The translations under genes and the position numbers were made by a program. 61,045 nt of DNA from Ruminococcus sp. (GTDB taxonomy: Bacteria; Bacillota; Clostridia; Oscillospirales; Acutalibacteraceae). The notes under the pieces were generated by a model. That model did no database searches. It was not told where the DNA came from and saw only the letters and a list, made by a program, of their open reading frames with translations. The stretch spans positions 1-61,045 of the forward strand of contig JAFTGC010000046.1 in NCBI GenBank assembly GCA_017458105.1, written 5' to 3'. Of the stretch, positions 1 through 61,045 are shown piece after piece. Each line of letters opens with the position of its first letter. The stretch's first letter is position 1.

Positions 1-674
1 ATTACAACAGACTTAGGTAACTCTATACCCTTAACATACTGACCCACAACAACAAGGCACTTAGCGTATTTTTTACTACCGTCCCTAGCAGTTGCCCTTA
101 CAGTACAAGCACCTATACCCTTCGCAGTAACTTTTCCGCTTTGATTAACCTTTGCAACTTTCTTGTTTGAGGTTGACCATTTTACCTTTTTGTTTGTTGC
201 ATTACTAGGTGTTATTTTAACCTTTAGTGTTTTGCTCTTACCCTTTTTGCTAAGATGTAATATTGTTTTGCTTAGCTTAACTTTCTTAACCTTAACCACC
301 TTAGGCTCGGTCGGCTTAACTGTCGTCGGCTGAGTAGTTGCAGGAACAGTAACAGTCGGTTCTGTTACTGTTGAAGGTTCGGTTGAAGATGTTTCTGTTT
401 CGGTAACAAGAGGTTCGGTTACTGTAGTAGATGTTTCAGAGGTTTCGCTCTCGCCCGGAACAGGCTCAGTAACAGTCGGCTCAGTTGCCGTGCTTTTATC
501 TTCTGAAAGTTGCACAGATGTGCTTGTTTGCTCCTCGGAGCTGTCTTGCTCTGACACGGTAGTTGTTTCGATTTCATCAGCAGGCAATTCAATACTATCT
601 CCGTAGGCAAAGCTTGTTCCAACCGCCGAGCTTATAATCATTATTGTCATTATCATTGCTACTAGTTTTTTCAT
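1..674 (-). CDS. Secreted Ig-like (Big_2) surface protein, N-terminal part
   Basis: The reading frame is open from an ATG at 674 to the window edge (224 codons), so the C-terminus lies outside. A good ribosome site (AAGGAGG) precedes the ATG. Residues 1-24 form a signal peptide (MKKLVAMIMTIMIISS, then AVGTSFA before the likely cut). Residues 25-130 are a low-complexity Thr/Glu/Ser/Pro linker with repeated TEP and TVTEP units, and from about residue 130 a basic segment leads into a bacterial Ig-like fold (motif NKKVKWSTSNKKVAKV, then GKVTAKGIGACTV) typical of Big_2 domains. A surface or secreted role is inferred; the number of domains and the catalytic module, if any, cannot be seen. Confidence 0.8.
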   Translation of the reverse strand, partial: MKKLVAMIMTIMIISSAVGTSFAYGDSIELPADEIETTTVSEQDSSEEQTSTSVQLSEDKSTATEPTVTEPVPGESETSETSTTVTEPLVTETETSSTEPSTVTEPTVTVPATTQPTTVKPTEPKVVKVKKVKLSKTILHLSKKGKSKTLKVKITPSNATNKKVKWSTSNKKVAKVNQSGKVTAKGIGACTVRATARDGSKKYAKCLVVVGQYVKGIELPKSVV

Positions 675-702
675 AACCGTACCTCCTTATTTGTGTAATT
701 AT

Positions 703-731
703 ATTATACCATTTTTCACTTTTATTGACAA
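703..731 (-). promoter_or_regulatory. SigA-type promoter of the Ig-like protein gene
   Basis: On the minus strand the -35 is TTGTCA (726-731) and the -10 is TATAAT (703-708), with 17 bp between them. It lies about 30 bp upstream of the ATG at 674, and transcription would start near 696. No operator repeat is evident. Confidence 0.7.
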
Positions 732-875
732 TAGATTTTTTACCTTTTTGTGCTTCGGTATAAAAGTCTTTGTTTCCGAAAAAGTATCTGTCATATTCAA
801 ATGTTGTTCCAATGTAAGAACACTCAAACAGATAAATTTATAACTTCGTTGAACTAATAAGTTTCGACGACTCTC

Positions 876-2360
876 TTATGCTTTGTGTCCGCCGATTTGG
901 CTGTTGCGTTCTATAGTGGTTGCTCCATCCTGAAGGTTCATACATTTGATTACAGCATTTTTTCCGAAACGCTTTTGCAGGCTGAGAATAGTCTTTTGAA
1001 TACTTTTTTCTTTTTTAAATTGCTCTTTCTCCTTCTCTTTATTATCAATAATAGAGTTTAAATCAGTAAAAAGATTGAGCTGTTCGGGATTTTCAACAAT
1101 CGTATTTTCGTCTACCGTGTGATTTGCCACTACATACATTCGTCTGACAAGCAGTTCCTTATCAACAATTCTGTCAAACAGCCGCATAGCTGCGTCAACA
1201 ATCAGCCTTGTTGATGAGGTGAATCTTCCTATATTTTCAGAACCGTGTGCCTGTTTAGGGATTTGTCTGCCGTAGCGGTCTGTGGTGATTTCTCCATTGA
1301 ATTTGCCCTTTAAATTTTGAATATCGTAGCCCACCGTCAAAACTATCTGATTTGTCGCAAGCCCCTTATCGACCAAGTCAAGTACCAAAAGTTCGGTCAT
1401 TTCACGGACTATCAGCCTTGCCTTTTCGTAATCATAAGGGCGGGAAAGAACCTGTCCTAAACTAGACGAAGTGTTTTCGGGTTTATATGACTTTATGTCG
1501 GATATGGTGCAAGGCTCCCAACCCCATGCGTGGTCTATTAGAAGCTCGGCATTAACTCCGAACAGCTTGTACAACAAATCTTCATTTTTAAGGGAACATC
1601 TGGCTATATCTCCCATTGTGTATATTCCGTATTTTTCAAGTTTTTTTGCGTAGCCCTTGCCCACTCTCCAAAAATCAGTGATAGGCTTGTGCGTCCACAG
1701 TCTTTTACGGTATGACATTTCGTCAAGCTCGGAAATTCTCATACCATACTTGTCAGCCTGCATATGCTTTGCATCAATATCCATTGCAATCTTTGCCAAA
1801 TAAAGATTTGTACCTATTCCCGCTGTAGCCGTTATTCCGGTCTGATTCAAAACATCTTTCATCATCAAACTGGCAAGCTGTTGTGCAGTGGTTTTATATG
1901 TTTTCAGATATTCGGTAGCGTCAATGAAAACCTCATCAATCGAATAAACATGAATATCCTCGGGAGCAATGTATTTTAGATAAATCTGAAAAATTTCAGT
2001 GCTGCATTTCATGTACTTTGCCATCTGTGGCTTTGCAACGATATAGTCTATGCTGAGCGACGGATTTTTATTAAGCTCATCAAAGTTGGCAGACGAACCG
2101 ATAAACTTATGCTCGGGTGCGGATATCAACCTACCGGCATTTGCAGACTTTACCCGTTGTACAACCTCAAAAAGTCTTGCACGCCCCGGGATTCCGTATA
2201 ATTTTAAAGACGGAGAAACAGCAAGACAAATGGTTTTGCTTGTCCGTGATAAATCAGCAACCACAAGGTTGGTTTTCATAGGGTCAAGGCCACGCTCGGC
2301 ACATTCAACCGAGGCATAAAACGACTTTAAATCAATTGCTATATATTTTCGACCATTCAT
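876..2360 (-). CDS. Y-family DNA polymerase (UmuC/DinB-like)
   Basis: Translesion DNA polymerase of the Y family, 494 residues. The palm begins with YIAIDLKSFYASVEC, holding the first metal-binding Asp, and the second catalytic motif is YSIDEVFID. The VADLSRTSKTICLAVSP stretch is typical of the Firmicutes UvrX/UmuC-type branch. The frame is open up to 2417, but a 17-bp-spaced promoter has its -10 at 2406-2411, so the transcript should start near 2399 and the ATG at 2360 is preferred, although its ribosome site is weak. It stands alone. A CGAAC half-site near the promoter could be half a LexA/DinR box, but no full box is visible. Function is clear from the family; the lesion specificity is not. 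Confidence 0.9.
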   Translation of the reverse strand: MNGRKYIAIDLKSFYASVECAERGLDPMKTNLVVADLSRTSKTICLAVSPSLKLYGIPGRARLFEVVQRVKSANAGRLISAPEHKFIGSSANFDELNKNPSLSIDYIVAKPQMAKYMKCSTEIFQIYLKYIAPEDIHVYSIDEVFIDATEYLKTYKTTAQQLASLMMKDVLNQTGITATAGIGTNLYLAKIAMDIDAKHMQADKYGMRISELDEMSYRKRLWTHKPITDFWRVGKGYAKKLEKYGIYTMGDIARCSLKNEDLLYKLFGVNAELLIDHAWGWEPCTISDIKSYKPENTSSSLGQVLSRPYDYEKARLIVREMTELLVLDLVDKGLATNQIVLTVGYDIQNLKGKFNGEITTDRYGRQIPKQAHGSENIGRFTSSTRLIVDAAMRLFDRIVDKELLVRRMYVVANHTVDENTIVENPEQLNLFTDLNSIIDNKEKEKEQFKKEKSIQKTILSLQKRFGKNAVIKCMNLQDGATTIERNSQIGGHKA

Positions 2361-2405
2361 ATAAAAGCACTGCTCCAGCTCAAACTTTTGTACTAATATA
2401 TTTTG

Positions 2406-2434
2406 ATTATAGCACATTATTTCTAAAAAATCAA
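2406..2434 (-). promoter_or_regulatory. Promoter of the Y-family polymerase gene
   Basis: On the minus strand the -35 is TTGATT (2429-2434) and an extended -10, TGC-TATAAT, lies at 2406-2411, with a 17 bp spacer. Its position inside the longest open frame argues for the downstream start at 2360. Confidence 0.7.
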
Positions 2435-2488
2435 TATATTTGTTCGAGTTTTGTACAAATAATTTTTTGAACTTACAACAAAAAATAC

Positions 2489-2542
2489 ATTAGGTACCTT
2501 GACATTTTTTGTTAGGTGTATTATAATATTAAGGTACCTAAT
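2489..2542 (+). promoter_or_regulatory. Promoter flanked by a 12-bp inverted operator pair (MarR autoregulation)
   Basis: The -35 TTGACA (2499-2504) and -10 TATAAT (2522-2527) are 17 bp apart. ATTAGGTACCTT (2489-2500) overlaps the -35, and its exact inverted copy AAGGTACCTAAT (2531-2542) covers the start site. Each copy contains the palindrome AGGTACCT, and their centres are 42 bp apart, four helical turns. The layout is that of a MarR-family autorepressor binding as two dimers. Confidence 0.8.
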
Positions 2543-2561
2543 GATATATCGGAGAAAAATT

Positions 2562-3029
2562 ATGGCAAACTCAAAACAAACAGAAATTACTTATCGTATT
2601 CCTGATTATGACCAAAAGGATATTAACGATAAAATAATACTAAATCTGAGAGATATAGGCAAAAGTATGCTTTCACTTTACGAAGGCAAGGGCAGCCAAA
2701 AGCGAGTTCTGATTATTCTTAAAGAGGTTGAAAACATCACTCAACGAGAGCTTACAATAAGGCTTGGGATTCAGCCCGGCTCAGTAAGCGAGTTGCTCAC
2801 AAAGCTTGAAAACAGTGGAAAAATCATCCGCACCAAAAGCAAAGCAGACCGAAGGACAATGATAATAAATCTTACTGAAGAAGGCAAAAAAATCGCCATA
2901 GAAGCAACAGAGCAACGAATAAAACGGCACGAGGAGATGTTTTCTTGTTTAACAAATGACGAGAAAAAAAATTTGCTTGCATTGCTTGAAAAAATCAATG
3001 TAGACTGGGACAGCAAATACAGAAAATGA
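2562..3029 (+). CDS. MarR-family transcriptional regulator
   Basis: Winged-helix regulator of 155 residues. The start at 2562 follows GGAG with 7 bp spacing; an upstream in-frame ATG lies inside the promoter and is rejected. The DNA-binding segment is seen as ITQRELTIRLGIQPGSVSELLTKLE followed by the wing IIRTKSKADRRTMIINLTEEG, the normal MarR signature. It heads a two-gene unit with the YbeY-like gene 24 bp downstream. It is likely autoregulated through the paired operators around its promoter. The ligand is unknown. Confidence 0.9.
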   Translation: MANSKQTEITYRIPDYDQKDINDKIILNLRDIGKSMLSLYEGKGSQKRVLIILKEVENITQRELTIRLGIQPGSVSELLTKLENSGKIIRTKSKADRRTMIINLTEEGKKIAIEATEQRIKRHEEMFSCLTNDEKKNLLALLEKINVDWDSKYRK

Positions 3030-3053
3030 TAACCATATTTTAGGGGGAAAATT

Positions 3054-3551
3054 ATGGCATACAGAGTTAAAGTTGTTATCAACAACGATCAAAAAGCAGT
3101 AAAAGTTCCTAAGGGCATGAGGATGCTTGTCAGAAGATGCTGTAATGCAGTTTTACAGCTTGAAAATTTTGACGGTTGTGCCGAAATAGGCATAACTTTC
3201 ACCGACAATGAAGGTATCAGAAAGCTAAACAAACAGTACCATGACAGTGACACGGAAATAGATGCAATTTCGTTTCCTAAGGGCGATAAAAACATCTATA
3301 CGACTGACACTGATACAAACACAAAATTTTTGGGCGATGTTGTAATCTCTATGGAAAAAGCCGAATTTCAGTCAGCCGTTTTAGGTCATTCACTACAAAG
3401 AGAAATCGGGTATCTAACGGCTCACGGTGTGCTGCAGCTTTTTGGGTACAACTACACAGGGGCTATGAACAAAGTCAGAATGAGAGAAAAAGAAGAATGG
3501 ACTTTGGAGCAGTTGGGATTTGCTCCGTCATCAAGCTATGCTTTGAACTAG
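3054..3551 (+). CDS. ybeY: YbeY-family protein lacking canonical metal ligands
   Basis: Homologue of the rRNA maturation endoribonuclease YbeY, 165 residues. The fold-defining stretches are present: GITFTDNEGIRKLNKQY, then IDAISFP, then FLGDVVISMEKA and the final helix LTAHGVLQLFGYNYTG. In normal YbeY the last motif carries three zinc-binding histidines spaced H-x3-H-x5-H. Here they read H124, Q128 and Y134, so only one ligand survives, and the usual Arg of the YR pair is also replaced (QYH). The protein may therefore be inactive, or use another chemistry. Pairing with a MarR regulator is unusual, since housekeeping ybeY normally sits with phoH, dgkA or era. A second, canonical ybeY probably exists elsewhere. 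Confidence 0.75.
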   Translation: MAYRVKVVINNDQKAVKVPKGMRMLVRRCCNAVLQLENFDGCAEIGITFTDNEGIRKLNKQYHDSDTEIDAISFPKGDKNIYTTDTDTNTKFLGDVVISMEKAEFQSAVLGHSLQREIGYLTAHGVLQLFGYNYTGAMNKVRMREKEEWTLEQLGFAPSSSYALN

Positions 3552-3598
3552 ATTAAACAAATTTAATACAAAATACATATTTATTATAGACAATGAAC

Positions 3599-3637
3599 AG
3601 CCCCTTAGCGTAAACTAGTTTTATGCTAAGAGGCTTT
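3599..3637. terminator. Hairpin between convergent genes
   Basis: An imperfect stem (AGCCcCTTAGC paired with GCTAAGaGGCT) lies between the convergent ybeY-like and FAH genes. The U-tract is short on both strands, so its strength is uncertain; it could serve either side. Confidence 0.5.
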
Positions 3638-3650
3638 CTAAAATTAATAA

Positions 3651-4529
3651 CTATTCTACAATATTTATAAGGCTGCCGATTTTTTCAATTTCACACTCTA
3701 CAATATCTCCGCTTTTTAAATATTGCGGCGGATTCATACCCATACCTACTCCTCCCGGAGTACCTGTTGAAATAATCGTACCCGCCTTGAGCGTTAAACC
3801 CTGCGATAGTTCCTCAAGAGCATCAAAAACCGGTTGTATCATAAATTTCGTATTACTGCTCTGACGAAGTTCTCCGTTCACCTTGCAGGTTATATTTAAA
3901 TTCTGAATATCGGGTATTTCATCAGGAGTGACAATGCAAGGTCCCATAGGTGTATATCCGTCCAAACTTTTGCCAAGAAACCATTGTCCGTGCCTGAATT
4001 GAATATTTCTTGCACTTACATCATTAATTATCGTATAACCGAATATACCATCGGTACCGTCGGATTTTTTATAATTTTTTATATCTTTGCCGATAATAAC
4101 GCCTAGCTCGACTTCATAATCAAGGCTATCGACAAAATCGTAGTTAGGAATATATTCTCCGCTGCCCGTTGCAAAATTTACATGTTTTGAAAAATAAACC
4201 GTAGCCTCATTGTTCTGAAAATCCTCTAACTCTTTTGTTTCGAGAATATGTTCGTTATAATTAACACCAAGGCACAAAATATCCTGCTTAGGAATCGTAA
4301 TAGGAGCACATAGTTTAACCTCATTCAATGCGTAGGAATTGAATTTTATAATTTGCTCCGAAGAAATAAGATTTTTCAGTTGAGCTAACTCACTGTAAGA
4401 GATATTTGAAATAAGGTCGTTCATATCCTCAAAATTCAAATCAAGTGAATTAAGTGGATAAATTCTACCGTCCTTTCCTTGTATTGAAGGAAATTGTTTA
4501 TTATTTATTTCTATAGTATAAAATCTCAT
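3651..4529 (-). CDS. Fumarylacetoacetate hydrolase (FAH) family protein
   Basis: FAH-fold enzyme, 292 residues, with the expected N-terminal cap and C-terminal catalytic domain. The family motifs are visible: LCLGVNYNEHILE, the metal-binding VDYEVELGVIIGKD-type segment (DSLDYEVELGVIIG), FGYTIINDVSARNIQ, WFLGKSLDGYTPMGP and STGTPGGVGMG. The family contains hydratases, isomerases and decarboxylases acting on 2-oxo-dienoate or related acids, such as fumarylpyruvate. No catabolic partners are adjacent, so the substrate cannot be inferred. The start has a GAGAGG site about 10 bp upstream. Confidence 0.85.
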   Translation of the reverse strand: MRFYTIEINNKQFPSIQGKDGRIYPLNSLDLNFEDMNDLISNISYSELAQLKNLISSEQIIKFNSYALNEVKLCAPITIPKQDILCLGVNYNEHILETKELEDFQNNEATVYFSKHVNFATGSGEYIPNYDFVDSLDYEVELGVIIGKDIKNYKKSDGTDGIFGYTIINDVSARNIQFRHGQWFLGKSLDGYTPMGPCIVTPDEIPDIQNLNITCKVNGELRQSSNTKFMIQPVFDALEELSQGLTLKAGTIISTGTPGGVGMGMNPPQYLKSGDIVECEIEKIGSLINIVE

Positions 4530-4623
4530 TTTACAATAACCTCTCTTTTAATCAGGTTAGCTTTTGGTAACTATATGATTTATTTTAACACAATATAATA
4601 TGTTTTTCAATATTTTTTCTTAC

Positions 4624-4656
4624 AAAAAAGCCATAACCTTTAAATAGGCTATGACT
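4624..4656 (-). terminator. Terminator downstream of tagD
   Basis: On the minus strand AGTCATAgCCT pairs with AGGtTATGGCT and is followed by six U residues (4624-4629). It lies 60 bp after the tagD stop. Confidence 0.75.
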
Positions 4657-4669
4657 TTATTTTTGTCGA

Positions 4670-4708
4670 TTAATTAAAATAATTTTCAAGTTCTGTATGA
4701 TTATTCTT
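4670..4708 (-). pseudogene. Orphan 3' tail resembling the neighbouring DUF4358-like lipoprotein
   Basis: Just after tagD, the minus strand encodes KNNHTELENYFN and a stop, with no gene in front of it. The lipoprotein upstream of tagD ends ENHTDLEKIIENYFK. Both peptide and codon matches suggest the end of a second copy, leaving tagD placed between two related tails. It is a 12-codon relic with no start and no ribosome site of its own. Confidence 0.5.
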
Positions 4709-4714
4709 AATTAA

Positions 4715-5104
4715 TCAGTATTTTAAATCTGTTTTAATTTGAGTTGTGGATATCTCAGGAGTCCTTGGAAGATATATGACCTCACAATACTCTTGCAAAT
4801 AATCAAATTTTCCTTTCCAGTCGTCACCTATAGCAAAAGCATCTACTTTAAAATCTTGAACATCAGTGATTTTTTGTTGCCAATTTGTTTCAGGTATAAC
4901 AAGATCAACGTACCTAATAGACTCAAGTAATTGTTTTCTTTGTTCAAATGAAAAATAACACTTCTTATGTTTTTCATTCCAGTTAAATTCATCCGTAGAT
5001 AATGCAACAATTAGATAATCTCCTAAAGCTTTTGCACGTTTTAATAAATTAATATGTCCGTAATGCAACAAATCAAATGTGCCATAGGTGATAATTTTTT
5101 TCAT
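4715..5104 (-). CDS. tagD: Glycerol-3-phosphate cytidylyltransferase
   Basis: Makes CDP-glycerol from CTP and sn-glycerol 3-phosphate for wall teichoic acid or similar polymers. At 129 residues it has the full TagD length. The nucleotidyltransferase motifs are clear: TYGTFDLLHYGHINLL (with the HxGH pair), the RYVDLVIPE segment, FAIGDDWKGKFD and the PRTPEISTTQIK end. ATG at 5104 is chosen over a GTG four codons earlier, because the GAGGTG site sits 9 bp before the ATG. No teichoic-acid genes adjoin it. It lies 26 bp after the lipoprotein gene and may be co-transcribed with it. Confidence 0.92.
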   Translation of the reverse strand: MKKIITYGTFDLLHYGHINLLKRAKALGDYLIVALSTDEFNWNEKHKKCYFSFEQRKQLLESIRYVDLVIPETNWQQKITDVQDFKVDAFAIGDDWKGKFDYLQEYCEVIYLPRTPEISTTQIKTDLKY

Positions 5105-5130
5105 ATTATGCTTCACCTCTATTTATCAAT

Positions 5131-5610
5131 TTATTTAAAATAATTTTCAATGATTTTTTCGAGGTCAGTATGGTTTTCAGCAATAACTAACATTGTGTAA
5201 AGACCGTTTGTTTTTACCTGACAATCTTCAATTGTGGAAACCTGGTCTTTGTTATAAGACTGTGCATTACTAAGCTTGTCTGCAAGATAAGAGTTTAGTT
5301 TATCTTCAATTGATGATACTTTGTCATCTTCCGCTGCCTTGGTAACAACCACAGTAGTCGGAAAATCACCGTCTTCACTTACCTCTGCGATATACTCAGA
5401 AACATCATCCGGATTTACATCAAACTGCTTTTGAAGGTCTGCTGTATTTGAAATAACCTTCATTGAAGAAAGTTCGCCGTTTTCATTTATATCAGACAGA
5501 ACCTTTGACAAATCAACATTAGAAGATGAATTTGCAGAGTCACTGTCACAACCAACAAAAACGCACAACGACATTATAATTGCAATTGTAAGTGTTAAGA
5601 TTCTTTTCAT
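5131..5610 (-). CDS. Lipoprotein, DUF4358-like
   Basis: Predicted lipoprotein of 159 residues: signal MKRILTLTIAIIMSLCVFVGC, where VFVGC is the lipobox and Cys21 would be lipidated. The start at 5610 has GGAGG 7 bp upstream. After a Ser/Asn linker there is a compact domain with the pattern TTVVVTKAAEDDKVSSIEDKL, SYNKDQVSTIEDCQV and GLYTMLVIAENHTDLEKII, resembling DUF4358 lipoproteins of gut Clostridia. The function of that family is unknown. A homologous C-terminal tail survives after tagD. Confidence 0.75.
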   Translation of the reverse strand: MKRILTLTIAIIMSLCVFVGCDSDSANSSSNVDLSKVLSDINENGELSSMKVISNTADLQKQFDVNPDDVSEYIAEVSEDGDFPTTVVVTKAAEDDKVSSIEDKLNSYLADKLSNAQSYNKDQVSTIEDCQVKTNGLYTMLVIAENHTDLEKIIENYFK

Positions 5611-5757
5611 TTGAATTCCTCCATTTAAAATTATAACAAAATGTTCAACTTTATAAAAGTGAGCCAACGATTTGATTATACTAACTATAAAGTCAAATGT
5701 CAATTACAAAAAAACAACAATATGGTTACATATATAATGTACTCGAAATTTTCAAGA

Positions 5758-6870
5758 TTAATCCTCATTTTGACTGTTCATTTTAAGATAAGCGTTAATA
5801 AATCCGTCAAGGTCACCGTCCATAACAGCATTTACATTGCCGGTTTCAAAGTTTGTTCTGTGATCTTTAACAAGCGTGTACGGCATAAAAACATAAGAAC
5901 GGATTTGGCTGCCCCATGTAATTTCTTTTTGAACACCCTTTATATCCTCAATTTTATCAAGGTGTTCCCTCTCTTTTATTTCCATCAGTTTGGACATAAG
6001 CATTTTCATAGCAACATCACGGTTCTGATACTGACTTCTTTCAACCTGAGATGCAACAACAATCCCTGTAGGGATATGAGTCAGACGTACAGCAGATGAA
6101 GTTTTGTTGACCTTCTGACCACCGGCACCGGATGCACGGTAAACATCCATTTTAATATCGTCGTCACGGATATCAATTTTAATATCATCATCAATTTCCG
6201 GCATTACTTCAAGTGAGCTGAAGCTTGTATGCCTTCTGCCTGCAGAGTCAAAAGGAGATACTCTGACAAGTCGGTGAACGCCTGCCTCGCTTTTTAGATA
6301 ACCATAGGCATTCTCACCCTCAACAAGAAGGACAGCAGATTTTAAACCCGCTTCATCACCGTCAAGGTAATCTATTTCTTTAACATTAAAACCGTGGTCA
6401 GAAGCCCAACGAGTATACATTCTGTAGAGCATTTCTGCCCAATCCTGAGCTTCGGTGCCGCCACTTCCTGCGTGGAATGTTAAAATTGCATTGTTTTTAT
6501 CGTACTCACCTGTCAATAAAGTCTGCAGACGCTGTTTTTCTAAATCTTCTTCAACAGTGGCAACCTCGTTTTCGGCTTCTTCAAGAAGCGACAAGTCCTC
6601 TTCCTCATTTGCAAGTTCAATCAACGCAAGTGCGTCCTCATAATGAGATGCAAGTGATTCAAAATTATCTACTTTTGACTGAAGGTCGGAAGTTCTCTTT
6701 AAGATTTTTTGACTTTTTTCCATATCATCATAAAAACCCGGCTCAGCCGCACGATTTTGAAGCTGGCTTATTTCGCTTTTGACAGCGTTAAGTCCGAGTG
6801 CATCTGCAAGATCGTCAATTTCGGGTTTTATGCCCTCTAGCTTTAACCTTAGCTCTTCAAACTGTATCAT
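5758..6870 (-). CDS. prfB: Peptide chain release factor 2
   Basis: Class I release factor, 370 residues, which reads UGA and UAA stop codons and triggers peptide release on the ribosome. The RF2-specific SPF tripeptide is at 205-207 and the catalytic GGQ at 250-252. The frame is continuous from ATG 6870 (AGGAG upstream), with no in-frame UGA near codon 25, so the usual programmed +1 frameshift is absent. Such frameshift-free prfB genes are known in a minority of bacteria. It is a single-gene unit, divergent from the next gene. Confidence 0.96.
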   Translation of the reverse strand: MIQFEELRLKLEGIKPEIDDLADALGLNAVKSEISQLQNRAAEPGFYDDMEKSQKILKRTSDLQSKVDNFESLASHYEDALALIELANEEEDLSLLEEAENEVATVEEDLEKQRLQTLLTGEYDKNNAILTFHAGSGGTEAQDWAEMLYRMYTRWASDHGFNVKEIDYLDGDEAGLKSAVLLVEGENAYGYLKSEAGVHRLVRVSPFDSAGRRHTSFSSLEVMPEIDDDIKIDIRDDDIKMDVYRASGAGGQKVNKTSSAVRLTHIPTGIVVASQVERSQYQNRDVAMKMLMSKLMEIKEREHLDKIEDIKGVQKEITWGSQIRSYVFMPYTLVKDHRTNFETGNVNAVMDGDLDGFINAYLKMNSQNED

Positions 6871-7034
6871 TCTATACCTCTCCTGTATTCAAAATATCTA
6901 ATAATTTTATTATATTATAAACCATATGGAATAAAAAGTAAATTATTTTTTTAGTTTTTCTCTATCAAAACAGCTTTGCTATGTGACAATAAACTTTAAA
7001 ATAATATGTTGAAAGAATATTTTTTAAAAATATA

Positions 7035-7063
7035 TTGCGGAAAGTATAATAATTTGATATAAT
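7035..7063 (+). promoter_or_regulatory. Candidate promoter for the RING protein-galU pair
   Basis: The -35 TTGCGG (7035-7040) and an extended -10, TGA-TATAAT (7058-7063), are 17 bp apart. A second possible pair, TTGTTA at 7063-7068 and TACAAT at 7086-7091, overlaps it. A small palindrome, GATGA-TAG-TCATC, follows near 7120-7132. Confidence 0.55.
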
Positions 7064-7157
7064 TGTTAAAATAGTATAATTGTGTTACAATATACTATTG
7101 CATAACCTTAACAGAATTTGATGATAGTCATCATAAACTTATGAAAGGAAACTATAG

Positions 7158-8171
7158 ATGGATTATATAGGTTACAAATGTCCCGTATGCAATGAAAACT
7201 TTCATGCCAACGAGGATATTGTCGTATGCCCACAGTGCGGAACACCACATCACAGAGTTTGTTACGAGGTAAGTAATCACTGTGCCAACGAAGATAAACA
7301 CGGAACTGATTTTGATTTTATTAATTCTGAGAAAAGCAATGATATACCTGAAGGTGCCGTAAAATGTAAGGCTTGCGGTAATATAAATCCCGAAGGAACT
7401 TTCTTTTGCACAAAGTGTAAAACTCCGCTTGTTGATATTCCTGAGAATCAGGCAAACACTCAAAACAGAAGTGTACCCCCACAAAACCCTTACGGAATAC
7501 CGTTTGGATTTCCGTTTGGAAATAACAACGGGCAAAACTCTGCGGACGGTTTTGGCACATTTCAGTTTGACCCTATGGCGGGAGTTTCGCCTGAGGCAGA
7601 ATTTGAAAACGGTGCTAAAGCAGGCGAAGTTGCAAAATATGTAAAACAAAACACCACCTATTTTATGCAGGTGTTTAACAAAATCAAAAATTTTGATAAG
7701 TCACGCTTTAGCTTTGTTGGACTTCTGTTTGGCGGAGGATACTTTTTGTACAGAAAACAGTATTTTTTAGGTACAATACTTACTTTGATTATGGCTGCGT
7801 GTATGATATTTTCCACCTACGGCTCTTACCAAATTTTTGCTCAACTTGCAAACGAGGAAGTATCTGTAAATAATTATACCCAATTGGGAATGATTTTGAT
7901 GGAAAAAATGCAAAATTCAGATTTTTATGTGATTACAACCGTAATTTGTCAAACGATTACTTATGCAATCCATATAGTTTGCGGATGTATTGCTAACAGA
8001 TGTTATTACAAACATTGCTGTAAACAAGTTAATAAAATTAAAACCGAAGCAAAAGATACCACACAATCTGATAAAGAATTACAGACAAAAGGCGGTGTAA
8101 ATGTGGCACTTGGAACAAGCCTTTTAATCGTTTGGTTATTAATTGATATAGTGCCGTCTATGTTACTTTAG
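7158..8171 (+). CDS. RING-finger/zinc-ribbon membrane protein
   Basis: A 337-residue protein with three parts. Residues 8-50 hold a Cys/His-rich RING-like finger (CPVC, CPQCGTPHHRVCY, then a further Cys), as in the prokaryotic RING finger family. Residues 70-95 are a zinc ribbon (CKACG, CTKC). A Gly/Asn/Phe-rich linker follows. The C-terminal half (from about 170) has three to four hydrophobic segments, beginning with FSFVGLLFGGGYFLYRKQYFLG, as seen in DUF2628-like membrane domains. The function is unknown. It is 12 bp upstream of galU and probably co-transcribed. The start has GAAAGG upstream. Confidence 0.8.
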   Translation: MDYIGYKCPVCNENFHANEDIVVCPQCGTPHHRVCYEVSNHCANEDKHGTDFDFINSEKSNDIPEGAVKCKACGNINPEGTFFCTKCKTPLVDIPENQANTQNRSVPPQNPYGIPFGFPFGNNNGQNSADGFGTFQFDPMAGVSPEAEFENGAKAGEVAKYVKQNTTYFMQVFNKIKNFDKSRFSFVGLLFGGGYFLYRKQYFLGTILTLIMAACMIFSTYGSYQIFAQLANEEVSVNNYTQLGMILMEKMQNSDFYVITTVICQTITYAIHIVCGCIANRCYYKHCCKQVNKIKTEAKDTTQSDKELQTKGGVNVALGTSLLIVWLLIDIVPSMLL

Positions 8172-8183
8172 GAGGAAATTTAT

Positions 8184-9059
8184 ATGAAAATTACAAAAGC
8201 TGTTATTCCGGCAGCGGGGCTTGGTACAAGGGTATTACCCGCTACAAAATCAATGCCTAAAGAGATGTTCCCAATTGTTGATAAACCGGCAATTCAGTAT
8301 ATTGTTGAAGAAGCCGTACAAGCTGGGATTACCGATATTCTCATTATCACAAACCGTGGCAAGGGAATAATTGAAGATCACTTTGACCGTTCACCTGAAC
8401 TTGAAAAAGCACTGGACAAGCCTGACAAGCAGGAGATACTTGAAGTGGTTAAAAACATATCAAAACTTGCAAATGTTACATTTATCAGACAGATTGAAAC
8501 AAAGGGTTTAGGCCACGCTATATTGAGAGCAAAAAATTTTGTAGGCAATGAACCTTTTGCAGTTATGTACGGCGATGATGTTATTGTGGGTGATGACCCA
8601 GCTGTAGGTCAGCTTATCAGAGCATATGGCGAATTTGGAAAAGGCGTAGTAGGCGTTAAACTTGTTCCTGAAAGCGAAATTCACAAGTATGGTTCTTTAA
8701 AAGTTGAAAATCTGCATGATAACATATTTAAATGTACCGATATGGTTGAAAAACCTCAAACACGTGAAGAAGTGCTCTCCTGCTATTCCATACTTGGCAG
8801 ATGTGTTCTACCACCGGATGTTTTTGAACTGCTTGAAAAAACTGAACCGGGGAAAAACGGCGAAATTCAGCTAACAGACGCTATGAAAAAAATTGCAACA
8901 AGCGAGGGTATGACCGCCGTTGAATACACAGGCACAAGATACGATATGGGCAATAAGCTTGGACTGTTACAGGCATCTGTTGAGGTTGGTATAAATCATC
9001 CTGAGATTGGTGACGGCTTTAAAAAGTATCTTAAAGAATTTGTTAAAACATTAGATTAA
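8184..9059 (+). CDS. galU: UTP-glucose-1-phosphate uridylyltransferase
   Basis: Makes UDP-glucose from glucose 1-phosphate and UTP, for glycolipid and exopolysaccharide synthesis. 291 residues, normal for GalU. The signature AVIPAAGLGTRVLPATKSMPKEM is at residues 5-27, with VDKPAIQYIVEEA, FAVMYGDDVI and the VEKP motif following. The ribosome site AGGAGG is 7 bp before the ATG, and a strong terminator follows the stop. Confidence 0.97.
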   Translation: MKITKAVIPAAGLGTRVLPATKSMPKEMFPIVDKPAIQYIVEEAVQAGITDILIITNRGKGIIEDHFDRSPELEKALDKPDKQEILEVVKNISKLANVTFIRQIETKGLGHAILRAKNFVGNEPFAVMYGDDVIVGDDPAVGQLIRAYGEFGKGVVGVKLVPESEIHKYGSLKVENLHDNIFKCTDMVEKPQTREEVLSCYSILGRCVLPPDVFELLEKTEPGKNGEIQLTDAMKKIATSEGMTAVEYTGTRYDMGNKLGLLQASVEVGINHPEIGDGFKKYLKEFVKTLD

Positions 9060-9066
9060 AAAATTA

Positions 9067-9093
9067 TCCATCTGCATTGCAGATGGATTTTTT
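9067..9093 (+). terminator. Rho-independent terminator of galU
   Basis: A 10-bp perfect inverted repeat (TCCATCTGCA and TGCAGATGGA) with a tight loop is followed by six U residues. Confidence 0.9.
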
Positions 9094-9111
9094 ACACTTT
9101 AATTTTAATAA

Positions 9112-11690
<2,579 letters not shown>

Positions 11691-11702
11691 AGTGGTTTCC
11701 TC

Positions 11703-12254
11703 CTAGAGAAGATTTTCATCATACACAGCACGGATACCGCCGATAAATTTTGGACGAGTGCGTGCAGCAATTACCCTTGCTTCGCCTATTGTCTTATTTA
11801 TTAGTTTAAGCGGAACGGCCGTTTCTTTAAGGTGCATACCGATAAGAACTCCACCTATATCTATGCCGGCATCTGCCTTTATATGCTCAACAATAACAGG
11901 ATTATCAAAGAGCTTGTATGCGGTTGTGGCTGAGGAACCGCCTGCCTTTGGCTGCGGAACCACATTGACCTGTTCAAGCATAAGTTTATCTGCAAGTTCT
12001 TTTTCAACGACCAAAGCACGGTTTAAATGCTCACAGCACTGAACTGCCATATAAATGCCCCTGGATTTAAGTTTCGGATAAAAAACTGAGTAAACATCAT
12101 CAGCAAGTGCTAAATTGCTGTCGGTACCCATAGGACTGCCGATTATTTCTGAGGTTGAACATCCGATTACAAGAATACTTCCGTTTATAAGATTTGCCTT
12201 TTCAACAACCTCATCAAAAACTGCTTTGACCTGTTCTTTTACATCAATATTCAT
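11703..12254 (-). CDS. UPF0340 (TIGR01440) family protein
   Basis: 183 residues, similar to Bacillus YwlG. Family stretches seen: GSILVIGCSTSEIIGSPMGTDS, GIYMAVQCCEHLNRALVVEKE, VVPQPKAGGSSATTAYK, GIDIGGVLIGMHLKETAVPL and IGEARVIAARTRPKFIGG. No biochemical function is established. ATG 12254 is chosen over an in-frame GTG at 12263 because AAGGTG is 6 bp upstream of the ATG. It heads the unit with the HD gene and ligA; the region just upstream carries two hairpins, including a terminator. Confidence 0.88.
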   Translation of the reverse strand: MNIDVKEQVKAVFDEVVEKANLINGSILVIGCSTSEIIGSPMGTDSNLALADDVYSVFYPKLKSRGIYMAVQCCEHLNRALVVEKELADKLMLEQVNVVPQPKAGGSSATTAYKLFDNPVIVEHIKADAGIDIGGVLIGMHLKETAVPLKLINKTIGEARVIAARTRPKFIGGIRAVYDENLL

Positions 12255-12273
12255 AGAAATCACCTTATTAAAT

Positions 12274-12360
12274 AAAAAAGGCTGTCAAACAGCCATACTT
12301 GCCCTGCCGAGATTTTACCCACGGCAGGGTTATGTACAATACGCTGAATTTAGGACAGCC
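12274..12360 (-). terminator. Terminator plus hairpin leader between ispH-rpsA and the UPF0340 unit
   Basis: On the minus strand the region holds a GGCTGTCC copy (12353-12360), a hairpin CCCTGCCG/CGGCAGGG (12302-12329), then a second hairpin GGCTGT-TTG-ACAGCC (12280-12294) followed by six U (12274-12279). The last is a convincing terminator. The first GGCTGTC could also pair with the terminator's 3' arm. The UPF0340 ribosome site begins right after the U-run. Confidence 0.75.
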
Positions 12361-12388
12361 AAGAAAATTTTAATTTATCCTTTGCGGA

Positions 12389-14362
12389 TTACTCAGCCTC
12401 TGTTTCGTCGGCAGTTGAATCCTTATCTGCAAGGAGTGCTCTGATTGAGAGAGAAACCCTCTTCTTATCAAAATCAATTGCAGTGATTTTTGCTTCTACT
12501 TCATCACCTACGGAAAGAACATCCTGTGGCTTATCAATTCTTCTGTCAGCAATCTGGCTGATGTGAATAAGACCGTCAATACCAGGAATAATGTTAGCAA
12601 ATGCACCAAATGTTGTAAGACCAACAATTTTGCACTTTACTACGCTGTCAACAGGATACTCGTTCTTGAGAATATACCAAGGGTTGTCCTCTTCTTTTTT
12701 ATATCCGAGAGAAATCTTCTTTGTTTCAGGGTTAATGTCCTTTACATAAACTTCAACCTCATCACCAACATTTACAACCTCTGACGGTGTTTTTATTCTT
12801 GACCAGCTAAGCTCGCTGATATGAATCATACCGTAAACGCCGCCAATATCAACAAAAGCACCGTAGCTTGTGAGAGATTTAACTATACCCTTATACTTAT
12901 TGCCTACAGCAAGATTTGCAAGAAGCTCTGCTTTTTCGGCTGCTCTTCTTTCACGAAGAACAGATTTAACCGAGCCGATAGCTCTCTTTCTTCTGCCCTT
13001 GCGTGATACTTCAATGAGCTTGTATTCTACTTCCTGACCAACAAATTTTGTGAGGTCTTCTTCTCTTGTAAGAGAAATCTGAGAAGCAGGAATAAAAATT
13101 CTGTTGCCCTTGAGCATTACAATAACGCCGCCGTTTACAGCCTCGATAACCTTGCCCTTGAAAATTTCATCTGTTTCGCCGAGAGCCTCGAGCTCTTCCC
13201 AGTTTTTCTGAGCGTCAACTCTCTTTTTGGAAAGCATAATTGTGCCTTCCTGGTCATTTGTTTTCATAATGAGGAGCTCTACCTCATCGCCTACTTTTAC
13301 AACATCCTCTGCACTTAGAGAGGTATCATATGTCAACTCGTCATAGGGAATGTAACCAGCCTGTTTTCTGCCTACATCAACTGAAACATCACCATTAGAG
13401 GCAATGCTCATTACAGTACCCACAACCCTCTCATTTGTATTCATACTTTTCAGAGATTCTTCCAACATCTCCTCAAAGCTCAATTCATTTTCGTTTACGC
13501 TGGATGTATTTACTTCACTCATCTTATCCAGTACCTCCTTAATTATCCTTGACGGTGTCGATGCGCCCGCTGTTACGCCAATAGTATCTGCTTTGCTGAT
13601 CTCTTTAAGGGGAAGTTCGTCTGCTGTTTCAATGAAAAAAGTTTTTTTACAATTTGACAAGCAGATATTATATAGCTTAAAAGAGTTGGAGCTGTGTTTA
13701 TCACCAATGACAAACATCATATCTACTGACTTTGAAATGTCAGCTGCTTCTTTCTGACGAATAGCTGTCGCATTACATATTGTATCAAAAATTTTTGAAT
13801 TTGTATAGTTGTTTTTTAATTTTTCTATGCTTTTTTCCCATTCTTTTAAATCAAAAGTGGTTTGTGCAACTATTTCTGTTACATTAGCATAATTTTCAGT
13901 TGTTTCAGCAAGAAGTTTGTCAAGCTCTTGCTGATTTTTAAATGTGTAACATTTGCCTGTGCAATGCCCCATTATCCCTTCAACCTCGGGATGACCGCTG
14001 TCACCTGCAATTATAACTGTGCTGCCGTTATCTCCTGCTTTTTTTACAAGACGATGTATTTTAGAAACAAAAGGGCAGGTAGCGTCAACATAATCAACAC
14101 CCATACTCTCGATTTCGTCAATAACAGATTTTGGTACGCCGTGCGATCGTATAACAACTGTATCGCCAGGTTTTGCCTCATTTACCGAATCAAGTGTGCG
14201 TACACCCTTTTCTTTAAGTTCGTTTACCATTTGCATATTGTGTATTATAGGGCCAAGCGTACATACATTTTTACCTTTTGAAATCAGGTTATAGACTATT
14301 TCAACTGCACGGTTTACACCAAAACAAAAACCTGCCGACTTTGCTAAGACTATGTTTTTCAT
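12389..14362 (-). CDS. ispH: IspH-RpsA fusion: HMBPP reductase and ribosomal protein S1
   Basis: Bifunctional 657-residue protein. Residues 1-285 are 4-hydroxy-3-methylbut-2-enyl diphosphate reductase, the last step of the MEP isoprenoid pathway, with iron-sulfur ligands C13, C96 and C196 and the motifs AGFCFGV and DATCPFV. From about residue 310 there are four S1 RNA-binding repeats (GTVMSIASNGDVSVDVG, KGKVIEAVNGGVIVML, KGIVKSLTSYGAFVDIG, KCKIVGLTTFGAFANI), as in ribosomal protein S1. Such fusions are known in Clostridia. It overlaps plsC by 4 bp and sits in the conserved HI0933-cmk-plsC-ispH/rpsA run. Confidence 0.96.
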   Translation of the reverse strand: MKNIVLAKSAGFCFGVNRAVEIVYNLISKGKNVCTLGPIIHNMQMVNELKEKGVRTLDSVNEAKPGDTVVIRSHGVPKSVIDEIESMGVDYVDATCPFVSKIHRLVKKAGDNGSTVIIAGDSGHPEVEGIMGHCTGKCYTFKNQQELDKLLAETTENYANVTEIVAQTTFDLKEWEKSIEKLKNNYTNSKIFDTICNATAIRQKEAADISKSVDMMFVIGDKHSSNSFKLYNICLSNCKKTFFIETADELPLKEISKADTIGVTAGASTPSRIIKEVLDKMSEVNTSSVNENELSFEEMLEESLKSMNTNERVVGTVMSIASNGDVSVDVGRKQAGYIPYDELTYDTSLSAEDVVKVGDEVELLIMKTNDQEGTIMLSKKRVDAQKNWEELEALGETDEIFKGKVIEAVNGGVIVMLKGNRIFIPASQISLTREEDLTKFVGQEVEYKLIEVSRKGRRKRAIGSVKSVLRERRAAEKAELLANLAVGNKYKGIVKSLTSYGAFVDIGGVYGMIHISELSWSRIKTPSEVVNVGDEVEVYVKDINPETKKISLGYKKEEDNPWYILKNEYPVDSVVKCKIVGLTTFGAFANIIPGIDGLIHISQIADRRIDKPQDVLSVGDEVEAKITAIDFDKKRVSLSIRALLADKDSTADETEAE

Positions 14363-15009
14363 TTGTCAACTCTATCCGTTTCCCTGAATTCAGTTATTTT
14401 TGCCATAATGATTTTTGATGCCTCACGGTATTCTTTAGGTGACGGATTTTCTGCATCTGTAAATCCGAGTTCTTCGTAACTGATAGGCTTACCAATGTGA
14501 ATTATACGCTTTGAAAACACACTGTGAGTTTTGCCTACAACTGTGATACACATAGGAACAACCGGAGCTTTTGTCTGCCTTGCAATTACCGCACAACCGC
14601 TGCGAGGACGCATAAGCTCGCCGGTTTTGGTTCTGCCGCCCTCGATGAAGATTGTCATAATCTTACCGTGGTTAAGCAAATCCTCGCCTGTGGCAATAGC
14701 TTTACCGTCATTCGCCCCTCGGGTTACAGGGAACGCTCCGAGGATGCGTATAAGCCCACCAAAAAATTTATTTTTGAACAATTCAACCTTTGCCATAAAA
14801 TAAACTCTGCGTTTATTGGTTAGTCCAACAAAAACCGGGTCGGTATTTGACAAATGGTTTGAGGCTATCATATAACTTCCTGTTTTGGGAAGTTCGCACT
14901 CTTTTATCACTTTATATCTGTAAATCAGCTTGAATATAGGAATAAGCAAAATCTTTGCAAAATTGTAGAACACAAGATGTTCTTTAATTTTTACTTCTGT
15001 TTCCTGCAT
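14359..15009 (-). CDS. plsC: 1-acyl-sn-glycerol-3-phosphate acyltransferase
   Basis: Membrane-associated acyltransferase making phosphatidic acid from lysophosphatidate. 216 residues. The catalytic HX4D motif is NHLSNTDP (H52, D57), and the substrate-binding motif FIEGGRTKTGELM is an EGTRS-type block. It overlaps cmk by one base upstream and ispH-rpsA by four bases downstream, so translation is coupled. AGGAG lies 8 bp before the ATG. Confidence 0.93.
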   Translation of the reverse strand: MQETEVKIKEHLVFYNFAKILLIPIFKLIYRYKVIKECELPKTGSYMIASNHLSNTDPVFVGLTNKRRVYFMAKVELFKNKFFGGLIRILGAFPVTRGANDGKAIATGEDLLNHGKIMTIFIEGGRTKTGELMRPRSGCAVIARQTKAPVVPMCITVVGKTHSVFSKRIIHIGKPISYEELGFTDAENPSPKEYREASKIIMAKITEFRETDRVDK

Positions 15010-15677
15010 TAAATATTCTCCTTTATTGTTTTGAGAATGAGTTGCTTTGAGCCTTCAAAATCAAGCTCCGAAGTATCCAGCGTTATACTATCATCAGCTG
15101 GCTTGAGCGGGGCAATATCTCTATGAATATCCTTATAGTCACGCTCGTTTACATCACGAAGAACTTCTTCATAACGGCAATCTATGCCTTTTTCTATGTT
15201 TTCTTTATATCTCCTCATTGCTCTGGTTTCGGCTGAAGCTGTTAGGAAAATTTTTACCTTGGCATCAGGAAGTACAACCGTTCCTATATCTCTGCCGTCC
15301 ATAATAACATTTTCACTCTTTGCAATGTTTCGCTGAAGATCAAGAAGAAATGCACGAACCTCAGGAACCGCTGAAACTGCCGAAGCATACATTGAAGCTT
15401 CAGGCGTACGGATTAATCCGGAAACATCTTCACCGTTGAGAAGTACAATCTGAGCACCTTCATCATTAAAGGCAAGCTCAATTTTAATCTCGCTAAGGAT
15501 TGAAACTATACCGTTTGTATCCTCTTTATTTATGTTTTTTCTGGCAGCTGCAAGTCCGATTGTTCTGTAAAGTGCACCTGTATCTACATATATAAATGAA
15601 AGCTCCTCCGCAACTTTTCTTGAAAGAGTTGATTTGCCTGCTCCTGCAGGGCCGTCGATAGCAATTGCAATTGACAT
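15009..15677 (-). CDS. cmk: Cytidylate kinase
   Basis: Phosphorylates CMP and dCMP using ATP. 222 residues. The P-loop is GPAGAGKST (residues 9-17), followed by VDTGALYRTIG, VIMDGRDIGTVVLPDA and the RRYKENIEKG lid region. It is translationally coupled to plsC (one-base overlap). The upstream HI0933-type gene is 30 bp away in the same direction. Confidence 0.96.
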   Translation of the reverse strand: MSIAIAIDGPAGAGKSTLSRKVAEELSFIYVDTGALYRTIGLAAARKNINKEDTNGIVSILSEIKIELAFNDEGAQIVLLNGEDVSGLIRTPEASMYASAVSAVPEVRAFLLDLQRNIAKSENVIMDGRDIGTVVLPDAKVKIFLTASAETRAMRRYKENIEKGIDCRYEEVLRDVNERDYKDIHRDIAPLKPADDSITLDTSELDFEGSKQLILKTIKENI

Positions 15678-15707
15678 ATAAATATTTCCTTTCTTTTTAG
15701 CAATACT

Positions 15708-16949
15708 CTAGTATGGCATTGAATTTATTGCACTGTAATACCCGGCTAGTCTACCGGTTGAAAAAGCAATCTGTAGGTTAAAACCGCCTGTGTAGGCATC
15801 TACATCAATGACTTCACCACAGAAGAAAAGTCCGCTCACCATTTTGCTCTCCATAGTTTTAGGATTAATTTCTTTGACGGAAACACCTCCCGAGGTAATA
15901 ATCGCCTCTTTAATGCTCCCGAGTGATTTTATATTTATTTTTAAATTTTTCAGCAATTTATTCAGTGCGTACCGTTCTTCCTTTGTTACGGAATTACAGC
16001 GTTTTGTAGGTTCAACTCCCCATAAATCAAGTATGACCGGGATTAATTTTTTAGGCAGTAATTCTTTAAATGAATTATTCAATTGATTATTCTTATATTT
16101 TTCAAATGTTCTTTGAAGTCTTAAATCCAGTTTTTCTTCTGAAAGAGCAGGCTTTAAGTCAATTTTGACATTGTAGCTTTTTTTGCCGAAATTACGCATA
16201 TTTGCACTGGCAGAAAGCACCATCGGACCTGAAATTCCATTTTGAGTAAACAGCATCTCTCCAAAATCAGAATAAATTTCAGCACCATTTTCATACACTG
16301 TCAAACGGACATTTTTGAGCGACAGTCCTTGCAGTTGTCCGCAAAATTTATCACTTGAAACAAGTCCTACCAAAGAAGGTTTAAGTTCTGTTACTTTGTG
16401 ACCTACAGAGCGTGCAAGCTTATAGCCGTCGCCTGTTGAGCCTGTTCCCGGATAACTGAGTCCTCCGGTTGCAATGATAACACAATCAGCGTTGTACTGC
16501 CTGCCCATTGTATCCGTTACACCTGTGACTTTTATGTTGTCGGTAATCAATGTTTTAACGGTTGATTCGATTACATTAACTCCACTGTTATCTACAAAAT
16601 TTCTCAGAGCGTCGGCAACATCCATTGCTCTGTCTGAAATAGGAAAAACACGGTTTCCACGCTCAGTTTTTGTTTGCAGACCCAAATCATTAAAAAAATC
16701 AATTGTATCCTGAGTTGTAAAATTATTTATAGCACTGTAAAGAAACCTTGGATTAGTAGGCACATTGGCGATAAAAGTGCTGTTATCACAATTATTTGTT
16801 AAATTACACCGCCCTTTGCCTGTAACGAGTATTTTTCGACCTGTACGGCTGTTTTTCTCAAGCAATGTTACATCAGCACCGTAATATGCGGCTGTTCCTG
16901 CCGCCATAAGTCCTGCCGCACCACCGCCTACAACTACTACATCAGACAT
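15708..16949 (-). CDS. HI0933/YhiN-family flavoprotein
   Basis: 413-residue FAD-binding protein. The dinucleotide-binding fold opens the protein (VVVVGGGAAGLMAAGTAA), followed by KILVTGKGRCNLTNNC, typical of the family, TGGLSYPGTGSTGDGY, and the C-terminal GLFFCGEVIDVDAYTGGFNLQ. These proteins are annotated as NAD(P)/FAD-dependent oxidoreductases or dehydrosqualene-desaturase-like; no substrate is established. It overlaps the RpiR regulator by 8 bp upstream and belongs to the cmk-plsC-ispH/rpsA gene run. Confidence 0.92.
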   Translation of the reverse strand: MSDVVVVGGGAAGLMAAGTAAYYGADVTLLEKNSRTGRKILVTGKGRCNLTNNCDNSTFIANVPTNPRFLYSAINNFTTQDTIDFFNDLGLQTKTERGNRVFPISDRAMDVADALRNFVDNSGVNVIESTVKTLITDNIKVTGVTDTMGRQYNADCVIIATGGLSYPGTGSTGDGYKLARSVGHKVTELKPSLVGLVSSDKFCGQLQGLSLKNVRLTVYENGAEIYSDFGEMLFTQNGISGPMVLSASANMRNFGKKSYNVKIDLKPALSEEKLDLRLQRTFEKYKNNQLNNSFKELLPKKLIPVILDLWGVEPTKRCNSVTKEERYALNKLLKNLKINIKSLGSIKEAIITSGGVSVKEINPKTMESKMVSGLFFCGEVIDVDAYTGGFNLQIAFSTGRLAGYYSAINSMPY

Positions 16950-17832
16950 TTTTGGGGTCCTCTGTTACTTCGACATCTTGCCTTGTGTAAACACTCTGGG
17001 TTGTCCACACTTCTTCAAGCTGGCGGAAAGTTTCTACCACTTTATCCTTCTGTTTTAGCACACATGCAACAATAACTGCATTAATCAGTGAAAGCGGTGC
17101 AACAAGAGAATCGACCACAGAAGCCATATCACTTCTGGCAATCAGTACTGAATCGGCACATTCAACAAGCGGAGAAACCATACTGTCGGTTATGGCAATA
17201 ACATCAGCATTTCTTTCCCGAGCAAACTGCATTGCCTCAACCGCTGTTGTACTGTATCTTGGAAAGCTTATACCAATCATAACATCTTTTTCTGATATTC
17301 TGAACAATTGTTCATACATACCGCTTTTGGAAGATGTATTTATTATACGGACATTACCGAAAATGAGCTCAAGGTAATATCCAAGAAAACCGGCTAGTGC
17401 AGAAGTTGACCGAACGGCAACAACATAGATATTACCTGCATTGGAGATAGATGAAATTGCCTTTTCAAAATCTTCACGAGAAACTTCATCTATTGTTCTT
17501 CTGATTTTTTCAATATCCTGATTTAATACACTGGTAAGTATATCACCGTCGCCTATTCTGTTTTCGGTTACTTCAATACGCTGTACAGAGGTTAGTTTCT
17601 CCTTAATCATTTCCTGCATTGCCTTTTGCAGGGCAGGATAACCGTTATAACCCAGCTCGGAAGCAAAACGAACAACCGTACTTTCGGAAACTCCTACGAT
17701 TTCACCCAGACGGAATGCCGTCATATATGCAGCCTTGTCGTAATGCTCTTCGATATATTTTGCAATTCTTTTCTGACCTTTTGAGAATGTGTTCATTTTT
17801 AGTTCAATTCTCGTAAGCAAGTGTTTTATCAT
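16942..17832 (-). CDS. MurR/RpiR-family transcriptional regulator
   Basis: 296 residues: an N-terminal helix-turn-helix (LGEIVGVSESTVVRFASELGYNGYPAL) and a C-terminal SIS sugar-phosphate-binding domain from about residue 125 (NIYVVAVRSTSALAGFLGYYLELI, then VMIGISFPRYSTTAVEAMQFAR). Members sense phosphosugars. ATG 17832 is used, with an AGTGGGG site upstream; a GTG five codons earlier is possible. No sugar catabolic genes adjoin; it overlaps the HI0933-type gene instead. Confidence 0.9.
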   Translation of the reverse strand: MIKHLLTRIELKMNTFSKGQKRIAKYIEEHYDKAAYMTAFRLGEIVGVSESTVVRFASELGYNGYPALQKAMQEMIKEKLTSVQRIEVTENRIGDGDILTSVLNQDIEKIRRTIDEVSREDFEKAISSISNAGNIYVVAVRSTSALAGFLGYYLELIFGNVRIINTSSKSGMYEQLFRISEKDVMIGISFPRYSTTAVEAMQFARERNADVIAITDSMVSPLVECADSVLIARSDMASVVDSLVAPLSLINAVIVACVLKQKDKVVETFRQLEEVWTTQSVYTRQDVEVTEDPKNV

Positions 17833-17940
17833 AACACAATACCCCACTTTAAAATGTAATTTTTATTTTATCATACAGTTTTTGATTTTTCAAGAGAGAT
17901 TATAAAATCGTAATATGTAAATAATTATGTAATACGAATA

Positions 17941-17974
17941 TGGCAACACCGCACAACTTTGCACAGTATTGCCA
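17941..17974 (-). terminator. Hairpin downstream of the rhodanese-TusA-DsrE gene
   Basis: TGGCAAtACtGTGCAA pairs with TTGTGCgGTgTTGCCA on the minus strand through several G-U pairs. The following U content is poor. The arm CAACACCGCACAA (17944-17956) recurs exactly in the cotJ terminator at 58413-58425. Confidence 0.5.
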
Positions 17975-18037
17975 CATTCGCTAAAAATATTTATAAGGAA
18001 GGATTAAGATATTATCAAAATAAATTGTGTAATCACT

Positions 18038-19111
18038 TTAAATGAACAGGCTCATATCGGACTTTTCGCCTGAACCGAGGAAAGTTGAAACTCCGCCAAG
18101 TTCTACCCCCTCAATGAGTTCTTCCTGATGGATACCCATAATGTCCATTGACATCTGACAAGCTACTATTCTTACACCGTGAGCTTTTGCACTTTCAATA
18201 AGCTCTTCCAGTGAACTTATACCCCTTTGTTTCATTATGCCACGAATCATTTTTGCACCCGCTCCACCCATATTCATGCGTGAAAGTCCGAGTTTTTTTG
18301 ACCCTCTTGGCATCATAAATCCAAACATTTTCTCAATAAAAGTCTTTTTTACTTTGATTTTTTCCGGACGGCGGAGTATGTTAAGCCCCCAGAATGTGAA
18401 GAACATTGTTACCTTTCTTCCCATTGCAGCCGCTCCGTTTGCTATAATAAATGAAGCGATAGTCTTATCAAGGTCACCTGAAAAAACAACAAAGGTTTTG
18501 TCATTTTGTTCTTCAACTGATGCGGATTTTGTTTTTTCAGGATTTTTTCTTGTTATGTTAGCCTTTATAATTCCATCTGAAACCTCTATATTATCAAGAG
18601 TGTTGCCTGTTCTTTCGCACCAAACCTTTATATCGGATTCAAATGCGTCCTCGGTTGCCTCAACATAAATTTTGGTGCCCTGCGGTTTATCTCTTAGATA
18701 ATCTGCCACCTTGACAATCGGCCCCGGGCATTTTAAACCCTTGGCATCTATAAAAGCAGGTTTAATTTCTTCTGATTTTGCAGACTTTTGTACAGGTTTT
18801 TGAGTACTTTTATTTATGTAATCCCTATATGCTTTATAACCTCCTTCAAGGTTAGTGACATTATATCCCCTGTCACCGAGAATTTCCGCAACCTCTTCGC
18901 TCCAGTCGCCCACACGGCAATACACATAAACAGGTTTATCTTTGGGTATTGTATCGAGCTTTGTGGCAAATGAAGAAAAAGGAATATTGATTGCACCTTC
19001 AATAGAACTTACAATTAACTCATCAGGCTCTCTTAAATCAACAAGGGTTACCGTTGAAAAATCAAGCATTGCAAAATTCTCCGCACTTATCCTTTTAAAT
19101 ACTTCTCCCAT
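18038..19111 (-). CDS. Rhodanese-TusA-DsrE three-domain sulfur-transfer protein
   Basis: 357 residues. Residues 1-105: rhodanese domain with the persulfide Cys65 in VYCRVGDWSEEV. Residues 120-190: TusA domain with KGLKCPGPIVKVADYL, where the CPxP cysteine accepts sulfur. Residues 200-357: DsrE/DsrF/DrsH-like domain (KTFVVFSGDLDKTIASFIIAN, then MGGAGAKMIRGIM and IVACQMSMDIMGI). These three modules usually form the C-terminal part of CoA-disulfide-reductase-type flavoproteins; here the flavin part is missing. Internal persulfide relay is likely. ATG 19111 follows GGAG with 7 bp spacing. It lies near the sulfur-assimilation region but in its own unit. Confidence 0.88.
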   Translation of the reverse strand: MGEVFKRISAENFAMLDFSTVTLVDLREPDELIVSSIEGAINIPFSSFATKLDTIPKDKPVYVYCRVGDWSEEVAEILGDRGYNVTNLEGGYKAYRDYINKSTQKPVQKSAKSEEIKPAFIDAKGLKCPGPIVKVADYLRDKPQGTKIYVEATEDAFESDIKVWCERTGNTLDNIEVSDGIIKANITRKNPEKTKSASVEEQNDKTFVVFSGDLDKTIASFIIANGAAAMGRKVTMFFTFWGLNILRRPEKIKVKKTFIEKMFGFMMPRGSKKLGLSRMNMGGAGAKMIRGIMKQRGISSLEELIESAKAHGVRIVACQMSMDIMGIHQEELIEGVELGGVSTFLGSGEKSDMSLFI

Positions 19112-19223
19112 AATCAATCTCCAAAATCTTATTTCTCTTACAATTAACTATTGTATCACAAAAAATTGAAAAATCTATAAATATACACTCGAAAATATTT
19201 AGAATATAATCTCTCTGCATTTT

Positions 19224-19252
19224 TTGACTGTATTATTACTTTGATGTATACT
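19224..19252 (+). promoter_or_regulatory. Promoter of the large secreted protein gene
   Basis: TTGACT (19224-19229), a 17-bp spacer and TATACT (19247-19252). The transcript would start near 19259, exactly at a GAAAACC/GGTTTTC hairpin (19259-19294), giving a 5' leader of about 170 bases. Confidence 0.65.
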
Positions 19253-19326
19253 TGTGTAGAAAACCAATTATTCCTATATATTAAATAGGTTTTCAAAAAA
19301 ACAGAACATGAGGAGAGATGTAAATT

Positions 19327-19386
19327 ATGAAAATCAAGCAAATTATTACATCAAATATCAATAATAAACGAATGTACCGATGTTGA
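19327..19386 (+). CDS. Possible 19-residue leader peptide
   Basis: The frame encodes MKIKQIITSNINNKRMYRC and stops 45 bp before the large secreted protein gene. A GAGGAGAG ribosome site lies 9-10 bp upstream. It sits within the leader transcribed from the promoter at 19224-19252. It may be a regulatory upstream ORF or chance. It shares a Cys-stop ending with the short ORF in front of the sulfate-binding protein gene. Confidence 0.4.
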   Translation: MKIKQIITSNINNKRMYRC

Positions 19387-19431
19387 GCTTTTATAAAATA
19401 AAATCTAAATAAATTTTTACGGAGGTCAACA

Positions 19432-22400
19432 ATGAAAAGCAAATTCAAACGGGTTTTAAGCTTGGTTATTGTTGCCGTACTGCTTGCTTCGGTAATTCCG
19501 TTTTCGGTAAATGCGGCAACTAACAATACTTATACAGTCACTCTAAATCAAAACGAAAAAATAAAGTACAGCGGTGTTTCAAAAACAGCATTTGAAATTA
19601 AAAGCACTGCTTACAAAAGTGTATACGCAAAGGTTATTAATGACTATCAGGAACAGTATTACATTGATGATATAAATATTACTCCTGATAAATCCGCTGA
19701 CATCACATTTTACAGAAACACCGGTGAGATTTTTATTGAAAATGTAAAATCCGATTTTTCAATAACACCTGTAGTTAAGGCAAAGACAGTTGCCGACTCG
19801 CTTTCAGTAAAATGGGATTTTGTAAACAACGGTGTTTACAGTGAAGAAAACCCTGCTGCAACTGTTAAATTTACTGCAGAACTTAAAGATTCTGACGGAA
19901 ATGCAGTTGCAAACACAAAGGTATATTATAAGTCTGATAAAACAGAAAAATCGTTTACAAATGTCGGTGTAACAGATAAAGACGGTAAGGTAAGCTTTAA
20001 GCACGCTTATGCCCTTAATGAAGGTGAAGACGAGGCTGATTATACCGCACTTTTCTCAACAGACTCAAAGTTTGCAGACAGCTCTGTTAATGCTTCATCA
20101 GATTTAAAGGTTGTTCAGCAGAAAAAATCCGACCTCTACCTCACTACCGATCAGGTTAAGGATTCTCTTGCAAACACAAAGACAGGCGGAGTTATCAACC
20201 TAAACCCAAAATACGAATACTTCACAGGTGTTCTTCATCAGGGTGCCATTAACACGGCATCCGGCGAATGGGTTACTCCTGAAAACGAAACAATCACCGG
20301 TCTTGCTCCGGGACAGTACGGAATAAGATTTAGAGAATATGTTGACGGAAACACAATTTACCTACACTCCGACTATGATTACTTTACAATAGGACGTGCA
20401 ATTTGGACAGTAACAGCAAACAATGCAGCTTCAGAAAATGTAACATTTAGTGATGCAAAGCTTTACGCAACACCGGGCGGCGATGTTTTCTATTACTTTG
20501 ATGTAAAAGACGGCTACGAAGTTACTGATTACTCTGTTAATAAGCCTGCATACATCTCCGAGATTTCTTACAATAAAGAAGACGGATATGTTAAAATCAG
20601 CGGTGTAACAGGCAATATAAACCTTACTGTAAAGGCTGAGGAAATATCCGGTAATAAGATTGTTGCTCAGACTTCATTTAATACTGTAAAATCAGTAAAA
20701 CTTAATGCACTTAGTGAAGAAGATTATTTTGAAGCAAACTTAGAGCCAAGCGTAGAAATTTTGGATGTGTATCAGGATTTGGATGCTACTGATGAAGGTA
20801 CACAAATTGCTTTTAAGATTAAAGTCAATGATGAAAGCGGAAATCCTGCAAATGTTACCTCAAGTAATTTGAAACTGTATTATAAGCAATCAACATCAAA
20901 AAATTATTCTACAGCAAGCACTCGAAATTTCACCAATGGTGATGAAACCGGTGTTGCAACAATCTGGTTTAAGGTAAGCGGTTCAACAAGTGCTGAAAAA
21001 ACATACTATACATACGCAGACTATAGCGGTACACAGAGCCAATTAATAACAATTAATATTGAGAAAACACCTTCTATCACCGCAAGAAGTAATTTAAGCA
21101 TTACAAACGAGAAAGGGAACAGAAGCAACGGTACAATAACAGTTATAGGTACCGATTATGACAGATTCCTTTATCACAAACAAGGTCAAGAAACCAAACA
21201 AACAGTAGATGGTACTGTAATTACAGGGCTTGATAAGGGAACATGGTATGTATATGTTGCTTCTGATTTTAAAAAAGTTGATGACAGCACATACGAAATA
21301 AGATTAAGAAGCTCTTCTGCCACCGCCAGCGTAGGTCAAGATGAAGATGATACCACATACTACACAGTAAAATTTGTAGACATTAACGGTAAAACTGTAA
21401 GCAAGGCTGAATATGAGGAAGGCACAAAAGCTTCATATGTTAAAATACCTGAAAACACTAAAGAATATACTGAAGGAAATAAAGTTTACTCATATTCATG
21501 GCCTGAGGTTTCGGCAGTGACCGCAGATGTTACTTACAAAGAAATTGAAACAGTTGTAGAAAAGCAAACAGCTAATGTAAAAATTCTTAATGTTTATCCA
21601 AACAATAATGAAGGAACCTATTTGAGTTTTGAACTTAGCGTTACCGATAATGACGGAAATACGGTATCTGCCAATGATGGAATTACAGTCTATATTGACG
21701 GTAATAAAACAAGAGGTAGTGTAACTGCAAATAATGATGGCACTATAACATTCAATGGTACCAGTAGCATAAAGACGGGTAATCACACAGCATATGCAGA
21801 ATTTGAAAACGAAACATATGCAACAAGCAAAAGTGATTCTGTTACTATAAATCTATCTAAGGCAAGCAAGCCTGAGCTTGAACAATATGCAGATATAAAC
21901 AGCAGTAAACAGGGTAAAATTATAATCACAAGTTATTATAAAAAATTTAACTATTACAGACAGGGCGAAAATGAAGCTACTACTGAAGAAAAAATTATTG
22001 CCGGACTTTTAGGCAGCAGTGAAGCTTCGGTTTCATCTGATTACTATGTATATGCTGTTCCACAGGCTGTTGAAGGCGATGCTGACTATAACTTTGTTAC
22101 AGCATCTGACAAAGCAACAATCAAAGTTGAAAATATTGATTTATCTGAATCATCTGTTGGCGTTAAACTTCGTTCTTCAAAATCGTTTACAGAAAATTCC
22201 AGAGATTATGTAAGATTTGACTTTGCAAGATTAATATCGAAAAACTATACGCTTGTTTCACACGGTATACTTTATGGAACATCTGCAAGCGTATTTGGTA
22301 ACGGTAATGCTGACGAAGCTCTGAAATTTGCAGATGATAACGGAAACGAGCTAAAGAACAAAGTTAAAAATTATGTTGTTAATAACACATTAACATCGGG

Positions 22401-22563
22401 AACAGACTACATTGAAGTCTATATCGGAAGCAACAGAGACGGTGTTGTATATTCCAGAGGTTATGTTATAGCTAAAAACATCAAAACAGGTGAAACAGAA
22501 ATTTTCTACAGTGATGTTGCAAACGGAAGCTATAATTCACTATCTGATAACGGAGGTAATTAA
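19432..22563 (+). CDS. Large secreted multi-domain (Ig-like repeat) protein
   Basis: 1043 residues with a signal peptide (MKSKFKRVLSLVIVAVLLAS, cut after VNA near 29). Residues 125-235 resemble an invasin/Big_1-type Ig domain (AAVKFTAELKDSDGNAV-like block). Two later Ig-like repeats start SVEILDVYQDLDATDEGTQ and NVKILNVYPNNNEGTYLS. Three copies of a short motif recur, KYEYFTGVLHQG, DYDRFLYHKQG and YYKKFNYYRQG, each followed by an ITGL or IAGL turn. The last 135 residues form another domain (GVKLRSSKSFTENSRDY to YSRGYVIAKN). There is no LPXTG, S-layer or dockerin anchor, so it is probably released or held by other means. The ribosome site is ACGGAGG. The function is unknown. Confidence 0.85.
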   Translation: MKSKFKRVLSLVIVAVLLASVIPFSVNAATNNTYTVTLNQNEKIKYSGVSKTAFEIKSTAYKSVYAKVINDYQEQYYIDDINITPDKSADITFYRNTGEIFIENVKSDFSITPVVKAKTVADSLSVKWDFVNNGVYSEENPAATVKFTAELKDSDGNAVANTKVYYKSDKTEKSFTNVGVTDKDGKVSFKHAYALNEGEDEADYTALFSTDSKFADSSVNASSDLKVVQQKKSDLYLTTDQVKDSLANTKTGGVINLNPKYEYFTGVLHQGAINTASGEWVTPENETITGLAPGQYGIRFREYVDGNTIYLHSDYDYFTIGRAIWTVTANNAASENVTFSDAKLYATPGGDVFYYFDVKDGYEVTDYSVNKPAYISEISYNKEDGYVKISGVTGNINLTVKAEEISGNKIVAQTSFNTVKSVKLNALSEEDYFEANLEPSVEILDVYQDLDATDEGTQIAFKIKVNDESGNPANVTSSNLKLYYKQSTSKNYSTASTRNFTNGDETGVATIWFKVSGSTSAEKTYYTYADYSGTQSQLITINIEKTPSITARSNLSITNEKGNRSNGTITVIGTDYDRFLYHKQGQETKQTVDGTVITGLDKGTWYVYVASDFKKVDDSTYEIRLRSSSATASVGQDEDDTTYYTVKFVDINGKTVSKAEYEEGTKASYVKIPENTKEYTEGNKVYSYSWPEVSAVTADVTYKEIETVVEKQTANVKILNVYPNNNEGTYLSFELSVTDNDGNTVSANDGITVYIDGNKTRGSVTANNDGTITFNGTSSIKTGNHTAYAEFENETYATSKSDSVTINLSKASKPELEQYADINSSKQGKIIITSYYKKFNYYRQGENEATTEEKIIAGLLGSSEASVSSDYYVYAVPQAVEGDADYNFVTASDKATIKVENIDLSESSVGVKLRSSKSFTENSRDYVRFDFARLISKNYTLVSHGILYGTSASVFGNGNADEALKFADDNGNELKNKVKNYVVNNTLTSGTDYIEVYIGSNRDGVVYSRGYVIAKNIKTGETEIFYSDVANGSYNSLSDNGGN

Positions 22564-22564
22564 A

Positions 22565-22702
22565 ATGAAAAAGAAATCTTATAAAAAAGCTACAATTGAA
22601 ATTATTGCTTTTGATAACGAACAGGCTATAATGGCAAGTGGTAATTTAAATGACCAATCCATAGGCGGCGGAACAATTAATGATGATCCTGATTTTGACT
22701 AA
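22565..22702 (+). CDS. 45-residue small protein next to the secreted protein
   Basis: Starts one base after the stop of the large secreted protein, with CGGAGG inside that gene's end as its ribosome site. The sequence runs MKKKSYKKATIEIIAFDNEQ, then AIMASGNLNDQSIGGGTIND, then DPDFD: a basic start, a hydrophobic centre and an acidic, Gly-rich tail. Short proteins of the pattern Y.KP.IEII.FD...I.TSG are common beside surface proteins in gut Clostridia and have no known role. It is clearly co-transcribed and is followed by a strong terminator. Precursor peptide or exported companion are possibilities only. Confidence 0.75.
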   Translation: MKKKSYKKATIEIIAFDNEQAIMASGNLNDQSIGGGTINDDPDFD

Positions 22703-22731
22703 GCAAAAATAACTCTATAATTCACTTTTAT

Positions 22732-22772
22732 AGGTGCTTCAAGCTGTACGGTTTGAAGCACCTGCCCTTTTT
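22732..22772 (+). terminator. Terminator of the secreted-protein operon
   Basis: An 11-bp perfect stem (AGGTGCTTCAA and TTGAAGCACCT) with a 10-base loop is followed by GCCC and a run of five U. Confidence 0.85.
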
Positions 22773-22773
22773 A

Positions 22774-22813
22774 CAAAAATAAAACCCCGATTGAAATTTT
22801 TCAGTCAGGGTTT
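22774..22813 (-). terminator. Terminator of the aprAB-cysDN operon
   Basis: On the minus strand AAACCCTGACTGAAA pairs over 15 positions with TTTCAATCGGGGTTT, allowing two G-U pairs, and is followed by a U-rich tract (22774-22781). It is 9 bp after the cysN stop. Confidence 0.85.
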
Positions 22814-22821
22814 AGATTAAA

Positions 22822-24510
22822 TTATTTATTCATTACTACCTTTCGGTAGGTTTCAAAGCACATCCACTTGGAGAAAAATGCTTTTTTACTTTGATCATCA
22901 ATTTGAGTGTATTCATTAATAAAGTCAGCAATTTCACTATCTGAATATGCCTTTATTTCAAATCCTCGTCCATTCAGGAGTGGATGACCGCTGTACTTAT
23001 AATCAGACAAAGGAACCAAGCTGTATACTTTTTTATCTCTGATTTCAACTGCTATGCCGTCACGCAGAACTATAATATCAAAATTATCCGGATAAGAGTA
23101 GCTGTCACCGTTTGTCGGAATTTCGTCGCCAACTGTATAAGTGTGATTTACAGACTGATATTTAAGTACATTAAGGCTGCTGCAATCATAATAAAACTCT
23201 TCAAATACATCTCCTCTGGCTTCGAGGTTGTTACTTCTGAAGGCTGTTCTGCCTGAGAAAGAACCACCTCTTTCACTGAGGTTTTCTACAACACCGCAAG
23301 CAGATGTCATAAATGTAAGACGGTCAATTAAGATTAACTCGCCCAGTGTTTTGTGAAAAGCAAACAAATCTGCAACGATTGCCTCAGAAAGCAAAATTTC
23401 GCACACTGCTATGCCGTTTTTGCCGAGTTTATCGGTTTTTATATGCTTGCCTGTGTTTACATCTACTGCATAATTCAGCTTTGTTACAACGCCAAGAATT
23501 GTCTTTGTACCAAGTTTTACGAAATAATCTTTGCCAACTGAAAGCGGTTCATCGTCCATCCATAAAAGCGAAACAGTGAGCTTTTTATAAGGTGCCAAAT
23601 TTGTACCCTTAACCAGTACACAACCCCTTGATACATCAACTTCTTTATCAAGAGTTATGGTTACAGGCTGACCGCTGAACGCAGTTTCAACCTCTTTGTC
23701 TGTTACAAAAATAGACTTTACATTTGCCTTTTGTGTACTAGGTAATGTGATGATTTCATCACCTACGCTGACATTGCCTGCTTCAATCTGACCCTGAAAT
23801 CCTCTAAAGGTATGGTCAGGACGGCAAACTCTTTGAACAGGCATATAAAAGCCCTCTTCGTCGTTTGCTGACTCTATGTCAACTTTTTCAAGGTACTCAA
23901 GCAGTGGTTCACCATCATACCAAGTAATATTGTTGGACTTTACTGTAACATTATCGCCCTCGGTTGCGGAAAGAGGTATAATTTTTACATTTTCGAGGGA
24001 TAGTTCATCTTTAAGTTCATTTATTTGAATTTGTATTTTGTCAAATACTTCCTTGTTGTAATCAACAAGATCCATTTTATTTACAGCAAAAACAAAGTAA
24101 CGAATACCCATAAGCTTACAGATTCTTGCATGGCGTCTTGTTTGAACAAGAACACCCTGAGAAGCATCTACAAGGATTACTGCAAGGTCAGCAAATGATG
24201 CACCGACCGCCATATTTCGAGTATATTCTTCGTGACCAGGTGTATCGGCAACAATAAAGCTTCGATTATTTGTTGTAAAATAACGGTAGGCAACATCAAT
24301 TGTTATACCCTGCTCACGCTCTGCCATAAGTCCGTCAAGCAAAAGCGAATAGTCTATTGCCCCGTTACGGCTGCCAACCTTACTGTCAAGCTCAAGTGTT
24401 TCTTCCTGGTCTGCATACAAAAGTTTTGAGTCATAAAGAATATGTCCGATAAGTGTTGACTTTCCGTCATCAACACTACCGCAGGTTATAAATTTTAGTA
24501 GACCGTTCAT
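22822..24510 (-). CDS. cysN: Sulfate adenylyltransferase subunit 1 (GTPase)
   Basis: Regulatory GTPase of ATP sulfurylase, which activates sulfate to APS. The G motifs are intact: G1 GSVDDGKST (11-19), the switch EREQGITIDVAYRYF, G3 DTPGHEEYTRNM and G4 NKMDLV. At 562 residues it is about 90 longer than typical CysN (about 475). The extra C-terminal block (from about residue 450, DCSSLNVLKYQSVNHTYTVG onward) does not have an APS-kinase P-loop, so it is not a CysNC fusion. It overlaps cysD by one base. Confidence 0.93.
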   Translation of the reverse strand: MNGLLKFITCGSVDDGKSTLIGHILYDSKLLYADQEETLELDSKVGSRNGAIDYSLLLDGLMAEREQGITIDVAYRYFTTNNRSFIVADTPGHEEYTRNMAVGASFADLAVILVDASQGVLVQTRRHARICKLMGIRYFVFAVNKMDLVDYNKEVFDKIQIQINELKDELSLENVKIIPLSATEGDNVTVKSNNITWYDGEPLLEYLEKVDIESANDEEGFYMPVQRVCRPDHTFRGFQGQIEAGNVSVGDEIITLPSTQKANVKSIFVTDKEVETAFSGQPVTITLDKEVDVSRGCVLVKGTNLAPYKKLTVSLLWMDDEPLSVGKDYFVKLGTKTILGVVTKLNYAVDVNTGKHIKTDKLGKNGIAVCEILLSEAIVADLFAFHKTLGELILIDRLTFMTSACGVVENLSERGGSFSGRTAFRSNNLEARGDVFEEFYYDCSSLNVLKYQSVNHTYTVGDEIPTNGDSYSYPDNFDIIVLRDGIAVEIRDKKVYSLVPLSDYKYSGHPLLNGRGFEIKAYSDSEIADFINEYTQIDDQSKKAFFSKWMCFETYRKVVMNK

Positions 24511-25409
24511 TAGAAATAACCCTCCCTTTTTCTGCGTTCCATACTTCCTGCTGCTTCGTTATCAATCACTCGTGAAGTACGCTCAGACGAAACCGAACTG
24601 AGTGTTTCGTCAATTATTTCGTCAAGTGTATCTGCTGTTGACTCTATACCGCCTGTGAGCGGATAACAACCAAGTGTTCTGAAACGAACAGACTTATACT
24701 CAGGCTTTTCGCCGGGTTTAAGTGGAAATCTTTCGTCATCAACCATAATGATATTGCCGTCACGATATACTACAGGGCGTTTTGCCGAAAAGTACAAAGG
24801 CACAATGTCGATTTTTTCACGCTTGATATACTGCCATATATCTTTTTCTGTCCAGTTTGAAATCGGAAAAACCCTTATACTTTCGCCCTTATTGATTTTT
24901 GTATTGTACAATTTCCACATCTCTGGACGCTGATTTTTAGGATCCCAAGCATGAGCTTCGTTTCTAAACGAGAAAATACGCTCTTTAGCACGGGATTTTT
25001 CTTCATCACGACGACCGCCGCCAAACGCAGCTGTAAAGCCGTACTTTGTCAGAGCCTGCTTTAGTGCCTGTGTTTTCATTATATCTGTATAAGCCGAGCC
25101 GTGGTCAAATGGGTTAACCCCCTGCCTTATGCCGTCCTCATTTGAATACACAAGCATTTCAATACCCAGCTTTTTGGCTGTTTCGTCACGAAATTTTATC
25201 ATATCCTTGAATTTCCAAGTTGTATCAATATGCAAAAACGGAAAAGGCGGTTTTTCAGGGTAAAATGCTTTCATGGCAAGGTGAAGCATTACTGAGCTGT
25301 CTTTACCGATTGAATATAACATTACAGGCTTTTCACACTCGGCGGCAACCTCTCTTATAATATATATAGCTTCCGCTTCAAGTTCGTCAAGATGCGAAAA
25401 TGTACTCAT
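24510..25409 (-). CDS. cysD: Sulfate adenylyltransferase subunit 2
   Basis: Catalytic subunit of ATP sulfurylase, forming APS and pyrophosphate from ATP and sulfate. 299 residues. The PP-loop is [13 protein letters not shown], with [22 protein letters not shown] and [10 protein letters not shown] typical of CysD, and the conserved [12 protein letters not shown] near the end. AGGAGG lies 5 bp before the ATG. It lies between aprB (10 bp gap) and cysN (one-base overlap). Confidence 0.96.
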
Positions 25410-25419
25410 ACTGTTCCTC

Positions 25420-25734
25420 CTAATATTTATTGGACTCCTTCTGGTTTATGTCAATTTCAGACACCTCTCCATCCGGATGCTCAATTATCCACTTTAAAAT
25501 ATCACCGTTCTTTTCGGTATGTACAAGGCTGCCCATACCGCCAATGTCGGCTCCAAGATAAAACCTTATTGCATAGACCGGACATTCCTTAATACACGAG
25601 GTACAACCCCAGCAATCTTTTGGATATTTAATATATGCCTTATTATTGTCATCGGATTTTATCAGACTACCCGGGCAGACAACTTGACATCTTTTGCAAC
25701 TTATACATTTGCTCTTATCAATTGATATGCTCAT
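25420..25734 (-). CDS. aprB: Adenylyl-sulfate reductase beta subunit (ferredoxin-like)
   Basis: 104 residues with two 4Fe-4S motifs: [13 protein letters not shown] and [16 protein letters not shown]. The rest matches the AprB tail region ([20 protein letters not shown]). It passes electrons to AprA for reduction of APS to sulfite and AMP. It is shorter than the AprB of dissimilatory sulfate reducers, as expected for the assimilatory clostridial type. It overlaps aprA by 17 bp; GGAGG lies upstream of its ATG. Confidence 0.9.
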
Positions 25735-27397
25735 AAGGTTTACCTCCTTCTTGTAAATCTCTAAATATGATTTTGATTTCTCCGTTTTCTAAGCGGGAAT
25801 TAACATATTTAAGGAAGTTTTTATTATCTTTTTCAGGATAATCGAGGTTTTCAGCAAAACTATGCCAGCGTGTTTCTTTTCTTGCTTTTAGATGAGCAAT
25901 TACACTTCTGCAAACTGTGAGCCTTTCTCTAAGTTCATAGATATACATAAGTTCCTGAAAATCACTTGCATAAAGATTGTCACTGAGCTTTTGCAGACCG
26001 AGAATTTTTCTGTCGGCAATATCAAGCTGTTTTTCATTGAATCTGTAGTTTGTCTTGATTCCGCCTGCATAAGAGTCCATAACTGTCTGCATTGCTTCTT
26101 CAAGCTGTTCTGTTGTAAATCGGGAATTTTTATCAGAAAGGAAATTTTCAACTTCCTTGATTTTCTTGTCTGTCGATGTAAGGTCAATTGCTTGAATTTC
26201 ATTGTTTTTCAGAAAATCAATTGCCGAAAAAGCTGCAATTTCACCCTCTGCAAGGGCTCCTGTTACATACTTTTGCGGGCTGCCGCCTGCTACATCTCCT
26301 GCAGCAAACAAGCCCTTAACTGTTGTTGCACGCTTTGTATCAACCCAATAACCGCTGGCTGTATGACCGCCTACTATGTACGGTTCTGTACCTTCTATCT
26401 CAACATTCTGTTCGGAAGGATTTTTACCGCTTTCAATCCATTTAAGGGTTTGTGAAGGTGCCATATTAAGATAAGCCTTTTTGAGTGCTTCGTCCTGTTC
26501 CTGAGTAATTCCTTCGGTTCTGAGATAACAAGGGCCTCTTCCCTCTTGATTTTCATTCACCGTTCCATATACACGCTCTGAGGTTGTAAGACCGTACTTG
26601 GTTTCGTAAACATCTCCAAAGGAGTTGATTTGTTTTGCTCCGACTCCCTGTGCCAAGGTGCCTGTCGGTGCGATTGTATCCTTGCAGCGAAGGGCAATAA
26701 AACGCATTTCAAAGGTAGTCATTTCTGCCCCGGCATTTATACCCATAGCGTAACCTGCACCGGTATTGAACGGAGGATACCACATTTTATGCCGTGAAAA
26801 ACCCGGATTATTCGGCTTGTAGAGCCCTGCCGCACCGCCGGTTGCAATAATTACTGCGTTGGCTTCAATTGTATAAAAAGTGTCGTTTTCTATACCGATG
26901 CCAAACGCTCCCTTAATTCTGTTATTCTCAACCTCAAAATCGGTAATATTAACACGGTTGAGGACTTTTACATTAGGGAGATTTTTTACAGCTTTGGCAA
27001 GTATAGGCTTGATATTTTCTCCGTTGATTTTTAAGTTTCTGTTACCGCGGGTTACATACTTACCGTCTTTATCCTTAAGGATAACAAGCCCTAGCTGTTC
27101 GAGTCGTTCGGTGACCGAGTTAAGTCTTTCAGACATTGTGAGAAGCAAATCTTCCCTGACAATGTTATCTGCATCTTTTTTGGCGTAATCTACATAATCC
27201 TGCGGGACTCTGCCCTCTACAATATAGGCATTGAGGGCATTTACACCTGCTGCAAGGCAACCGCTACGCTTAATATGAGCCTTTTCACAGATTAAAACCT
27301 CAGCATCGGAGTTTTCGGAAACAGTCAGTGCCGCATAACAACCTGCTGTGCCACCGCCGATTATGAGAATATCGGTTTTTAATTTTTTTATTTTCAT
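25718..27397 (-). CDS. aprA: Adenylyl-sulfate reductase alpha subunit
   Basis: FAD-containing catalytic subunit, 559 residues. The Rossmann motif is ILIIGGGTAGCYAALTVSEN (near residue 10), followed by AVIIATGGAAGLYKPNNPG, FNTGAGYAMGINAGAEMTTFEMRFIALR and GLFAAGDVAGGSPQKYVTGALAEGE, typical of APS reductase within the fumarate reductase/succinate dehydrogenase flavoprotein group. The neighbours CysD and CysN supply APS. The pair replaces the thioredoxin-dependent CysH found in most bacteria. Its ribosome site is TAGGAG. Confidence 0.94.
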   Translation of the reverse strand: MKIKKLKTDILIIGGGTAGCYAALTVSENSDAEVLICEKAHIKRSGCLAAGVNALNAYIVEGRVPQDYVDYAKKDADNIVREDLLLTMSERLNSVTERLEQLGLVILKDKDGKYVTRGNRNLKINGENIKPILAKAVKNLPNVKVLNRVNITDFEVENNRIKGAFGIGIENDTFYTIEANAVIIATGGAAGLYKPNNPGFSRHKMWYPPFNTGAGYAMGINAGAEMTTFEMRFIALRCKDTIAPTGTLAQGVGAKQINSFGDVYETKYGLTTSERVYGTVNENQEGRGPCYLRTEGITQEQDEALKKAYLNMAPSQTLKWIESGKNPSEQNVEIEGTEPYIVGGHTASGYWVDTKRATTVKGLFAAGDVAGGSPQKYVTGALAEGEIAAFSAIDFLKNNEIQAIDLTSTDKKIKEVENFLSDKNSRFTTEQLEEAMQTVMDSYAGGIKTNYRFNEKQLDIADRKILGLQKLSDNLYASDFQELMYIYELRERLTVCRSVIAHLKARKETRWHSFAENLDYPEKDNKNFLKYVNSRLENGEIKIIFRDLQEGGKPYEHIN

Positions 27398-27564
27398 ATT
27401 ATCTCCTACCCATTGAACAGTATATTCGCACTGTATACTAATATAATAACAGTCAAAACCTATTAATTCAATAGTTATACTCGTCTTTCAGTGTAATATC
27501 TATTAAAGACTGATTTTTTATAGATTTTTTATATAATTTAACAATAATAAAATTGTGTACATAT

Positions 27565-27603
27565 GTAAAGGAGTTGTACCAAAAAATGATACAACCCCTT
27601 TAC
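27565..27603 (-). terminator. Hairpin downstream of cysA
   Basis: 14-base arms (27565-27578 and 27590-27603) pair fully on the minus strand with one G-U. It begins 24 bp after the cysA stop. There is no U-run after it, so termination may be weak. The rest of this 229-bp gap holds TTGAAT/TATTAT and TTGACT elements that could form the aprA promoter. Confidence 0.5.
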
Positions 27604-27626
27604 GAGTTTAGAAAGAAAATGAAAAA

Positions 27627-28685
27627 TTATATAACAAGAGATTCCTCTCTTATTGACTGGTTCTGAACGAGATGTGCTTCATCTCCCGAGGTCACGAAAA
27701 TTCTGTAAAGGAATATATCAACCTTTTCACCAATTTCAACAAGCTCTTCATCAAGACCTCGTCTTGCTGTAAACACATTGTCACCCACACGGACAACAAG
27801 CTCAAGTGTATTACCTCTGAAGAATATCTGTTCAATGACACCTTCAACAGCCGAGGTTTTGTAGAACTGCTGTTCACTCTTCTTTGTTACCTTTACAAAC
27901 TCAGGGCGGACAAATACTTTATCTACATTCTTGAGGTCTTTAAAGGTATTGAACTGCTTATAATCAACAAGTTCGGACGGCTGACCGAAGAAAGATGCTG
28001 TGAAAGCTGTCTTAGGGTTTTGATAAACTTCAATCGGAGTACCCTTTTGTTCAACTCTGCCCTTGTTTGTTATGATGATTTCATCAGCAACTTCAATGGC
28101 TTCATCCTGGTCGTGAGTAACGAAAATACTTGTTACACCGAGCTTTTCAATCATGTTTTTAAGCCAACTTCTGAGTTCCTGTCTAACCTTTGCGTCAATA
28201 GCGGCGAAAGGCTCGTCAAGAAGAAGAATGCTTGGATTAGGAGCAAGAGCTCTTGCAAAAGCAACACGCTGACGCTGACCGCCTGAGAGCTGGTTTGGAT
28301 AACGCTTTTCCATTCCTTTAAGACCAACAAGTTCTATGAGTTCAAGCACACGCTTTTTAATTTCATCCTTAGGAACCTTCTGAATTTCAAGACCAAAGGC
28401 TACATTATCAAATACTGTCATATATCTGAAAAGAGCATAACTCTGGAAAACAAAACCGATTCCTCTCTTTGTTGCAGGAATATCATTTACAACCTTACCA
28501 TCAATCAGGATTTCACCGCTGTTTGGATGTTCAAGACCTGCTATCATACGAAGAATTGTGGTTTTACCACTACCACTAGGGCCAAGAAGAGCTACCAACT
28601 TACCTTGTTCAATACCAAAGCTGACATCTTTGCTCGCCTGGAAGTTACCGTAATTTTTATTTATATGTTTGAGTTCAACATACAT
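27627..28685 (-). CDS. cysA: Sulfate/thiosulfate ABC transporter ATP-binding protein
   Basis: 352-residue ATPase energising sulfate import. Walker A GPSGSGKTT, the Q-loop in FVFQSYALFRYM, the signature LSGGQRQRVAFARAL, Walker B SILLLDEPFAAID and the switch His in FVTHDQDEA are all intact. A C-terminal TOBE-like region follows (GRVEQKGTPIEVYQNPKT onward). ATG 28685 follows AAGGTGAG and leaves a 10 bp gap to cysW; a longer frame would overlap cysW. It is the last gene of the transporter unit. Confidence 0.95.
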   Translation of the reverse strand: MYVELKHINKNYGNFQASKDVSFGIEQGKLVALLGPSGSGKTTILRMIAGLEHPNSGEILIDGKVVNDIPATKRGIGFVFQSYALFRYMTVFDNVAFGLEIQKVPKDEIKKRVLELIELVGLKGMEKRYPNQLSGGQRQRVAFARALAPNPSILLLDEPFAAIDAKVRQELRSWLKNMIEKLGVTSIFVTHDQDEAIEVADEIIITNKGRVEQKGTPIEVYQNPKTAFTASFFGQPSELVDYKQFNTFKDLKNVDKVFVRPEFVKVTKKSEQQFYKTSAVEGVIEQIFFRGNTLELVVRVGDNVFTARRGLDEELVEIGEKVDIFLYRIFVTSGDEAHLVQNQSIREESLVI

Positions 28686-28695
28686 TTCACTCACC

Positions 28696-29565
28696 TTACT
28701 TTCCCTTTCTGTTTTTACTCTTTGTTCTAAATTCAAAGACATTGCGGACAATGAGAACAGCTACAGCAATAAGAACAAGGAGTGAAGAAACTGCAAAAGC
28801 TGCCGTTATTGAATCGGCTGAGCCGGACATATAGAGTGCGTCAATTTCAAGCGGAAGTGTGAATGTACCGCCTCTTGTCTTTGAAAGTGCGTGAACTGCA
28901 CCGAACTCACCGAGTGCTCTTGCTGTACAGAGAATAATACCGTACACCAGGGCCCACTTTATGTGTGGGAATGTTATTTTTCTGAATATTTTAAAACCAC
29001 CTGCACCCAGGATTGAGGCTGCTTCTTCCTCGTCTTTACCTACGGTATTCAAAACAGGTACAATCTCTCTGGATACAAACGGGAAGGTAACAAATATTGT
29101 GGCAAGAACTACGCCCGGAATAGCAAAAACTATCTGAATATCTGTACCAAGTGCCGAGTTGATTGAATCTATTATTTCGCTTGCCCAACCGAGTCTGCCA
29201 AATGTCATAATAAAGGCAAGACCTGCAATAACCGGTGAAATTGAGAACGGAATATCTATCAAAGTTGAAAGTACATTTTTACCTTTGAAGTCAAACTTTG
29301 TGATTACCCACGAAGCTACAAGTCCGAAAACAGTATTAACTGCTACGGCTATTACTGTTGCAATAAATGTTACAACGAGTGCTGAAGTTACATAGTCTGT
29401 CGAGAGTGCCTTGAAGTAGTAGTCAACACCCTCTCTGAGTGAATTTACTATAACCGACGCAAGCGGTAAAATCAGCATTACGGCGATGAACAGTACACTG
29501 AGACCGATAAGGATATACTTGGTGATTTTTCTTGAACGAGCTTCTTTTTGATCAAATATTTCCAT
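28696..29565 (-). CDS. cysW: Sulfate ABC transporter permease CysW
   Basis: 289 residues, six predicted membrane spans. The cytoplasmic EAA loop that contacts CysA is EEEAASILGAGGFKIFRKITFPHIKW. ALGEFGAVHALSKTRGGT is the CysW-type motif. It is 12 bp after cysT and 10 bp before cysA. Confidence 0.94.
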   Translation of the reverse strand: MEIFDQKEARSRKITKYILIGLSVLFIAVMLILPLASVIVNSLREGVDYYFKALSTDYVTSALVVTFIATVIAVAVNTVFGLVASWVITKFDFKGKNVLSTLIDIPFSISPVIAGLAFIMTFGRLGWASEIIDSINSALGTDIQIVFAIPGVVLATIFVTFPFVSREIVPVLNTVGKDEEEAASILGAGGFKIFRKITFPHIKWALVYGIILCTARALGEFGAVHALSKTRGGTFTLPLEIDALYMSGSADSITAAFAVSSLLVLIAVAVLIVRNVFEFRTKSKNRKGK

Positions 29566-29577
29566 ATTTACACCGCC

Positions 29578-30423
29578 TTATCTTACACTGATGCGTCTTG
29601 AACGACGAATCTGAATGATATTAATTACAAACAGAAGTACAAATGAGATTATCAACAGTACAAGTGCAATTGCTGTAGCACTGGCATAGTCCATTCTTTC
29701 GAGCTTCTGCATGATTACATAAGAAACAACCTGTGTGTTATCCTTAGCACTGTTACCTGAAATATAAATAACGCTGCCGTATTCACCGATTCCTCTTGCA
29801 AGAGCCAAACCAAAGCCTGTTAAGAGTGATGGGAAAAGTTCAGGAAAAATTACTTTTCTGAAAGTTCTTCTTCTGCTCGAACCAAGGATATAAGCCGCTT
29901 CTTCATACTGATTATCAAGCTTTTCAAGTACAGGCTGTACCGCTCTTACCGTAAATGGAATACCTATGAAGATAAGTGCAATTACTATACCAATTTTAGT
30001 GTATGAAATATCAAGACCTATGCTTGAGAAAAAACTACCCGGAAAACCGGTGTCTGAATACATTTTTGAAAGTGTGATACCTGCAACTGCCGTTGGAAGT
30101 GCAAACGGCAGTTCTATAAGTCCGTCAAGTATTCTTTTGCCAGGAAAATCATATTTGACCAGAACCCATGCAAGGATTAGTCCGAACACACTGTTGATGA
30201 GTGCCGCAATAAGAGCACATACTATGCTGGTGGCGAAAGCATTTAATACATTGCTTGCTGTGATAAGTTTCCAAAATTCAGAAGGTGAAAGCTTGAAAGA
30301 ATACACAAGAACTGATGCAAGCGGAATAAGCACCAAAAGTGAAAGCAATGCAATGGTTATCCCTAAAGTAAGTTTAAAACCGGGAATAACTCTCACCTGT
30401 TTATTTCGTTTAAATAATGCCAT
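29578..30423 (-). CDS. cysT: Sulfate ABC transporter permease CysT
   Basis: 281 residues, six predicted membrane spans. The EAA loop is YEEAAYILGSSRRRTFRKVIFPELFPS and the ARGIGEYGSVIYISGN motif is typical of CysT (also called CysU). It partners with CysW to form the channel. The ribosome site is GGGAGG. It follows the binding-protein gene by 72 bp. Confidence 0.94.
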   Translation of the reverse strand: MALFKRNKQVRVIPGFKLTLGITIALLSLLVLIPLASVLVYSFKLSPSEFWKLITASNVLNAFATSIVCALIAALINSVFGLILAWVLVKYDFPGKRILDGLIELPFALPTAVAGITLSKMYSDTGFPGSFFSSIGLDISYTKIGIVIALIFIGIPFTVRAVQPVLEKLDNQYEEAAYILGSSRRRTFRKVIFPELFPSLLTGFGLALARGIGEYGSVIYISGNSAKDNTQVVSYVIMQKLERMDYASATAIALVLLIISFVLLFVINIIQIRRSRRISVR

Positions 30424-30495
30424 TTTAGCATCCTCCCGGATAAAATACAGCCGTACCCTGCCGCAACAGAATACGGCACTTTTTGTTATTTATGA

Positions 30496-31515
30496 TTAGT
30501 TACCGTAAATTTCGTCGAAGATTGCTCCATCATTGAAGAACTTCTCATAAGCTGCATCCCAACCGCCGAAATCATCAATCTTGCAAAGAGATACATTTAA
30601 GTCAAAAGTATCGCTGAACTTATTAAGAATAGTTTCATTTGTAGGTCTGTAACCGTTTTCTCCGATAATTTCCTGAGCTTCGTCAGAATACAGATACTCA
30701 AGGTATTCCTTAGCAGCTTCAGTTGAACCGTCTTTCTCAGCATTCTTATCAACAATTGCAACACTTGGCTGTGCAAGAATTGAAATGCTTGGAGTAACAA
30801 TTTCGTACTGATCAGGATACTCAGCAACACTGTTGATAGCTTCGTTTTCCCATGCAACAAGTACATCGCCTTGACCGTTTTCAACGAAGGTTGTTGTTGC
30901 ACCTCTTGCACCTGAATCCATTACTGTAACATTCTTGTAGAGAGCTTTTACAAACTCTTTAGCCTTGTTTTCGTCGTTATTGTTCTTATCAAGTGCATAT
31001 TTCCATGCTGCGAGGAAGTTCCAGCAAGCACCGCCACTGCTCTTTGGATCCGGGTTGATTATTTCTACACCCTTCTTTGTAAGGTCATCCCAGTCTTTGA
31101 TTTTCTTAGGATTGCCCTTACGAACAAGGAATACAATTGTTGAAGTGTATGGTGATGACTGAAGATCAAATTCATCAATCCAGCCTTCATTAATAAGACC
31201 GGCTTCTTCAATAAGTGTAATGTCATGTGCAAGTGCAAGTGTTACAACATCTGCATCTGAACCCTCAATTACCGAACGAGCCTGGCTGCCTGAACCGCCG
31301 TGTGACTGAACAAGTTCAATATCCTTGCCATGCTCTTCTTTATAATGCTTTTCAAAAAGTTTGTTATACTCTTGGTAAAGCTCACGGGTTGGGTCGTAGG
31401 ATACATTTGTTATGGAAACCTTACCGTCTTTATTTGAATTACCGGACGAACATCCTACAAGTGACGCTGCACCAACTACAGCTGCTAAAGCTATGCTTAT
31501 AATTTGCTTCTTCAT
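30496..31515 (-). CDS. sbp: Sulfate-binding lipoprotein
   Basis: Periplasmic-type solute receptor, 339 residues, tethered as a lipoprotein (signal MKKQIISIALAAVVGAASLV, lipobox LVGCS, Cys22). Sbp family features seen: VSYDPTRELYQEYN, QSHGGSGSQARSVIEGSDADVVTLALA, IINPDPKSSGGACWNFLAAW and GQGDVLVAWENEA. Binds sulfate or thiosulfate; the sequence does not settle which. It is the first gene of the transporter unit and has a long leader. Ribosome site AAGGAG. Confidence 0.95.
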   Translation of the reverse strand: MKKQIISIALAAVVGAASLVGCSSGNSNKDGKVSITNVSYDPTRELYQEYNKLFEKHYKEEHGKDIELVQSHGGSGSQARSVIEGSDADVVTLALAHDITLIEEAGLINEGWIDEFDLQSSPYTSTIVFLVRKGNPKKIKDWDDLTKKGVEIINPDPKSSGGACWNFLAAWKYALDKNNNDENKAKEFVKALYKNVTVMDSGARGATTTFVENGQGDVLVAWENEAINSVAEYPDQYEIVTPSISILAQPSVAIVDKNAEKDGSTEAAKEYLEYLYSDEAQEIIGENGYRPTNETILNKFSDTFDLNVSLCKIDDFGGWDAAYEKFFNDGAIFDEIYGN

Positions 31516-31583
31516 AAATAAATTTCTCCTTTAAATTATGTTGTTTTGTTTTCGTACTGAATCTTTAGAAACAGATTTATTTC

Positions 31584-31640
31584 TTAACACATTCGTGAAC
31601 TTTGAGAATTATGTTTAAACCAGATTAAAACGCTTTTCAT
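31584..31640 (-). CDS. Possible 18-residue leader peptide upstream of sbp
   Basis: Encodes MKSVLIWFKHNSQSSRMC with a GAAAGG site about 8 bp before the ATG, ending 68 bp upstream of sbp. The last sense codon is Cys (TGT), directly before the stop. In several bacteria, short upstream ORFs with cysteine codons control sulfur genes by ribosome stalling; that role here is inference. Confidence 0.45.
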   Translation of the reverse strand: MKSVLIWFKHNSQSSRMC

Positions 31641-31776
31641 ACCATTTTCCTTTCAGTTGTTTTGTTTTTTAAAGTTCTTTTTTGCTTGGCGTCGGCAGCA
31701 GGATTTTACCTGTATCTGTTTGTTTATGAAACAACTATTTTGCTTAAACTATACCGACATATACATTTATGTAAAA

Positions 31777-31903
31777 CGGATGGGAAACCATTGTTACAGA
31801 TGCTATCAATTGATTGTGAGAAAAATATGATACAAATTAATAGTGCTGAATGATGTAACAACAAAAATATAAAATACTTTTTTAAAGGGGTATTTCCCAT
31901 CCG
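31777..31903. repeat. Nested inverted repeats in the sulfate operon leader
   Basis: CGGATGGGAAA (31777-31787) and TTTCCCATCCG (31893-31903) are perfect inverted copies, 105 bp apart. Inside them TTGTTACA and TGTAACAA form a second perfect inverted pair. The interior is AT-rich and shows no gene. Confidence 0.75.
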
Positions 31904-32038
31904 CCAATTACCAAAAACTGTTTGCCTGTTGAATTTCATATTTGGGTGGCAGTTACCGAAGCAGATTTAACTAACAGCACCCGCCGCCCAAAATTAATTC
32001 AGGGGATTGTTTTGTGGTGTGTTCATTGACTGGTATAT

Positions 32039-32067
32039 ATTATGCTGATTTTTGCTTGTAAAGTCAA
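32039..32067 (-). promoter_or_regulatory. Candidate promoter of the sulfate transport operon
   Basis: Minus-strand -35 TTGACT (32062-32067) and -10 CATAAT (32039-32044), 17 bp apart. The CATTGACT/AGTCAATG inverted repeat (about 32023-32068) encloses it and could be an operator. Confidence 0.6.
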
Positions 32068-32162
32068 TGTATGTGAAGCAGAATAAAATCTATAAATTTT
32101 CATATTGTAAATAAATAGAAAATTTTCGGGTATAATAACCATTTGCATAATTTTTTTCTCAT

Positions 32163-32197
32163 AAAAAGAATCCGACCCGCAATTATACGAATCGGAT
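32163..32197 (-). terminator. Terminator at the end of the siroheme/sulfur operon
   Basis: Minus-strand ATCCGA and TCGGAT arms are followed by TCTTTTT. It lies about 28 bp after the JAMM peptidase stop. Confidence 0.65.
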
Positions 32198-32224
32198 ATA
32201 AAATTTACAACAATTTTGTGTTGC

Positions 32225-32635
32225 TTATTTTATAATAAATTCTTCTTTTTCAGCTTTATCGCCCTGAATTTTAAAAGAATTGAAAACAGGATTTTCAATA
32301 TCCATAAGCGATAAAATCAAGTAACTTGCTTTGCTGTCATATGCAAGGCGTTTATCCTCTTCAGACGGTCTTGACGGTGACTCCGGGTGAGAATGCCAGT
32401 TGCCAAGCGGAACAAGTCCGTTAGCTCGCATATCTTTAATTGAAGCAAGCTGTTCTTTTGGGTCAAGCGAAAAATGCTCGTTCGAGTGGTCAATATTTGT
32501 CAAAAGATAAACTTTTTTTATAACCTTATCTTCACCGATTTTTTCACCTGCAATAAGTCCACATGCCTCGTTAGGAAGTTCACTTTTTGCATACTCCAGA
32601 ATTTTGTTGTAGTCGGCTTTGCTCATACTTATCAT
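32225..32635 (-). CDS. JAMM/JAB metallopeptidase (HcyD/Mec-like)
   Basis: 136 residues. The zinc peptidase motif is complete: E23 (NEACGL), then H81-S-H83 with S91 and D94 in GNWHSHPESPSRPSEED. Small bacterial JAMM proteins of this kind trim one or more residues after the Gly-Gly of ThiS-like sulfur carriers. The carrier gene two genes upstream ends GGGQ, so removing the tail would expose Gly-Gly. The ATG overlaps the stop of the ThiF-like gene (ATGA). Last gene of the operon. Confidence 0.88.
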   Translation of the reverse strand: MISMSKADYNKILEYAKSELPNEACGLIAGEKIGEDKVIKKVYLLTNIDHSNEHFSLDPKEQLASIKDMRANGLVPLGNWHSHPESPSRPSEEDKRLAYDSKASYLILSLMDIENPVFNSFKIQGDKAEKEEFIIK

Positions 32636-33441
32636 AGCACACCGTCACATTCTGCCTGCTCGTAATCAATAAGCTCTGTAATTGTAGGATGATCTCCGCA
32701 GACTGTACAATCTTCAGTGTGAGAAGGCAGTTTAACCTTGCGGAATTCCATTGTCAGTGCATCATAAGTGAGAAGGTAACCTGTCAGAAGCTCACCTACA
32801 CCGATAATATATTTAACAGCCTCCATTGCCTGCAAGCTGCCGATAACACCGCCCATTGCACCAATAACGCCTGCCTGCTTACAGGTTGGCACTGCATCCT
32901 TCGGAGGTGGATTTTTGAATACACAACGATAACAAGGACCTTTACCCGGCACATATGTCATAAGCTGACCTTTGAAGCGAATAATTCCTGCGTGCGAAAA
33001 CGGCTTACCTGCCATTACGCAAGCGTCATTTATAAGAAACTTTGCAGGGAAATTGTCCGTGCCGTCAATTACAAAGTCATAATCCTTGATTAAATCAAGG
33101 ATATTTTCGCTTGACACAAAGGTACGGTATGTATTAACCGAAACATCAGGATTCATCTCCTGCATTGTTTCTTTTGCAGAAAGAACCTTTGCTTTACCTA
33201 CATCCTTTGTAGCATGAATAATCTGTCTTTGCAAATTTGAAAGATCAACTTCATCTGCATCGGCAATGCCGATTGTTCCAACGCCCGCTGCTGCAAGATA
33301 CATTGCAGCCGGAGCACCGAGTCCGCCTGCTCCTATTATAAGAACCTTTGAATTGAGGAGCTTTTTCTGACCCTTCACACCCACCTCTTTGAGGATAATG
33401 TGGCGTGAATAACGCTCAATCTGTTCGTTTGTAAACGCCAT
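32632..33441 (-). CDS. ThiF/MoeB-type adenylyltransferase (HcyF-like)
   Basis: E1-like enzyme, 269 residues, which adenylates the C-terminus of the ThiS-like carrier. ATP site GAGGLGAPAAMYLAAAGVG (residues 37-55), DADEVDLSNLQRQ, the DGTDNFPAKFLIND substrate motif, zinc cysteines CYRC and CTVC, and the cysteine in PTCKQAGVIGAMGG. It overlaps hcyS-like by one base and the JAMM gene by four. Thiamine and molybdopterin genes are absent nearby, so a sulfur-carrier role in homocysteine or cysteine synthesis fits best. Confidence 0.92.
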   Translation of the reverse strand: MAFTNEQIERYSRHIILKEVGVKGQKKLLNSKVLIIGAGGLGAPAAMYLAAAGVGTIGIADADEVDLSNLQRQIIHATKDVGKAKVLSAKETMQEMNPDVSVNTYRTFVSSENILDLIKDYDFVIDGTDNFPAKFLINDACVMAGKPFSHAGIIRFKGQLMTYVPGKGPCYRCVFKNPPPKDAVPTCKQAGVIGAMGGVIGSLQAMEAVKYIIGVGELLTGYLLTYDALTMEFRKVKLPSHTEDCTVCGDHPTITELIDYEQAECDGVL

Positions 33442-33647
33442 TATTGACCGCCTCCCATAAAGTATAAGAATTCTACAGTGTCGCCGTCTTTAAGAACAGT
33501 TTTGTCGAATGTACCGCTCTCAAGGAACTCATCATTGAGAGAAACCGTTACATACTCAGGTGTTTCTACCTTTTCATCAACGATCAGCTGTGCAACTGTA
33601 AGACCTTCTTTAACCTCTTTTTTAATACCTGCAACTGTAATAAACAT
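33441..33647 (-). CDS. ThiS/MoaD-like sulfur carrier protein (HcyS-like)
   Basis: 68-residue beta-grasp protein. It ends FLYFMGGGQ: the Gly-Gly needed for adenylation is capped by an extra residue, so it must first be processed. The adjacent JAMM peptidase is the obvious processor. After adenylation by the ThiF-like enzyme it would carry a thiocarboxylate and donate sulfur to MetY, as described for HcyS in Wolinella succinogenes. Specific assignment is inferred from context and the tail. Confidence 0.88.
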   Translation of the reverse strand: MFITVAGIKKEVKEGLTVAQLIVDEKVETPEYVTVSLNDEFLESGTFDKTVLKDGDTVEFLYFMGGGQ

Positions 33648-33671
33648 AAAATTTTTCTCCTTTTTGTTATG

Positions 33672-33986
33672 TTAGATTTTATTAATAGTATCTATAATCT
33701 CGGACTTTGATACAGCACCGTTGAGGCGTTCCACCTCGCTGCCTTCTTTAAAAAATATAATTGTAGGTGCTGACGAAACCCCATACTGCTCTGCAAGTTC
33801 AATATTAAAATTAATATTCACCTTTGCAACTTTTAATGTATCTGCGTTTTCTTCTTCAATCTCGGCAAGCACCGGTGAAAGCCGTTTGCACGGAACACAG
33901 CTGTCAGAATAAAAATCAGCAATTACTGTTTTATCAGAGCGTAGTACCTCTGCGTCGAAATTATCGCTGTTGACTTTGGAAGGCAT
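33672..33986 (-). CDS. Thioredoxin
   Basis: 104 residues, full thioredoxin fold. Active site is CVPC in DFYSDSCVPCKRLSPVL instead of the usual CGPC; the cis-Pro motif SSAPTIIFF is intact. It directly abuts the TusA-like gene (end to start) and precedes the sulfur carrier by 24 bp, which suggests a dedicated reductant for the sulfur relay or sulfite reduction. Confidence 0.92.
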   Translation of the reverse strand: MPSKVNSDNFDAEVLRSDKTVIADFYSDSCVPCKRLSPVLAEIEEENADTLKVAKVNINFNIELAEQYGVSSAPTIIFFKEGSEVERLNGAVSKSEIIDTINKI

Positions 33987-34232
33987 TTAATCACCCACCT
34001 TTTTAACAATAAGGTTGTATGTTCCGTCTTCATTGTTAATAAGTTTGAGAATCTGATGACCCTCTTCCTTAATACTTCTGGGAACATTTTGAACAGGCTC
34101 GCCATCGTTCATTTTAATTGAGAGAATCTGACCGTCGTCGAGCTCTTCAATTGCAACCTTTGCCTTTACGAAAGTTGTCGGACAGACAACATCTGTTATA
34201 TCTACATTATCGTCAATTTTAAAATCAGCCAT
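33987..34232 (-). CDS. TusA-family sulfurtransferase-like protein
   Basis: 81 residues with the TusA fold. The active cysteine lies in DVVCPTTFVKAKVAIEEL: the usual CPxP has become CPTT, a variant found in proteins linked to sulfite reductase genes. GEPVQNVPRSIKEEGHQIL is also characteristic. It likely carries persulfide sulfur. It overlaps the reductase gene by 8 bp and touches the thioredoxin gene. Confidence 0.88.
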   Translation of the reverse strand: MADFKIDDNVDITDVVCPTTFVKAKVAIEELDDGQILSIKMNDGEPVQNVPRSIKEEGHQILKLINNEDGTYNLIVKKVGD

Positions 34233-35085
34233 TATATGCCTCCAACACTGTTTCTATGAATTTTTCTTTACCCACTCTATCTATTGTGAACTTGAAACGC
34301 TCGCCTGCGTTAGCATTCTCTTCAAAGAACTTGATTGTTGCATCGCAGATTTCCAGAAGCTTTTCCTTATCCTCAATAAATGGAATGATAGTCTGACCCT
34401 TTGCTATACTGTTGCCGAAAAGTCCGCCAAATGAAACCACATAACCGTTGACAATATCCCATGCCTCTGTAGGGCAGCTCTTAAAGCAACGACCACAGAA
34501 GTTACACTTATCTTTATCAACTTCAACTACACCGTCAGTGATTGTGATAGCACCTACTCGGCAAGCTTTTTCACAAACTCCGCATCCTATACAGGAGTCT
34601 TCAACCCACTCAGGCTTGATACCGCCCTTTATTCCCAGATCGTTTTCCTCTGCCTTGAGGCAGTTGTTCTGACAGCCTGTGATACCGAATTTGAACTTAT
34701 GAGGAAGCTCCCTTGCAAAGTATCTGTCATCAAGCTCCTTAGCAAGTGCGTAAGTGTCTATACAACCGCTCGGACAGATTTTTTCGCCCTGACAGGCTGT
34801 GATTGTTCTAACCCTGGGTCCGCATACACCCGGTTCAACACCACCGTCTGCAAGTGCATTTTTAACTTCTTCAATATTATCAAGCTTTATAAACGGAATT
34901 TCAACGCTCTGCCTTGATGTTAGGTGAACATGACCGTCACCAAACTTATCGGCAACCTCCGCTATCTTCGCAAGCTGTGTTGCAGTGAGATTGCCACCCA
35001 CCACACGCAGTCTTAATGAAAAATTATTTTTCTGCTTTTGACGCATGAAACCGCCTTTTTTTAATGTTGCATAATCAACTGCCAC
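34225..35085 (-). CDS. Siroheme/4Fe-4S sulfite reductase-type protein
   Basis: 286 residues. N-terminal ferredoxin-like half (FSLRLRVVGGNLTATQLAKIA, then GHVHLTSRQSVEIPFI) and the siroheme-[4Fe-4S] cysteines: C-x5-C in TACQGEKICPSGC and C-x3-C in GITGCQNNCLKAE. A two-cluster ferredoxin insert follows (CIGCGVCEKACR and CNFCGRCFKSCP). This is the compact single-subunit layout related to AsrC and the Fsr C-terminal part. It reduces sulfite to sulfide. GTG start at 35085 with AGGAGG 8 bp upstream. The operon supplies its siroheme. Confidence 0.9.
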   Translation of the reverse strand: MAVDYATLKKGGFMRQKQKNNFSLRLRVVGGNLTATQLAKIAEVADKFGDGHVHLTSRQSVEIPFIKLDNIEEVKNALADGGVEPGVCGPRVRTITACQGEKICPSGCIDTYALAKELDDRYFARELPHKFKFGITGCQNNCLKAEENDLGIKGGIKPEWVEDSCIGCGVCEKACRVGAITITDGVVEVDKDKCNFCGRCFKSCPTEAWDIVNGYVVSFGGLFGNSIAKGQTIIPFIEDKEKLLEICDATIKFFEENANAGERFKFTIDRVGKEKFIETVLEAYNG

Positions 35086-35097
35086 TCAAATCTCCTC

Positions 35098-36324
35098 CTA
35101 AAGTTTGTTTATTGCCTGCTCAAAATCAGACTTCAAATCCTCAATATCCTCTATACCAACACTTATACGGATCGTATCCTCATATACACCTGCGTTGATT
35201 TGCTGTTCTTCACTGCTGTGAGTGTAGATTGTACTTGCAGGATGTATAACAAGTGTTCGTACATCTCCTATATTTGTTGCTATAAGAGGTATTTGCAGAT
35301 TATTCATCAGCTTAAAAGCACGCTCTTTGCTGCCTATTCTTGCTGTTATGATTGCTCCTCCACGACCGCCAAACAGTTCGTCTGTAAGCGGTTTATAAGG
35401 ACTTTTATCGAGTGTAGGGTAATTTACATCGACACCTTCAAAGCTGTCGAGAAACTCGGAAAGTTCCTTTGCATTTGAACAAAGACGCTCCATACGAAGC
35501 CCTAAGGTTTCGATTCCCAGTGAATTGAGGAACGCATTTGTCGGCGAAAGACAACAGCCGACATTACGCCAAAGACCGTTGCGGAGTTTGGCAATATACG
35601 AAAATTTGCCGTATTTTTTATACTCTTCAAAACCGCTGTAACGCTCGGGGTCCCACTTAAAGTTTCCGCTGTCTACAATCACTCCGCTGACGGCATCACC
35701 GCTGCCGTTTATGTACTTTGACGAAGAGTGTACCACAATATCCGCACCGTATTTAATCGGATTAACCAGGTAAGGCGTAGCCGTTGTGCTGTCTATGATA
35801 AGCGGAATATTATGGTTATGTACAAGCTCGGAAACCTTTCGTATATCAACAATGTCAAGGGTAGGATTGCCGATAAGCTCTGCAAATACTGCCTTGGTTT
35901 TATCGGTAATAAGCGGTTCAATTGATTCAACACTTATATGGTTTACAAATTTTGTTTTGATTCCGAACGCTTTTAAATCGCCGAAAAGGTCGATTGTACC
36001 GCCGAAAAGCCCTGCCCCTGCAATAACTTCATCCCCTGACTGGAGTATATTAAGGAGCGATATTGTTACCGCTGCCATACCTGATGAACAGGCAACGGCT
36101 CCGATGCCGTTTTCCAGAGAAGCTATACGCTTTTCAAAAGAATCCACTGTAGGGTTGCTGATTCTTGTGTAAGCATAACCGGGAGCCTTATTGTTAAAAA
36201 CTTTTTCCAGCTTTTCGGGGGATTCGTGAGCAAAGGCACTTACCTGATATACAGGAGTTAAAGTTGCACCTGTGCCGGAGTCACCGTTGAAATTACCGTG
36301 TAGAAGTGCTGTATTGAAATTCAT
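35098..36324 (-). CDS. metY: O-acetylhomoserine sulfhydrylase
   Basis: PLP enzyme of the Cys/Met metabolism family, 408 residues. Pyridoxal lysine K203 in VHSSSKYINGSGD, GYAYTRISNPTV, and FAELIGNPTLDIVDI are visible. It would use O-acetylhomoserine and sulfide, or carrier-bound thiocarboxylate, to make homocysteine. Its position between hemL (4-bp overlap) and the sulfite reductase-carrier genes supports the thiocarboxylate route. Confidence 0.92.
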   Translation of the reverse strand: MNFNTALLHGNFNGDSGTGATLTPVYQVSAFAHESPEKLEKVFNNKAPGYAYTRISNPTVDSFEKRIASLENGIGAVACSSGMAAVTISLLNILQSGDEVIAGAGLFGGTIDLFGDLKAFGIKTKFVNHISVESIEPLITDKTKAVFAELIGNPTLDIVDIRKVSELVHNHNIPLIIDSTTATPYLVNPIKYGADIVVHSSSKYINGSGDAVSGVIVDSGNFKWDPERYSGFEEYKKYGKFSYIAKLRNGLWRNVGCCLSPTNAFLNSLGIETLGLRMERLCSNAKELSEFLDSFEGVDVNYPTLDKSPYKPLTDELFGGRGGAIITARIGSKERAFKLMNNLQIPLIATNIGDVRTLVIHPASTIYTHSSEEQQINAGVYEDTIRISVGIEDIEDLKSDFEQAINKL

Positions 36325-37592
36325 TCTATCACCTTACCATATCTTGAAATTATACTACAGGTTTTTTCTATATCTTCATCGCTGTGTGCATATGATACAA
36401 ACATTGCTTCAAACTGTGAAGGTGCCGTGTACACACCATTATCGAGCAAATAAGAATAATACTTTGCGTATTCTGCAGTATTTGAAGTTTTTGCCGTATT
36501 ATAATCGGTTACTGAAATATCAGTAAAAAACGGAGTCAATATTGAGCCTACACGGTTTACATTAAGACCTATATTTTGCATACTGCTTTGAAGTTTTGCC
36601 GATTTTTGTTCAAGCACTGTGTATAAATCGGGAGTGCTTTCAAGAATTTTAAGTGTTGCTGTTCCTGCCGAAACTGCAACGGGATTACCTGAAAGTGTTC
36701 CTGCCTGATACACTGAACCGAGCGGAGCTACACACTGCATAATCTCGCTTTTTCCTCCGTAGACTGCAAGAGGCATTCCGCCGCCCACAATTTTACCGAG
36801 TGCCGTCAAGTCAGGGGTTATGCCGTAATATTTTTGAGCACCGCCTATTGAAAGCCGAAAACCTGTTATCACCTCGTCAAATATCAGAAGTGAATTGTAT
36901 TTGTTTGTTATATTTCTTAAAAACTGTAAAAAGTTTTCTTTGGGCGGGACTACTCCCATATTTGCAGCACAAGGTTCAACTATTACACACGCTATATCAT
37001 CACCAAATTTGCCGAACAGTTCCTCAACAAAATTTTCGTCATTATATTTTGCCAGCAAGGTATTTTCGGTATATCCTTTAGGAACTCCGCTGCTGTCGGG
37101 AATAGAGTTTGTCAAAAGTCCGGAACCGGCTTTTACAAGAAGTCCGTCAGAGTGGCCGTGGTAACAACCCTCAAATTTTAAAATTTTATCCCTTTTTGTA
37201 TAGCCCCTGGCGGCACGAATTGCACTCATAACCGCCTCTGTACCTGAGTTTACAAGTCTTAGTAACTCCATTGACGGAAAATGCTTTTTGATAAGTTCCG
37301 CAAGTTCGATTTCTCCGCTATGGCAAGCTCCAAAGGTAAGCCCTTTTTCGCAAGTTGCCGTAACAGCCTTGATTACTTCCTGTCTGCTGTGCCCGAGGAT
37401 ATTCGGTCCCCAAGAACACACATAATCTATGTACTCATTGCCGTCAACATCGTAGATTTTATCACCATTTGCATGGTCTACAAACATCGGTATTCTTCCT
37501 ACATTTTTGCACGCTCTTACAGGGCTGTTTACTCCGCCCGGCATAAACTGCTGTGCTTTATCATAAAGCTCATTTGAAATTTTTGTGTTCAT
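36321..37592 (-). CDS. hemL: Glutamate-1-semialdehyde 2,1-aminomutase
   Basis: Makes 5-aminolevulinate from glutamate 1-semialdehyde, second step of the C5 tetrapyrrole route. 423 residues. [15 protein letters not shown] at the start, [22 protein letters not shown], and the PLP lysine in [22 protein letters not shown] 37592 overlaps the hemB stop (ATGA) and has GGAGG just upstream. It overlaps metY by four bases, linking siroheme and sulfur genes. Confidence 0.96.
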
Positions 37593-38551
37593 ATTTCCTC
37601 CAGCCATTTTACTGCGTCAAGTGCGTGATAAGTTATTATAATATCAGCACCTGCACGCTTGATTGCTATGAGGTTTTCTAGAACTATGCGTTTTTCGTCA
37701 ATCCAACCGTTTTGAGCTGCCGCCTTAACCATTGAATACTCACCGCTGACATTGTATGCAACAAGCGGGAAGTCAAAGCGACTTGCCTCTTTGATAACAT
37801 CCAGGTATGCAAGGGCAGGTTTAACCATCACCATATCTGCACCCTCAAGAATATCATCCTCAATTTCACGGATTGCTTCCTTGCCGTTGGCAGGGTCCAT
37901 CTGATAAGTTTTTCTGTCACCAAAACAAGGTGCAGATTCTGCCGCATCTCTGAACGGCGAATAATATCCCGAAGCAAATTTTGCACTGTATGCCATAATC
38001 GGAACATCGGTAAAGCCGTTTTCATCCAATGCGTTTCTTATTGCATCAACTCTGCCGTCCATCATATCGGACGGTGCGATTATATCTGCCCCTGCTTTTG
38101 CAAGGCTGACTGACATTTTTGAAAGAAGCGGAAGAGTTTCATCATTTAAAATTTTGTCGCCGCTTACCACTCCACAGTGACCGTGCGAGGTATATTCGCA
38201 AAGGCAGACATCGGCAACTATTATCAGCTTTGGAAACTTACTCTTTATATAGCGGATAGCCTGTTGGGTAATTCCGTTTTCGTCATAAGCAGATGTTGCC
38301 AATTCATCCTTATGTTTTGGAATACCGAAAATAAGCAGTCCTGAAACTTTACTTTCGGCAATCTGCTGTAAAATTTCATCTAAATTGTCAATAGAATACT
38401 GATAAATACCCGGCATTGAGTCAATTGGATTTTTGATATTTTCGCCCTCTGCGACAAAAATAGGATAAATTAAATCCTTTGGCGTGACATATGTTTCTCG
38501 CACAAGGTTTCTGATTTGTTCAGTTTTCCTAAGTCGTCTGAATCTTCTCAC
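37589..38551 (-). CDS. hemB: Porphobilinogen synthase
   Basis: Condenses two 5-aminolevulinates to porphobilinogen. 320 residues. [26 protein letters not shown] (metal-site cysteines), the substrate lysine regions [17 protein letters not shown] and [12 protein letters not shown] are present. It overlaps cobA-hemD by 23 bp and hemL by 4 bp. Confidence 0.96.
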
Positions 38552-40025
38552 GCTCTGCCTCCTGTATGATTAAATCCACAATTCCTTTGGCACTGCCGTT
38601 TTTTGCAACCAGATAATTTTCAACTCCGTTTGCCGAAAGTGCCTTTGCTGTAGGTTCGCCAATGCAAACAATTTTTGTTTTTGGAGAAATCCTGATGTTG
38701 TTTTCAAAAAAATGCTTTACACCCGAAGAACTCGCAAAAGTGATAAAATCAGTATCCACAGTCTTATCATCAGTGTTAATCGGTAAGTTTTCAACTTCAT
38801 AAGTTTTTATATCTGCATAATTTATTTTATGTTCATCAAGAATTTTATTTAACTCAATTGAGCCTGATTTTGCCCTTAATATCAGCAAGTTATCGTCTTG
38901 TTTAACAGTTTTTACAAGCGTTTTTGCAAGGTTAATAGCGGTGTATTCATCGGGAATGAGATCAGCATAAAGTCCGTATTTTTCAAGGGCTTTAGCTGTT
39001 CCCTTACCAACTGTTGCAATTTTTAAATTTGCAAGTTTTCTAACATCAAATTTAAGCTTTTGAAGCCGTTTTATAAAAATCACAACTCCGTTTGTACTTG
39101 TAAAAACAAGCCAACTGTAGTTTGAAAGATTGTTAAACGCACTATAAAATTCGTTGCTGTCACTGCAATCTTTAACCCTTAGATAATCAAGTGTTTTTAA
39201 TTTTGCACCATAATTTTTGAGCTGCAGAGAAAGTTTGTCGGCGAATTTTTTAGTACCTGTTACTGTAACAGAAACATCTCTCAGCGGTTTAAAAACAGTT
39301 TCAGAAAAATCAAAATCTGCAACCTCACCTACAACTATTACTGCAGGCGATTTTATTTTTTCTCTTTGTACATCTTTATAAATATTTTTCAAAGTACTTT
39401 TAACAATCCGCTGATGCGTACTTGCACCGTTTGAAATTATGGCAGTCGGAGTATTTTCAGATTTACCGTGCTCAATCAAACTGTCTGATATTTGTGAAAG
39501 TTTGTTAAGCCCCATCAAAAATACAAGAGTACCGTCAAGACGAGCATATGTGTTCATATTTTTAGGAAGAACTTCATCTGCTGTATTCCCTGTTATAATG
39601 TGTACGCTACGGCTGGTTTTGCGGTGAGTTACCGGAATGCCTGCGAGTTCGGGAACTGCTATTGATGATGATATACCCGGAACAACAGAATACTCTATTT
39701 TCTCGCTTTGCAATGCGAGAACTTCCTCTCCGCCTCTGCCAAAAACAAACGGATCACCGCCTTTAAGACGAACCACCGTTTTACCGTCCTTAGCTTTATC
39801 TATCAAAATCTTATTTATACTTTCCTGCGTTTCACTGTGTTTGCCTGCACGCTTTCCGACACAAATATGTTCGGCATCGGGTGCATAATCAAGCAGAGCT
39901 TTATCAATTAAACTATCATAAACAACAGTATCGCAATTTTCGAGCAGTGATTTTCCACGCAGAGTTATTAAATCGTAATCTCCGCATCCTGCCCCGACAA
40001 GGTAAACCTTTCCATATTTGCTCAT
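38529..40025 (-). CDS. cobA: CobA-HemD fusion: uroporphyrinogen-III methyltransferase and synthase
   Basis: 498 residues. Residues 1-240: SAM-dependent uroporphyrinogen-III C-methyltransferase ([57 protein letters not shown]). Residues 245-498: uroporphyrinogen-III synthase ([13 protein letters not shown] and [11 protein letters not shown]). It converts hydroxymethylbilane to precorrin-2. Such fusions are common in Clostridia. No hemE, hemG or later heme genes follow, so the branch goes to siroheme or cobalamin. Confidence 0.95.
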
Positions 40026-40885
40026 ACGATGTTCACCAGTTTGTCTGCAAGCTTAAATCTATTTTCAATTTTGTCTGTATCAGTAAGAATATTCTTACCG
40101 TTTATTGAAAGTGAAAGTGTAATTTCATCGTCATTTGTGAAAGCATATGCTCCCAAAGGAACACTGCCGTCATGGTTTAGTTTTTCAAAAACATAACGCT
40201 CAATTTCAAAAGCATAAAATGTTTTTTCGTCACGGATAGCTTTTACAACCGGTGTAACAAAATCGTCTTTTCTGCTTTCAAGTGCAATTATTGCCTGGCA
40301 AGGCTCAGTGATAAACTCGTTATAAGTGAATTTTTTGAATTCAAATCTTTCATCTTTATCAAAGCCAAGTCGGGTGATACCTGCCATTGCAAGGATAATT
40401 GCATCGTAATCACCTTTAAGTAATTTTTCAAGACGAACATCAACATTTCCTCTTATCACCTTAAAAGTGGCTTTTGGATAATACTTTTTGGTATTTAGTA
40501 TTCTCCTTTTGCTACCTGTGCCGATTACAAAATCGGGAATATTCTGAATTTGTGTTCCATTTTTTGTTATTATTGCATCACGATAGTCCGCACGCTCTAA
40601 CACGCTGACTATCTCAAGACCGTCGCCCAAATATGAAGGTAGATCTTTTGCACTATGTATTGCAAGGTCAATTTCTTTATTAATAAGTGCCTGTTCAATA
40701 TCATCGGTAAATACAGCAGAACCACCGATTTCGCTCACCGGTTTATTCTGGATTCTATCACCTTTGGTGCTGATTGGTACTGTTACTATATCAACCTCGG
40801 GGAACTTTTCTTTTATTCTATTGGAAACCATCTCTGTCTGTACCAAGGCAAGCCTACTGGTACGAGTGCCTATCCTTATCTTCAT
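40022..40885 (-). CDS. hemC: Porphobilinogen deaminase (hydroxymethylbilane synthase)
   Basis: Links four porphobilinogens into hydroxymethylbilane. 287 residues. IRIGTRTSRLALVQTEMV, DLAIHSAKDLPSYLG, IRGNVDVRLEKL and ALESRKDD are seen. The family's dipyrromethane-cofactor cysteine, normally in the C-terminal domain (LNGGCxVP type), is not evident: the matching place reads NHDGSVPLGAYAF, with Ser where Cys is expected. This should be examined. It overlaps both neighbours by 4 and 1 bp. Confidence 0.93.
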   Translation of the reverse strand: MKIRIGTRTSRLALVQTEMVSNRIKEKFPEVDIVTVPISTKGDRIQNKPVSEIGGSAVFTDDIEQALINKEIDLAIHSAKDLPSYLGDGLEIVSVLERADYRDAIITKNGTQIQNIPDFVIGTGSKRRILNTKKYYPKATFKVIRGNVDVRLEKLLKGDYDAIILAMAGITRLGFDKDERFEFKKFTYNEFITEPCQAIIALESRKDDFVTPVVKAIRDEKTFYAFEIERYVFEKLNHDGSVPLGAYAFTNDDEITLSLSINGKNILTDTDKIENRFKLADKLVNIV

Positions 40886-41487
40886 TATGATTCCTCAATT
40901 ATTTTCAGAACTTCTTTTTCATCAGGATTTTCATTATCTATATAAATATCAAGTATTTGTTGAAGCAATGCTTTACGCTGTGCTTCCGTACTGATTTTAT
41001 CTTTTATCATTAATCTATATTCGCCTAATTTATCGGCAATTTTAAAATCTTTATCGTAGGATTTTTCAATCTTTTCACGAAGATAACGCGAGTATATCGG
41101 GCATTTGCCGGAAGTTGAAATACCTATTGTCACACTATCGTTTTTTATGAGAGCAGGGAAAATAAATCCGCATTTATCTCTGTCATCAACAGTATTGACA
41201 AGTATGTTTTTGGCTGTGCATAATTCAAAAATATGTGAATTCAAGGCATTATCATCAGTTGCTGTTATTACCATAAAAGCATTGTTGATGTCGCTGTCCT
41301 TAAACTTTCTTTTAATGACGGTAACATTTGGGAGATTGGTGATTTCTCGGTGAATCTCAGGCGAAACAACCGTTATTTTAGGATTAAACAGAAGAAGTTT
41401 TTCTACCTTTCGCAGTGCTACTGTTCCGCCGCCTACGACTAAACATATTTTATCTTTTATATCAATATAAAAAGGAAAATACCCCAT
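40885..41487 (-). CDS. Precorrin-2 dehydrogenase / sirohydrochlorin ferrochelatase
   Basis: 200 residues, of the Met8/SirC/CysG-B type. The NAD-binding fold is FYIDIKDKICLVVGGGTVALRKVEKLL; the catalytic region VNTVDDRDKCGFIFPALI and IGISTSGKCPIYSRYLREKIE follow. It oxidises precorrin-2 to sirohydrochlorin and may insert iron to give siroheme. It supplies the cofactor of the sulfite reductase in the same operon. Confidence 0.93.
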   Translation of the reverse strand: MGYFPFYIDIKDKICLVVGGGTVALRKVEKLLLFNPKITVVSPEIHREITNLPNVTVIKRKFKDSDINNAFMVITATDDNALNSHIFELCTAKNILVNTVDDRDKCGFIFPALIKNDSVTIGISTSGKCPIYSRYLREKIEKSYDKDFKIADKLGEYRLMIKDKISTEAQRKALLQQILDIYIDNENPDEKEVLKIIEES

Positions 41488-41502
41488 TTGTTCACCTTTG
41501 AT

Positions 41503-42624
41503 TTAAAGCGTTTTCAACACATTTATAAACTCTTCAAAAGCAGTTGCGGATGCTGTCGATTTCATTTTATAAATAAGTTCCTCAAGCGGTTTATTTTCAA
41601 CTGCATTTTTCACTTTATCAAGCAAAGGCAATAAGTCATGGAACAACAAATCTTTCTTTAGAGAATTCAGTTCTTCATCTATTATTTCCTTAGCCTTACT
41701 CACACTGTCAAGTTTTATAATATTATTTTCCCTTGCCAACTGCTCAAAGTAATCTATATTAATAAGTTTAGTATCTTTGATTTTTGTCACAAAACTGTCA
41801 ATATCGGCAGGAACAGCAAGGTCAATAAAAAGCCTTTGTTTTTCGTCGTTAATATACTTTTTTAAGTCATAATATGTAATTGTATAGTGAGGACTTGATG
41901 TTGCACTGATTATACAGTCGGCTTCATTTATATATTTATAACGGTCTTTATAATCTACAACATCAATACCGAGATTTTCAATTACACTGAACCTTGAATT
42001 GTGATGACGAAGCGTTGCTTTCACCGTAACATCCTTGTGTGAAATCAGGTTTTTTAACACAGTTGTTCCAACATTACCGGACGAGCCGATAACGAGTATA
42101 TTTCTGCCAAATTTTACAGCTTCATTAGAAGCAAGCGTTGCAACCGAAACAGATGTCCTTGAAAGTGCAGTATCTGTTTTTATCCTCTTTGCACAAGCAA
42201 ATGCTGACTGAAAAATCATATTAAGCTCATAGGCTGTTGTATTTTCTTCCTTAGCTGTCATATAGGCATTCATGGTCTGCCCAAGGATTTCATCCTCACC
42301 TACTACCATTGAATCAATACCGCAAGCAACCTTGAAAAGATGCTTAGACGCATTATCGTCATAATAAAAAAGAAGGTGCTTTGTAAGCAAATCTGCAGGA
42401 ACACCGGCATAGTTTGCAATTGTATTTACTACATATTAATCTGAACCCTTTTCACCGCAAAAGTAAACCTCGGTTCGATTACAAGTGCAAAGCAGAACAC
42501 ACTCAGTAACTTTGCCGGAAGAACACATTTCCGATGTGATTTTACTCTTGGTTTTTGTGTTAAAAGATAGCTTCTGACGGAGATGTAAATTTGCGGATTT
42601 GTAACTTACACTTATACAATACAA
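41503..42624 (-). pseudogene. hemA: Glutamyl-tRNA reductase gene interrupted by an in-frame TAA
   Basis: First enzyme of the C5 tetrapyrrole pathway. A 62-residue start (MYCISVSYKSANLHLRQKLS, then CTCNRTEVYFCGEKGSD) ends at TAA 42436-42438. The same frame continues without shift as YVVNTIANYAGVPADLLTKH and through the whole enzyme (GIDSMVVGEDEILGQ, SGNVGTTVLKNL). The catalytic Cys of TCNRTE is before the stop. Total length would be about 372 residues. TTG start at 42624 with GGAG 8 bp upstream. Either a real nonsense mutation, a recoded stop or a base error; the downstream genes are intact. Confidence 0.85.
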
Positions 42625-42640
42625 AGGGCTTTCTCCAATA

Positions 42641-42672
42641 CTGAATTTAGTAACTTCTGAATTTAGTAACTT
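42641..42672. repeat. Perfect 16-bp tandem duplication upstream of hemA
   Basis: CTGAATTTAGTAACTT occurs twice without gap (42641-42656 and 42657-42672), directly before the hemA ribosome site. The stretch further upstream (about 42673-42725) is AT-rich with repeated TATAATTATA-like blocks. Confidence 0.85.
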
Positions 42673-42749
42673 ATAATTTCTTTATAATTATAACCAACTC
42701 TTTATAACTATAATTTATAATAACCGCAAAAAAAGGACGAAAAACACTT

Positions 42750-42812
42750 AATGTTCTCCGCCCGTTAGTTGCAAACGCAATAATATCCTACCCATTAATC
42801 TCAGAGAACATT
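42750..42812 (-). promoter_or_regulatory. Stem-loop in the siroheme operon leader
   Basis: On the minus strand AATGTTCTC (42804-42812, inside the short ORF) and GAGAACATT (42750-42758) can form a 9-bp stem. A U-rich tract (CCTTTTTTTGCGG) follows about 15 bases downstream. The arrangement of a translated ORF overlapping one arm suggests attenuation; this is inference. Confidence 0.45.
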
Positions 42813-42874
42813 TGAAAACACTCAGCAGGAGTGAAGATCTGGTTACGAGTTTTATTCATATACATATACATCAT
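42788..42874 (-). CDS. 28-residue upstream ORF in the siroheme operon leader
   Basis: Encodes MMYMYMNKTRNQIFTPAECF followed by QMFSEING. AAAGGAGAG lies about 9 bp before the ATG, one of the better ribosome sites in the region, and a promoter starts just upstream. Its second half overlaps one arm of a 9-bp stem. It may be a leader peptide controlling the 12-gene siroheme/sulfur operon, or an independent small protein. No family was recognised. Confidence 0.5.
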   Translation of the reverse strand: MMYMYMNKTRNQIFTPAECFQMFSEING

Positions 42875-42914
42875 ATAACCGTTCTCTCCTTTGGATAGCA
42901 TCTATATCACTGTA

Positions 42915-42943
42915 ATTATCCTACTTTGACGGTTAAAAGTCAA
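42915..42943 (-). promoter_or_regulatory. Promoter of the siroheme/sulfur operon
   Basis: Minus-strand -35 TTGACT (42938-42943), 17 bp spacer, -10 GATAAT (42915-42920). The -35 lies in an inverted repeat, TTGAC-TTTTAACC-GTCAA, that may be an operator. Transcription would start near 42908, 34 bases before the short ORF. Confidence 0.7.
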
Positions 42944-42980
42944 TTGGAATAAAATTTAAATATTTTCATATATAATGTGG

Positions 42981-43967
42981 TTAAATTTCAAAGTGATAAT
43001 CATCAGGCAATCTGTATTCAGACGGCGTAATACTGAAATTCTTTTTGAATTGCTTAGAGAAATAGGCAACATCCTTATAGTCCATTCTTTTGGCAATTTC
43101 ATTAACCTTCATATCAGTATTCCTCAACAACCATGCTGCACGCATAAGTTTTATGTATGTGATATAATCAACAAATCTTATTCCTGTTTGTGCAATAAAC
43201 ACCGTGCTCAGGTAAGACTTATTTATCCTTAGCTCTTCCGAAATTGCCTTTTGACGAAGGTCGCTTTCAGGATTATACAAAATATACTCTATTATAACGC
43301 TGAGCATTTCGCTATGGTTTGGAAGAAGAAGTTTATAGCTTTCAAACAAAGCGATAAATCTGCTCTTATGTTCGGTTGTATCGTAAACATTGGCTCCGAT
43401 ATAATCCTTTTCATTAACATAAAGGTCGAGCCAGTCGTTCTTTTCAAAAATGACCTTCACCGCTTTGTCTATGACATCACTCATAACATTGACTTTGTAG
43501 AGATGCTCGACAAAGTCATAAAGCGAATCCTCATTTCTGAAAAAGAGTTCAAGAAGTTTATCAGTGAATTCAGAGCTTGAATTTTGAGCATCCTCGTTAT
43601 CTGATTTAATTCTATTGAACAACGAAAGAATGAGTCTTTCTTCAAAAGGAAGAGTAAAATAATCATCCACACCGAGAACAATGCCCTTTCGTGCTGATTC
43701 AAAATCAGCCTCTAAGCTGCATAGAGCAATATGGTTGCAGAATTTGCTGCTTTTGACATTTTTAAGAACACGGTAATTATCCTCTGCAACAAGCTGATTT
43801 TCAAGAATAAGCAAATCAAAACGCTTGTTTTGAAGGATTGCTTCAAGCTGTTTTATGCCTGTGCATACGGCTTGAATTTCAAATCCGGTTTCTTCACCCC
43901 ATATATGGAGTGCTGTAAGCTTTGCGAGCAAGTTGCAGTTTTCTAAAACTAAACCTACACTATAAAT
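42981..43967 (-). CDS. AraC-family regulator with degenerate receiver-like N-terminus
   Basis: The C-terminal 100 residues are an AraC-type pair of helix-turn-helix motifs (LRQKAISEELRINKSYLSTVF, and VNEIAKRMDYKDVAYFSKQFKKNFSITPSEYR). The N-terminal half looks like a response-regulator fold (FDLLILENQLVAEDNYRVLKN, IALCSLEAD, GVDDYFTLPF). Conventional start codons give only a TTG at 43931 without a ribosome site. An ATT at 43967 has GAGGTG 7 bp upstream and adds 12 residues that complete the first beta strand, so ATT initiation is proposed. Lies just upstream of the siroheme/sulfur operon in the same direction; probable regulator of it. Confidence 0.8.
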   Translation of the reverse strand: MYSVGLVLENCNLLAKLTALHIWGEETGFEIQAVCTGIKQLEAILQNKRFDLLILENQLVAEDNYRVLKNVKSSKFCNHIALCSLEADFESARKGIVLGVDDYFTLPFEERLILSLFNRIKSDNEDAQNSSSEFTDKLLELFFRNEDSLYDFVEHLYKVNVMSDVIDKAVKVIFEKNDWLDLYVNEKDYIGANVYDTTEHKSRFIALFESYKLLLPNHSEMLSVIIEYILYNPESDLRQKAISEELRINKSYLSTVFIAQTGIRFVDYITYIKLMRAAWLLRNTDMKVNEIAKRMDYKDVAYFSKQFKKNFSITPSEYRLPDDYHFEI

Positions 43968-44036
43968 GGAAACGCACCTCTTTTTATATCTTTAAACAGA
44001 GAAAATATCTCTTTTGAATAGGTTTTTTAAATAAAA

Positions 44037-44846
44037 TTATTTATCACTAATTTTAAAGCTGTTGTTTTCAGCGAGCTTTAACCATGGGCGTAATGAGCGT
44101 TGTTTAGCAACATCACTGAGGTCTATATCGAGCAATATCAACTCTTCTTTATCATCTGTCTTAAAAAGCAGACTACCGTCGGGTTTAGCCACTAAAGACT
44201 GACCGCAAAAAACAATGTTACCCTCCCTGCCGACACGATTGCACATTGCAACATACGCAAGGTTTTGAAAAGCCTGTATACGAACCTCCCATTCAAACAG
44301 TTCCATTGGTTCGCTTTTGAGATTCGCTGTTGGAATTAAAATAAGCTCTGCACCTTTAAGTGAACATTTACGAATACTTTCCGGCATATGGCGGTCAAAA
44401 CATATTACTATACCTATTTTGCCAAAAGGAGTATCGTACACTTTGAATCCGTCATCGGACGGCGTATAATAATCCTGTTCATAAAAATTTTGAGCCTGAG
44501 CGATATAGACCATCTTGGAGATTCCGATAATTTTACCATTGTCATCGATCATCAGCGAAGCATCATATTTTTTGCCGTTAAGTGAAAGGTAAACATTTGG
44601 TGAAGCGTAAATTTTTGATTCTTTACAAGCTTGGCATATCGCCTTAATCTCAGGAGAATCCTGAGTCATAAGAAACATATCGGCATTTTTATTTTCATAT
44701 TGAGGAAAAAAAGGCGAAAGCTGAACCTCAGGAAAAAATATTAAATCTGCATTATTACGCTTTGCTTTTTTGATAAGACGCAAAGTTTTTTGCAAGTTAT
44801 CTTCTACAGATTCACTAACCTGAATTTGTGCCATTGCAAGGTTCAT
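44037..44846 (-). CDS. Nitrilase-superfamily (carbon-nitrogen hydrolase) protein
   Basis: 269 residues. Catalytic triad regions: Glu in DLIFFPEVQLSP, Lys in IGISKMVYIA and Cys in IGIVICFDRHMPES. The family hydrolyses amides, carbamoyl compounds or omega-amides such as alpha-ketoglutaramate; the substrate is not evident. Its ATG overlaps the stop of the upstream PLP enzyme by four bases, so both probably act on linked sulfur amino-acid metabolites. Confidence 0.9.
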   Translation of the reverse strand: MNLAMAQIQVSESVEDNLQKTLRLIKKAKRNNADLIFFPEVQLSPFFPQYENKNADMFLMTQDSPEIKAICQACKESKIYASPNVYLSLNGKKYDASLMIDDNGKIIGISKMVYIAQAQNFYEQDYYTPSDDGFKVYDTPFGKIGIVICFDRHMPESIRKCSLKGAELILIPTANLKSEPMELFEWEVRIQAFQNLAYVAMCNRVGREGNIVFCGQSLVAKPDGSLLFKTDDKEELILLDIDLSDVAKQRSLRPWLKLAENNSFKISDK

Positions 44847-46036
44847 ATTAAATTAACCTTTTCCAATGCTTGTTTTAAATCATTAATAATGTCCTCAGCA
44901 TCCTCTATTCCTACGCTAAAACGGAAAAATCCGTTATGGAATTCTTCAGGATAAAGGTACTGCCTTTCATCATCTTCTCCCAGAAAAACTATCAAACTTT
45001 CATCATGACCGAGAGAAACAGCTGAGGTAATAACACGAAGGTTTTGCACAAATTTATTATGAGTATCGTGATCAGCCTTAAGTCCAAATGACAATACTCC
45101 TCCAAAACCATTGCTCATCTGACTTTTTGCAATATCGTGTCCCTTATGATTTTCAAGACCCGGATATGCTACAAAACTGATATTTTTCTGCTTTTGCAGC
45201 CATTTTGCAACTTTTAGTGCGTTTTCATTGTGCTGACGCATACGAAGCGGTAATGTTACCGAACCTCTCATAATCAGCCAAGCATTAAACGGACTTATTG
45301 TACCGCCCAGATTCACCTGTGACTGTGCACGAATAACATCAAGGTACTCTCTTTTTCCGATGATAGCACCTCCCATTGCATCTCCGTGTCCGTTTATATA
45401 TTTTGTCAAACTTTCAACGGTAAAATCCGCACCGAGTTCAATAGGACGCTGGTTATATGGCGAAGCAAATGTATTATCAACTGATAGCAAAGCTCCGTTT
45501 TCATGTGCAATATCAGCAATTGCACGAATGTCGGATATTGACAAAGTCGGATTTCCCGGAGTTTCTATATGAATCAATTTTGTATTAGGTTTAACTGCAC
45601 TGCGAACAGCATTAATATCTGTTGTATCCACAATAGTTGTTTCTACATTGAATTTATTGTTAAAAAGCTCGTTAAGCAACCGATAAACAGCAATATATGT
45701 AACACTGGAAAAAATTACATGGTCTCCGCTTTTCAGTAATGCAAAAAATAGTCCTGATAATGCAGCAACACCGCTTGCCAGCACTATACAATCTTCTCCG
45801 CCTTCAAGTGAAGCGAGTTTTTCTTGAAGATATTTTTGATTTGAACCACCGTTTCTTGTATATAAATTTCCATCGGCACTTGACCAGTTCACATTAGTAG
45901 GGTCATAAGGAAGTTCATAACTGTTAGCCATTGTTATCGGTCTTTTAATAGCACCTGTTTCGCCATCAACATCATTACCGGTATGCACAGCCCTGGTTTC
46001 AAATCCAAATTCATCTCCATATGTTCTTTTTAACAC
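44843..46036 (-). CDS. Cys/Met metabolism PLP enzyme (cystathionine synthase/lyase type)
   Basis: 397-residue PLP enzyme. FETRAVHTGNDVDGETGAIK is the usual opening; LYTRNGGSNQKYLQEKLASLEG, IHIETPGNPTLSISDI and the PLP-lysine block TVESLTKYINGHGDAMGG follow. It could be cystathionine gamma-synthase, gamma-lyase or methionine gamma-lyase; sequence alone does not decide. GTG 46036 (GGGGTGA upstream) fits the family's start; an in-frame TTG at 46099 would add 21 residues. Coupled to the nitrilase-type gene; its promoter carries a perfect palindrome. Confidence 0.88.
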   Translation of the reverse strand: MLKRTYGDEFGFETRAVHTGNDVDGETGAIKRPITMANSYELPYDPTNVNWSSADGNLYTRNGGSNQKYLQEKLASLEGGEDCIVLASGVAALSGLFFALLKSGDHVIFSSVTYIAVYRLLNELFNNKFNVETTIVDTTDINAVRSAVKPNTKLIHIETPGNPTLSISDIRAIADIAHENGALLSVDNTFASPYNQRPIELGADFTVESLTKYINGHGDAMGGAIIGKREYLDVIRAQSQVNLGGTISPFNAWLIMRGSVTLPLRMRQHNENALKVAKWLQKQKNISFVAYPGLENHKGHDIAKSQMSNGFGGVLSFGLKADHDTHNKFVQNLRVITSAVSLGHDESLIVFLGEDDERQYLYPEEFHNGFFRFSVGIEDAEDIINDLKQALEKVNLI

Positions 46037-46140
46037 AAACTCACCCCATTTTATTGAGGACTGTTTTTGATTTATTTGAAAATTATCAAATGATTTCAAA
46101 ATCCATTATCCCCATTTAACCTACCATTTTTATCGGTTTA

Positions 46141-46169
46141 ATATTAACACAATATCGGTATATTGTCAA
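46141..46169 (-). promoter_or_regulatory. Promoter with palindromic operator for the PLP enzyme gene
   Basis: Minus-strand -35 TTGACA (46164-46169) and -10 TAATAT (46141-46146), spacer 17 bp. The palindrome ACAATAT-CGGT-ATATTGT (46149-46166) fills the spacer and reaches into the -35, the ideal place for a repressor. Confidence 0.75.
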
Positions 46170-46271
46170 GGAGATTCAAAAAACATATTACAATTAATTG
46201 TGTATTAATTAAGTTTAATAATAAATCAAATACAATTTGTTGTGTTGCTGTTTTTTATTTTTAGGCTCTTT

Positions 46272-46297
46272 TTATGGCAAACAGTTTGTTGCCATAA
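46272..46297. repeat. Inverted repeat between divergent genes
   Basis: TTATGGCAA (46272-46280) and TTGCCATAA (46289-46297) flank an 8-base loop. It lies between the PLP enzyme promoter and cotJA. It may be an operator or a leader hairpin; no U-run follows on either strand. The rest of 46170-46462 shows no gene, and a sporulation promoter could not be assigned with confidence. Confidence 0.6.
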
Positions 46298-46462
46298 CCG
46301 ATTGTAACAAAAAAATATACTTTTCATATTATGTAATGATTTAAGACAACAATATAAAAATACCACAAAATAAGTTTCAAAGCACTATCTATACACAATA
46401 TATGTGTGATACCGTTTTAATCGATAAATTATGTTGTCACTTCAAAATAAAGGAGAATCAAC

Positions 46463-46669
46463 TTGAATATAGATGAAATTTTTAAAAGCTATGGTATAAG
46501 CCCTATTCCAAAGGACGCAACCGAAGCAATGGCTTATGTTCCTTACCAAAGCAATAATCCGAAATTTTATTCGCATCACCACGGTTTTGAATCGGGGACA
46601 ATTTTCCCTTCTCTTCACAAACCTTTTATGTGTTATGAATGTATGGAGGAGGATGACGATAATGAGTGA
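46463..46669 (+). CDS. cotJA: Spore coat-associated protein CotJA
   Basis: 68 residues. IFKSYGISPIPKDATEAMAYVPYQ is the CotJA signature, and the acidic end (CYECMEEDDDNE) fits the family. TTG start at 46463 with AAAGGAG 7 bp upstream. CotJA, CotJB and CotJC are made in the mother cell under SigE in Bacillus and enter the coat together. It overlaps cotJB by 8 bp. Confidence 0.9.
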   Translation: MNIDEIFKSYGISPIPKDATEAMAYVPYQSNNPKFYSHHHGFESGTIFPSLHKPFMCYECMEEDDDNE

Positions 46670-46904
46670 AAGAGACATACAACTTAAAAAACTTTCATGT
46701 ATAGCATTTTCTATGCACGATCTTAGGCTGTTTTTAGATACGCATCCCGATTCTACCGAAGCTATGGAAAAATTAAATGACCTTGAAAAAATTTTCAAAC
46801 CTTTGAAAGAAAAATTTGAAAAAAAATTTGGTCCGCTAAAAATTTCTAACGCCGATAATGCTGTTGAGTGGATAAAAGGGCCTTGGCCGTGGGAGGTTAA
46901 CTGA
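46662..46904 (+). CDS. cotJB: Spore coat protein CotJB
   Basis: 80 residues. LKKLSCIAFSMHDLRLFLDTHPDSTEAM and the C-terminal WIKGPWPWEVN are diagnostic for CotJB. ATG 46662 lies inside the cotJA end with GGAGGAGG about 8 bp upstream. Its stop overlaps the cotJC start by one base. Confidence 0.92.
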   Translation: MSERDIQLKKLSCIAFSMHDLRLFLDTHPDSTEAMEKLNDLEKIFKPLKEKFEKKFGPLKISNADNAVEWIKGPWPWEVN

Positions 46905-47323
46905 TGTTTGTTTATGAAAAAAGATTGCAGTACCCTGTGAGGATAAAAAAACCTAACGCAAAACTTGCTAAAATTATTATAACACAGTATGGTGGTCCTG
47001 ACGGTGAGCTTGGAGCTTCTCTTAGATATCTTAGCCAACGTTATACTATGCCTTTACCTGAACTGCAAGCGACATTGACGGATATAGGTACGGAAGAACT
47101 AGGTCATCTTGAAATGATTGGTGCAATTGTATACCAGCTCACAAAAGATTTAACTATTGAGCAAATCAAAGAAGCCGGATTTGATGATTATTTCGTTGAC
47201 CACACTACAGGAATTTTTCCGACCGCTGCCAGTGGTATGCCATACACTGCGGCTTCTATGCAGGTAAAGGGCGATGCTATCACTGACCTTCATGAAAATA
47301 TGGCTGCAGAGCAGGGGTTATGA
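46904..47323 (+). CDS. cotJC: CotJC, 5' part, interrupted by an integrated element
   Basis: Spore coat protein of the manganese catalase family. The first 137 residues are native (MFVYEKRLQYPVRIKKPNAK, GELGASLRYLSQRYTMP, DIGTEELGHLEMIGAIVYQL, GDAITDLHENMAAEQ). After GAG CAG (47309-47314) the frame runs into the inserted element and adds only GL before a stop. Two ferritin-like helices with their metal ligands are present; the other two are encoded at 58118-58363. Joining at the GAGCA core restores AAEQKARTTYEN in frame and a 216-residue protein. As it stands the product is truncated and probably inactive. Confidence 0.93.
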   Translation: MFVYEKRLQYPVRIKKPNAKLAKIIITQYGGPDGELGASLRYLSQRYTMPLPELQATLTDIGTEELGHLEMIGAIVYQLTKDLTIEQIKEAGFDDYFVDHTTGIFPTAASGMPYTAASMQVKGDAITDLHENMAAEQGL

Positions 47324-47332
47324 AAGCACTAC
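47289..47332 (+). other. Left attachment junction (attL)
   Basis: Host cotJC sequence ends at the core GAGCA (47309-47313). The element begins GGGGTTATGAAAGCACTAC, whose 17-base arm (47316-47332) is the inverted partner of the arm at the right end (58095-58111), matching at 14 of 17 positions. Confidence 0.8.
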
Positions 47333-47362
47333 GTTATGTTATATAAACCTTATTATTGAAAT

Positions 47363-47391
47363 CGACACAGTTTTTCTGTGTCGGTTTTTTT
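47363..47391 (+). terminator. Terminator just inside the element's left end
   Basis: CGACACAG-TTTTT-CTGTGTCG followed by GTTTTTTT. It would stop cotJ transcription shortly after entering the element. Confidence 0.92.
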
Positions 47392-47487
47392 CTTGCAGAT
47401 TTTTTGCAATAAAAACAAAAAATAGCTAAAGATTTCATTCTATACAATATGATAGAATATTATCAAAGAGACAAAGGAGTGATGCTT

Positions 47488-47529
47488 ATGATTGCATTTA
47501 ATCACAATCAACGAATTATTATATTTTAG
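47488..47529 (+). CDS. Possible 13-residue leader peptide
   Basis: MIAFNHNQRIIIF, with AAAGGAG 8 bp before the ATG, ending 14 bp upstream of the 139-residue protein gene. An ATTCTAT/ATAGAAT inverted repeat lies upstream (about 47438-47459). Could be a leader or chance; the ribosome site is good. Confidence 0.35.
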   Translation: MIAFNHNQRIIIF

Positions 47530-47543
47530 AAAGGAAACCTACT

Positions 47544-47963
47544 ATGAATAATTATAACAACGAGTATAACAACGAAACAAGCAGAGGCTTGGTATTACAC
47601 GTTTATAATACGATTATGGATATGTTATCATATGATAGTCTTTATGATGATGATAATAATTATCTCAACACAATTAAAAGAATTAATAAAATTGAAAGAA
47701 TGAAGCCCTTTATGCCGACCAGCATTTTTGATGCATTTAAAAGTTTCATTAAAAACAACATTGAGCCAATAATTGATGACGGTATTTCGCTTGAAGGCTT
47801 CCTGACCTCAGAATATGGTTGCAGAAATGATAAAGGCATTTTTGAATTTAAGGATGAAATGAGCGCGAAGCTATTTGTCGGACGTGTAATGCAACATTGT
47901 ATAGAGCTTCAAGAAAAATTCTTAAAATTAGCTATGGATGAAATTAGCCCCTATTTTCAATAA
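47544..47963 (+). CDS. Hypothetical protein of the cotJC element
   Basis: 139 residues, not recognised. It has an Asn/Tyr/Asp-rich start (MNNYNNEYNNETSRGLV, YDSLYDDDNNYL) and a predicted helical remainder (FDAFKSFIKNNIEPIIDDGI, EMSAKLFVGRVMQHCIELQEKF). No signal peptide, membrane segment or metal motif. GAAAGG lies upstream. It is the first full gene after the left junction and has its own terminator, so it may be expressed separately from the rest. Confidence 0.7.
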   Translation: MNNYNNEYNNETSRGLVLHVYNTIMDMLSYDSLYDDDNNYLNTIKRINKIERMKPFMPTSIFDAFKSFIKNNIEPIIDDGISLEGFLTSEYGCRNDKGIFEFKDEMSAKLFVGRVMQHCIELQEKFLKLAMDEISPYFQ

Positions 47964-47980
47964 ACATCATCAAAAAGATT

Positions 47981-48018
47981 AACAGCACTACCAAAATCAA
48001 CGGTAGTGCTGTTTTTTT
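47981..48018 (+). terminator. Terminator after the 139-residue protein gene
   Basis: A 12-bp perfect stem (AACAGCACTACC and GGTAGTGCTGTT) followed by seven U. The stem contains GTAGTGC, the same heptamer found in both attachment arms, though at 7 bases this may be chance. Confidence 0.92.
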
Positions 48019-48037
48019 AAAAAATTTTATAAAAATG

Positions 48038-48066
48038 TTGCAATGCTTTAAAGTCTGTTTTATAAT
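48038..48066 (+). promoter_or_regulatory. Promoter of the GHKL-type ATPase gene
   Basis: TTGCAA (48038-48043), 17 bp, TATAAT (48061-48066). It rules out an ATG at 48035 and supports the TTG start at 48089. Confidence 0.75.
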
Positions 48067-48088
48067 AAAGAAAAGCGAGGTAGTGATT

Positions 48089-49240
48089 TTGCATAATTTC
48101 AATTTCATCTTTAAGCACAATGGATCGCATAGTAACAAAAGAAAAATAAGAATCTCTAACAAACACTCAAACAAACAAATAATCTGTCAAATTAATAATA
48201 CTCAGTTTGGTGCGTTTGTATTAAATCAGATTATTGATTTTGTTAATTCGTTAAACTCCGCATTAAAGGGATTTCCAATTGTGTTTTATTTTAGTAAGCC
48301 GATAAAGCTCAGAGATAAATTATCATATATTATCTTTGAATGCATTTGCTATTATTTGATTGAGCAGGGTTATGTAGTTATTGTTCGCATGAAGTGTTCG
48401 CACGACATTAGAACCTGCGGTATACAGTATTCCCCACTTCAATTATTGCAAAACGGTAACTGCGATAAATTTGTAAAGAAGTTCAACAATGAAATCTATG
48501 GAAATCATTTTTGTAAATTAATAACTGAGCAAACAAAAAAGAATCCAGCTTTTCTTTCATTGCTTTATACTGAAATAGATTTGTTTTTAAAAAATGTTGG
48601 AATAAATGACAGTAGAAGAGATGAAGTATCACAAACTATCTCAGAGTTAATCGGCAACGCCTGTGAGCACACATTTTCAGATTGTTATTTTGATATTGAT
48701 ATTGCAGACGATTACTATAAAATTAATGATGATATGAATGTGGATACTACTATAAAATATTACGGTATAAATATTGTAATTCTTGATTTTTCTGAGAAGT
48801 TACTTAACGATGGGATTAAGGATAGAATTAAAAATATTCCGCAAAATGTAGACAGGTATAAAAAACTGTTAGAAGCATATAATTACCATAAACAGTTTTT
48901 TGGTTCTGAATACACAGAAGATGATTTTTTTAATATCGCTACTTTTCAAAACAGGATTTCAGGAAATCCGAATAAAGAAGAAGTAGGTGGAACAGGCTTA
49001 ACATATTTAATAAAATCCTTACAAGAAAAAAGTGATAGTGATGATTGCTATGTTTTGTCTGGAAATAATATTATATATTTTCAAAAAGAGTTTTTAATAT
49101 ATAATGAGGATTGGATTGGTTTTAATGAAAGCAACGATTTTTTCCATTGTGTTCCGAGCCAAGAAGTTTTGAATAGATCTCAAATGTTCTTTGCTGGAAC
49201 AGCATACAATTTAAATTTTGTAATGAAGAGTGAGGATTAA
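48089..49240 (+). CDS. GHKL (histidine-kinase-like) ATPase domain protein
   Basis: 383 residues. The ATP-binding N box is SELIGNACEHT (about residue 205) and the G box EVGGTGLTYLIKS is near 310, so a Bergerat-fold ATPase is likely. There is no HisKA dimerisation domain or transmembrane segment. The N-terminal half (QFGAFVLNQIIDFVNSL, GFPIVFYFSKPI, LIEQGYVVIVRM) resembles a STAS-like regulatory fold. Similar proteins are usually paired with a small DUF4325/STAS-type partner; here only a 17-codon ORF follows. TTG start with GAGGT 7 bp upstream. Confidence 0.7.
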   Translation: MHNFNFIFKHNGSHSNKRKIRISNKHSNKQIICQINNTQFGAFVLNQIIDFVNSLNSALKGFPIVFYFSKPIKLRDKLSYIIFECICYYLIEQGYVVIVRMKCSHDIRTCGIQYSPLQLLQNGNCDKFVKKFNNEIYGNHFCKLITEQTKKNPAFLSLLYTEIDLFLKNVGINDSRRDEVSQTISELIGNACEHTFSDCYFDIDIADDYYKINDDMNVDTTIKYYGINIVILDFSEKLLNDGIKDRIKNIPQNVDRYKKLLEAYNYHKQFFGSEYTEDDFFNIATFQNRISGNPNKEEVGGTGLTYLIKSLQEKSDSDDCYVLSGNNIIYFQKEFLIYNEDWIGFNESNDFFHCVPSQEVLNRSQMFFAGTAYNLNFVMKSED

Positions 49241-49241
49241 T

Positions 49242-49295
49242 ATGAGTAATTCAGTAAGTTTTCATATGCAGAGATGTAATGAAAGTTTTGTGTAG
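49242..49295 (+). pseudogene. 17-codon ORF after the ATPase gene, possible gene remnant
   Basis: Starts one base after the ATPase stop with GTGAGG upstream and reads MSNSVSFHMQRCNESFV. The tight spacing is that of a translationally coupled partner gene, but the product is far too short. It may be the stub of a deleted partner, or a small peptide. Confidence 0.35.
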
Positions 49296-49319
49296 CAGCA
49301 AATGAGCCGTGACGTTTTT

Positions 49320-49348
49320 TGCGCAGCTCTTTTGGAGTTGCGCATTTT
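49320..49348 (+). terminator. Terminator after the ATPase gene
   Basis: TGCGCAGCTC and GAGTTGCGCA pair over 10 positions with one G-U and a 5-base loop, then UUUU. Confidence 0.8.
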
Positions 49349-49400
49349 GATTTTATATAACACCTATATCATAAATCAAACGCGACTTGAAAAAAGCCGT

Positions 49401-49429
49401 TTTACTGCGTAGGCGAGCTCAGCTATAAT
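49401..49429 (+). promoter_or_regulatory. Candidate promoter of the membrane protein-lipoprotein pair
   Basis: TTTACT (49401-49406), 17 bp, TATAAT (49424-49429), 27 bp before the GTG start at 49457. Confidence 0.6.
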
Positions 49430-49456
49430 TTATTATTTTATAAGGAAGTGTTTATT

Positions 49457-50557
49457 GTGAGCAAGAAAAAGGTTAGGATTATTATAATTGCTTTAGTGGT
49501 GGTTGCCGTTATTGTAGGTGTGTTTTTTGGTGTGAAAGCCTACAACAACTACATAACACAACAGCAAATTGAAACACGCCAAAAGGATATTGAGAGCGCT
49601 TATGCAGATTTTGAAGCAACGAACGACAGATCGGAAAAGCTAAAAATACTTTCACAGTTCATAGAAGATAAACCGTCAACAGCAGACGAGATTTCTCTTG
49701 AAGTTGTAGAAGCGGTCGAGCCCGATTATACAGAAACGCTTGGAAAAATGAAAGCGTATTTTACAGATGATTATAACTCCGTTATTAAGAAAAATACATT
49801 TTCAGATATAGATATAAAAAGCGATAGAGAAAAACCGATTTCCGCTATTGAAAACCTATCCAAATTGATTATTACTGTAGAAGATGAAAAAGCGATTGTA
49901 TTCAAATCGGATAACGGTGGTTACAAAAATATATCAGACACAATAAACGGACTAATAAACAAATACAGAAAGAATTTTACTGATGATTATAGTGCTGTTA
50001 TAAAAGCTAATACATTTGACAGCCCGGAAAAAATTGATGATAAAGATAAGCTAAATAACGCAATAACAAGCCTTACCAAGCTAAAGAAAACTGTTGAAGC
50101 TGAAAAATCTGCCGTTTACGGTAATGATGAAAAAGCTTATAATAATATCGTCGGCACAATCGACGGATTGATTTCAAAATACAAATCAAGAATTACCACA
50201 ATAGAAAAAGAAGCGGAAGCAAAAAAAGAAGCTTCCTATAGCACCGAGAATAACAACACAAGCGCTGATAATTCGGATAATCAATCATACGAAAGTAATA
50301 ATCATTCGGGAAACAACTCTGATTCTTCTGATTATAGTTCCGGCGATTCCGGCTCTAATAACAGCGGTTCAGGAAGTTCTGATAATTCCGGTTCTTCCGG
50401 TAATTCCGGCTCCGGTTCTGGCGGCGGATCAGGCGTATATAATAGTTGGTATAAAAATGGTGATGGAAGAATTAGTTATTTTAATGATAGTACAGGAGAA
50501 GCTTGGGATGACCAAGGAAATAGTTGGAACTGGAAAGAGATTCAAAAAAATAGTTAA
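49457..50557 (+). CDS. Membrane-anchored Ser/Asn/Gly-rich protein
   Basis: 366 residues. A short basic start (SKKKVR) and one membrane helix (IIIIALVVVAVIVGVFFGV) leave most of the protein outside the cell. Residues 85-235 contain two related units (AYFTDDYNSVIKKNTFSDID and KNFTDDYSAVIKANTFDSPE), each followed by a Leu/Lys-rich helix ending NTING or GTIDGLI-type. A low-complexity Ser/Gly/Asn stretch (about 262-325) precedes a compact C-terminus (YNSWYKNGDGRISYFNDSTG, with WDDQGNSWNWKEI). GTG start with AAGGAA 9 bp upstream. The function is unknown; surface exposure is inferred. Confidence 0.75.
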   Translation: MSKKKVRIIIIALVVVAVIVGVFFGVKAYNNYITQQQIETRQKDIESAYADFEATNDRSEKLKILSQFIEDKPSTADEISLEVVEAVEPDYTETLGKMKAYFTDDYNSVIKKNTFSDIDIKSDREKPISAIENLSKLIITVEDEKAIVFKSDNGGYKNISDTINGLINKYRKNFTDDYSAVIKANTFDSPEKIDDKDKLNNAITSLTKLKKTVEAEKSAVYGNDEKAYNNIVGTIDGLISKYKSRITTIEKEAEAKKEASYSTENNNTSADNSDNQSYESNNHSGNNSDSSDYSSGDSGSNNSGSGSSDNSGSSGNSGSGSGGGSGVYNSWYKNGDGRISYFNDSTGEAWDDQGNSWNWKEIQKNS

Positions 50558-50573
50558 ATAAGGAGTAAAATAT

Positions 50574-51374
50574 ATGATGTTAAGAAAACCTATTGCAGTT
50601 ATTATCATTTCTATAATTGTTTTATCAATACTTTCAGCCTGCGGCAAAACAGATTCTGAGCCGACCAATGCAAGCGAAAACTCTACGATTGCAACAGAAA
50701 TAACGACACAAATTGAAACACAAGAGCCAACAACAGAAGCAACACAAGAACCGACTACAATAGAGCCAACGCAAGCTCCTACAGATGAAGAAAAAGCAGT
50801 TGATTTAACACAATCCTATACCACAAAATTTAAAGATGTAAACAGTGTATCTTTTCCAAAATTCACTTTTGACTATCCCGATAATTGGACGGTAACGCAA
50901 GAGGATGTTACCTCCGACAGAGAGATCGTCACTCTTTCCAATGGCGAGGGTGCAGAAGTCAAATTTTCAACCTATTTCTACGGAAAAGACTTCAATTTCA
51001 GTCAAGGAGCTTCAACCTTTGGCAGAGTTGAGGTAACGGAAGCTGACGGCTCGCAGTTCGTTCCGTCAACCGTACAGGGTACAGATCATTCAGATCTCGG
51101 CGAATTTATGGTTGCAAAGCTACATCAAACAGGCGTAATGTATATCACTAACGGCGATTCCGATTACAGAGATATTGACGGCGAAACGGAGTATGCTGTC
51201 ATTCCAAAATCCGAGGTCGGAACAAAGACGGAGCTTTCGGGACATTATGAGGGCGAATTTGCTTTCTGGTATAACGCCTTTGTATCGTTCATCGGCAAAG
51301 ATACCGACGGTGATTTTACGGAACAAGAACAGCAGGAAGTCATTTCGATTCTGAATAGCTTTCGATTAGCATAA
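50574..51374 (+). CDS. Lipoprotein of the cotJC element
   Basis: 266 residues. Signal MMLRKPIAVIIISIIVLSIL with lipobox LSACG (Cys23), then a Thr/Glu/Pro-rich linker (TTEATQEPTT repeats), then a folded domain (SVSFPKFTFDYPDNWTVTQED, GAEVKFSTYFYGKDF, FAFWYNAFVSFIGKDTDGDF) resembling PsbP/lipoprotein-type domains with a YPxxW segment. AAGGAG upstream. It lies 16 bp after the membrane protein gene and is probably co-expressed. The role is unknown. Confidence 0.8.
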   Translation: MMLRKPIAVIIISIIVLSILSACGKTDSEPTNASENSTIATEITTQIETQEPTTEATQEPTTIEPTQAPTDEEKAVDLTQSYTTKFKDVNSVSFPKFTFDYPDNWTVTQEDVTSDREIVTLSNGEGAEVKFSTYFYGKDFNFSQGASTFGRVEVTEADGSQFVPSTVQGTDHSDLGEFMVAKLHQTGVMYITNGDSDYRDIDGETEYAVIPKSEVGTKTELSGHYEGEFAFWYNAFVSFIGKDTDGDFTEQEQQEVISILNSFRLA

Positions 51375-51393
51375 CAACAGCATAGGCACATTT

Positions 51394-51431
51394 AAAGCCG
51401 ATAGTACATCAAAAGGTGTACCGTCGGCTTT
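51394..51431 (+). terminator. Hairpin after the lipoprotein gene
   Basis: AAAGCCGA and TCGGCTTT enclose a second GTACA/TGTAC stem. The U-run is weak. A second small hairpin, GGGAGC-TTTC-GCTCCC (51471-51486), sits before the end of the convergent DnaJ-domain gene. Confidence 0.6.
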
Positions 51432-51492
51432 CATTATGTAACAGGGTGGGATGGTGGGAATACAGATTAAGGGAGCTTTCGCTCCCCTAACC

Positions 51493-51996
51493 TTATATAA
51501 CAGCTTTCAGCTTCTTTTCTTCCTCTTGCTTTTGGTCGTAACGCTTTGAGCCGAACATATCACGGATTTCATCAAGTGTAAAATCAACGTGACTTTTCTT
51601 TCTGTACGGCTCGGCGTGATAATACCAAGCCTGTTTTTTGTGCGCCCACTTGAATTTTAATTGTTTCAGCGTTTCCCTGTGGGGCTTTGTGTCGCCTGAT
51701 ACCCAAATCCATTTACCGCAAATTTCAACCTCTACGCCTACAAGCGTAATAAGCACATTAATGATATGTATAAATTCCTTCGGCGTTTCGGTGGTTTCCT
51801 GCTTGGCTGTGTAGGTCTTACCCTCGGCGGTTTGGTGTATGTCTTTCAGGCGTTCCCAGAGTTTTTCAAATTCGGCTTGCATTTCCTTGAACGCTTCGCC
51901 GTCGCCCCCGACAATGTCGGGGTGCAACTTCATAGCGAGTTTGCGATAATCTTTTTTGAGTTCCTCGGCTGTTCTGCAATTCCTAAAATATTTCAT
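51493..51996 (-). CDS. DnaJ-domain protein of mobile elements
   Basis: 167 residues. J-domain at 1-50 with the HPD motif in KKDYRKLAMKLHPDIVGGDGEAF. The C-terminal half (WIWVSGDTKPHRETLKQLKFKWAHKKQAWYYH) matches proteins of conjugative elements and phages in Clostridia. It may recruit DnaK to an element complex; unproven. It overlaps the DUF3846 gene by 4 bp. Confidence 0.82.
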   Translation of the reverse strand: MKYFRNCRTAEELKKDYRKLAMKLHPDIVGGDGEAFKEMQAEFEKLWERLKDIHQTAEGKTYTAKQETTETPKEFIHIINVLITLVGVEVEICGKWIWVSGDTKPHRETLKQLKFKWAHKKQAWYYHAEPYRKKSHVDFTLDEIRDMFGSKRYDQKQEEEKKLKAVI

Positions 51997-52325
51997 AATC
52001 TCACACCTCTTGCACTAAATTTATCAATGTATTTCTGAATAAGATTGTCAGGCATACTTTCAAAGTTTTCACTGTCGCACGGTGCGTAGCAGAGGAAAAA
52101 ATCACCGCAGATAAAATCACAAATTCCGTTGTTGCGGTTAAGCAAATAGCGGTTCGGCATTGAGCCGTTAATTTTTCCTTCTTCGTTGCAAACTAAAGCA
52201 ACTTCATCATCAAAGGGATAAATAGCTTGAATATAGCCGCCGACAACGGCTTGCATACTCTTTAAGTCGCCTTTGATTTCTTTTACATAGGGGTTAGTAA
52301 ACGGTTTTACGATAATGACTTTCAT
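51993..52325 (-). CDS. DUF3846 protein
   Basis: 110 residues: MKVIIVKPFTNPYVKEIKG, then GGYIQAIYPFDDEVALVCNEEGK and the SMPNRYLLNRNNGICDFICGDFFLC pattern of DUF3846. Common on plasmids, ICEs and phages of Firmicutes, with no known function. Coupled to the DnaJ-domain gene. Confidence 0.82.
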   Translation of the reverse strand: MKVIIVKPFTNPYVKEIKGDLKSMQAVVGGYIQAIYPFDDEVALVCNEEGKINGSMPNRYLLNRNNGICDFICGDFFLCYAPCDSENFESMPDNLIQKYIDKFSARGVRL

Positions 52326-52718
52326 TTTGTTTAGCTCCTTTTCTTTGAAATTTGATATTCGGTAATTTTGAGTTGGTGGGCTTTCAAAAACCCGATATTC
52401 AGTTGTATGCTGCTATCACCTGTCCTTTCTGTTTTCGGATATTCGTATAAATCGTCGTCGTATGGGCTTTACGGTCATAAAAAGGCGCAGAGAATGAGAT
52501 ATGTCAAGAAGCAAGTTTACGATACGCCGTAGGGCAATTCTTGATATAGCGAAATTCGCGGAGCAAAATATGCACCTAAAGCCAATGACGGCGATTTTGA
52601 ATATCTGAAAGCAGAAAGGAATCAGGTGTGAGCATAAAACGGTTAAAATATCGAGCAAAATAATAACGCTACGGCAAAAACCGTAGCGTTTCAACTTAAT
52701 TGAATCTGTACTTTATAT
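52326..52718. other. Gene-poor stretch inside the element
   Basis: About 390 bp without a convincing gene. The plus strand contains short open fragments, such as one reading KANDGDFEYLKAERNQV, that look like decayed coding sequence. The right part is the terminator of the repressor gene. Confidence 0.4.
52665..52690 (-). terminator. Terminator of the repressor gene
   Basis: AACGCTACGG and CCGTAGCGTT form a 10-bp perfect stem; the minus strand continues ATTATTTTG. It starts 29 bp after the repressor stop. Confidence 0.7.
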
Positions 52719-53441
52719 TCAGTTCTCTTTCAGTTCATCTATCCTGTTAATCTTTTCTTGAATCTCAGATGATAAAACTTCATTATTTACCCTATTTTTC
52801 AAATTTTCAAAGTCTTGCTTCAATAGCAGAAGTTCACTTTGTATAACTGATTGCGGTTTTTGAGCAGATATTTTTTCTAATTCTTCATCAGGAATCAAAG
52901 CGTATTCCTTATAATATATTTCCTTCTGCCCATGTGTTTCAGTGATAAAATCATTACGTTCTTTTTCTATATTTTCAGTAAATGGTGACGGTAGTTTTTC
53001 AGAACTAATACTTGTAATATAATCGTAAAAACGACTATCCATTTTAATGTTTATATATTTAAAGTCATTTTGCTTAATAACAAAAATCGGCGCAACAATT
53101 GTACCCGGTTCTCTTTCATCAATCTTTTTCCCTTTTATTTTATCAAAAAATTCAGCGAAAAGATCAACCATACATTCCGATTTACCTAAAATATAGTCCG
53201 GATTAATATAATGCAACCTATATAATGCTTCCAACACATATTCGGGGATCACCTCTCCATTTTTAAACTTTGAAAAATCTGAATTAATAAGATTCGAACT
53301 ACATAAAGCATTGATTTCATTGATTACATCGGAATTATTCTTCCTTTCTTTAATCCCTGTTTTAAGATAGTCCATTACTTTTGAAAATCTTTCACCTTGC
53401 TTTTTTAATGTATCTTCTGATTTTAAAATGTTTTTACTCAT
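52719..53441 (-). CDS. Phage-type repressor-like protein with coiled coil
   Basis: 240 residues. The first 95 residues have the pattern of a helix-turn-helix repressor (ALCSSNLINSDFSKFKNGEVIPEYVLEALYRLHYINPDYILGKSE; the INPDYILGK end is typical of Cro/CI-like proteins). The C-terminus (QSVIQSELLLLKQDFENLKN onward) is a predicted coiled coil. ATG 53441 with GAGGTG 6 bp upstream. It is transcribed divergently from the DUF961-Rep-FtsK genes, the position of an immunity repressor. Confidence 0.7.
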   Translation of the reverse strand: MSKNILKSEDTLKKQGERFSKVMDYLKTGIKERKNNSDVINEINALCSSNLINSDFSKFKNGEVIPEYVLEALYRLHYINPDYILGKSECMVDLFAEFFDKIKGKKIDEREPGTIVAPIFVIKQNDFKYINIKMDSRFYDYITSISSEKLPSPFTENIEKERNDFITETHGQKEIYYKEYALIPDEELEKISAQKPQSVIQSELLLLKQDFENLKNRVNNEVLSSEIQEKINRIDELKEN

Positions 53442-53628
53442 GATAGTCACCTCTAAATCATTATAAAATAAATAAATATATTATTAAAGTACTTATTTGC
53501 TTTTTTTTGCAATAATTGAAAAATTCAATAAATAGTAATTTTGAAAACAATATGTTAAACTTTAATTACAGTTCGAATTGATAATTTTTGGAGCAGTGCA
53601 CAGCTTCAAAGGAAAGGAGAAACACCAT

Positions 53629-53970
53629 ATGAAAAAACTATCTATCTTTAACTACTTCGATATCGAAAGTTTTTTGGCTGGATTGACTTTAATGTTTATC
53701 AGACAAAGTGAATGGCGTGATTATGATACACAAAAAGTATTAGGCACGAAAAATGAACTGGTAATAATTGAGGATAATAATGACTACGGTTCTACCAACG
53801 GCGAAGTAGTCAATAACCTCTTTGAGAAATTAGTAGTCAAAATCCCGAAGAAATTGGATAATATTCCGCTTCAATCAAAGGTTCGTTTGGTAAATCCCGA
53901 AGCAGTTGTTTATGGCGAATTCCGTAATCAACTTAGCATCACTGCCGATGATATCGAAGTGATCGACTAA
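53629..53970 (+). CDS. DUF961/YdcP-like protein
   Basis: 113 residues. KKLSIFNYFDIESFLAGLTL, then VVNNLFEKLVVKIPKKLDNI and VRLVNPEAVVYGEFRNQLSI recall the DUF961 (YdcP) proteins located next to the coupling ATPase and relaxase genes of ICEBs1- and Tn916-like elements. The function is unknown. ATG 53629 with GGAAAGGAG upstream. First gene of the replication/mobilisation block. Confidence 0.65.
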   Translation: MKKLSIFNYFDIESFLAGLTLMFIRQSEWRDYDTQKVLGTKNELVIIEDNNDYGSTNGEVVNNLFEKLVVKIPKKLDNIPLQSKVRLVNPEAVVYGEFRNQLSITADDIEVID

Positions 53971-53979
53971 AAAAGTTTA

Positions 53980-54020
53980 GTGGCAAGGTGCGCCCCCTAT
54001 AAGGGGCGCAACCGAGCCAC
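53980..54020 (+). other. GC-rich stem-loop upstream of rep, candidate origin
   Basis: Outer stem GTGGC/GCCAC (53980-53984, 54016-54020) and inner 8-bp stem TGCGCCCC/GGGGCGCA (53989-53996, 54003-54010) with a 6-base loop. It stands out in AT-rich DNA, directly before the HUH Rep gene. That is where a double-strand origin or oriT nick site is expected. It has no U-run, so it is not a terminator. Confidence 0.6.
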
Positions 54021-54054
54021 ACTTAACTTGATTATCAGGTGATATTATTCCGCT

Positions 54055-55002
54055 ATGATTATAAAACGCAAGATAGATATACCTGATTATATTGATATCC
54101 ATAAGCCTGTCACTTTGAAATCTATGGGCAATATACAAGAAATAGCCATAACAGATAGCTTTAATCGAAACGCAACTGTTATTCCATTGTCTAAGGATTA
54201 TTATATTGTTGTTTCAACAGGAGAGGTTAAGGAAGTAGAACATCACGCAGGTGACAGAACCGAGAACCTACGCAATCTTCAAAAATCAATGCGCGCATTA
54301 TCAGATTTGATTAATGCTAATATCTCTCAAGAAAATGCTCATAATTGTCGTTTCATCACTTTAACTTATAAAGATAATATGCAAAACCCCGAACAACTTT
54401 ATAATGATTTTCGTAATTTCAATAAGCGGTTTAAGCGTTTTATAAAAAAACAGAATTATGATTATGAATATATTGTGACTGTTGAAGCGCAGGAGCGTGG
54501 AGCTTATCACCTACATTGCATTTATATTTTTGATAAAAAAGCTCCATATATTGATAATTTTAAACTTGCTGAAATATGGGGTTTAGGATTTGTATCGGTA
54601 AAAGCTATTGATAAAAATGTAGATAATATAGGGAAATACTTAACTGCCTATCTTGCAGATTTACCTATTTATAATAATGCGGACATTTCAACTGACGTTT
54701 TGGGCGGTTCAATTAAAGAGATAACAAACGGTAACAATACTAAACGCATTATTAAAGGTGCAAGATTAAAACTGCTGCCTGTTGGAATTCGATTGTTCCG
54801 ATATTCAAGAGGTGTAAAAAAACCAATAATTTACGAAACGACTTATGATGAAGCAGTTAAAACGCTATCTGATAATGGCTATACAAAAATTGCGGAGTAT
54901 GCTGTTGAGATTTCAGACACAGACCGAGATTTTCGAAACAGGTATATCAAAGAAACTTATAAAAAATTCATTAACACTAAAGGAGCTAATAATGGTACAT
55001 AG
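54055..55002 (+). CDS. HUH-type replication initiator / relaxase-like protein
   Basis: 315 residues. The HUH metal motif is HLH in ERGAYHLHCIYIFDK; RFITLTYKDN is the preceding motif and the catalytic Tyr is expected in NIGKYLTAYLADL. Such proteins nick one strand and stay bound to the 5' end for rolling-circle replication. Neighbouring FtsK-like and DUF961-like genes suggest an ICE-derived replication module. The ribosome site (AGGTGAT) is rather distant from the ATG. Confidence 0.85.
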   Translation: MIIKRKIDIPDYIDIHKPVTLKSMGNIQEIAITDSFNRNATVIPLSKDYYIVVSTGEVKEVEHHAGDRTENLRNLQKSMRALSDLINANISQENAHNCRFITLTYKDNMQNPEQLYNDFRNFNKRFKRFIKKQNYDYEYIVTVEAQERGAYHLHCIYIFDKKAPYIDNFKLAEIWGLGFVSVKAIDKNVDNIGKYLTAYLADLPIYNNADISTDVLGGSIKEITNGNNTKRIIKGARLKLLPVGIRLFRYSRGVKKPIIYETTYDEAVKTLSDNGYTKIAEYAVEISDTDRDFRNRYIKETYKKFINTKGANNGT

Positions 55003-56272
55003 ATTAAAGAATAGAATTAAATATCCTTATTTAATCAATGGTTGTAAAAATATGTGGAAGAAAAAGTATAAAATGCTATTTCCTATTTTATTCCTGATTG
55101 CAATTTGCTGTTCTTGGTTCGCATTAGACCAAAACATACTCAGTATAACAATAGAGTGGTTAGAAACATTCCTGTTGTGGAGCATTAGCATAGTGATAAT
55201 CTCAGTTTTTATAATCGGAGAATTACTCATTGTTTCGCTGATTGGTACGCCTTTATCAGCAAACAGGGTTCACAAGTGTTTATTAAATGTCGGATTCAAA
55301 GATAAATCCGGTGATACTCCGCTGTTGCTTTCACGATATAAAGAAGGCAAAACAGAAATATTTGAATTCTATTCGCCTACTTTGCCGCTTACAGAATACG
55401 AAAAGAAAAAATCAATTATCGAAAACGCGCTGAATATTCAAATCATTGACCTTATTGTTGGAAACGATTTACAGCATATTTTGCTAAAAACTGTTCCTGC
55501 TAAAAACAAATTGCCCGAAAAAATCGAATGGGATAGTTCGCTGTTACCGGAGAAACCAAGCAAGTTTGTCATTGGTGAAAGTCAGATAGATACAGTTTCT
55601 TTTGACCTTAATGTTACACCACACATTTTGATTGGTGGCAGTTCGGGCAGCGGAAAGAGCGCATTGTTCAAGCTGATTATAGCACAAGCAATTACGAAAG
55701 GATATGATGTTTATGTAGCCGATTTCAAGGGCGGAGTTGATTTTAACGGCTTTTGGAGAAACAAGTGCGATATAATCACTGATCGGGAAAGGTTAATGAA
55801 ACGCCTTGATTTCATTGTCAAGGAATTAGAAGCCCGAAAAGAAATGTTCCGAAAAACTAAATGCAATAATATTGTTCAATATAACAATATGCTTGGCTGT
55901 GATTTACAGCGTATCATTTTTGGTTGTGATGAAATTGCAGAATTGCTTGATAAGACAGGGTTAAGCAAAAACGAGAAAGAAAACATCAATCAGGTAGAAA
56001 GCAAGTTTTCTTTGATTGCTCGTCAGGGGCGTGCGTTTGGAATTCATATGGTTTTCGCAACACAAAGACCTGACAGCGAGGTTTTAAAAGGTCAAATCAA
56101 GAATAATTTTGATTATCGTATTTGCGGACGCGCTGACAAGGTTTTGTCACAAATTATTCTTGATAATCCGGAAGCCGCTGAAAAAATTGCTAAAGATGAA
56201 CAAGGTGTCTTTCTCACAAACACAGGCGTACTGTTTAAGGCATATTATTTGAATGAAGATTATATGTTTTAA
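54992..56272 (+). CDS. FtsK/SpoIIIE-type DNA translocase (coupling protein-like)
   Basis: 426 residues. Two membrane helices at about 30-50 and 60-85 (LFPILFLIAICCSWFAL; LLWSISIVIISVFIIGELLI), then a P-loop ATPase: Walker A GGSSGSGKSALFK, VYVADFKGGVDF, Walker B IIFGCDEIAELLD and a terminal arginine-finger region IHMVFATQRPDSEV. It resembles ConQ/TcpA-type pumps of small ICEs. ATG 54992 follows AAGGAG and overlaps rep by 11 bp. It would deliver element DNA, or move it, but secretion genes are missing. Confidence 0.88.
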   Translation: MVHRLKNRIKYPYLINGCKNMWKKKYKMLFPILFLIAICCSWFALDQNILSITIEWLETFLLWSISIVIISVFIIGELLIVSLIGTPLSANRVHKCLLNVGFKDKSGDTPLLLSRYKEGKTEIFEFYSPTLPLTEYEKKKSIIENALNIQIIDLIVGNDLQHILLKTVPAKNKLPEKIEWDSSLLPEKPSKFVIGESQIDTVSFDLNVTPHILIGGSSGSGKSALFKLIIAQAITKGYDVYVADFKGGVDFNGFWRNKCDIITDRERLMKRLDFIVKELEARKEMFRKTKCNNIVQYNNMLGCDLQRIIFGCDEIAELLDKTGLSKNEKENINQVESKFSLIARQGRAFGIHMVFATQRPDSEVLKGQIKNNFDYRICGRADKVLSQIILDNPEAAEKIAKDEQGVFLTNTGVLFKAYYLNEDYMF

Positions 56273-56304
56273 TATACTTTATTCATATAACAAGGTGTGA
56301 TTGA

Positions 56305-56406
56305 ATGGTAGAAGTAAACAATAATTTTCAGTCGGAAGATCAGAAACAAATAAAGCGTAATTTGAATGAAGCGCTCATACAGATAATACGGCTGAAAAGC
56401 AAGTAA
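56305..56406 (+). CDS. 33-residue small protein upstream of the recombinase
   Basis: MVEVNNNFQSEDQKQIKRNL, then NEALIQIIRLKSK. AAGGTGTG lies upstream of the ATG. It lies 32 bp after ftsK and just before the recombinase promoter. Its size, charge and position make it one candidate for a recombination directionality factor, but no family was recognised. Confidence 0.55.
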   Translation: MVEVNNNFQSEDQKQIKRNLNEALIQIIRLKSK

Positions 56407-56410
56407 AGCA

Positions 56411-56468
56411 TTGAAGTAAAGTAATCTATATGTTATAATAACAATGGTTTATATAGCATATAGATTAC
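56411..56468 (+). promoter_or_regulatory. Recombinase promoter with 12-bp inverted operator
   Basis: -35 TTGAAG (56411-56416), 17 bp, -10 TATAAT (56434-56439). GTAATCTATATG (56421-56432) lies in the spacer and its exact inverted copy CATATAGATTAC (56457-56468) lies downstream of the start. Tight repression or a hairpin in the 5' leader are both possible. Confidence 0.8.
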
Positions 56469-56497
56469 ACGCTTTCTTAGGAAAGGGTAAGGTTTAT

Positions 56498-58072
56498 ATG
56501 TTACAACAGAATAACAACCTTTCTCCTTTGAAAGCGGCTTTATATGTTCGACTTTCGAGGGAGGACAGAGATAAAATACGAAAGGAAGATGATTCGGAAA
56601 GTATCATCAATCAGCAAAATATGCTGATCAACTATTGCAAGGATAATCAAATAGAGATTTACAATATCTATAACGATGAAGATTACAGCGGTTCGGACCG
56701 TGAACGTCCTGCGTTCAACCGTATGATACAAGACGCGGAAAGCAGGAAGTTCAATATGGTTCTTTGCAAAACGCAATCGAGATTTGCGCGTGATATGGAG
56801 CTTGTAGAAAAGTACGTCAACGGTTTATTCCCGATTTGGGGTATTCGCTTTGTCGGCGTAGTCGATAACGCGGATTCAACCAATAAATACAACCGCAAGC
56901 AACGTCAAATCACCTCGCTTGTAGATCAATGGTATTTAGAGGACTTGTCCGAGAACGTCAAGGCTACTTTAGCTTCAAAACGCAAACAAGGCTTGTGGGT
57001 GGGCGCATTTGCTCCATACGGATATATCAAAGATCCCGATAACAAGAATCATTTGATTGTTGATGAAGAAGCTGCCGAGGTCGTCAAATATATCTTTGAT
57101 TTGTATTTGCAGGGCTACGGCATTACGCCGATCGCCCGAAAGCTCAATGAGCAAGGAATACCAAATCCTGCGACCTACAAGCAACAGCACGGTCAGCCGT
57201 TTCAGAACGCGCACAAGGAATGTTCGGATATTTGGCACACATATTCTATTGGGAGAATGCTGTCTAACTTAGTATATCGCGGCTGTGTCGTTCAAGGTAT
57301 GTCAGAAAACATATCCTATAAGTCAACAAAGAAGCGGCAAAAGCCGAAAGAGGAATGGGATATCGTCGAGGGCACGCATGAGCCGATTATCGACCAATGC
57401 ACTTGGGATAGAGTACAGCGGTTGAGGGCAAGCAAGCCGAAAGCCTGTAATATGGGCGAACCAAACATTTTTGCAGGAAAGGTCAAATGCTTAAACTGCG
57501 GGAGCTCCATGCGAATTTACTATACACATCACGAACGCTATTACCGTTGCAGTACACATTACTTTGCAAGTGATAGGTGTTCAGGTACATTCGTTTCCGA
57601 AAAGGTGTTACAAAGGGAAGTCCTCAAACAAATTCGGCTATTGTATCAGCAGTATGTTGATGAAGCGTATATATCCGAAAATCTGAATATCGAAAACGGA
57701 TATGTAGAAAAGACAGAAATGCTGAAATCGAGGATAAAAACCGCGGAACAGTCAATAGAAAAGCTGAACAAGCGGTATAAAAATCTCTATCTTGATAAGC
57801 TCGATGAAGTGATCTCAAAAGAGGAATTCTTGATGTTATCTGAGGATTGCAGAGCAAACAAGCAAGCCTTAGAGCAAGATATAGCGGACTATCAAAAGGA
57901 GTTAGCCTATATCACCACGCAAATTGACAGCACAGACAATCAGTTTGATGTTATAAGGCAATTCAAGGATATAAAAGAATTGGACAGCCTGACGGTCAAC
58001 ACATTGATTGACTACATAGAAGTCGGCGGCAGTAAAAACCGCCGTATCATCAACATTCATTGGAATTTATAA
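56498..58072 (+). CDS. Large serine recombinase (site-specific integrase/excisionase)
   Basis: 524 residues. Catalytic Ser20 in AALYVRLSREDRD; conserved resolvase-domain blocks NDEDYSGSDRERPAFNRMIQ, CKTQSRFARDMELVEKYV; recombinase domain with APYGYIKDP and YGITPIARKLNEQGIPNP; zinc ribbon CLNCG ... CS ... C (about 345-380); and a C-terminal coiled coil (about 400-480). ATG 56498 (AAGG upstream) is chosen over an earlier start inside the operator. It sits 45 bp from the right end and should catalyse integration into, and excision from, cotJC. Confidence 0.94.
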   Translation: MLQQNNNLSPLKAALYVRLSREDRDKIRKEDDSESIINQQNMLINYCKDNQIEIYNIYNDEDYSGSDRERPAFNRMIQDAESRKFNMVLCKTQSRFARDMELVEKYVNGLFPIWGIRFVGVVDNADSTNKYNRKQRQITSLVDQWYLEDLSENVKATLASKRKQGLWVGAFAPYGYIKDPDNKNHLIVDEEAAEVVKYIFDLYLQGYGITPIARKLNEQGIPNPATYKQQHGQPFQNAHKECSDIWHTYSIGRMLSNLVYRGCVVQGMSENISYKSTKKRQKPKEEWDIVEGTHEPIIDQCTWDRVQRLRASKPKACNMGEPNIFAGKVKCLNCGSSMRIYYTHHERYYRCSTHYFASDRCSGTFVSEKVLQREVLKQIRLLYQQYVDEAYISENLNIENGYVEKTEMLKSRIKTAEQSIEKLNKRYKNLYLDKLDEVISKEEFLMLSEDCRANKQALEQDIADYQKELAYITTQIDSTDNQFDVIRQFKDIKELDSLTVNTLIDYIEVGGSKNRRIINIHWNL

Positions 58073-58094
58073 AAACAATGAGCGTGTATTCTAT

Positions 58095-58140
58095 GTAGTG
58101 CATTGATAGCCTTATGGGAGCAAAAAGCCAGAACAACTTA
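58095..58140 (+). other. Right attachment junction (attR)
   Basis: The element arm GTAGTGCATTGATAGCC (58095-58111), six bases, core GAGCA (58118-58122), then cotJC sequence AAAAGCCAGAACAACTTATG. Joining the right and left element ends would form a 47-bp attP with the core near its centre. Confidence 0.8.
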
Positions 58141-58363
58141 TGAAAATATTCTTAGATTTTGTGATGATCCGGATGTAATTGATCCTATAAGATTCTTACG
58201 AGCAAGGGAAATTGTCCACTATCAGCGTTTTGGTGAAACCTTGAGGATTCTCACTGACAATCTTGACAGTAAAAACTTCTACGCATTTAATCCGGAATTT
58301 GACAAAGAATGTTTCCGAAAAAAACAAACTAAGAATAAAACTAAAAATAAAAAAACTGATTAA
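58118..58363 (+). pseudogene. cotJC: CotJC, 3' part, cut off by the integrated element
   Basis: Encodes EQKARTTYENILRFCDDPDV then IDPIRFLRAREIVHYQRFGE and the tail ending KNKKTD: the last two helices of a CotJC/manganese-catalase protein, including the metal-site Glu of AAEQKA and the REIVHYQRF block. It has no start codon or ribosome site of its own that would make sense; a TTG at 58103 lies in element DNA. It becomes part of a full cotJC only after excision. The cotJ terminator follows. Confidence 0.93.
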
Positions 58364-58410
58364 TAAAAATTAATTTTAAAGCAACCTTAAATTATTTATA
58401 GCTAACTATT

Positions 58411-58462
58411 GACAACACCGCACAAATCAAATACCAATATTTGTGCGGTATTGTCTTTTTTT
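58411..58462 (+). terminator. Native terminator of the cotJ operon
   Basis: 17-base arms (58411-58427 and 58439-58455) pair with one G-U, followed by seven U. The operon's terminator is thus 11 kb from the start of cotJC, separated by the element. Confidence 0.92.
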
Positions 58463-58494
58463 ATATACTTAAATTTAAAAAAATTATTATATCA

Positions 58495-58522
58495 TTTACA
58501 AATAATTTATTTGTGATATAAT
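58495..58522 (+). promoter_or_regulatory. Candidate promoter of the CoiA-like gene
   Basis: TTTACA (58495-58500), 16 bp, extended -10 TGA-TATAAT (58517-58522), 60 bp before the ATG. Confidence 0.55.
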
Positions 58523-58583
58523 TGTATCAAAATATAGAAAATATGCTATAAATACACACAAATACAAAACATTGAGGTAATTT

Positions 58584-59540
58584 ATGAAAACTCATGCTTT
58601 ATCTGTAAATAGGACAACTCACAAAACAAAAATTATTACGGCTTTTGATGCAATTTATCTAAGAGAATTTTATCAAAAAGAATTTTTAAAGTATGATTTT
58701 TTCTATGTTGATGATTTTAAAGATGAAAAATATTCAGTTTTACCAAAATATATAAAGTCAACAAACACTGCTTTTTTTGCGTTCAATTCTAACAATAATC
58801 ACCCGCAAAATATCGGTGACGAAGGAGAAACTTTGACGCATTTTGCGGCAAAAAAAGCATTGGCCAGGATGTCGCATTTAAAATTAGTTGATATAGAAAA
58901 TCACCGTGAACTAATTCTAAATGTTACCAAAGAAAAAAATTGTAATGAAAAACAGTTTAAGTTTGACAGAACTTTTTATGCGGATGTATACTACAAGTTG
59001 GATAAGAATAATCAGCTTAAAGATATGAGAAAATATTTATATAAATGGTATGAAAATTTTGTTATAGAAGTTTGCGTATCACATAAAGTACCATTTAATA
59101 AATGCGATTATTTCTTCAAAAATAACATACCAATTTTCGAAGTATTCATTCCAAAAAACACTTGTAGAAAATTTGGGTTAGAAAAACCGGTAAGTCTATC
59201 AAAAGAAAAAATCAACACAGCCATAATCAATATGCAGAGGATGTTTGAAAAGGGTATACGCGGAAAGTTTATTTCCGATCCATCTTCAGAGGAATATCTT
59301 ACTATGTGTAAATATAAAAAAGAAATAGAGCGTTTCAAACAAGAAACCCTAAAAACAAAAAATGAGTATCAAGAAATCAGTTCTAAATTGCAAAATGCAA
59401 ACGAAGAATTAGAAAATATAGAGCAAAAGATAGGGTATTATAAATCTTTGGAATTACATAATGAAGAGTTAAAAAATGAGATTGCCGAATTCAAAAAACA
59501 TCCTTTAAAATTTATATTTTTGAATCGTAAACATAAATAG
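58584..59540 (+). CDS. Uncharacterised protein, CoiA/PD-(D/E)XK-like N-terminus and coiled coil
   Basis: 318 residues. Residues 78-170 show a pattern like CoiA-type nucleases: an acidic-His helix (DEGETLTHFAAKKAL, E82 and H86), then FDRTFYADVYYKL (D134) and FVIEVCVSHK (E162, K168), reading as D...E-x-K-like. IPIFEVFIPKN follows. From about 250 a long coiled coil runs to a basic end (LKFIFLNRKHK). Ribosome site GAGG. It stands alone after the cotJ terminator. A nuclease role is a hypothesis only. Confidence 0.65.
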   Translation: MKTHALSVNRTTHKTKIITAFDAIYLREFYQKEFLKYDFFYVDDFKDEKYSVLPKYIKSTNTAFFAFNSNNNHPQNIGDEGETLTHFAAKKALARMSHLKLVDIENHRELILNVTKEKNCNEKQFKFDRTFYADVYYKLDKNNQLKDMRKYLYKWYENFVIEVCVSHKVPFNKCDYFFKNNIPIFEVFIPKNTCRKFGLEKPVSLSKEKINTAIINMQRMFEKGIRGKFISDPSSEEYLTMCKYKKEIERFKQETLKTKNEYQEISSKLQNANEELENIEQKIGYYKSLELHNEELKNEIAEFKKHPLKFIFLNRKHK

Positions 59541-59893
59541 ACGATTTCGCTAATTTCTTTGAGAAAAAGTGGTTACTCTGATGTTGTAAAATTAAACTTG
59601 ACACCTTTAATTCAAATAAATAAAATAAGAATTAAGAATTCAAAATATCGACAATCAAGCTATTTCAATAAATAGGTTTAACAAAAGCAGGAGATAAGCA
59701 TGGAATTCCCGACGATACACTTAGCATTTATATAAATAAATACTATATCTACATCGAATTTAGTGCTAAAACATTTGAAAACGGTATAAGAAAAGTTTAA
59801 TAAAGACTGAATCATTTTAATGTCGGGGATGAATACTCCGCCGAAACCATTGTAACCTAATAAGCAGATAAATTACCAGAGAGGAACATTATT
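59541..59893 (+). other. Intergenic stretch with a possible gene remnant
   Basis: About 350 bp without a complete gene. A 42-codon open stretch ending at 59801 reads GIPDDTLSIYINKYYIYIEF and more, but has no usable start codon. It may be the end of a decayed gene. Confidence 0.35.
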
Positions 59894-60727
59894 ATGACTG
59901 ATTTGAGTAAACTAATAGAATTATTATCGACTATGAGCGGATGCTCAGTCACTCAGCGAATTAAGACAATGAAACAGCCGCGTGGAGGATATATCAAACC
60001 TAAAGATATGGATTCAATTTCACTTGGAAAGGGAATTGAATCTTTGAATCCTGATGAAAGCACACATGCAGGTCTTGTTGGAACTGCCGTTGATTATTTA
60101 ACGCGTTTTTTGCTTGGTGCATCAGTCGAAGATGCTTTTCAAATTTCATTATTAGGCGCCAAAATTATACAGAAAGACGCTAAAGCTAAAAAGCTAATGA
60201 CATACATAAAAGGATTGGACAATCAGTCAGTAATTAATGCTGTAAAATTATGTGGATTTGATGTTTGCTATAGAGCGGGCATAATGCGTTATAAACCGGT
60301 TGAAAAGATTATGCCTGATAGTGCATCTATTGAAAATATTGTCACAATGGTAAAGCGATCTTTGAATTTTTTTAATGAATATGGACCTAAGATATTGAAT
60401 GGATTCACTTTTGAAGGTGGCTATACAAATGTTGTCAGTTTCGGTGATGGTGACTTTATGACAAAGGACACTCTATGGGATTTCAAAGTTTCTAAATTTC
60501 CTATAAAGAAAGAACATACGCTACAACTGCTAATGTATTGGCGTATGGGACTTCATTCTATACATCCCGAGTTTAAAAACATACAGTATCTTGGAATTTA
60601 TAATCCACGTCTAAATGTTGTATCTCGTATTTCTGTCACAGACATTTCAGATGATGTAATTAGAAAAGTGGAAACCGAAGTAATTGGCTACAAAGAATAT
60701 TATAATGAAACAACAAAACAGTTCTAA
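59894..60727 (+). CDS. RecB-like PD-(D/E)XK nuclease-family protein
   Basis: 277 residues. The nuclease motifs of the RecB/Cas4/lambda-exonuclease group are in the right order: GTAVDYL (63-69), FGDGDFM (183-189), WDFKV with D196 and K198, and QLLMYW (Q211, Y215), the QxxxY motif. There is no helicase or iron-sulfur cysteine set. The cellular role is unknown; DNA repair and anti-phage functions both occur in this group. GAGG lies upstream of the ATG. It is the last full gene in the window. Confidence 0.75.
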   Translation: MTDLSKLIELLSTMSGCSVTQRIKTMKQPRGGYIKPKDMDSISLGKGIESLNPDESTHAGLVGTAVDYLTRFLLGASVEDAFQISLLGAKIIQKDAKAKKLMTYIKGLDNQSVINAVKLCGFDVCYRAGIMRYKPVEKIMPDSASIENIVTMVKRSLNFFNEYGPKILNGFTFEGGYTNVVSFGDGDFMTKDTLWDFKVSKFPIKKEHTLQLLMYWRMGLHSIHPEFKNIQYLGIYNPRLNVVSRISVTDISDDVIRKVETEVIGYKEYYNETTKQF

Positions 60728-61011
60728 ATGGTGTTATATTTACCCATGTCAATACGAAGATGTATTCTGAAATTGTCAATATAACTTAAAACATTTAACT
60801 TGAACAAATCAGGCGGTATTAGTAAAGCTCCAAAAATACTGTTTACACTTGATTATAGTTGACAAACCTTTGTTAAAAGAACAAATTTTAGATAGAACAA
60901 TTCTAGCAAGGCATTTCCATTGGGAAATGAAGCCCATATCAGACAAACTTGTTTCCTGGCTTTGTCAAGAAAAGTGTGTAAGATTTTTAAAAAAGTTTAT
61001 GAGTCAATGTT

Positions 61012-61045
61012 TTTCCAACCTAGGGGGTACCCCCTAGGTTGGAAA
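61012..61045. repeat. Perfect 34-bp palindrome at the window end
   Basis: 17-base arm TTTCCAACCTAGGGGGT is followed directly by its inverted copy with no loop, ending exactly at the last base. The region 60728-61011 before it shows no reliable gene. The palindrome may be half of a longer inverted repeat or an assembly boundary. Confidence 0.85.

Follow-up and report, generated by a model that had tools for sequence, protein, structure and literature searches.

Recombinase elements are known in the sporulation genes sigK, spsM, spoVFB, gerE and yabG, according to those parts of the reports that were available (PMC5025042, PMC5595907, PMC10747680). For the skin element of C. difficile, the available text describes a directionality factor controlled by sigma E and SpoIIID (PMC5025042). 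Programmed DNA removal in sporulation has so far been described gene by gene, and in few species. The DNA analysed here, referred to as the window, is a stretch of 61,045 nucleotides from a Ruminococcus sp. (contig JAFTGC010000046.1), in which the spore-coat gene cotJC is interrupted. On sequence evidence, the interrupting DNA is very likely to be a sporulation gene-intervening element, whose removal, probably in the mother cell, would restore cotJC.

The interrupted cotJC gene

In the host DNA the cotJ operon runs unbroken to codon 136 of cotJC, is followed by 10.8 kb of other DNA, and resumes with the in-frame remainder of the gene. The features of the locus are as follows.

46463..46669, + strand: cotJA, first gene of the split operon (CotJA PF11007, E 2.8e-12)
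46662..46904, + strand: cotJB (CotJB PF12652, E 3e-22 on the longer ORF 46536-46904; start at ATG 46662, by eye)
46904..47313, + strand: cotJC 5' part, including the left core (Mn_catalase PF05067, E 1.4e-37, profile 1-151)
47309..47313, + strand: left core GAGCA (attL), from joining and from comparison of element ends with L129
47314..58117, no strand: element, second core excluded (10,809 bp if included)
47358..47388, + strand: hairpin resembling a terminator, immediately within the element's left end (consensus match only)
58118..58122, + strand: right core GAGCA (attR), from joining and from comparison of element ends with L129
58123..58363, + strand: cotJC 3' part (PF05067, E 5.4e-10, profile 150-216)

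These profile matches (PF11007, PF12652, PF05067) bear out the original prediction, which had placed cotJA, cotJB and both parts of cotJC here. It had also named GAGCA as common to both junctions and a product of 216 residues. The 10,809-bp element is indeed bounded by GAGCA copies at 47309-47313 and 58118-58122, and joining there gives a 216-residue CotJC without a stop. A sporulation gene is thus divided into two in-frame parts, with GAGCA common to attL and attR and the empty site present in relatives.

The 5-bp core alone is not above chance: in a search blind to frame, the window has four longest cores of equal length, of which two are in frame. The junctions are fixed by comparison instead, because the element ends in a relative, locus L129, match those of the window up to GAGCA on both sides and stop matching there, the host codons beyond being different, and because congeners hold the whole gene. 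The uncut cotJC of these congeners shows the predicted joint, which in one of them (G074) is GCTGCAGAGCAAAAGGCT; such a joint in close relatives was what had been forecast. The statement that the operon terminator lies only after the second part did not stand, since a hairpin is found within the element at 47358-47388 (one in the scan of the left end, shuffles 0.0) and the scan of 58330-58530 returned no terminator-like hairpin under its loop limit. A longer-looped hairpin with a run of T is discernible by eye in 58330-58530.

Spread, insertion sites and rejoining of the gene parts

The Mn-catalase family model was matched by 302 of 398 genomes of the host's family; the other 96 had no match. 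Matches were listed for 115 genomes, made up of those with a weak best score by reading of the table and three congeners with a whole gene. Complementary cotJC pieces were counted by hand from the match tables in at least 76 of the 398, ending at the same few places (56/65 and 20/50 of the listed genomes); the first, middle or last piece is absent in nine of the 76. Since the pieces are often on different contigs, individual cases may reflect a break in the assembly. In G113 both pieces lie at contig ends. A sample of the class gave complementary pieces, counted by hand and scored as pieces only, in about 18 of 118 genomes; these 18 or so belong to 12 other families, and one of them has no middle piece. 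The original prediction described a single case; the pattern is class-wide, with four sites and sometimes several elements in a gene. Within the window's own genus cotJC is cut at site C (window), site B (G318) and site A (G259), and is whole in G074, G185 and G363. G185 was considered as a split locus and rejected, as its cotJC is whole and the additional 3' part is an orphan. The two parts in G396 are on opposite strands about 2.1 Mb apart, so that simple excision would not restore the gene.

The four cuts fall at codons 30-34 (A, QYGGPDGE), about 60-67 (B, DIGTEELGH), 134-137 (C, AAEQKAR) and 175 (D, HYQRFGE). CotJC aligns with the Mn catalase 1jku over residues 2-184 on 2-196. The metal ligands of this enzyme are, we assume, Glu35, Glu66, His69, Glu148 and His181, and by the alignment the cuts lie on or beside them. 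The most conserved codons of cotJC would thus serve as landing sites.

A recombinase ORF lies between the parts in all 16 loci (L035-L050) having both on one contig. A tree built from 50 recombinases shows three changes of site label, the least possible, and none of 200 shuffles was as low. Sites A (22 rows), C (8) and D (2) form one group each and site B (18) forms two; the tree was made by a quick method that carries a long-branch warning, which includes D and the smaller B group. Eight site-C recombinases used as queries against named genomes gave at least 500 relatives, of which the best 80 were kept; 73 of these 80 had part of cotJC in the flanking DNA retrieved, one end lying near site C. 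Clostridium fessum, Roseburia faecis, Blautia, Anaerotignum, Anaerovorax, Sporofaciens and Anaerotruncus are represented in this set. Cultured strains in which the locus was observed are Sporofaciens musculi WCA-9-b2, Roseburia faecis M72, Blautia sp. An249 and Anaerotignum lactatifermentans DSM 14214. In viral contigs a cotJC piece was present at 6 of 75 recombinase loci.

The interruption might be plain gene disruption, in which cotJC has been inactivated and its pieces are decaying. To our knowledge cotJC has not been found to be essential, and the 96 family members without a match to the gene would fit its being dispensable. Mutants of two cotJC-type genes in C. difficile are likewise described, in the available part of that report, as having no significant coat defect (PMC11222575). 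Against decay, joining the parts in sequence gave a full-length, stop-free CotJC at 40 of the 41 loci tried, two joins being needed at seven (G121, G125, G206, G247, G253, G336, G346) and three at another three (G067, G099, G106), ten of the 40 in all. The G106 gene lies in four pieces, in order, on one contig over 48 kb. Fetched genomes with missing pieces (G091, G100, G142, G151, G264, G328) were left out, and G255 was not rejoined by the script. Because the script permitted in-frame joins only, a search for the longest core was added that is blind to frame. It gave a single longest core in 35 of 53 junction pairs, 30 of the 35 being in frame, and at least one out-of-frame core among the longest in 22 of the 53; it is weaker support than the in-frame rejoining. 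Cores of at least 8 bp were found in 19 of the 53 pairs, vs 6 of 200 random pairs. The long core of G339 contains a scaffold gap of Ns, and in G259 and G191 joining leaves a small surplus of codons, where the joins are doubtful.

Both parts of cotJC are under purifying selection. Median dN/dS by region, over unsaturated pairs, was 0.10-0.15 for split genes vs 0.10-0.27 for whole genes, although much of the divergence behind the former values may predate insertion. Three genomes of one genus (G119, G279, G332) share the same minimal element with recombinases 69-73% alike, and gave dN/dS of 0.02-0.07 in five comparisons, the sixth being saturated at synonymous sites. If the insertion was inherited, cotJC has been long under selection while split. 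Frame-breaking mutations, which according to the original prediction would have spoken against it, did not appear: in many species the parts are free of breaks. Disruption is very unlikely, given that dN/dS is far below 1 for each part, that a full-length protein is obtained at nearly all loci tried, and that the same sites are used by site-bound recombinases. Each part is also an open frame, as it would be if the parts were made as separate polypeptides that assemble; genes in four pieces, some of about 30 codons, and cuts inside the metal-ligand motifs leave that idea with hardly any credibility.

Taken over the Clostridia, cotJC is likely to be a many-slotted, DNA-spliced gene, in which five recombinase lineages (A, B1, B2, C and D) are each tied to one of four metal-ligand motifs and a cell may need to remove up to three elements. 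Host and elements would be locked together by sigma-E control, the germ line keeping the elements and the terminal mother cell discarding them.

Element contents and predicted control of the recombinase

The right-hand part of the window element contains the following features.

54055..55002, + strand: rolling-circle replication initiator (REP_ORF2-G2P E 6.6e-22; phrog_3419 1.2e-15)
54845..56272, + strand: FtsK/SpoIIIE-type ATPase (PF01580 E 1.5e-15; phrog_1358 5.1e-54)
56305..56406, + strand: 33-codon ORF 5' of the recombinase, candidate recombination directionality factor (member of a conserved small-ORF set)
56421..56468, no strand: perfect inverted repeat of 12 bp, GTAATCTATATG / CATATAGATTAC, spanning the promoter (by eye)
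56438..56466, + strand: sigma-E-like promoter ATA-N16-CATATAGATT, between the small ORF and the recombinase (pattern match)
56498..58072, + strand: large serine recombinase (longest ORF 56444-58072; ATG 56498 after the ribosome-binding-like GGAAAGGG)

The element therefore encodes its own site-specific recombinase, with the domains of a large serine recombinase (Resolvase 6.5e-22, Recombinase 5.2e-25, Zn_ribbon_recom 2.7e-10); its ORF runs to 58072 and stops 45 bp short of the second GAGCA, the distance originally given. It is accompanied by the Rep protein and the FtsK-type ATPase. A prophage-like intervening element of the skin or SPbeta type is not supported, as none of ten element proteins gave a convincing match to a phage structural gene (one weak match, E 0.0053).

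Judged by sequence comparison, the window element has moved between hosts. The recombinase in L129 is 96% alike, with the same element ends and mostly different cargo, and the DNA near the recombinase is 91% alike vs 73% for the 5' cotJC region. A Rep-FtsK-recombinase stretch is common to the window, L132 and L133 at about 77%. In L131 and L136 the recombinase end of the element faces the 5' part of cotJC, so that insertion in both orientations seems possible. The smallest elements, of 2.3 kb, consist of a recombinase, an Amidase_6 gene and a conserved ORF of 72-73 residues; no replication gene was recognised in them. Symmetry of the joined attP was no better than in shuffles. A 7-bp inverted repeat was reached by 81 of 2000 shuffles and was set aside. 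Excised circles were sought in viral contigs and in the record of a Subdoligranulum plasmid, which showed either integrated junctions or nothing of use.

At 74 of 82 site-C-type loci an iterated profile search found a short ORF upstream of the recombinase, with called lengths from 33 to about 75 codons; a few may be chance, since the threshold was E 0.05. Six of the 88 loci stand outside this count: five had short flanks, and L148 was passed over. The 33-codon ORF of the window had no family match. From size and place, we would guess that the small ORF is a candidate directionality factor.

The promoter pattern used was ATA, 15-18 bp, CATA(C/T), which we take to be the sigma-E consensus. A first test covered 68 of the 80 named-genome loci, without those lacking the small ORF, and a repeat covered the 77 having enough upstream sequence. 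In the repeat the pattern was upstream of 48 of 77 site-C-type loci (shuffle mean 5.3), and of 25 of 45 recombinases (shuffles 3.2) once near-copies were removed. Only the spacing of 15-17 bp stands out (24/45; other spacings 4-7), and the opposite strand is mildly enriched (9/45; shuffles 3.5). The pattern also occurs at four of six usable relatives without a cotJC piece. At viral-contig recombinases without cotJC it was found at 5 of 68 (3.3), or 4 of 33 (2.4) with near-copies removed. In the family set the counts by site, with shuffles in brackets, were C 3/8 (0.5), B 7/17 (1.2) and A 3/20 (0.9), site-A recombinases thus having little promoter signal. A box resembling SpoIIID sites, scanned with what we assume to be the consensus, was found upstream of the 68 site-C-type recombinases at 30/68 on the minus strand (shuffle mean 8.2) and 22/68 on the plus strand (shuffle mean 15.6, maximum 23), near-copies included in both; it is a lead only.

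The host draft genome (1.38 Mb, 51 contigs, 83.6% complete) contains Spo0A and SpoIVA. It also encodes a sigma-E-like and a sigma-K-like factor, each in one open frame that scores slightly below the NCBI cut-off (343.9 vs 348.6 and 275 vs 298.65 bits, respectively). A second intact cotJC, which the original prediction had named as a reason to doubt it, was sought; no further match to the Mn-catalase family was found in the draft, from which one could be missing because it is incomplete. The developmental reading of the split gene put forward there is supported by sequence comparison, through the whole gene in congeners, by selection and by the sporulation factors of the host.

A different view is that this is a mobilizable element for which cotJC is a safe landing site, and which leaves only for transfer, restoration of the gene being a by-product untimed to sporulation. 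The rolling-circle Rep and FtsK-type ATPase of the window element and its movement between hosts with other cargo would agree with this. Sigma-E-like promoters upstream of the recombinases, minimal elements without a recognised replication gene, and selection on both parts of cotJC do not, and we think it improbable. The cotJC elements are probably excised in the mother cell. In the scheme preferred here, the attB would be supplied by cotJC itself, in the conserved codons surrounding a metal-ligand glutamate (AAEQKAR), and the large serine recombinase of the element would have joined attP to it. During growth cotJC would be cut, and its transcript would probably end inside the element. In the mother cell sigma E would turn on the recombinase, probably together with a small directionality factor encoded beside it. 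Recombination of attL with attR would then release the element as a circle and leave cotJC whole, while the forespore, founder of the next generation, would retain the element. Three parts of this scheme are inferred: the excision itself, its restriction to the mother cell, and the role of the small ORF as directionality factor.

Comparison with known elements

No report of a split cotJC, or of cotJC as a target, was found in the literature searched, most subscription journals and preprints being outside its scope. As far as this search extends, the target, the breadth, the site-bound lineages and the presence of several elements in one gene are new; the kind of element is known. With cotJC, one non-regulatory coat gene appears to be hit repeatedly, always at fixed codons of the active site, and in a large share of clostridial genomes. 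Splitting by elements would explain 'partial' cotJC genes in annotation. The site-bound lineages are a natural series of recombinases with matched sites, and they make the adaptation of elements to a terminal cell line directly testable; the role of restored CotJC in the spores of gut bacteria becomes testable as well.

The comparisons that follow hold for the available parts of the reports cited. In C. difficile, phi027 adjoins CDR20291_1465, a CotJC-like gene, so that there too a mobile element lies beside a CotJC-type gene; unlike split cotJC, this gene is outside the attachment site of phi027 and is unsplit (PMC11222575). SPbeta in spsM (PMC4191935), vfbin in spoVFB and yin in yabG (PMC10747680) resemble the cotJC elements in lying within a sporulation gene, and are described as excised, or found excised, in sporulating cultures. 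They differ in having other targets, in being prophages or prophage-like, and in being reported from single species or strains (PMC4191935, PMC10747680). The gin element in gerE of Bacillus cereus is a non-phage element with a serine recombinase and an extra factor, by which a sporulation gene, gerE in this case, is restored in frame; in contrast to the cotJC elements it has another target, a length of 28.6 kb and three recombinases, and is described from few strains at one site (PMC5595907). Like the cotJC elements, skin in sigK of C. difficile carries a large serine recombinase and lies in a sporulation gene of the mother cell. Excision of skin is under sigma E and SpoIIID by way of a small directionality factor (PMC5025042). 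Its target is a sigma factor, with one site and one element, and its recombinase is made in all cells (PMC5025042), whereas those of the cotJC elements tend to have sigma-E-like promoters.

Possible control of the recombinase and the smallest elements

Two features of the window may concern the control of the large serine recombinase encoded within the element.

52719-53450, minus strand: 243-residue protein without a family match
56421-56468, no strand assigned: perfect 12-bp inverted repeat across the recombinase promoter

The protein might be the repressor of the element, a candidate role that is a guess; the inverted repeat was read by eye in the sequence. Three of the genomes compared (G119, G279 and G332; loci L041, L042 and L105) have elements of just 2.3 kb, which hold a recombinase gene, an Amidase_6 gene and, on the other strand, a conserved ORF of 72-73 residues.

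Orphan and displaced parts of cotJC

In a congener of the window's organism (G185, locus L051) cotJC is whole, and an orphan 3' part lies 2.9 kb downstream. This part starts at site C, the insertion place used in the window, and hardly differs in sequence from the corresponding end of the intact cotJC. The DNA ahead of it contains GTAGTGC, as does the attR arm, or right junction, of the window's element. No recombinase was found in the 2.9 kb between the whole gene and the orphan part. The locus is possibly a dead element next to a repaired cotJC.

In another genome, assembled as one contig (G396; L091 and L092), the two parts of cotJC are approximately 2.1 Mb apart on opposite strands, as if an inversion had occurred with one end inside the element. 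A 23.9-kb record labelled as a circular plasmid, Subdoligranulum variabile 'plasmid 18' (OY725852.1; L284), carries a recombinase of the site-C type, and approximately 70 bp downstream of it lies a 3' part of cotJC. This record may be a piece of chromosome or a genuine plasmid copy.

Signs of further elements in one cotJC

In five loci from named genomes (L140, L142, L151, L163 and L199) the cotJC piece at site C begins near site A or B, two other insertion places in the gene, and the same is seen in three viral contigs (L210, L211 and L213). These starting points suggest additional elements within the same cotJC, in both the named genomes and the viral contigs.
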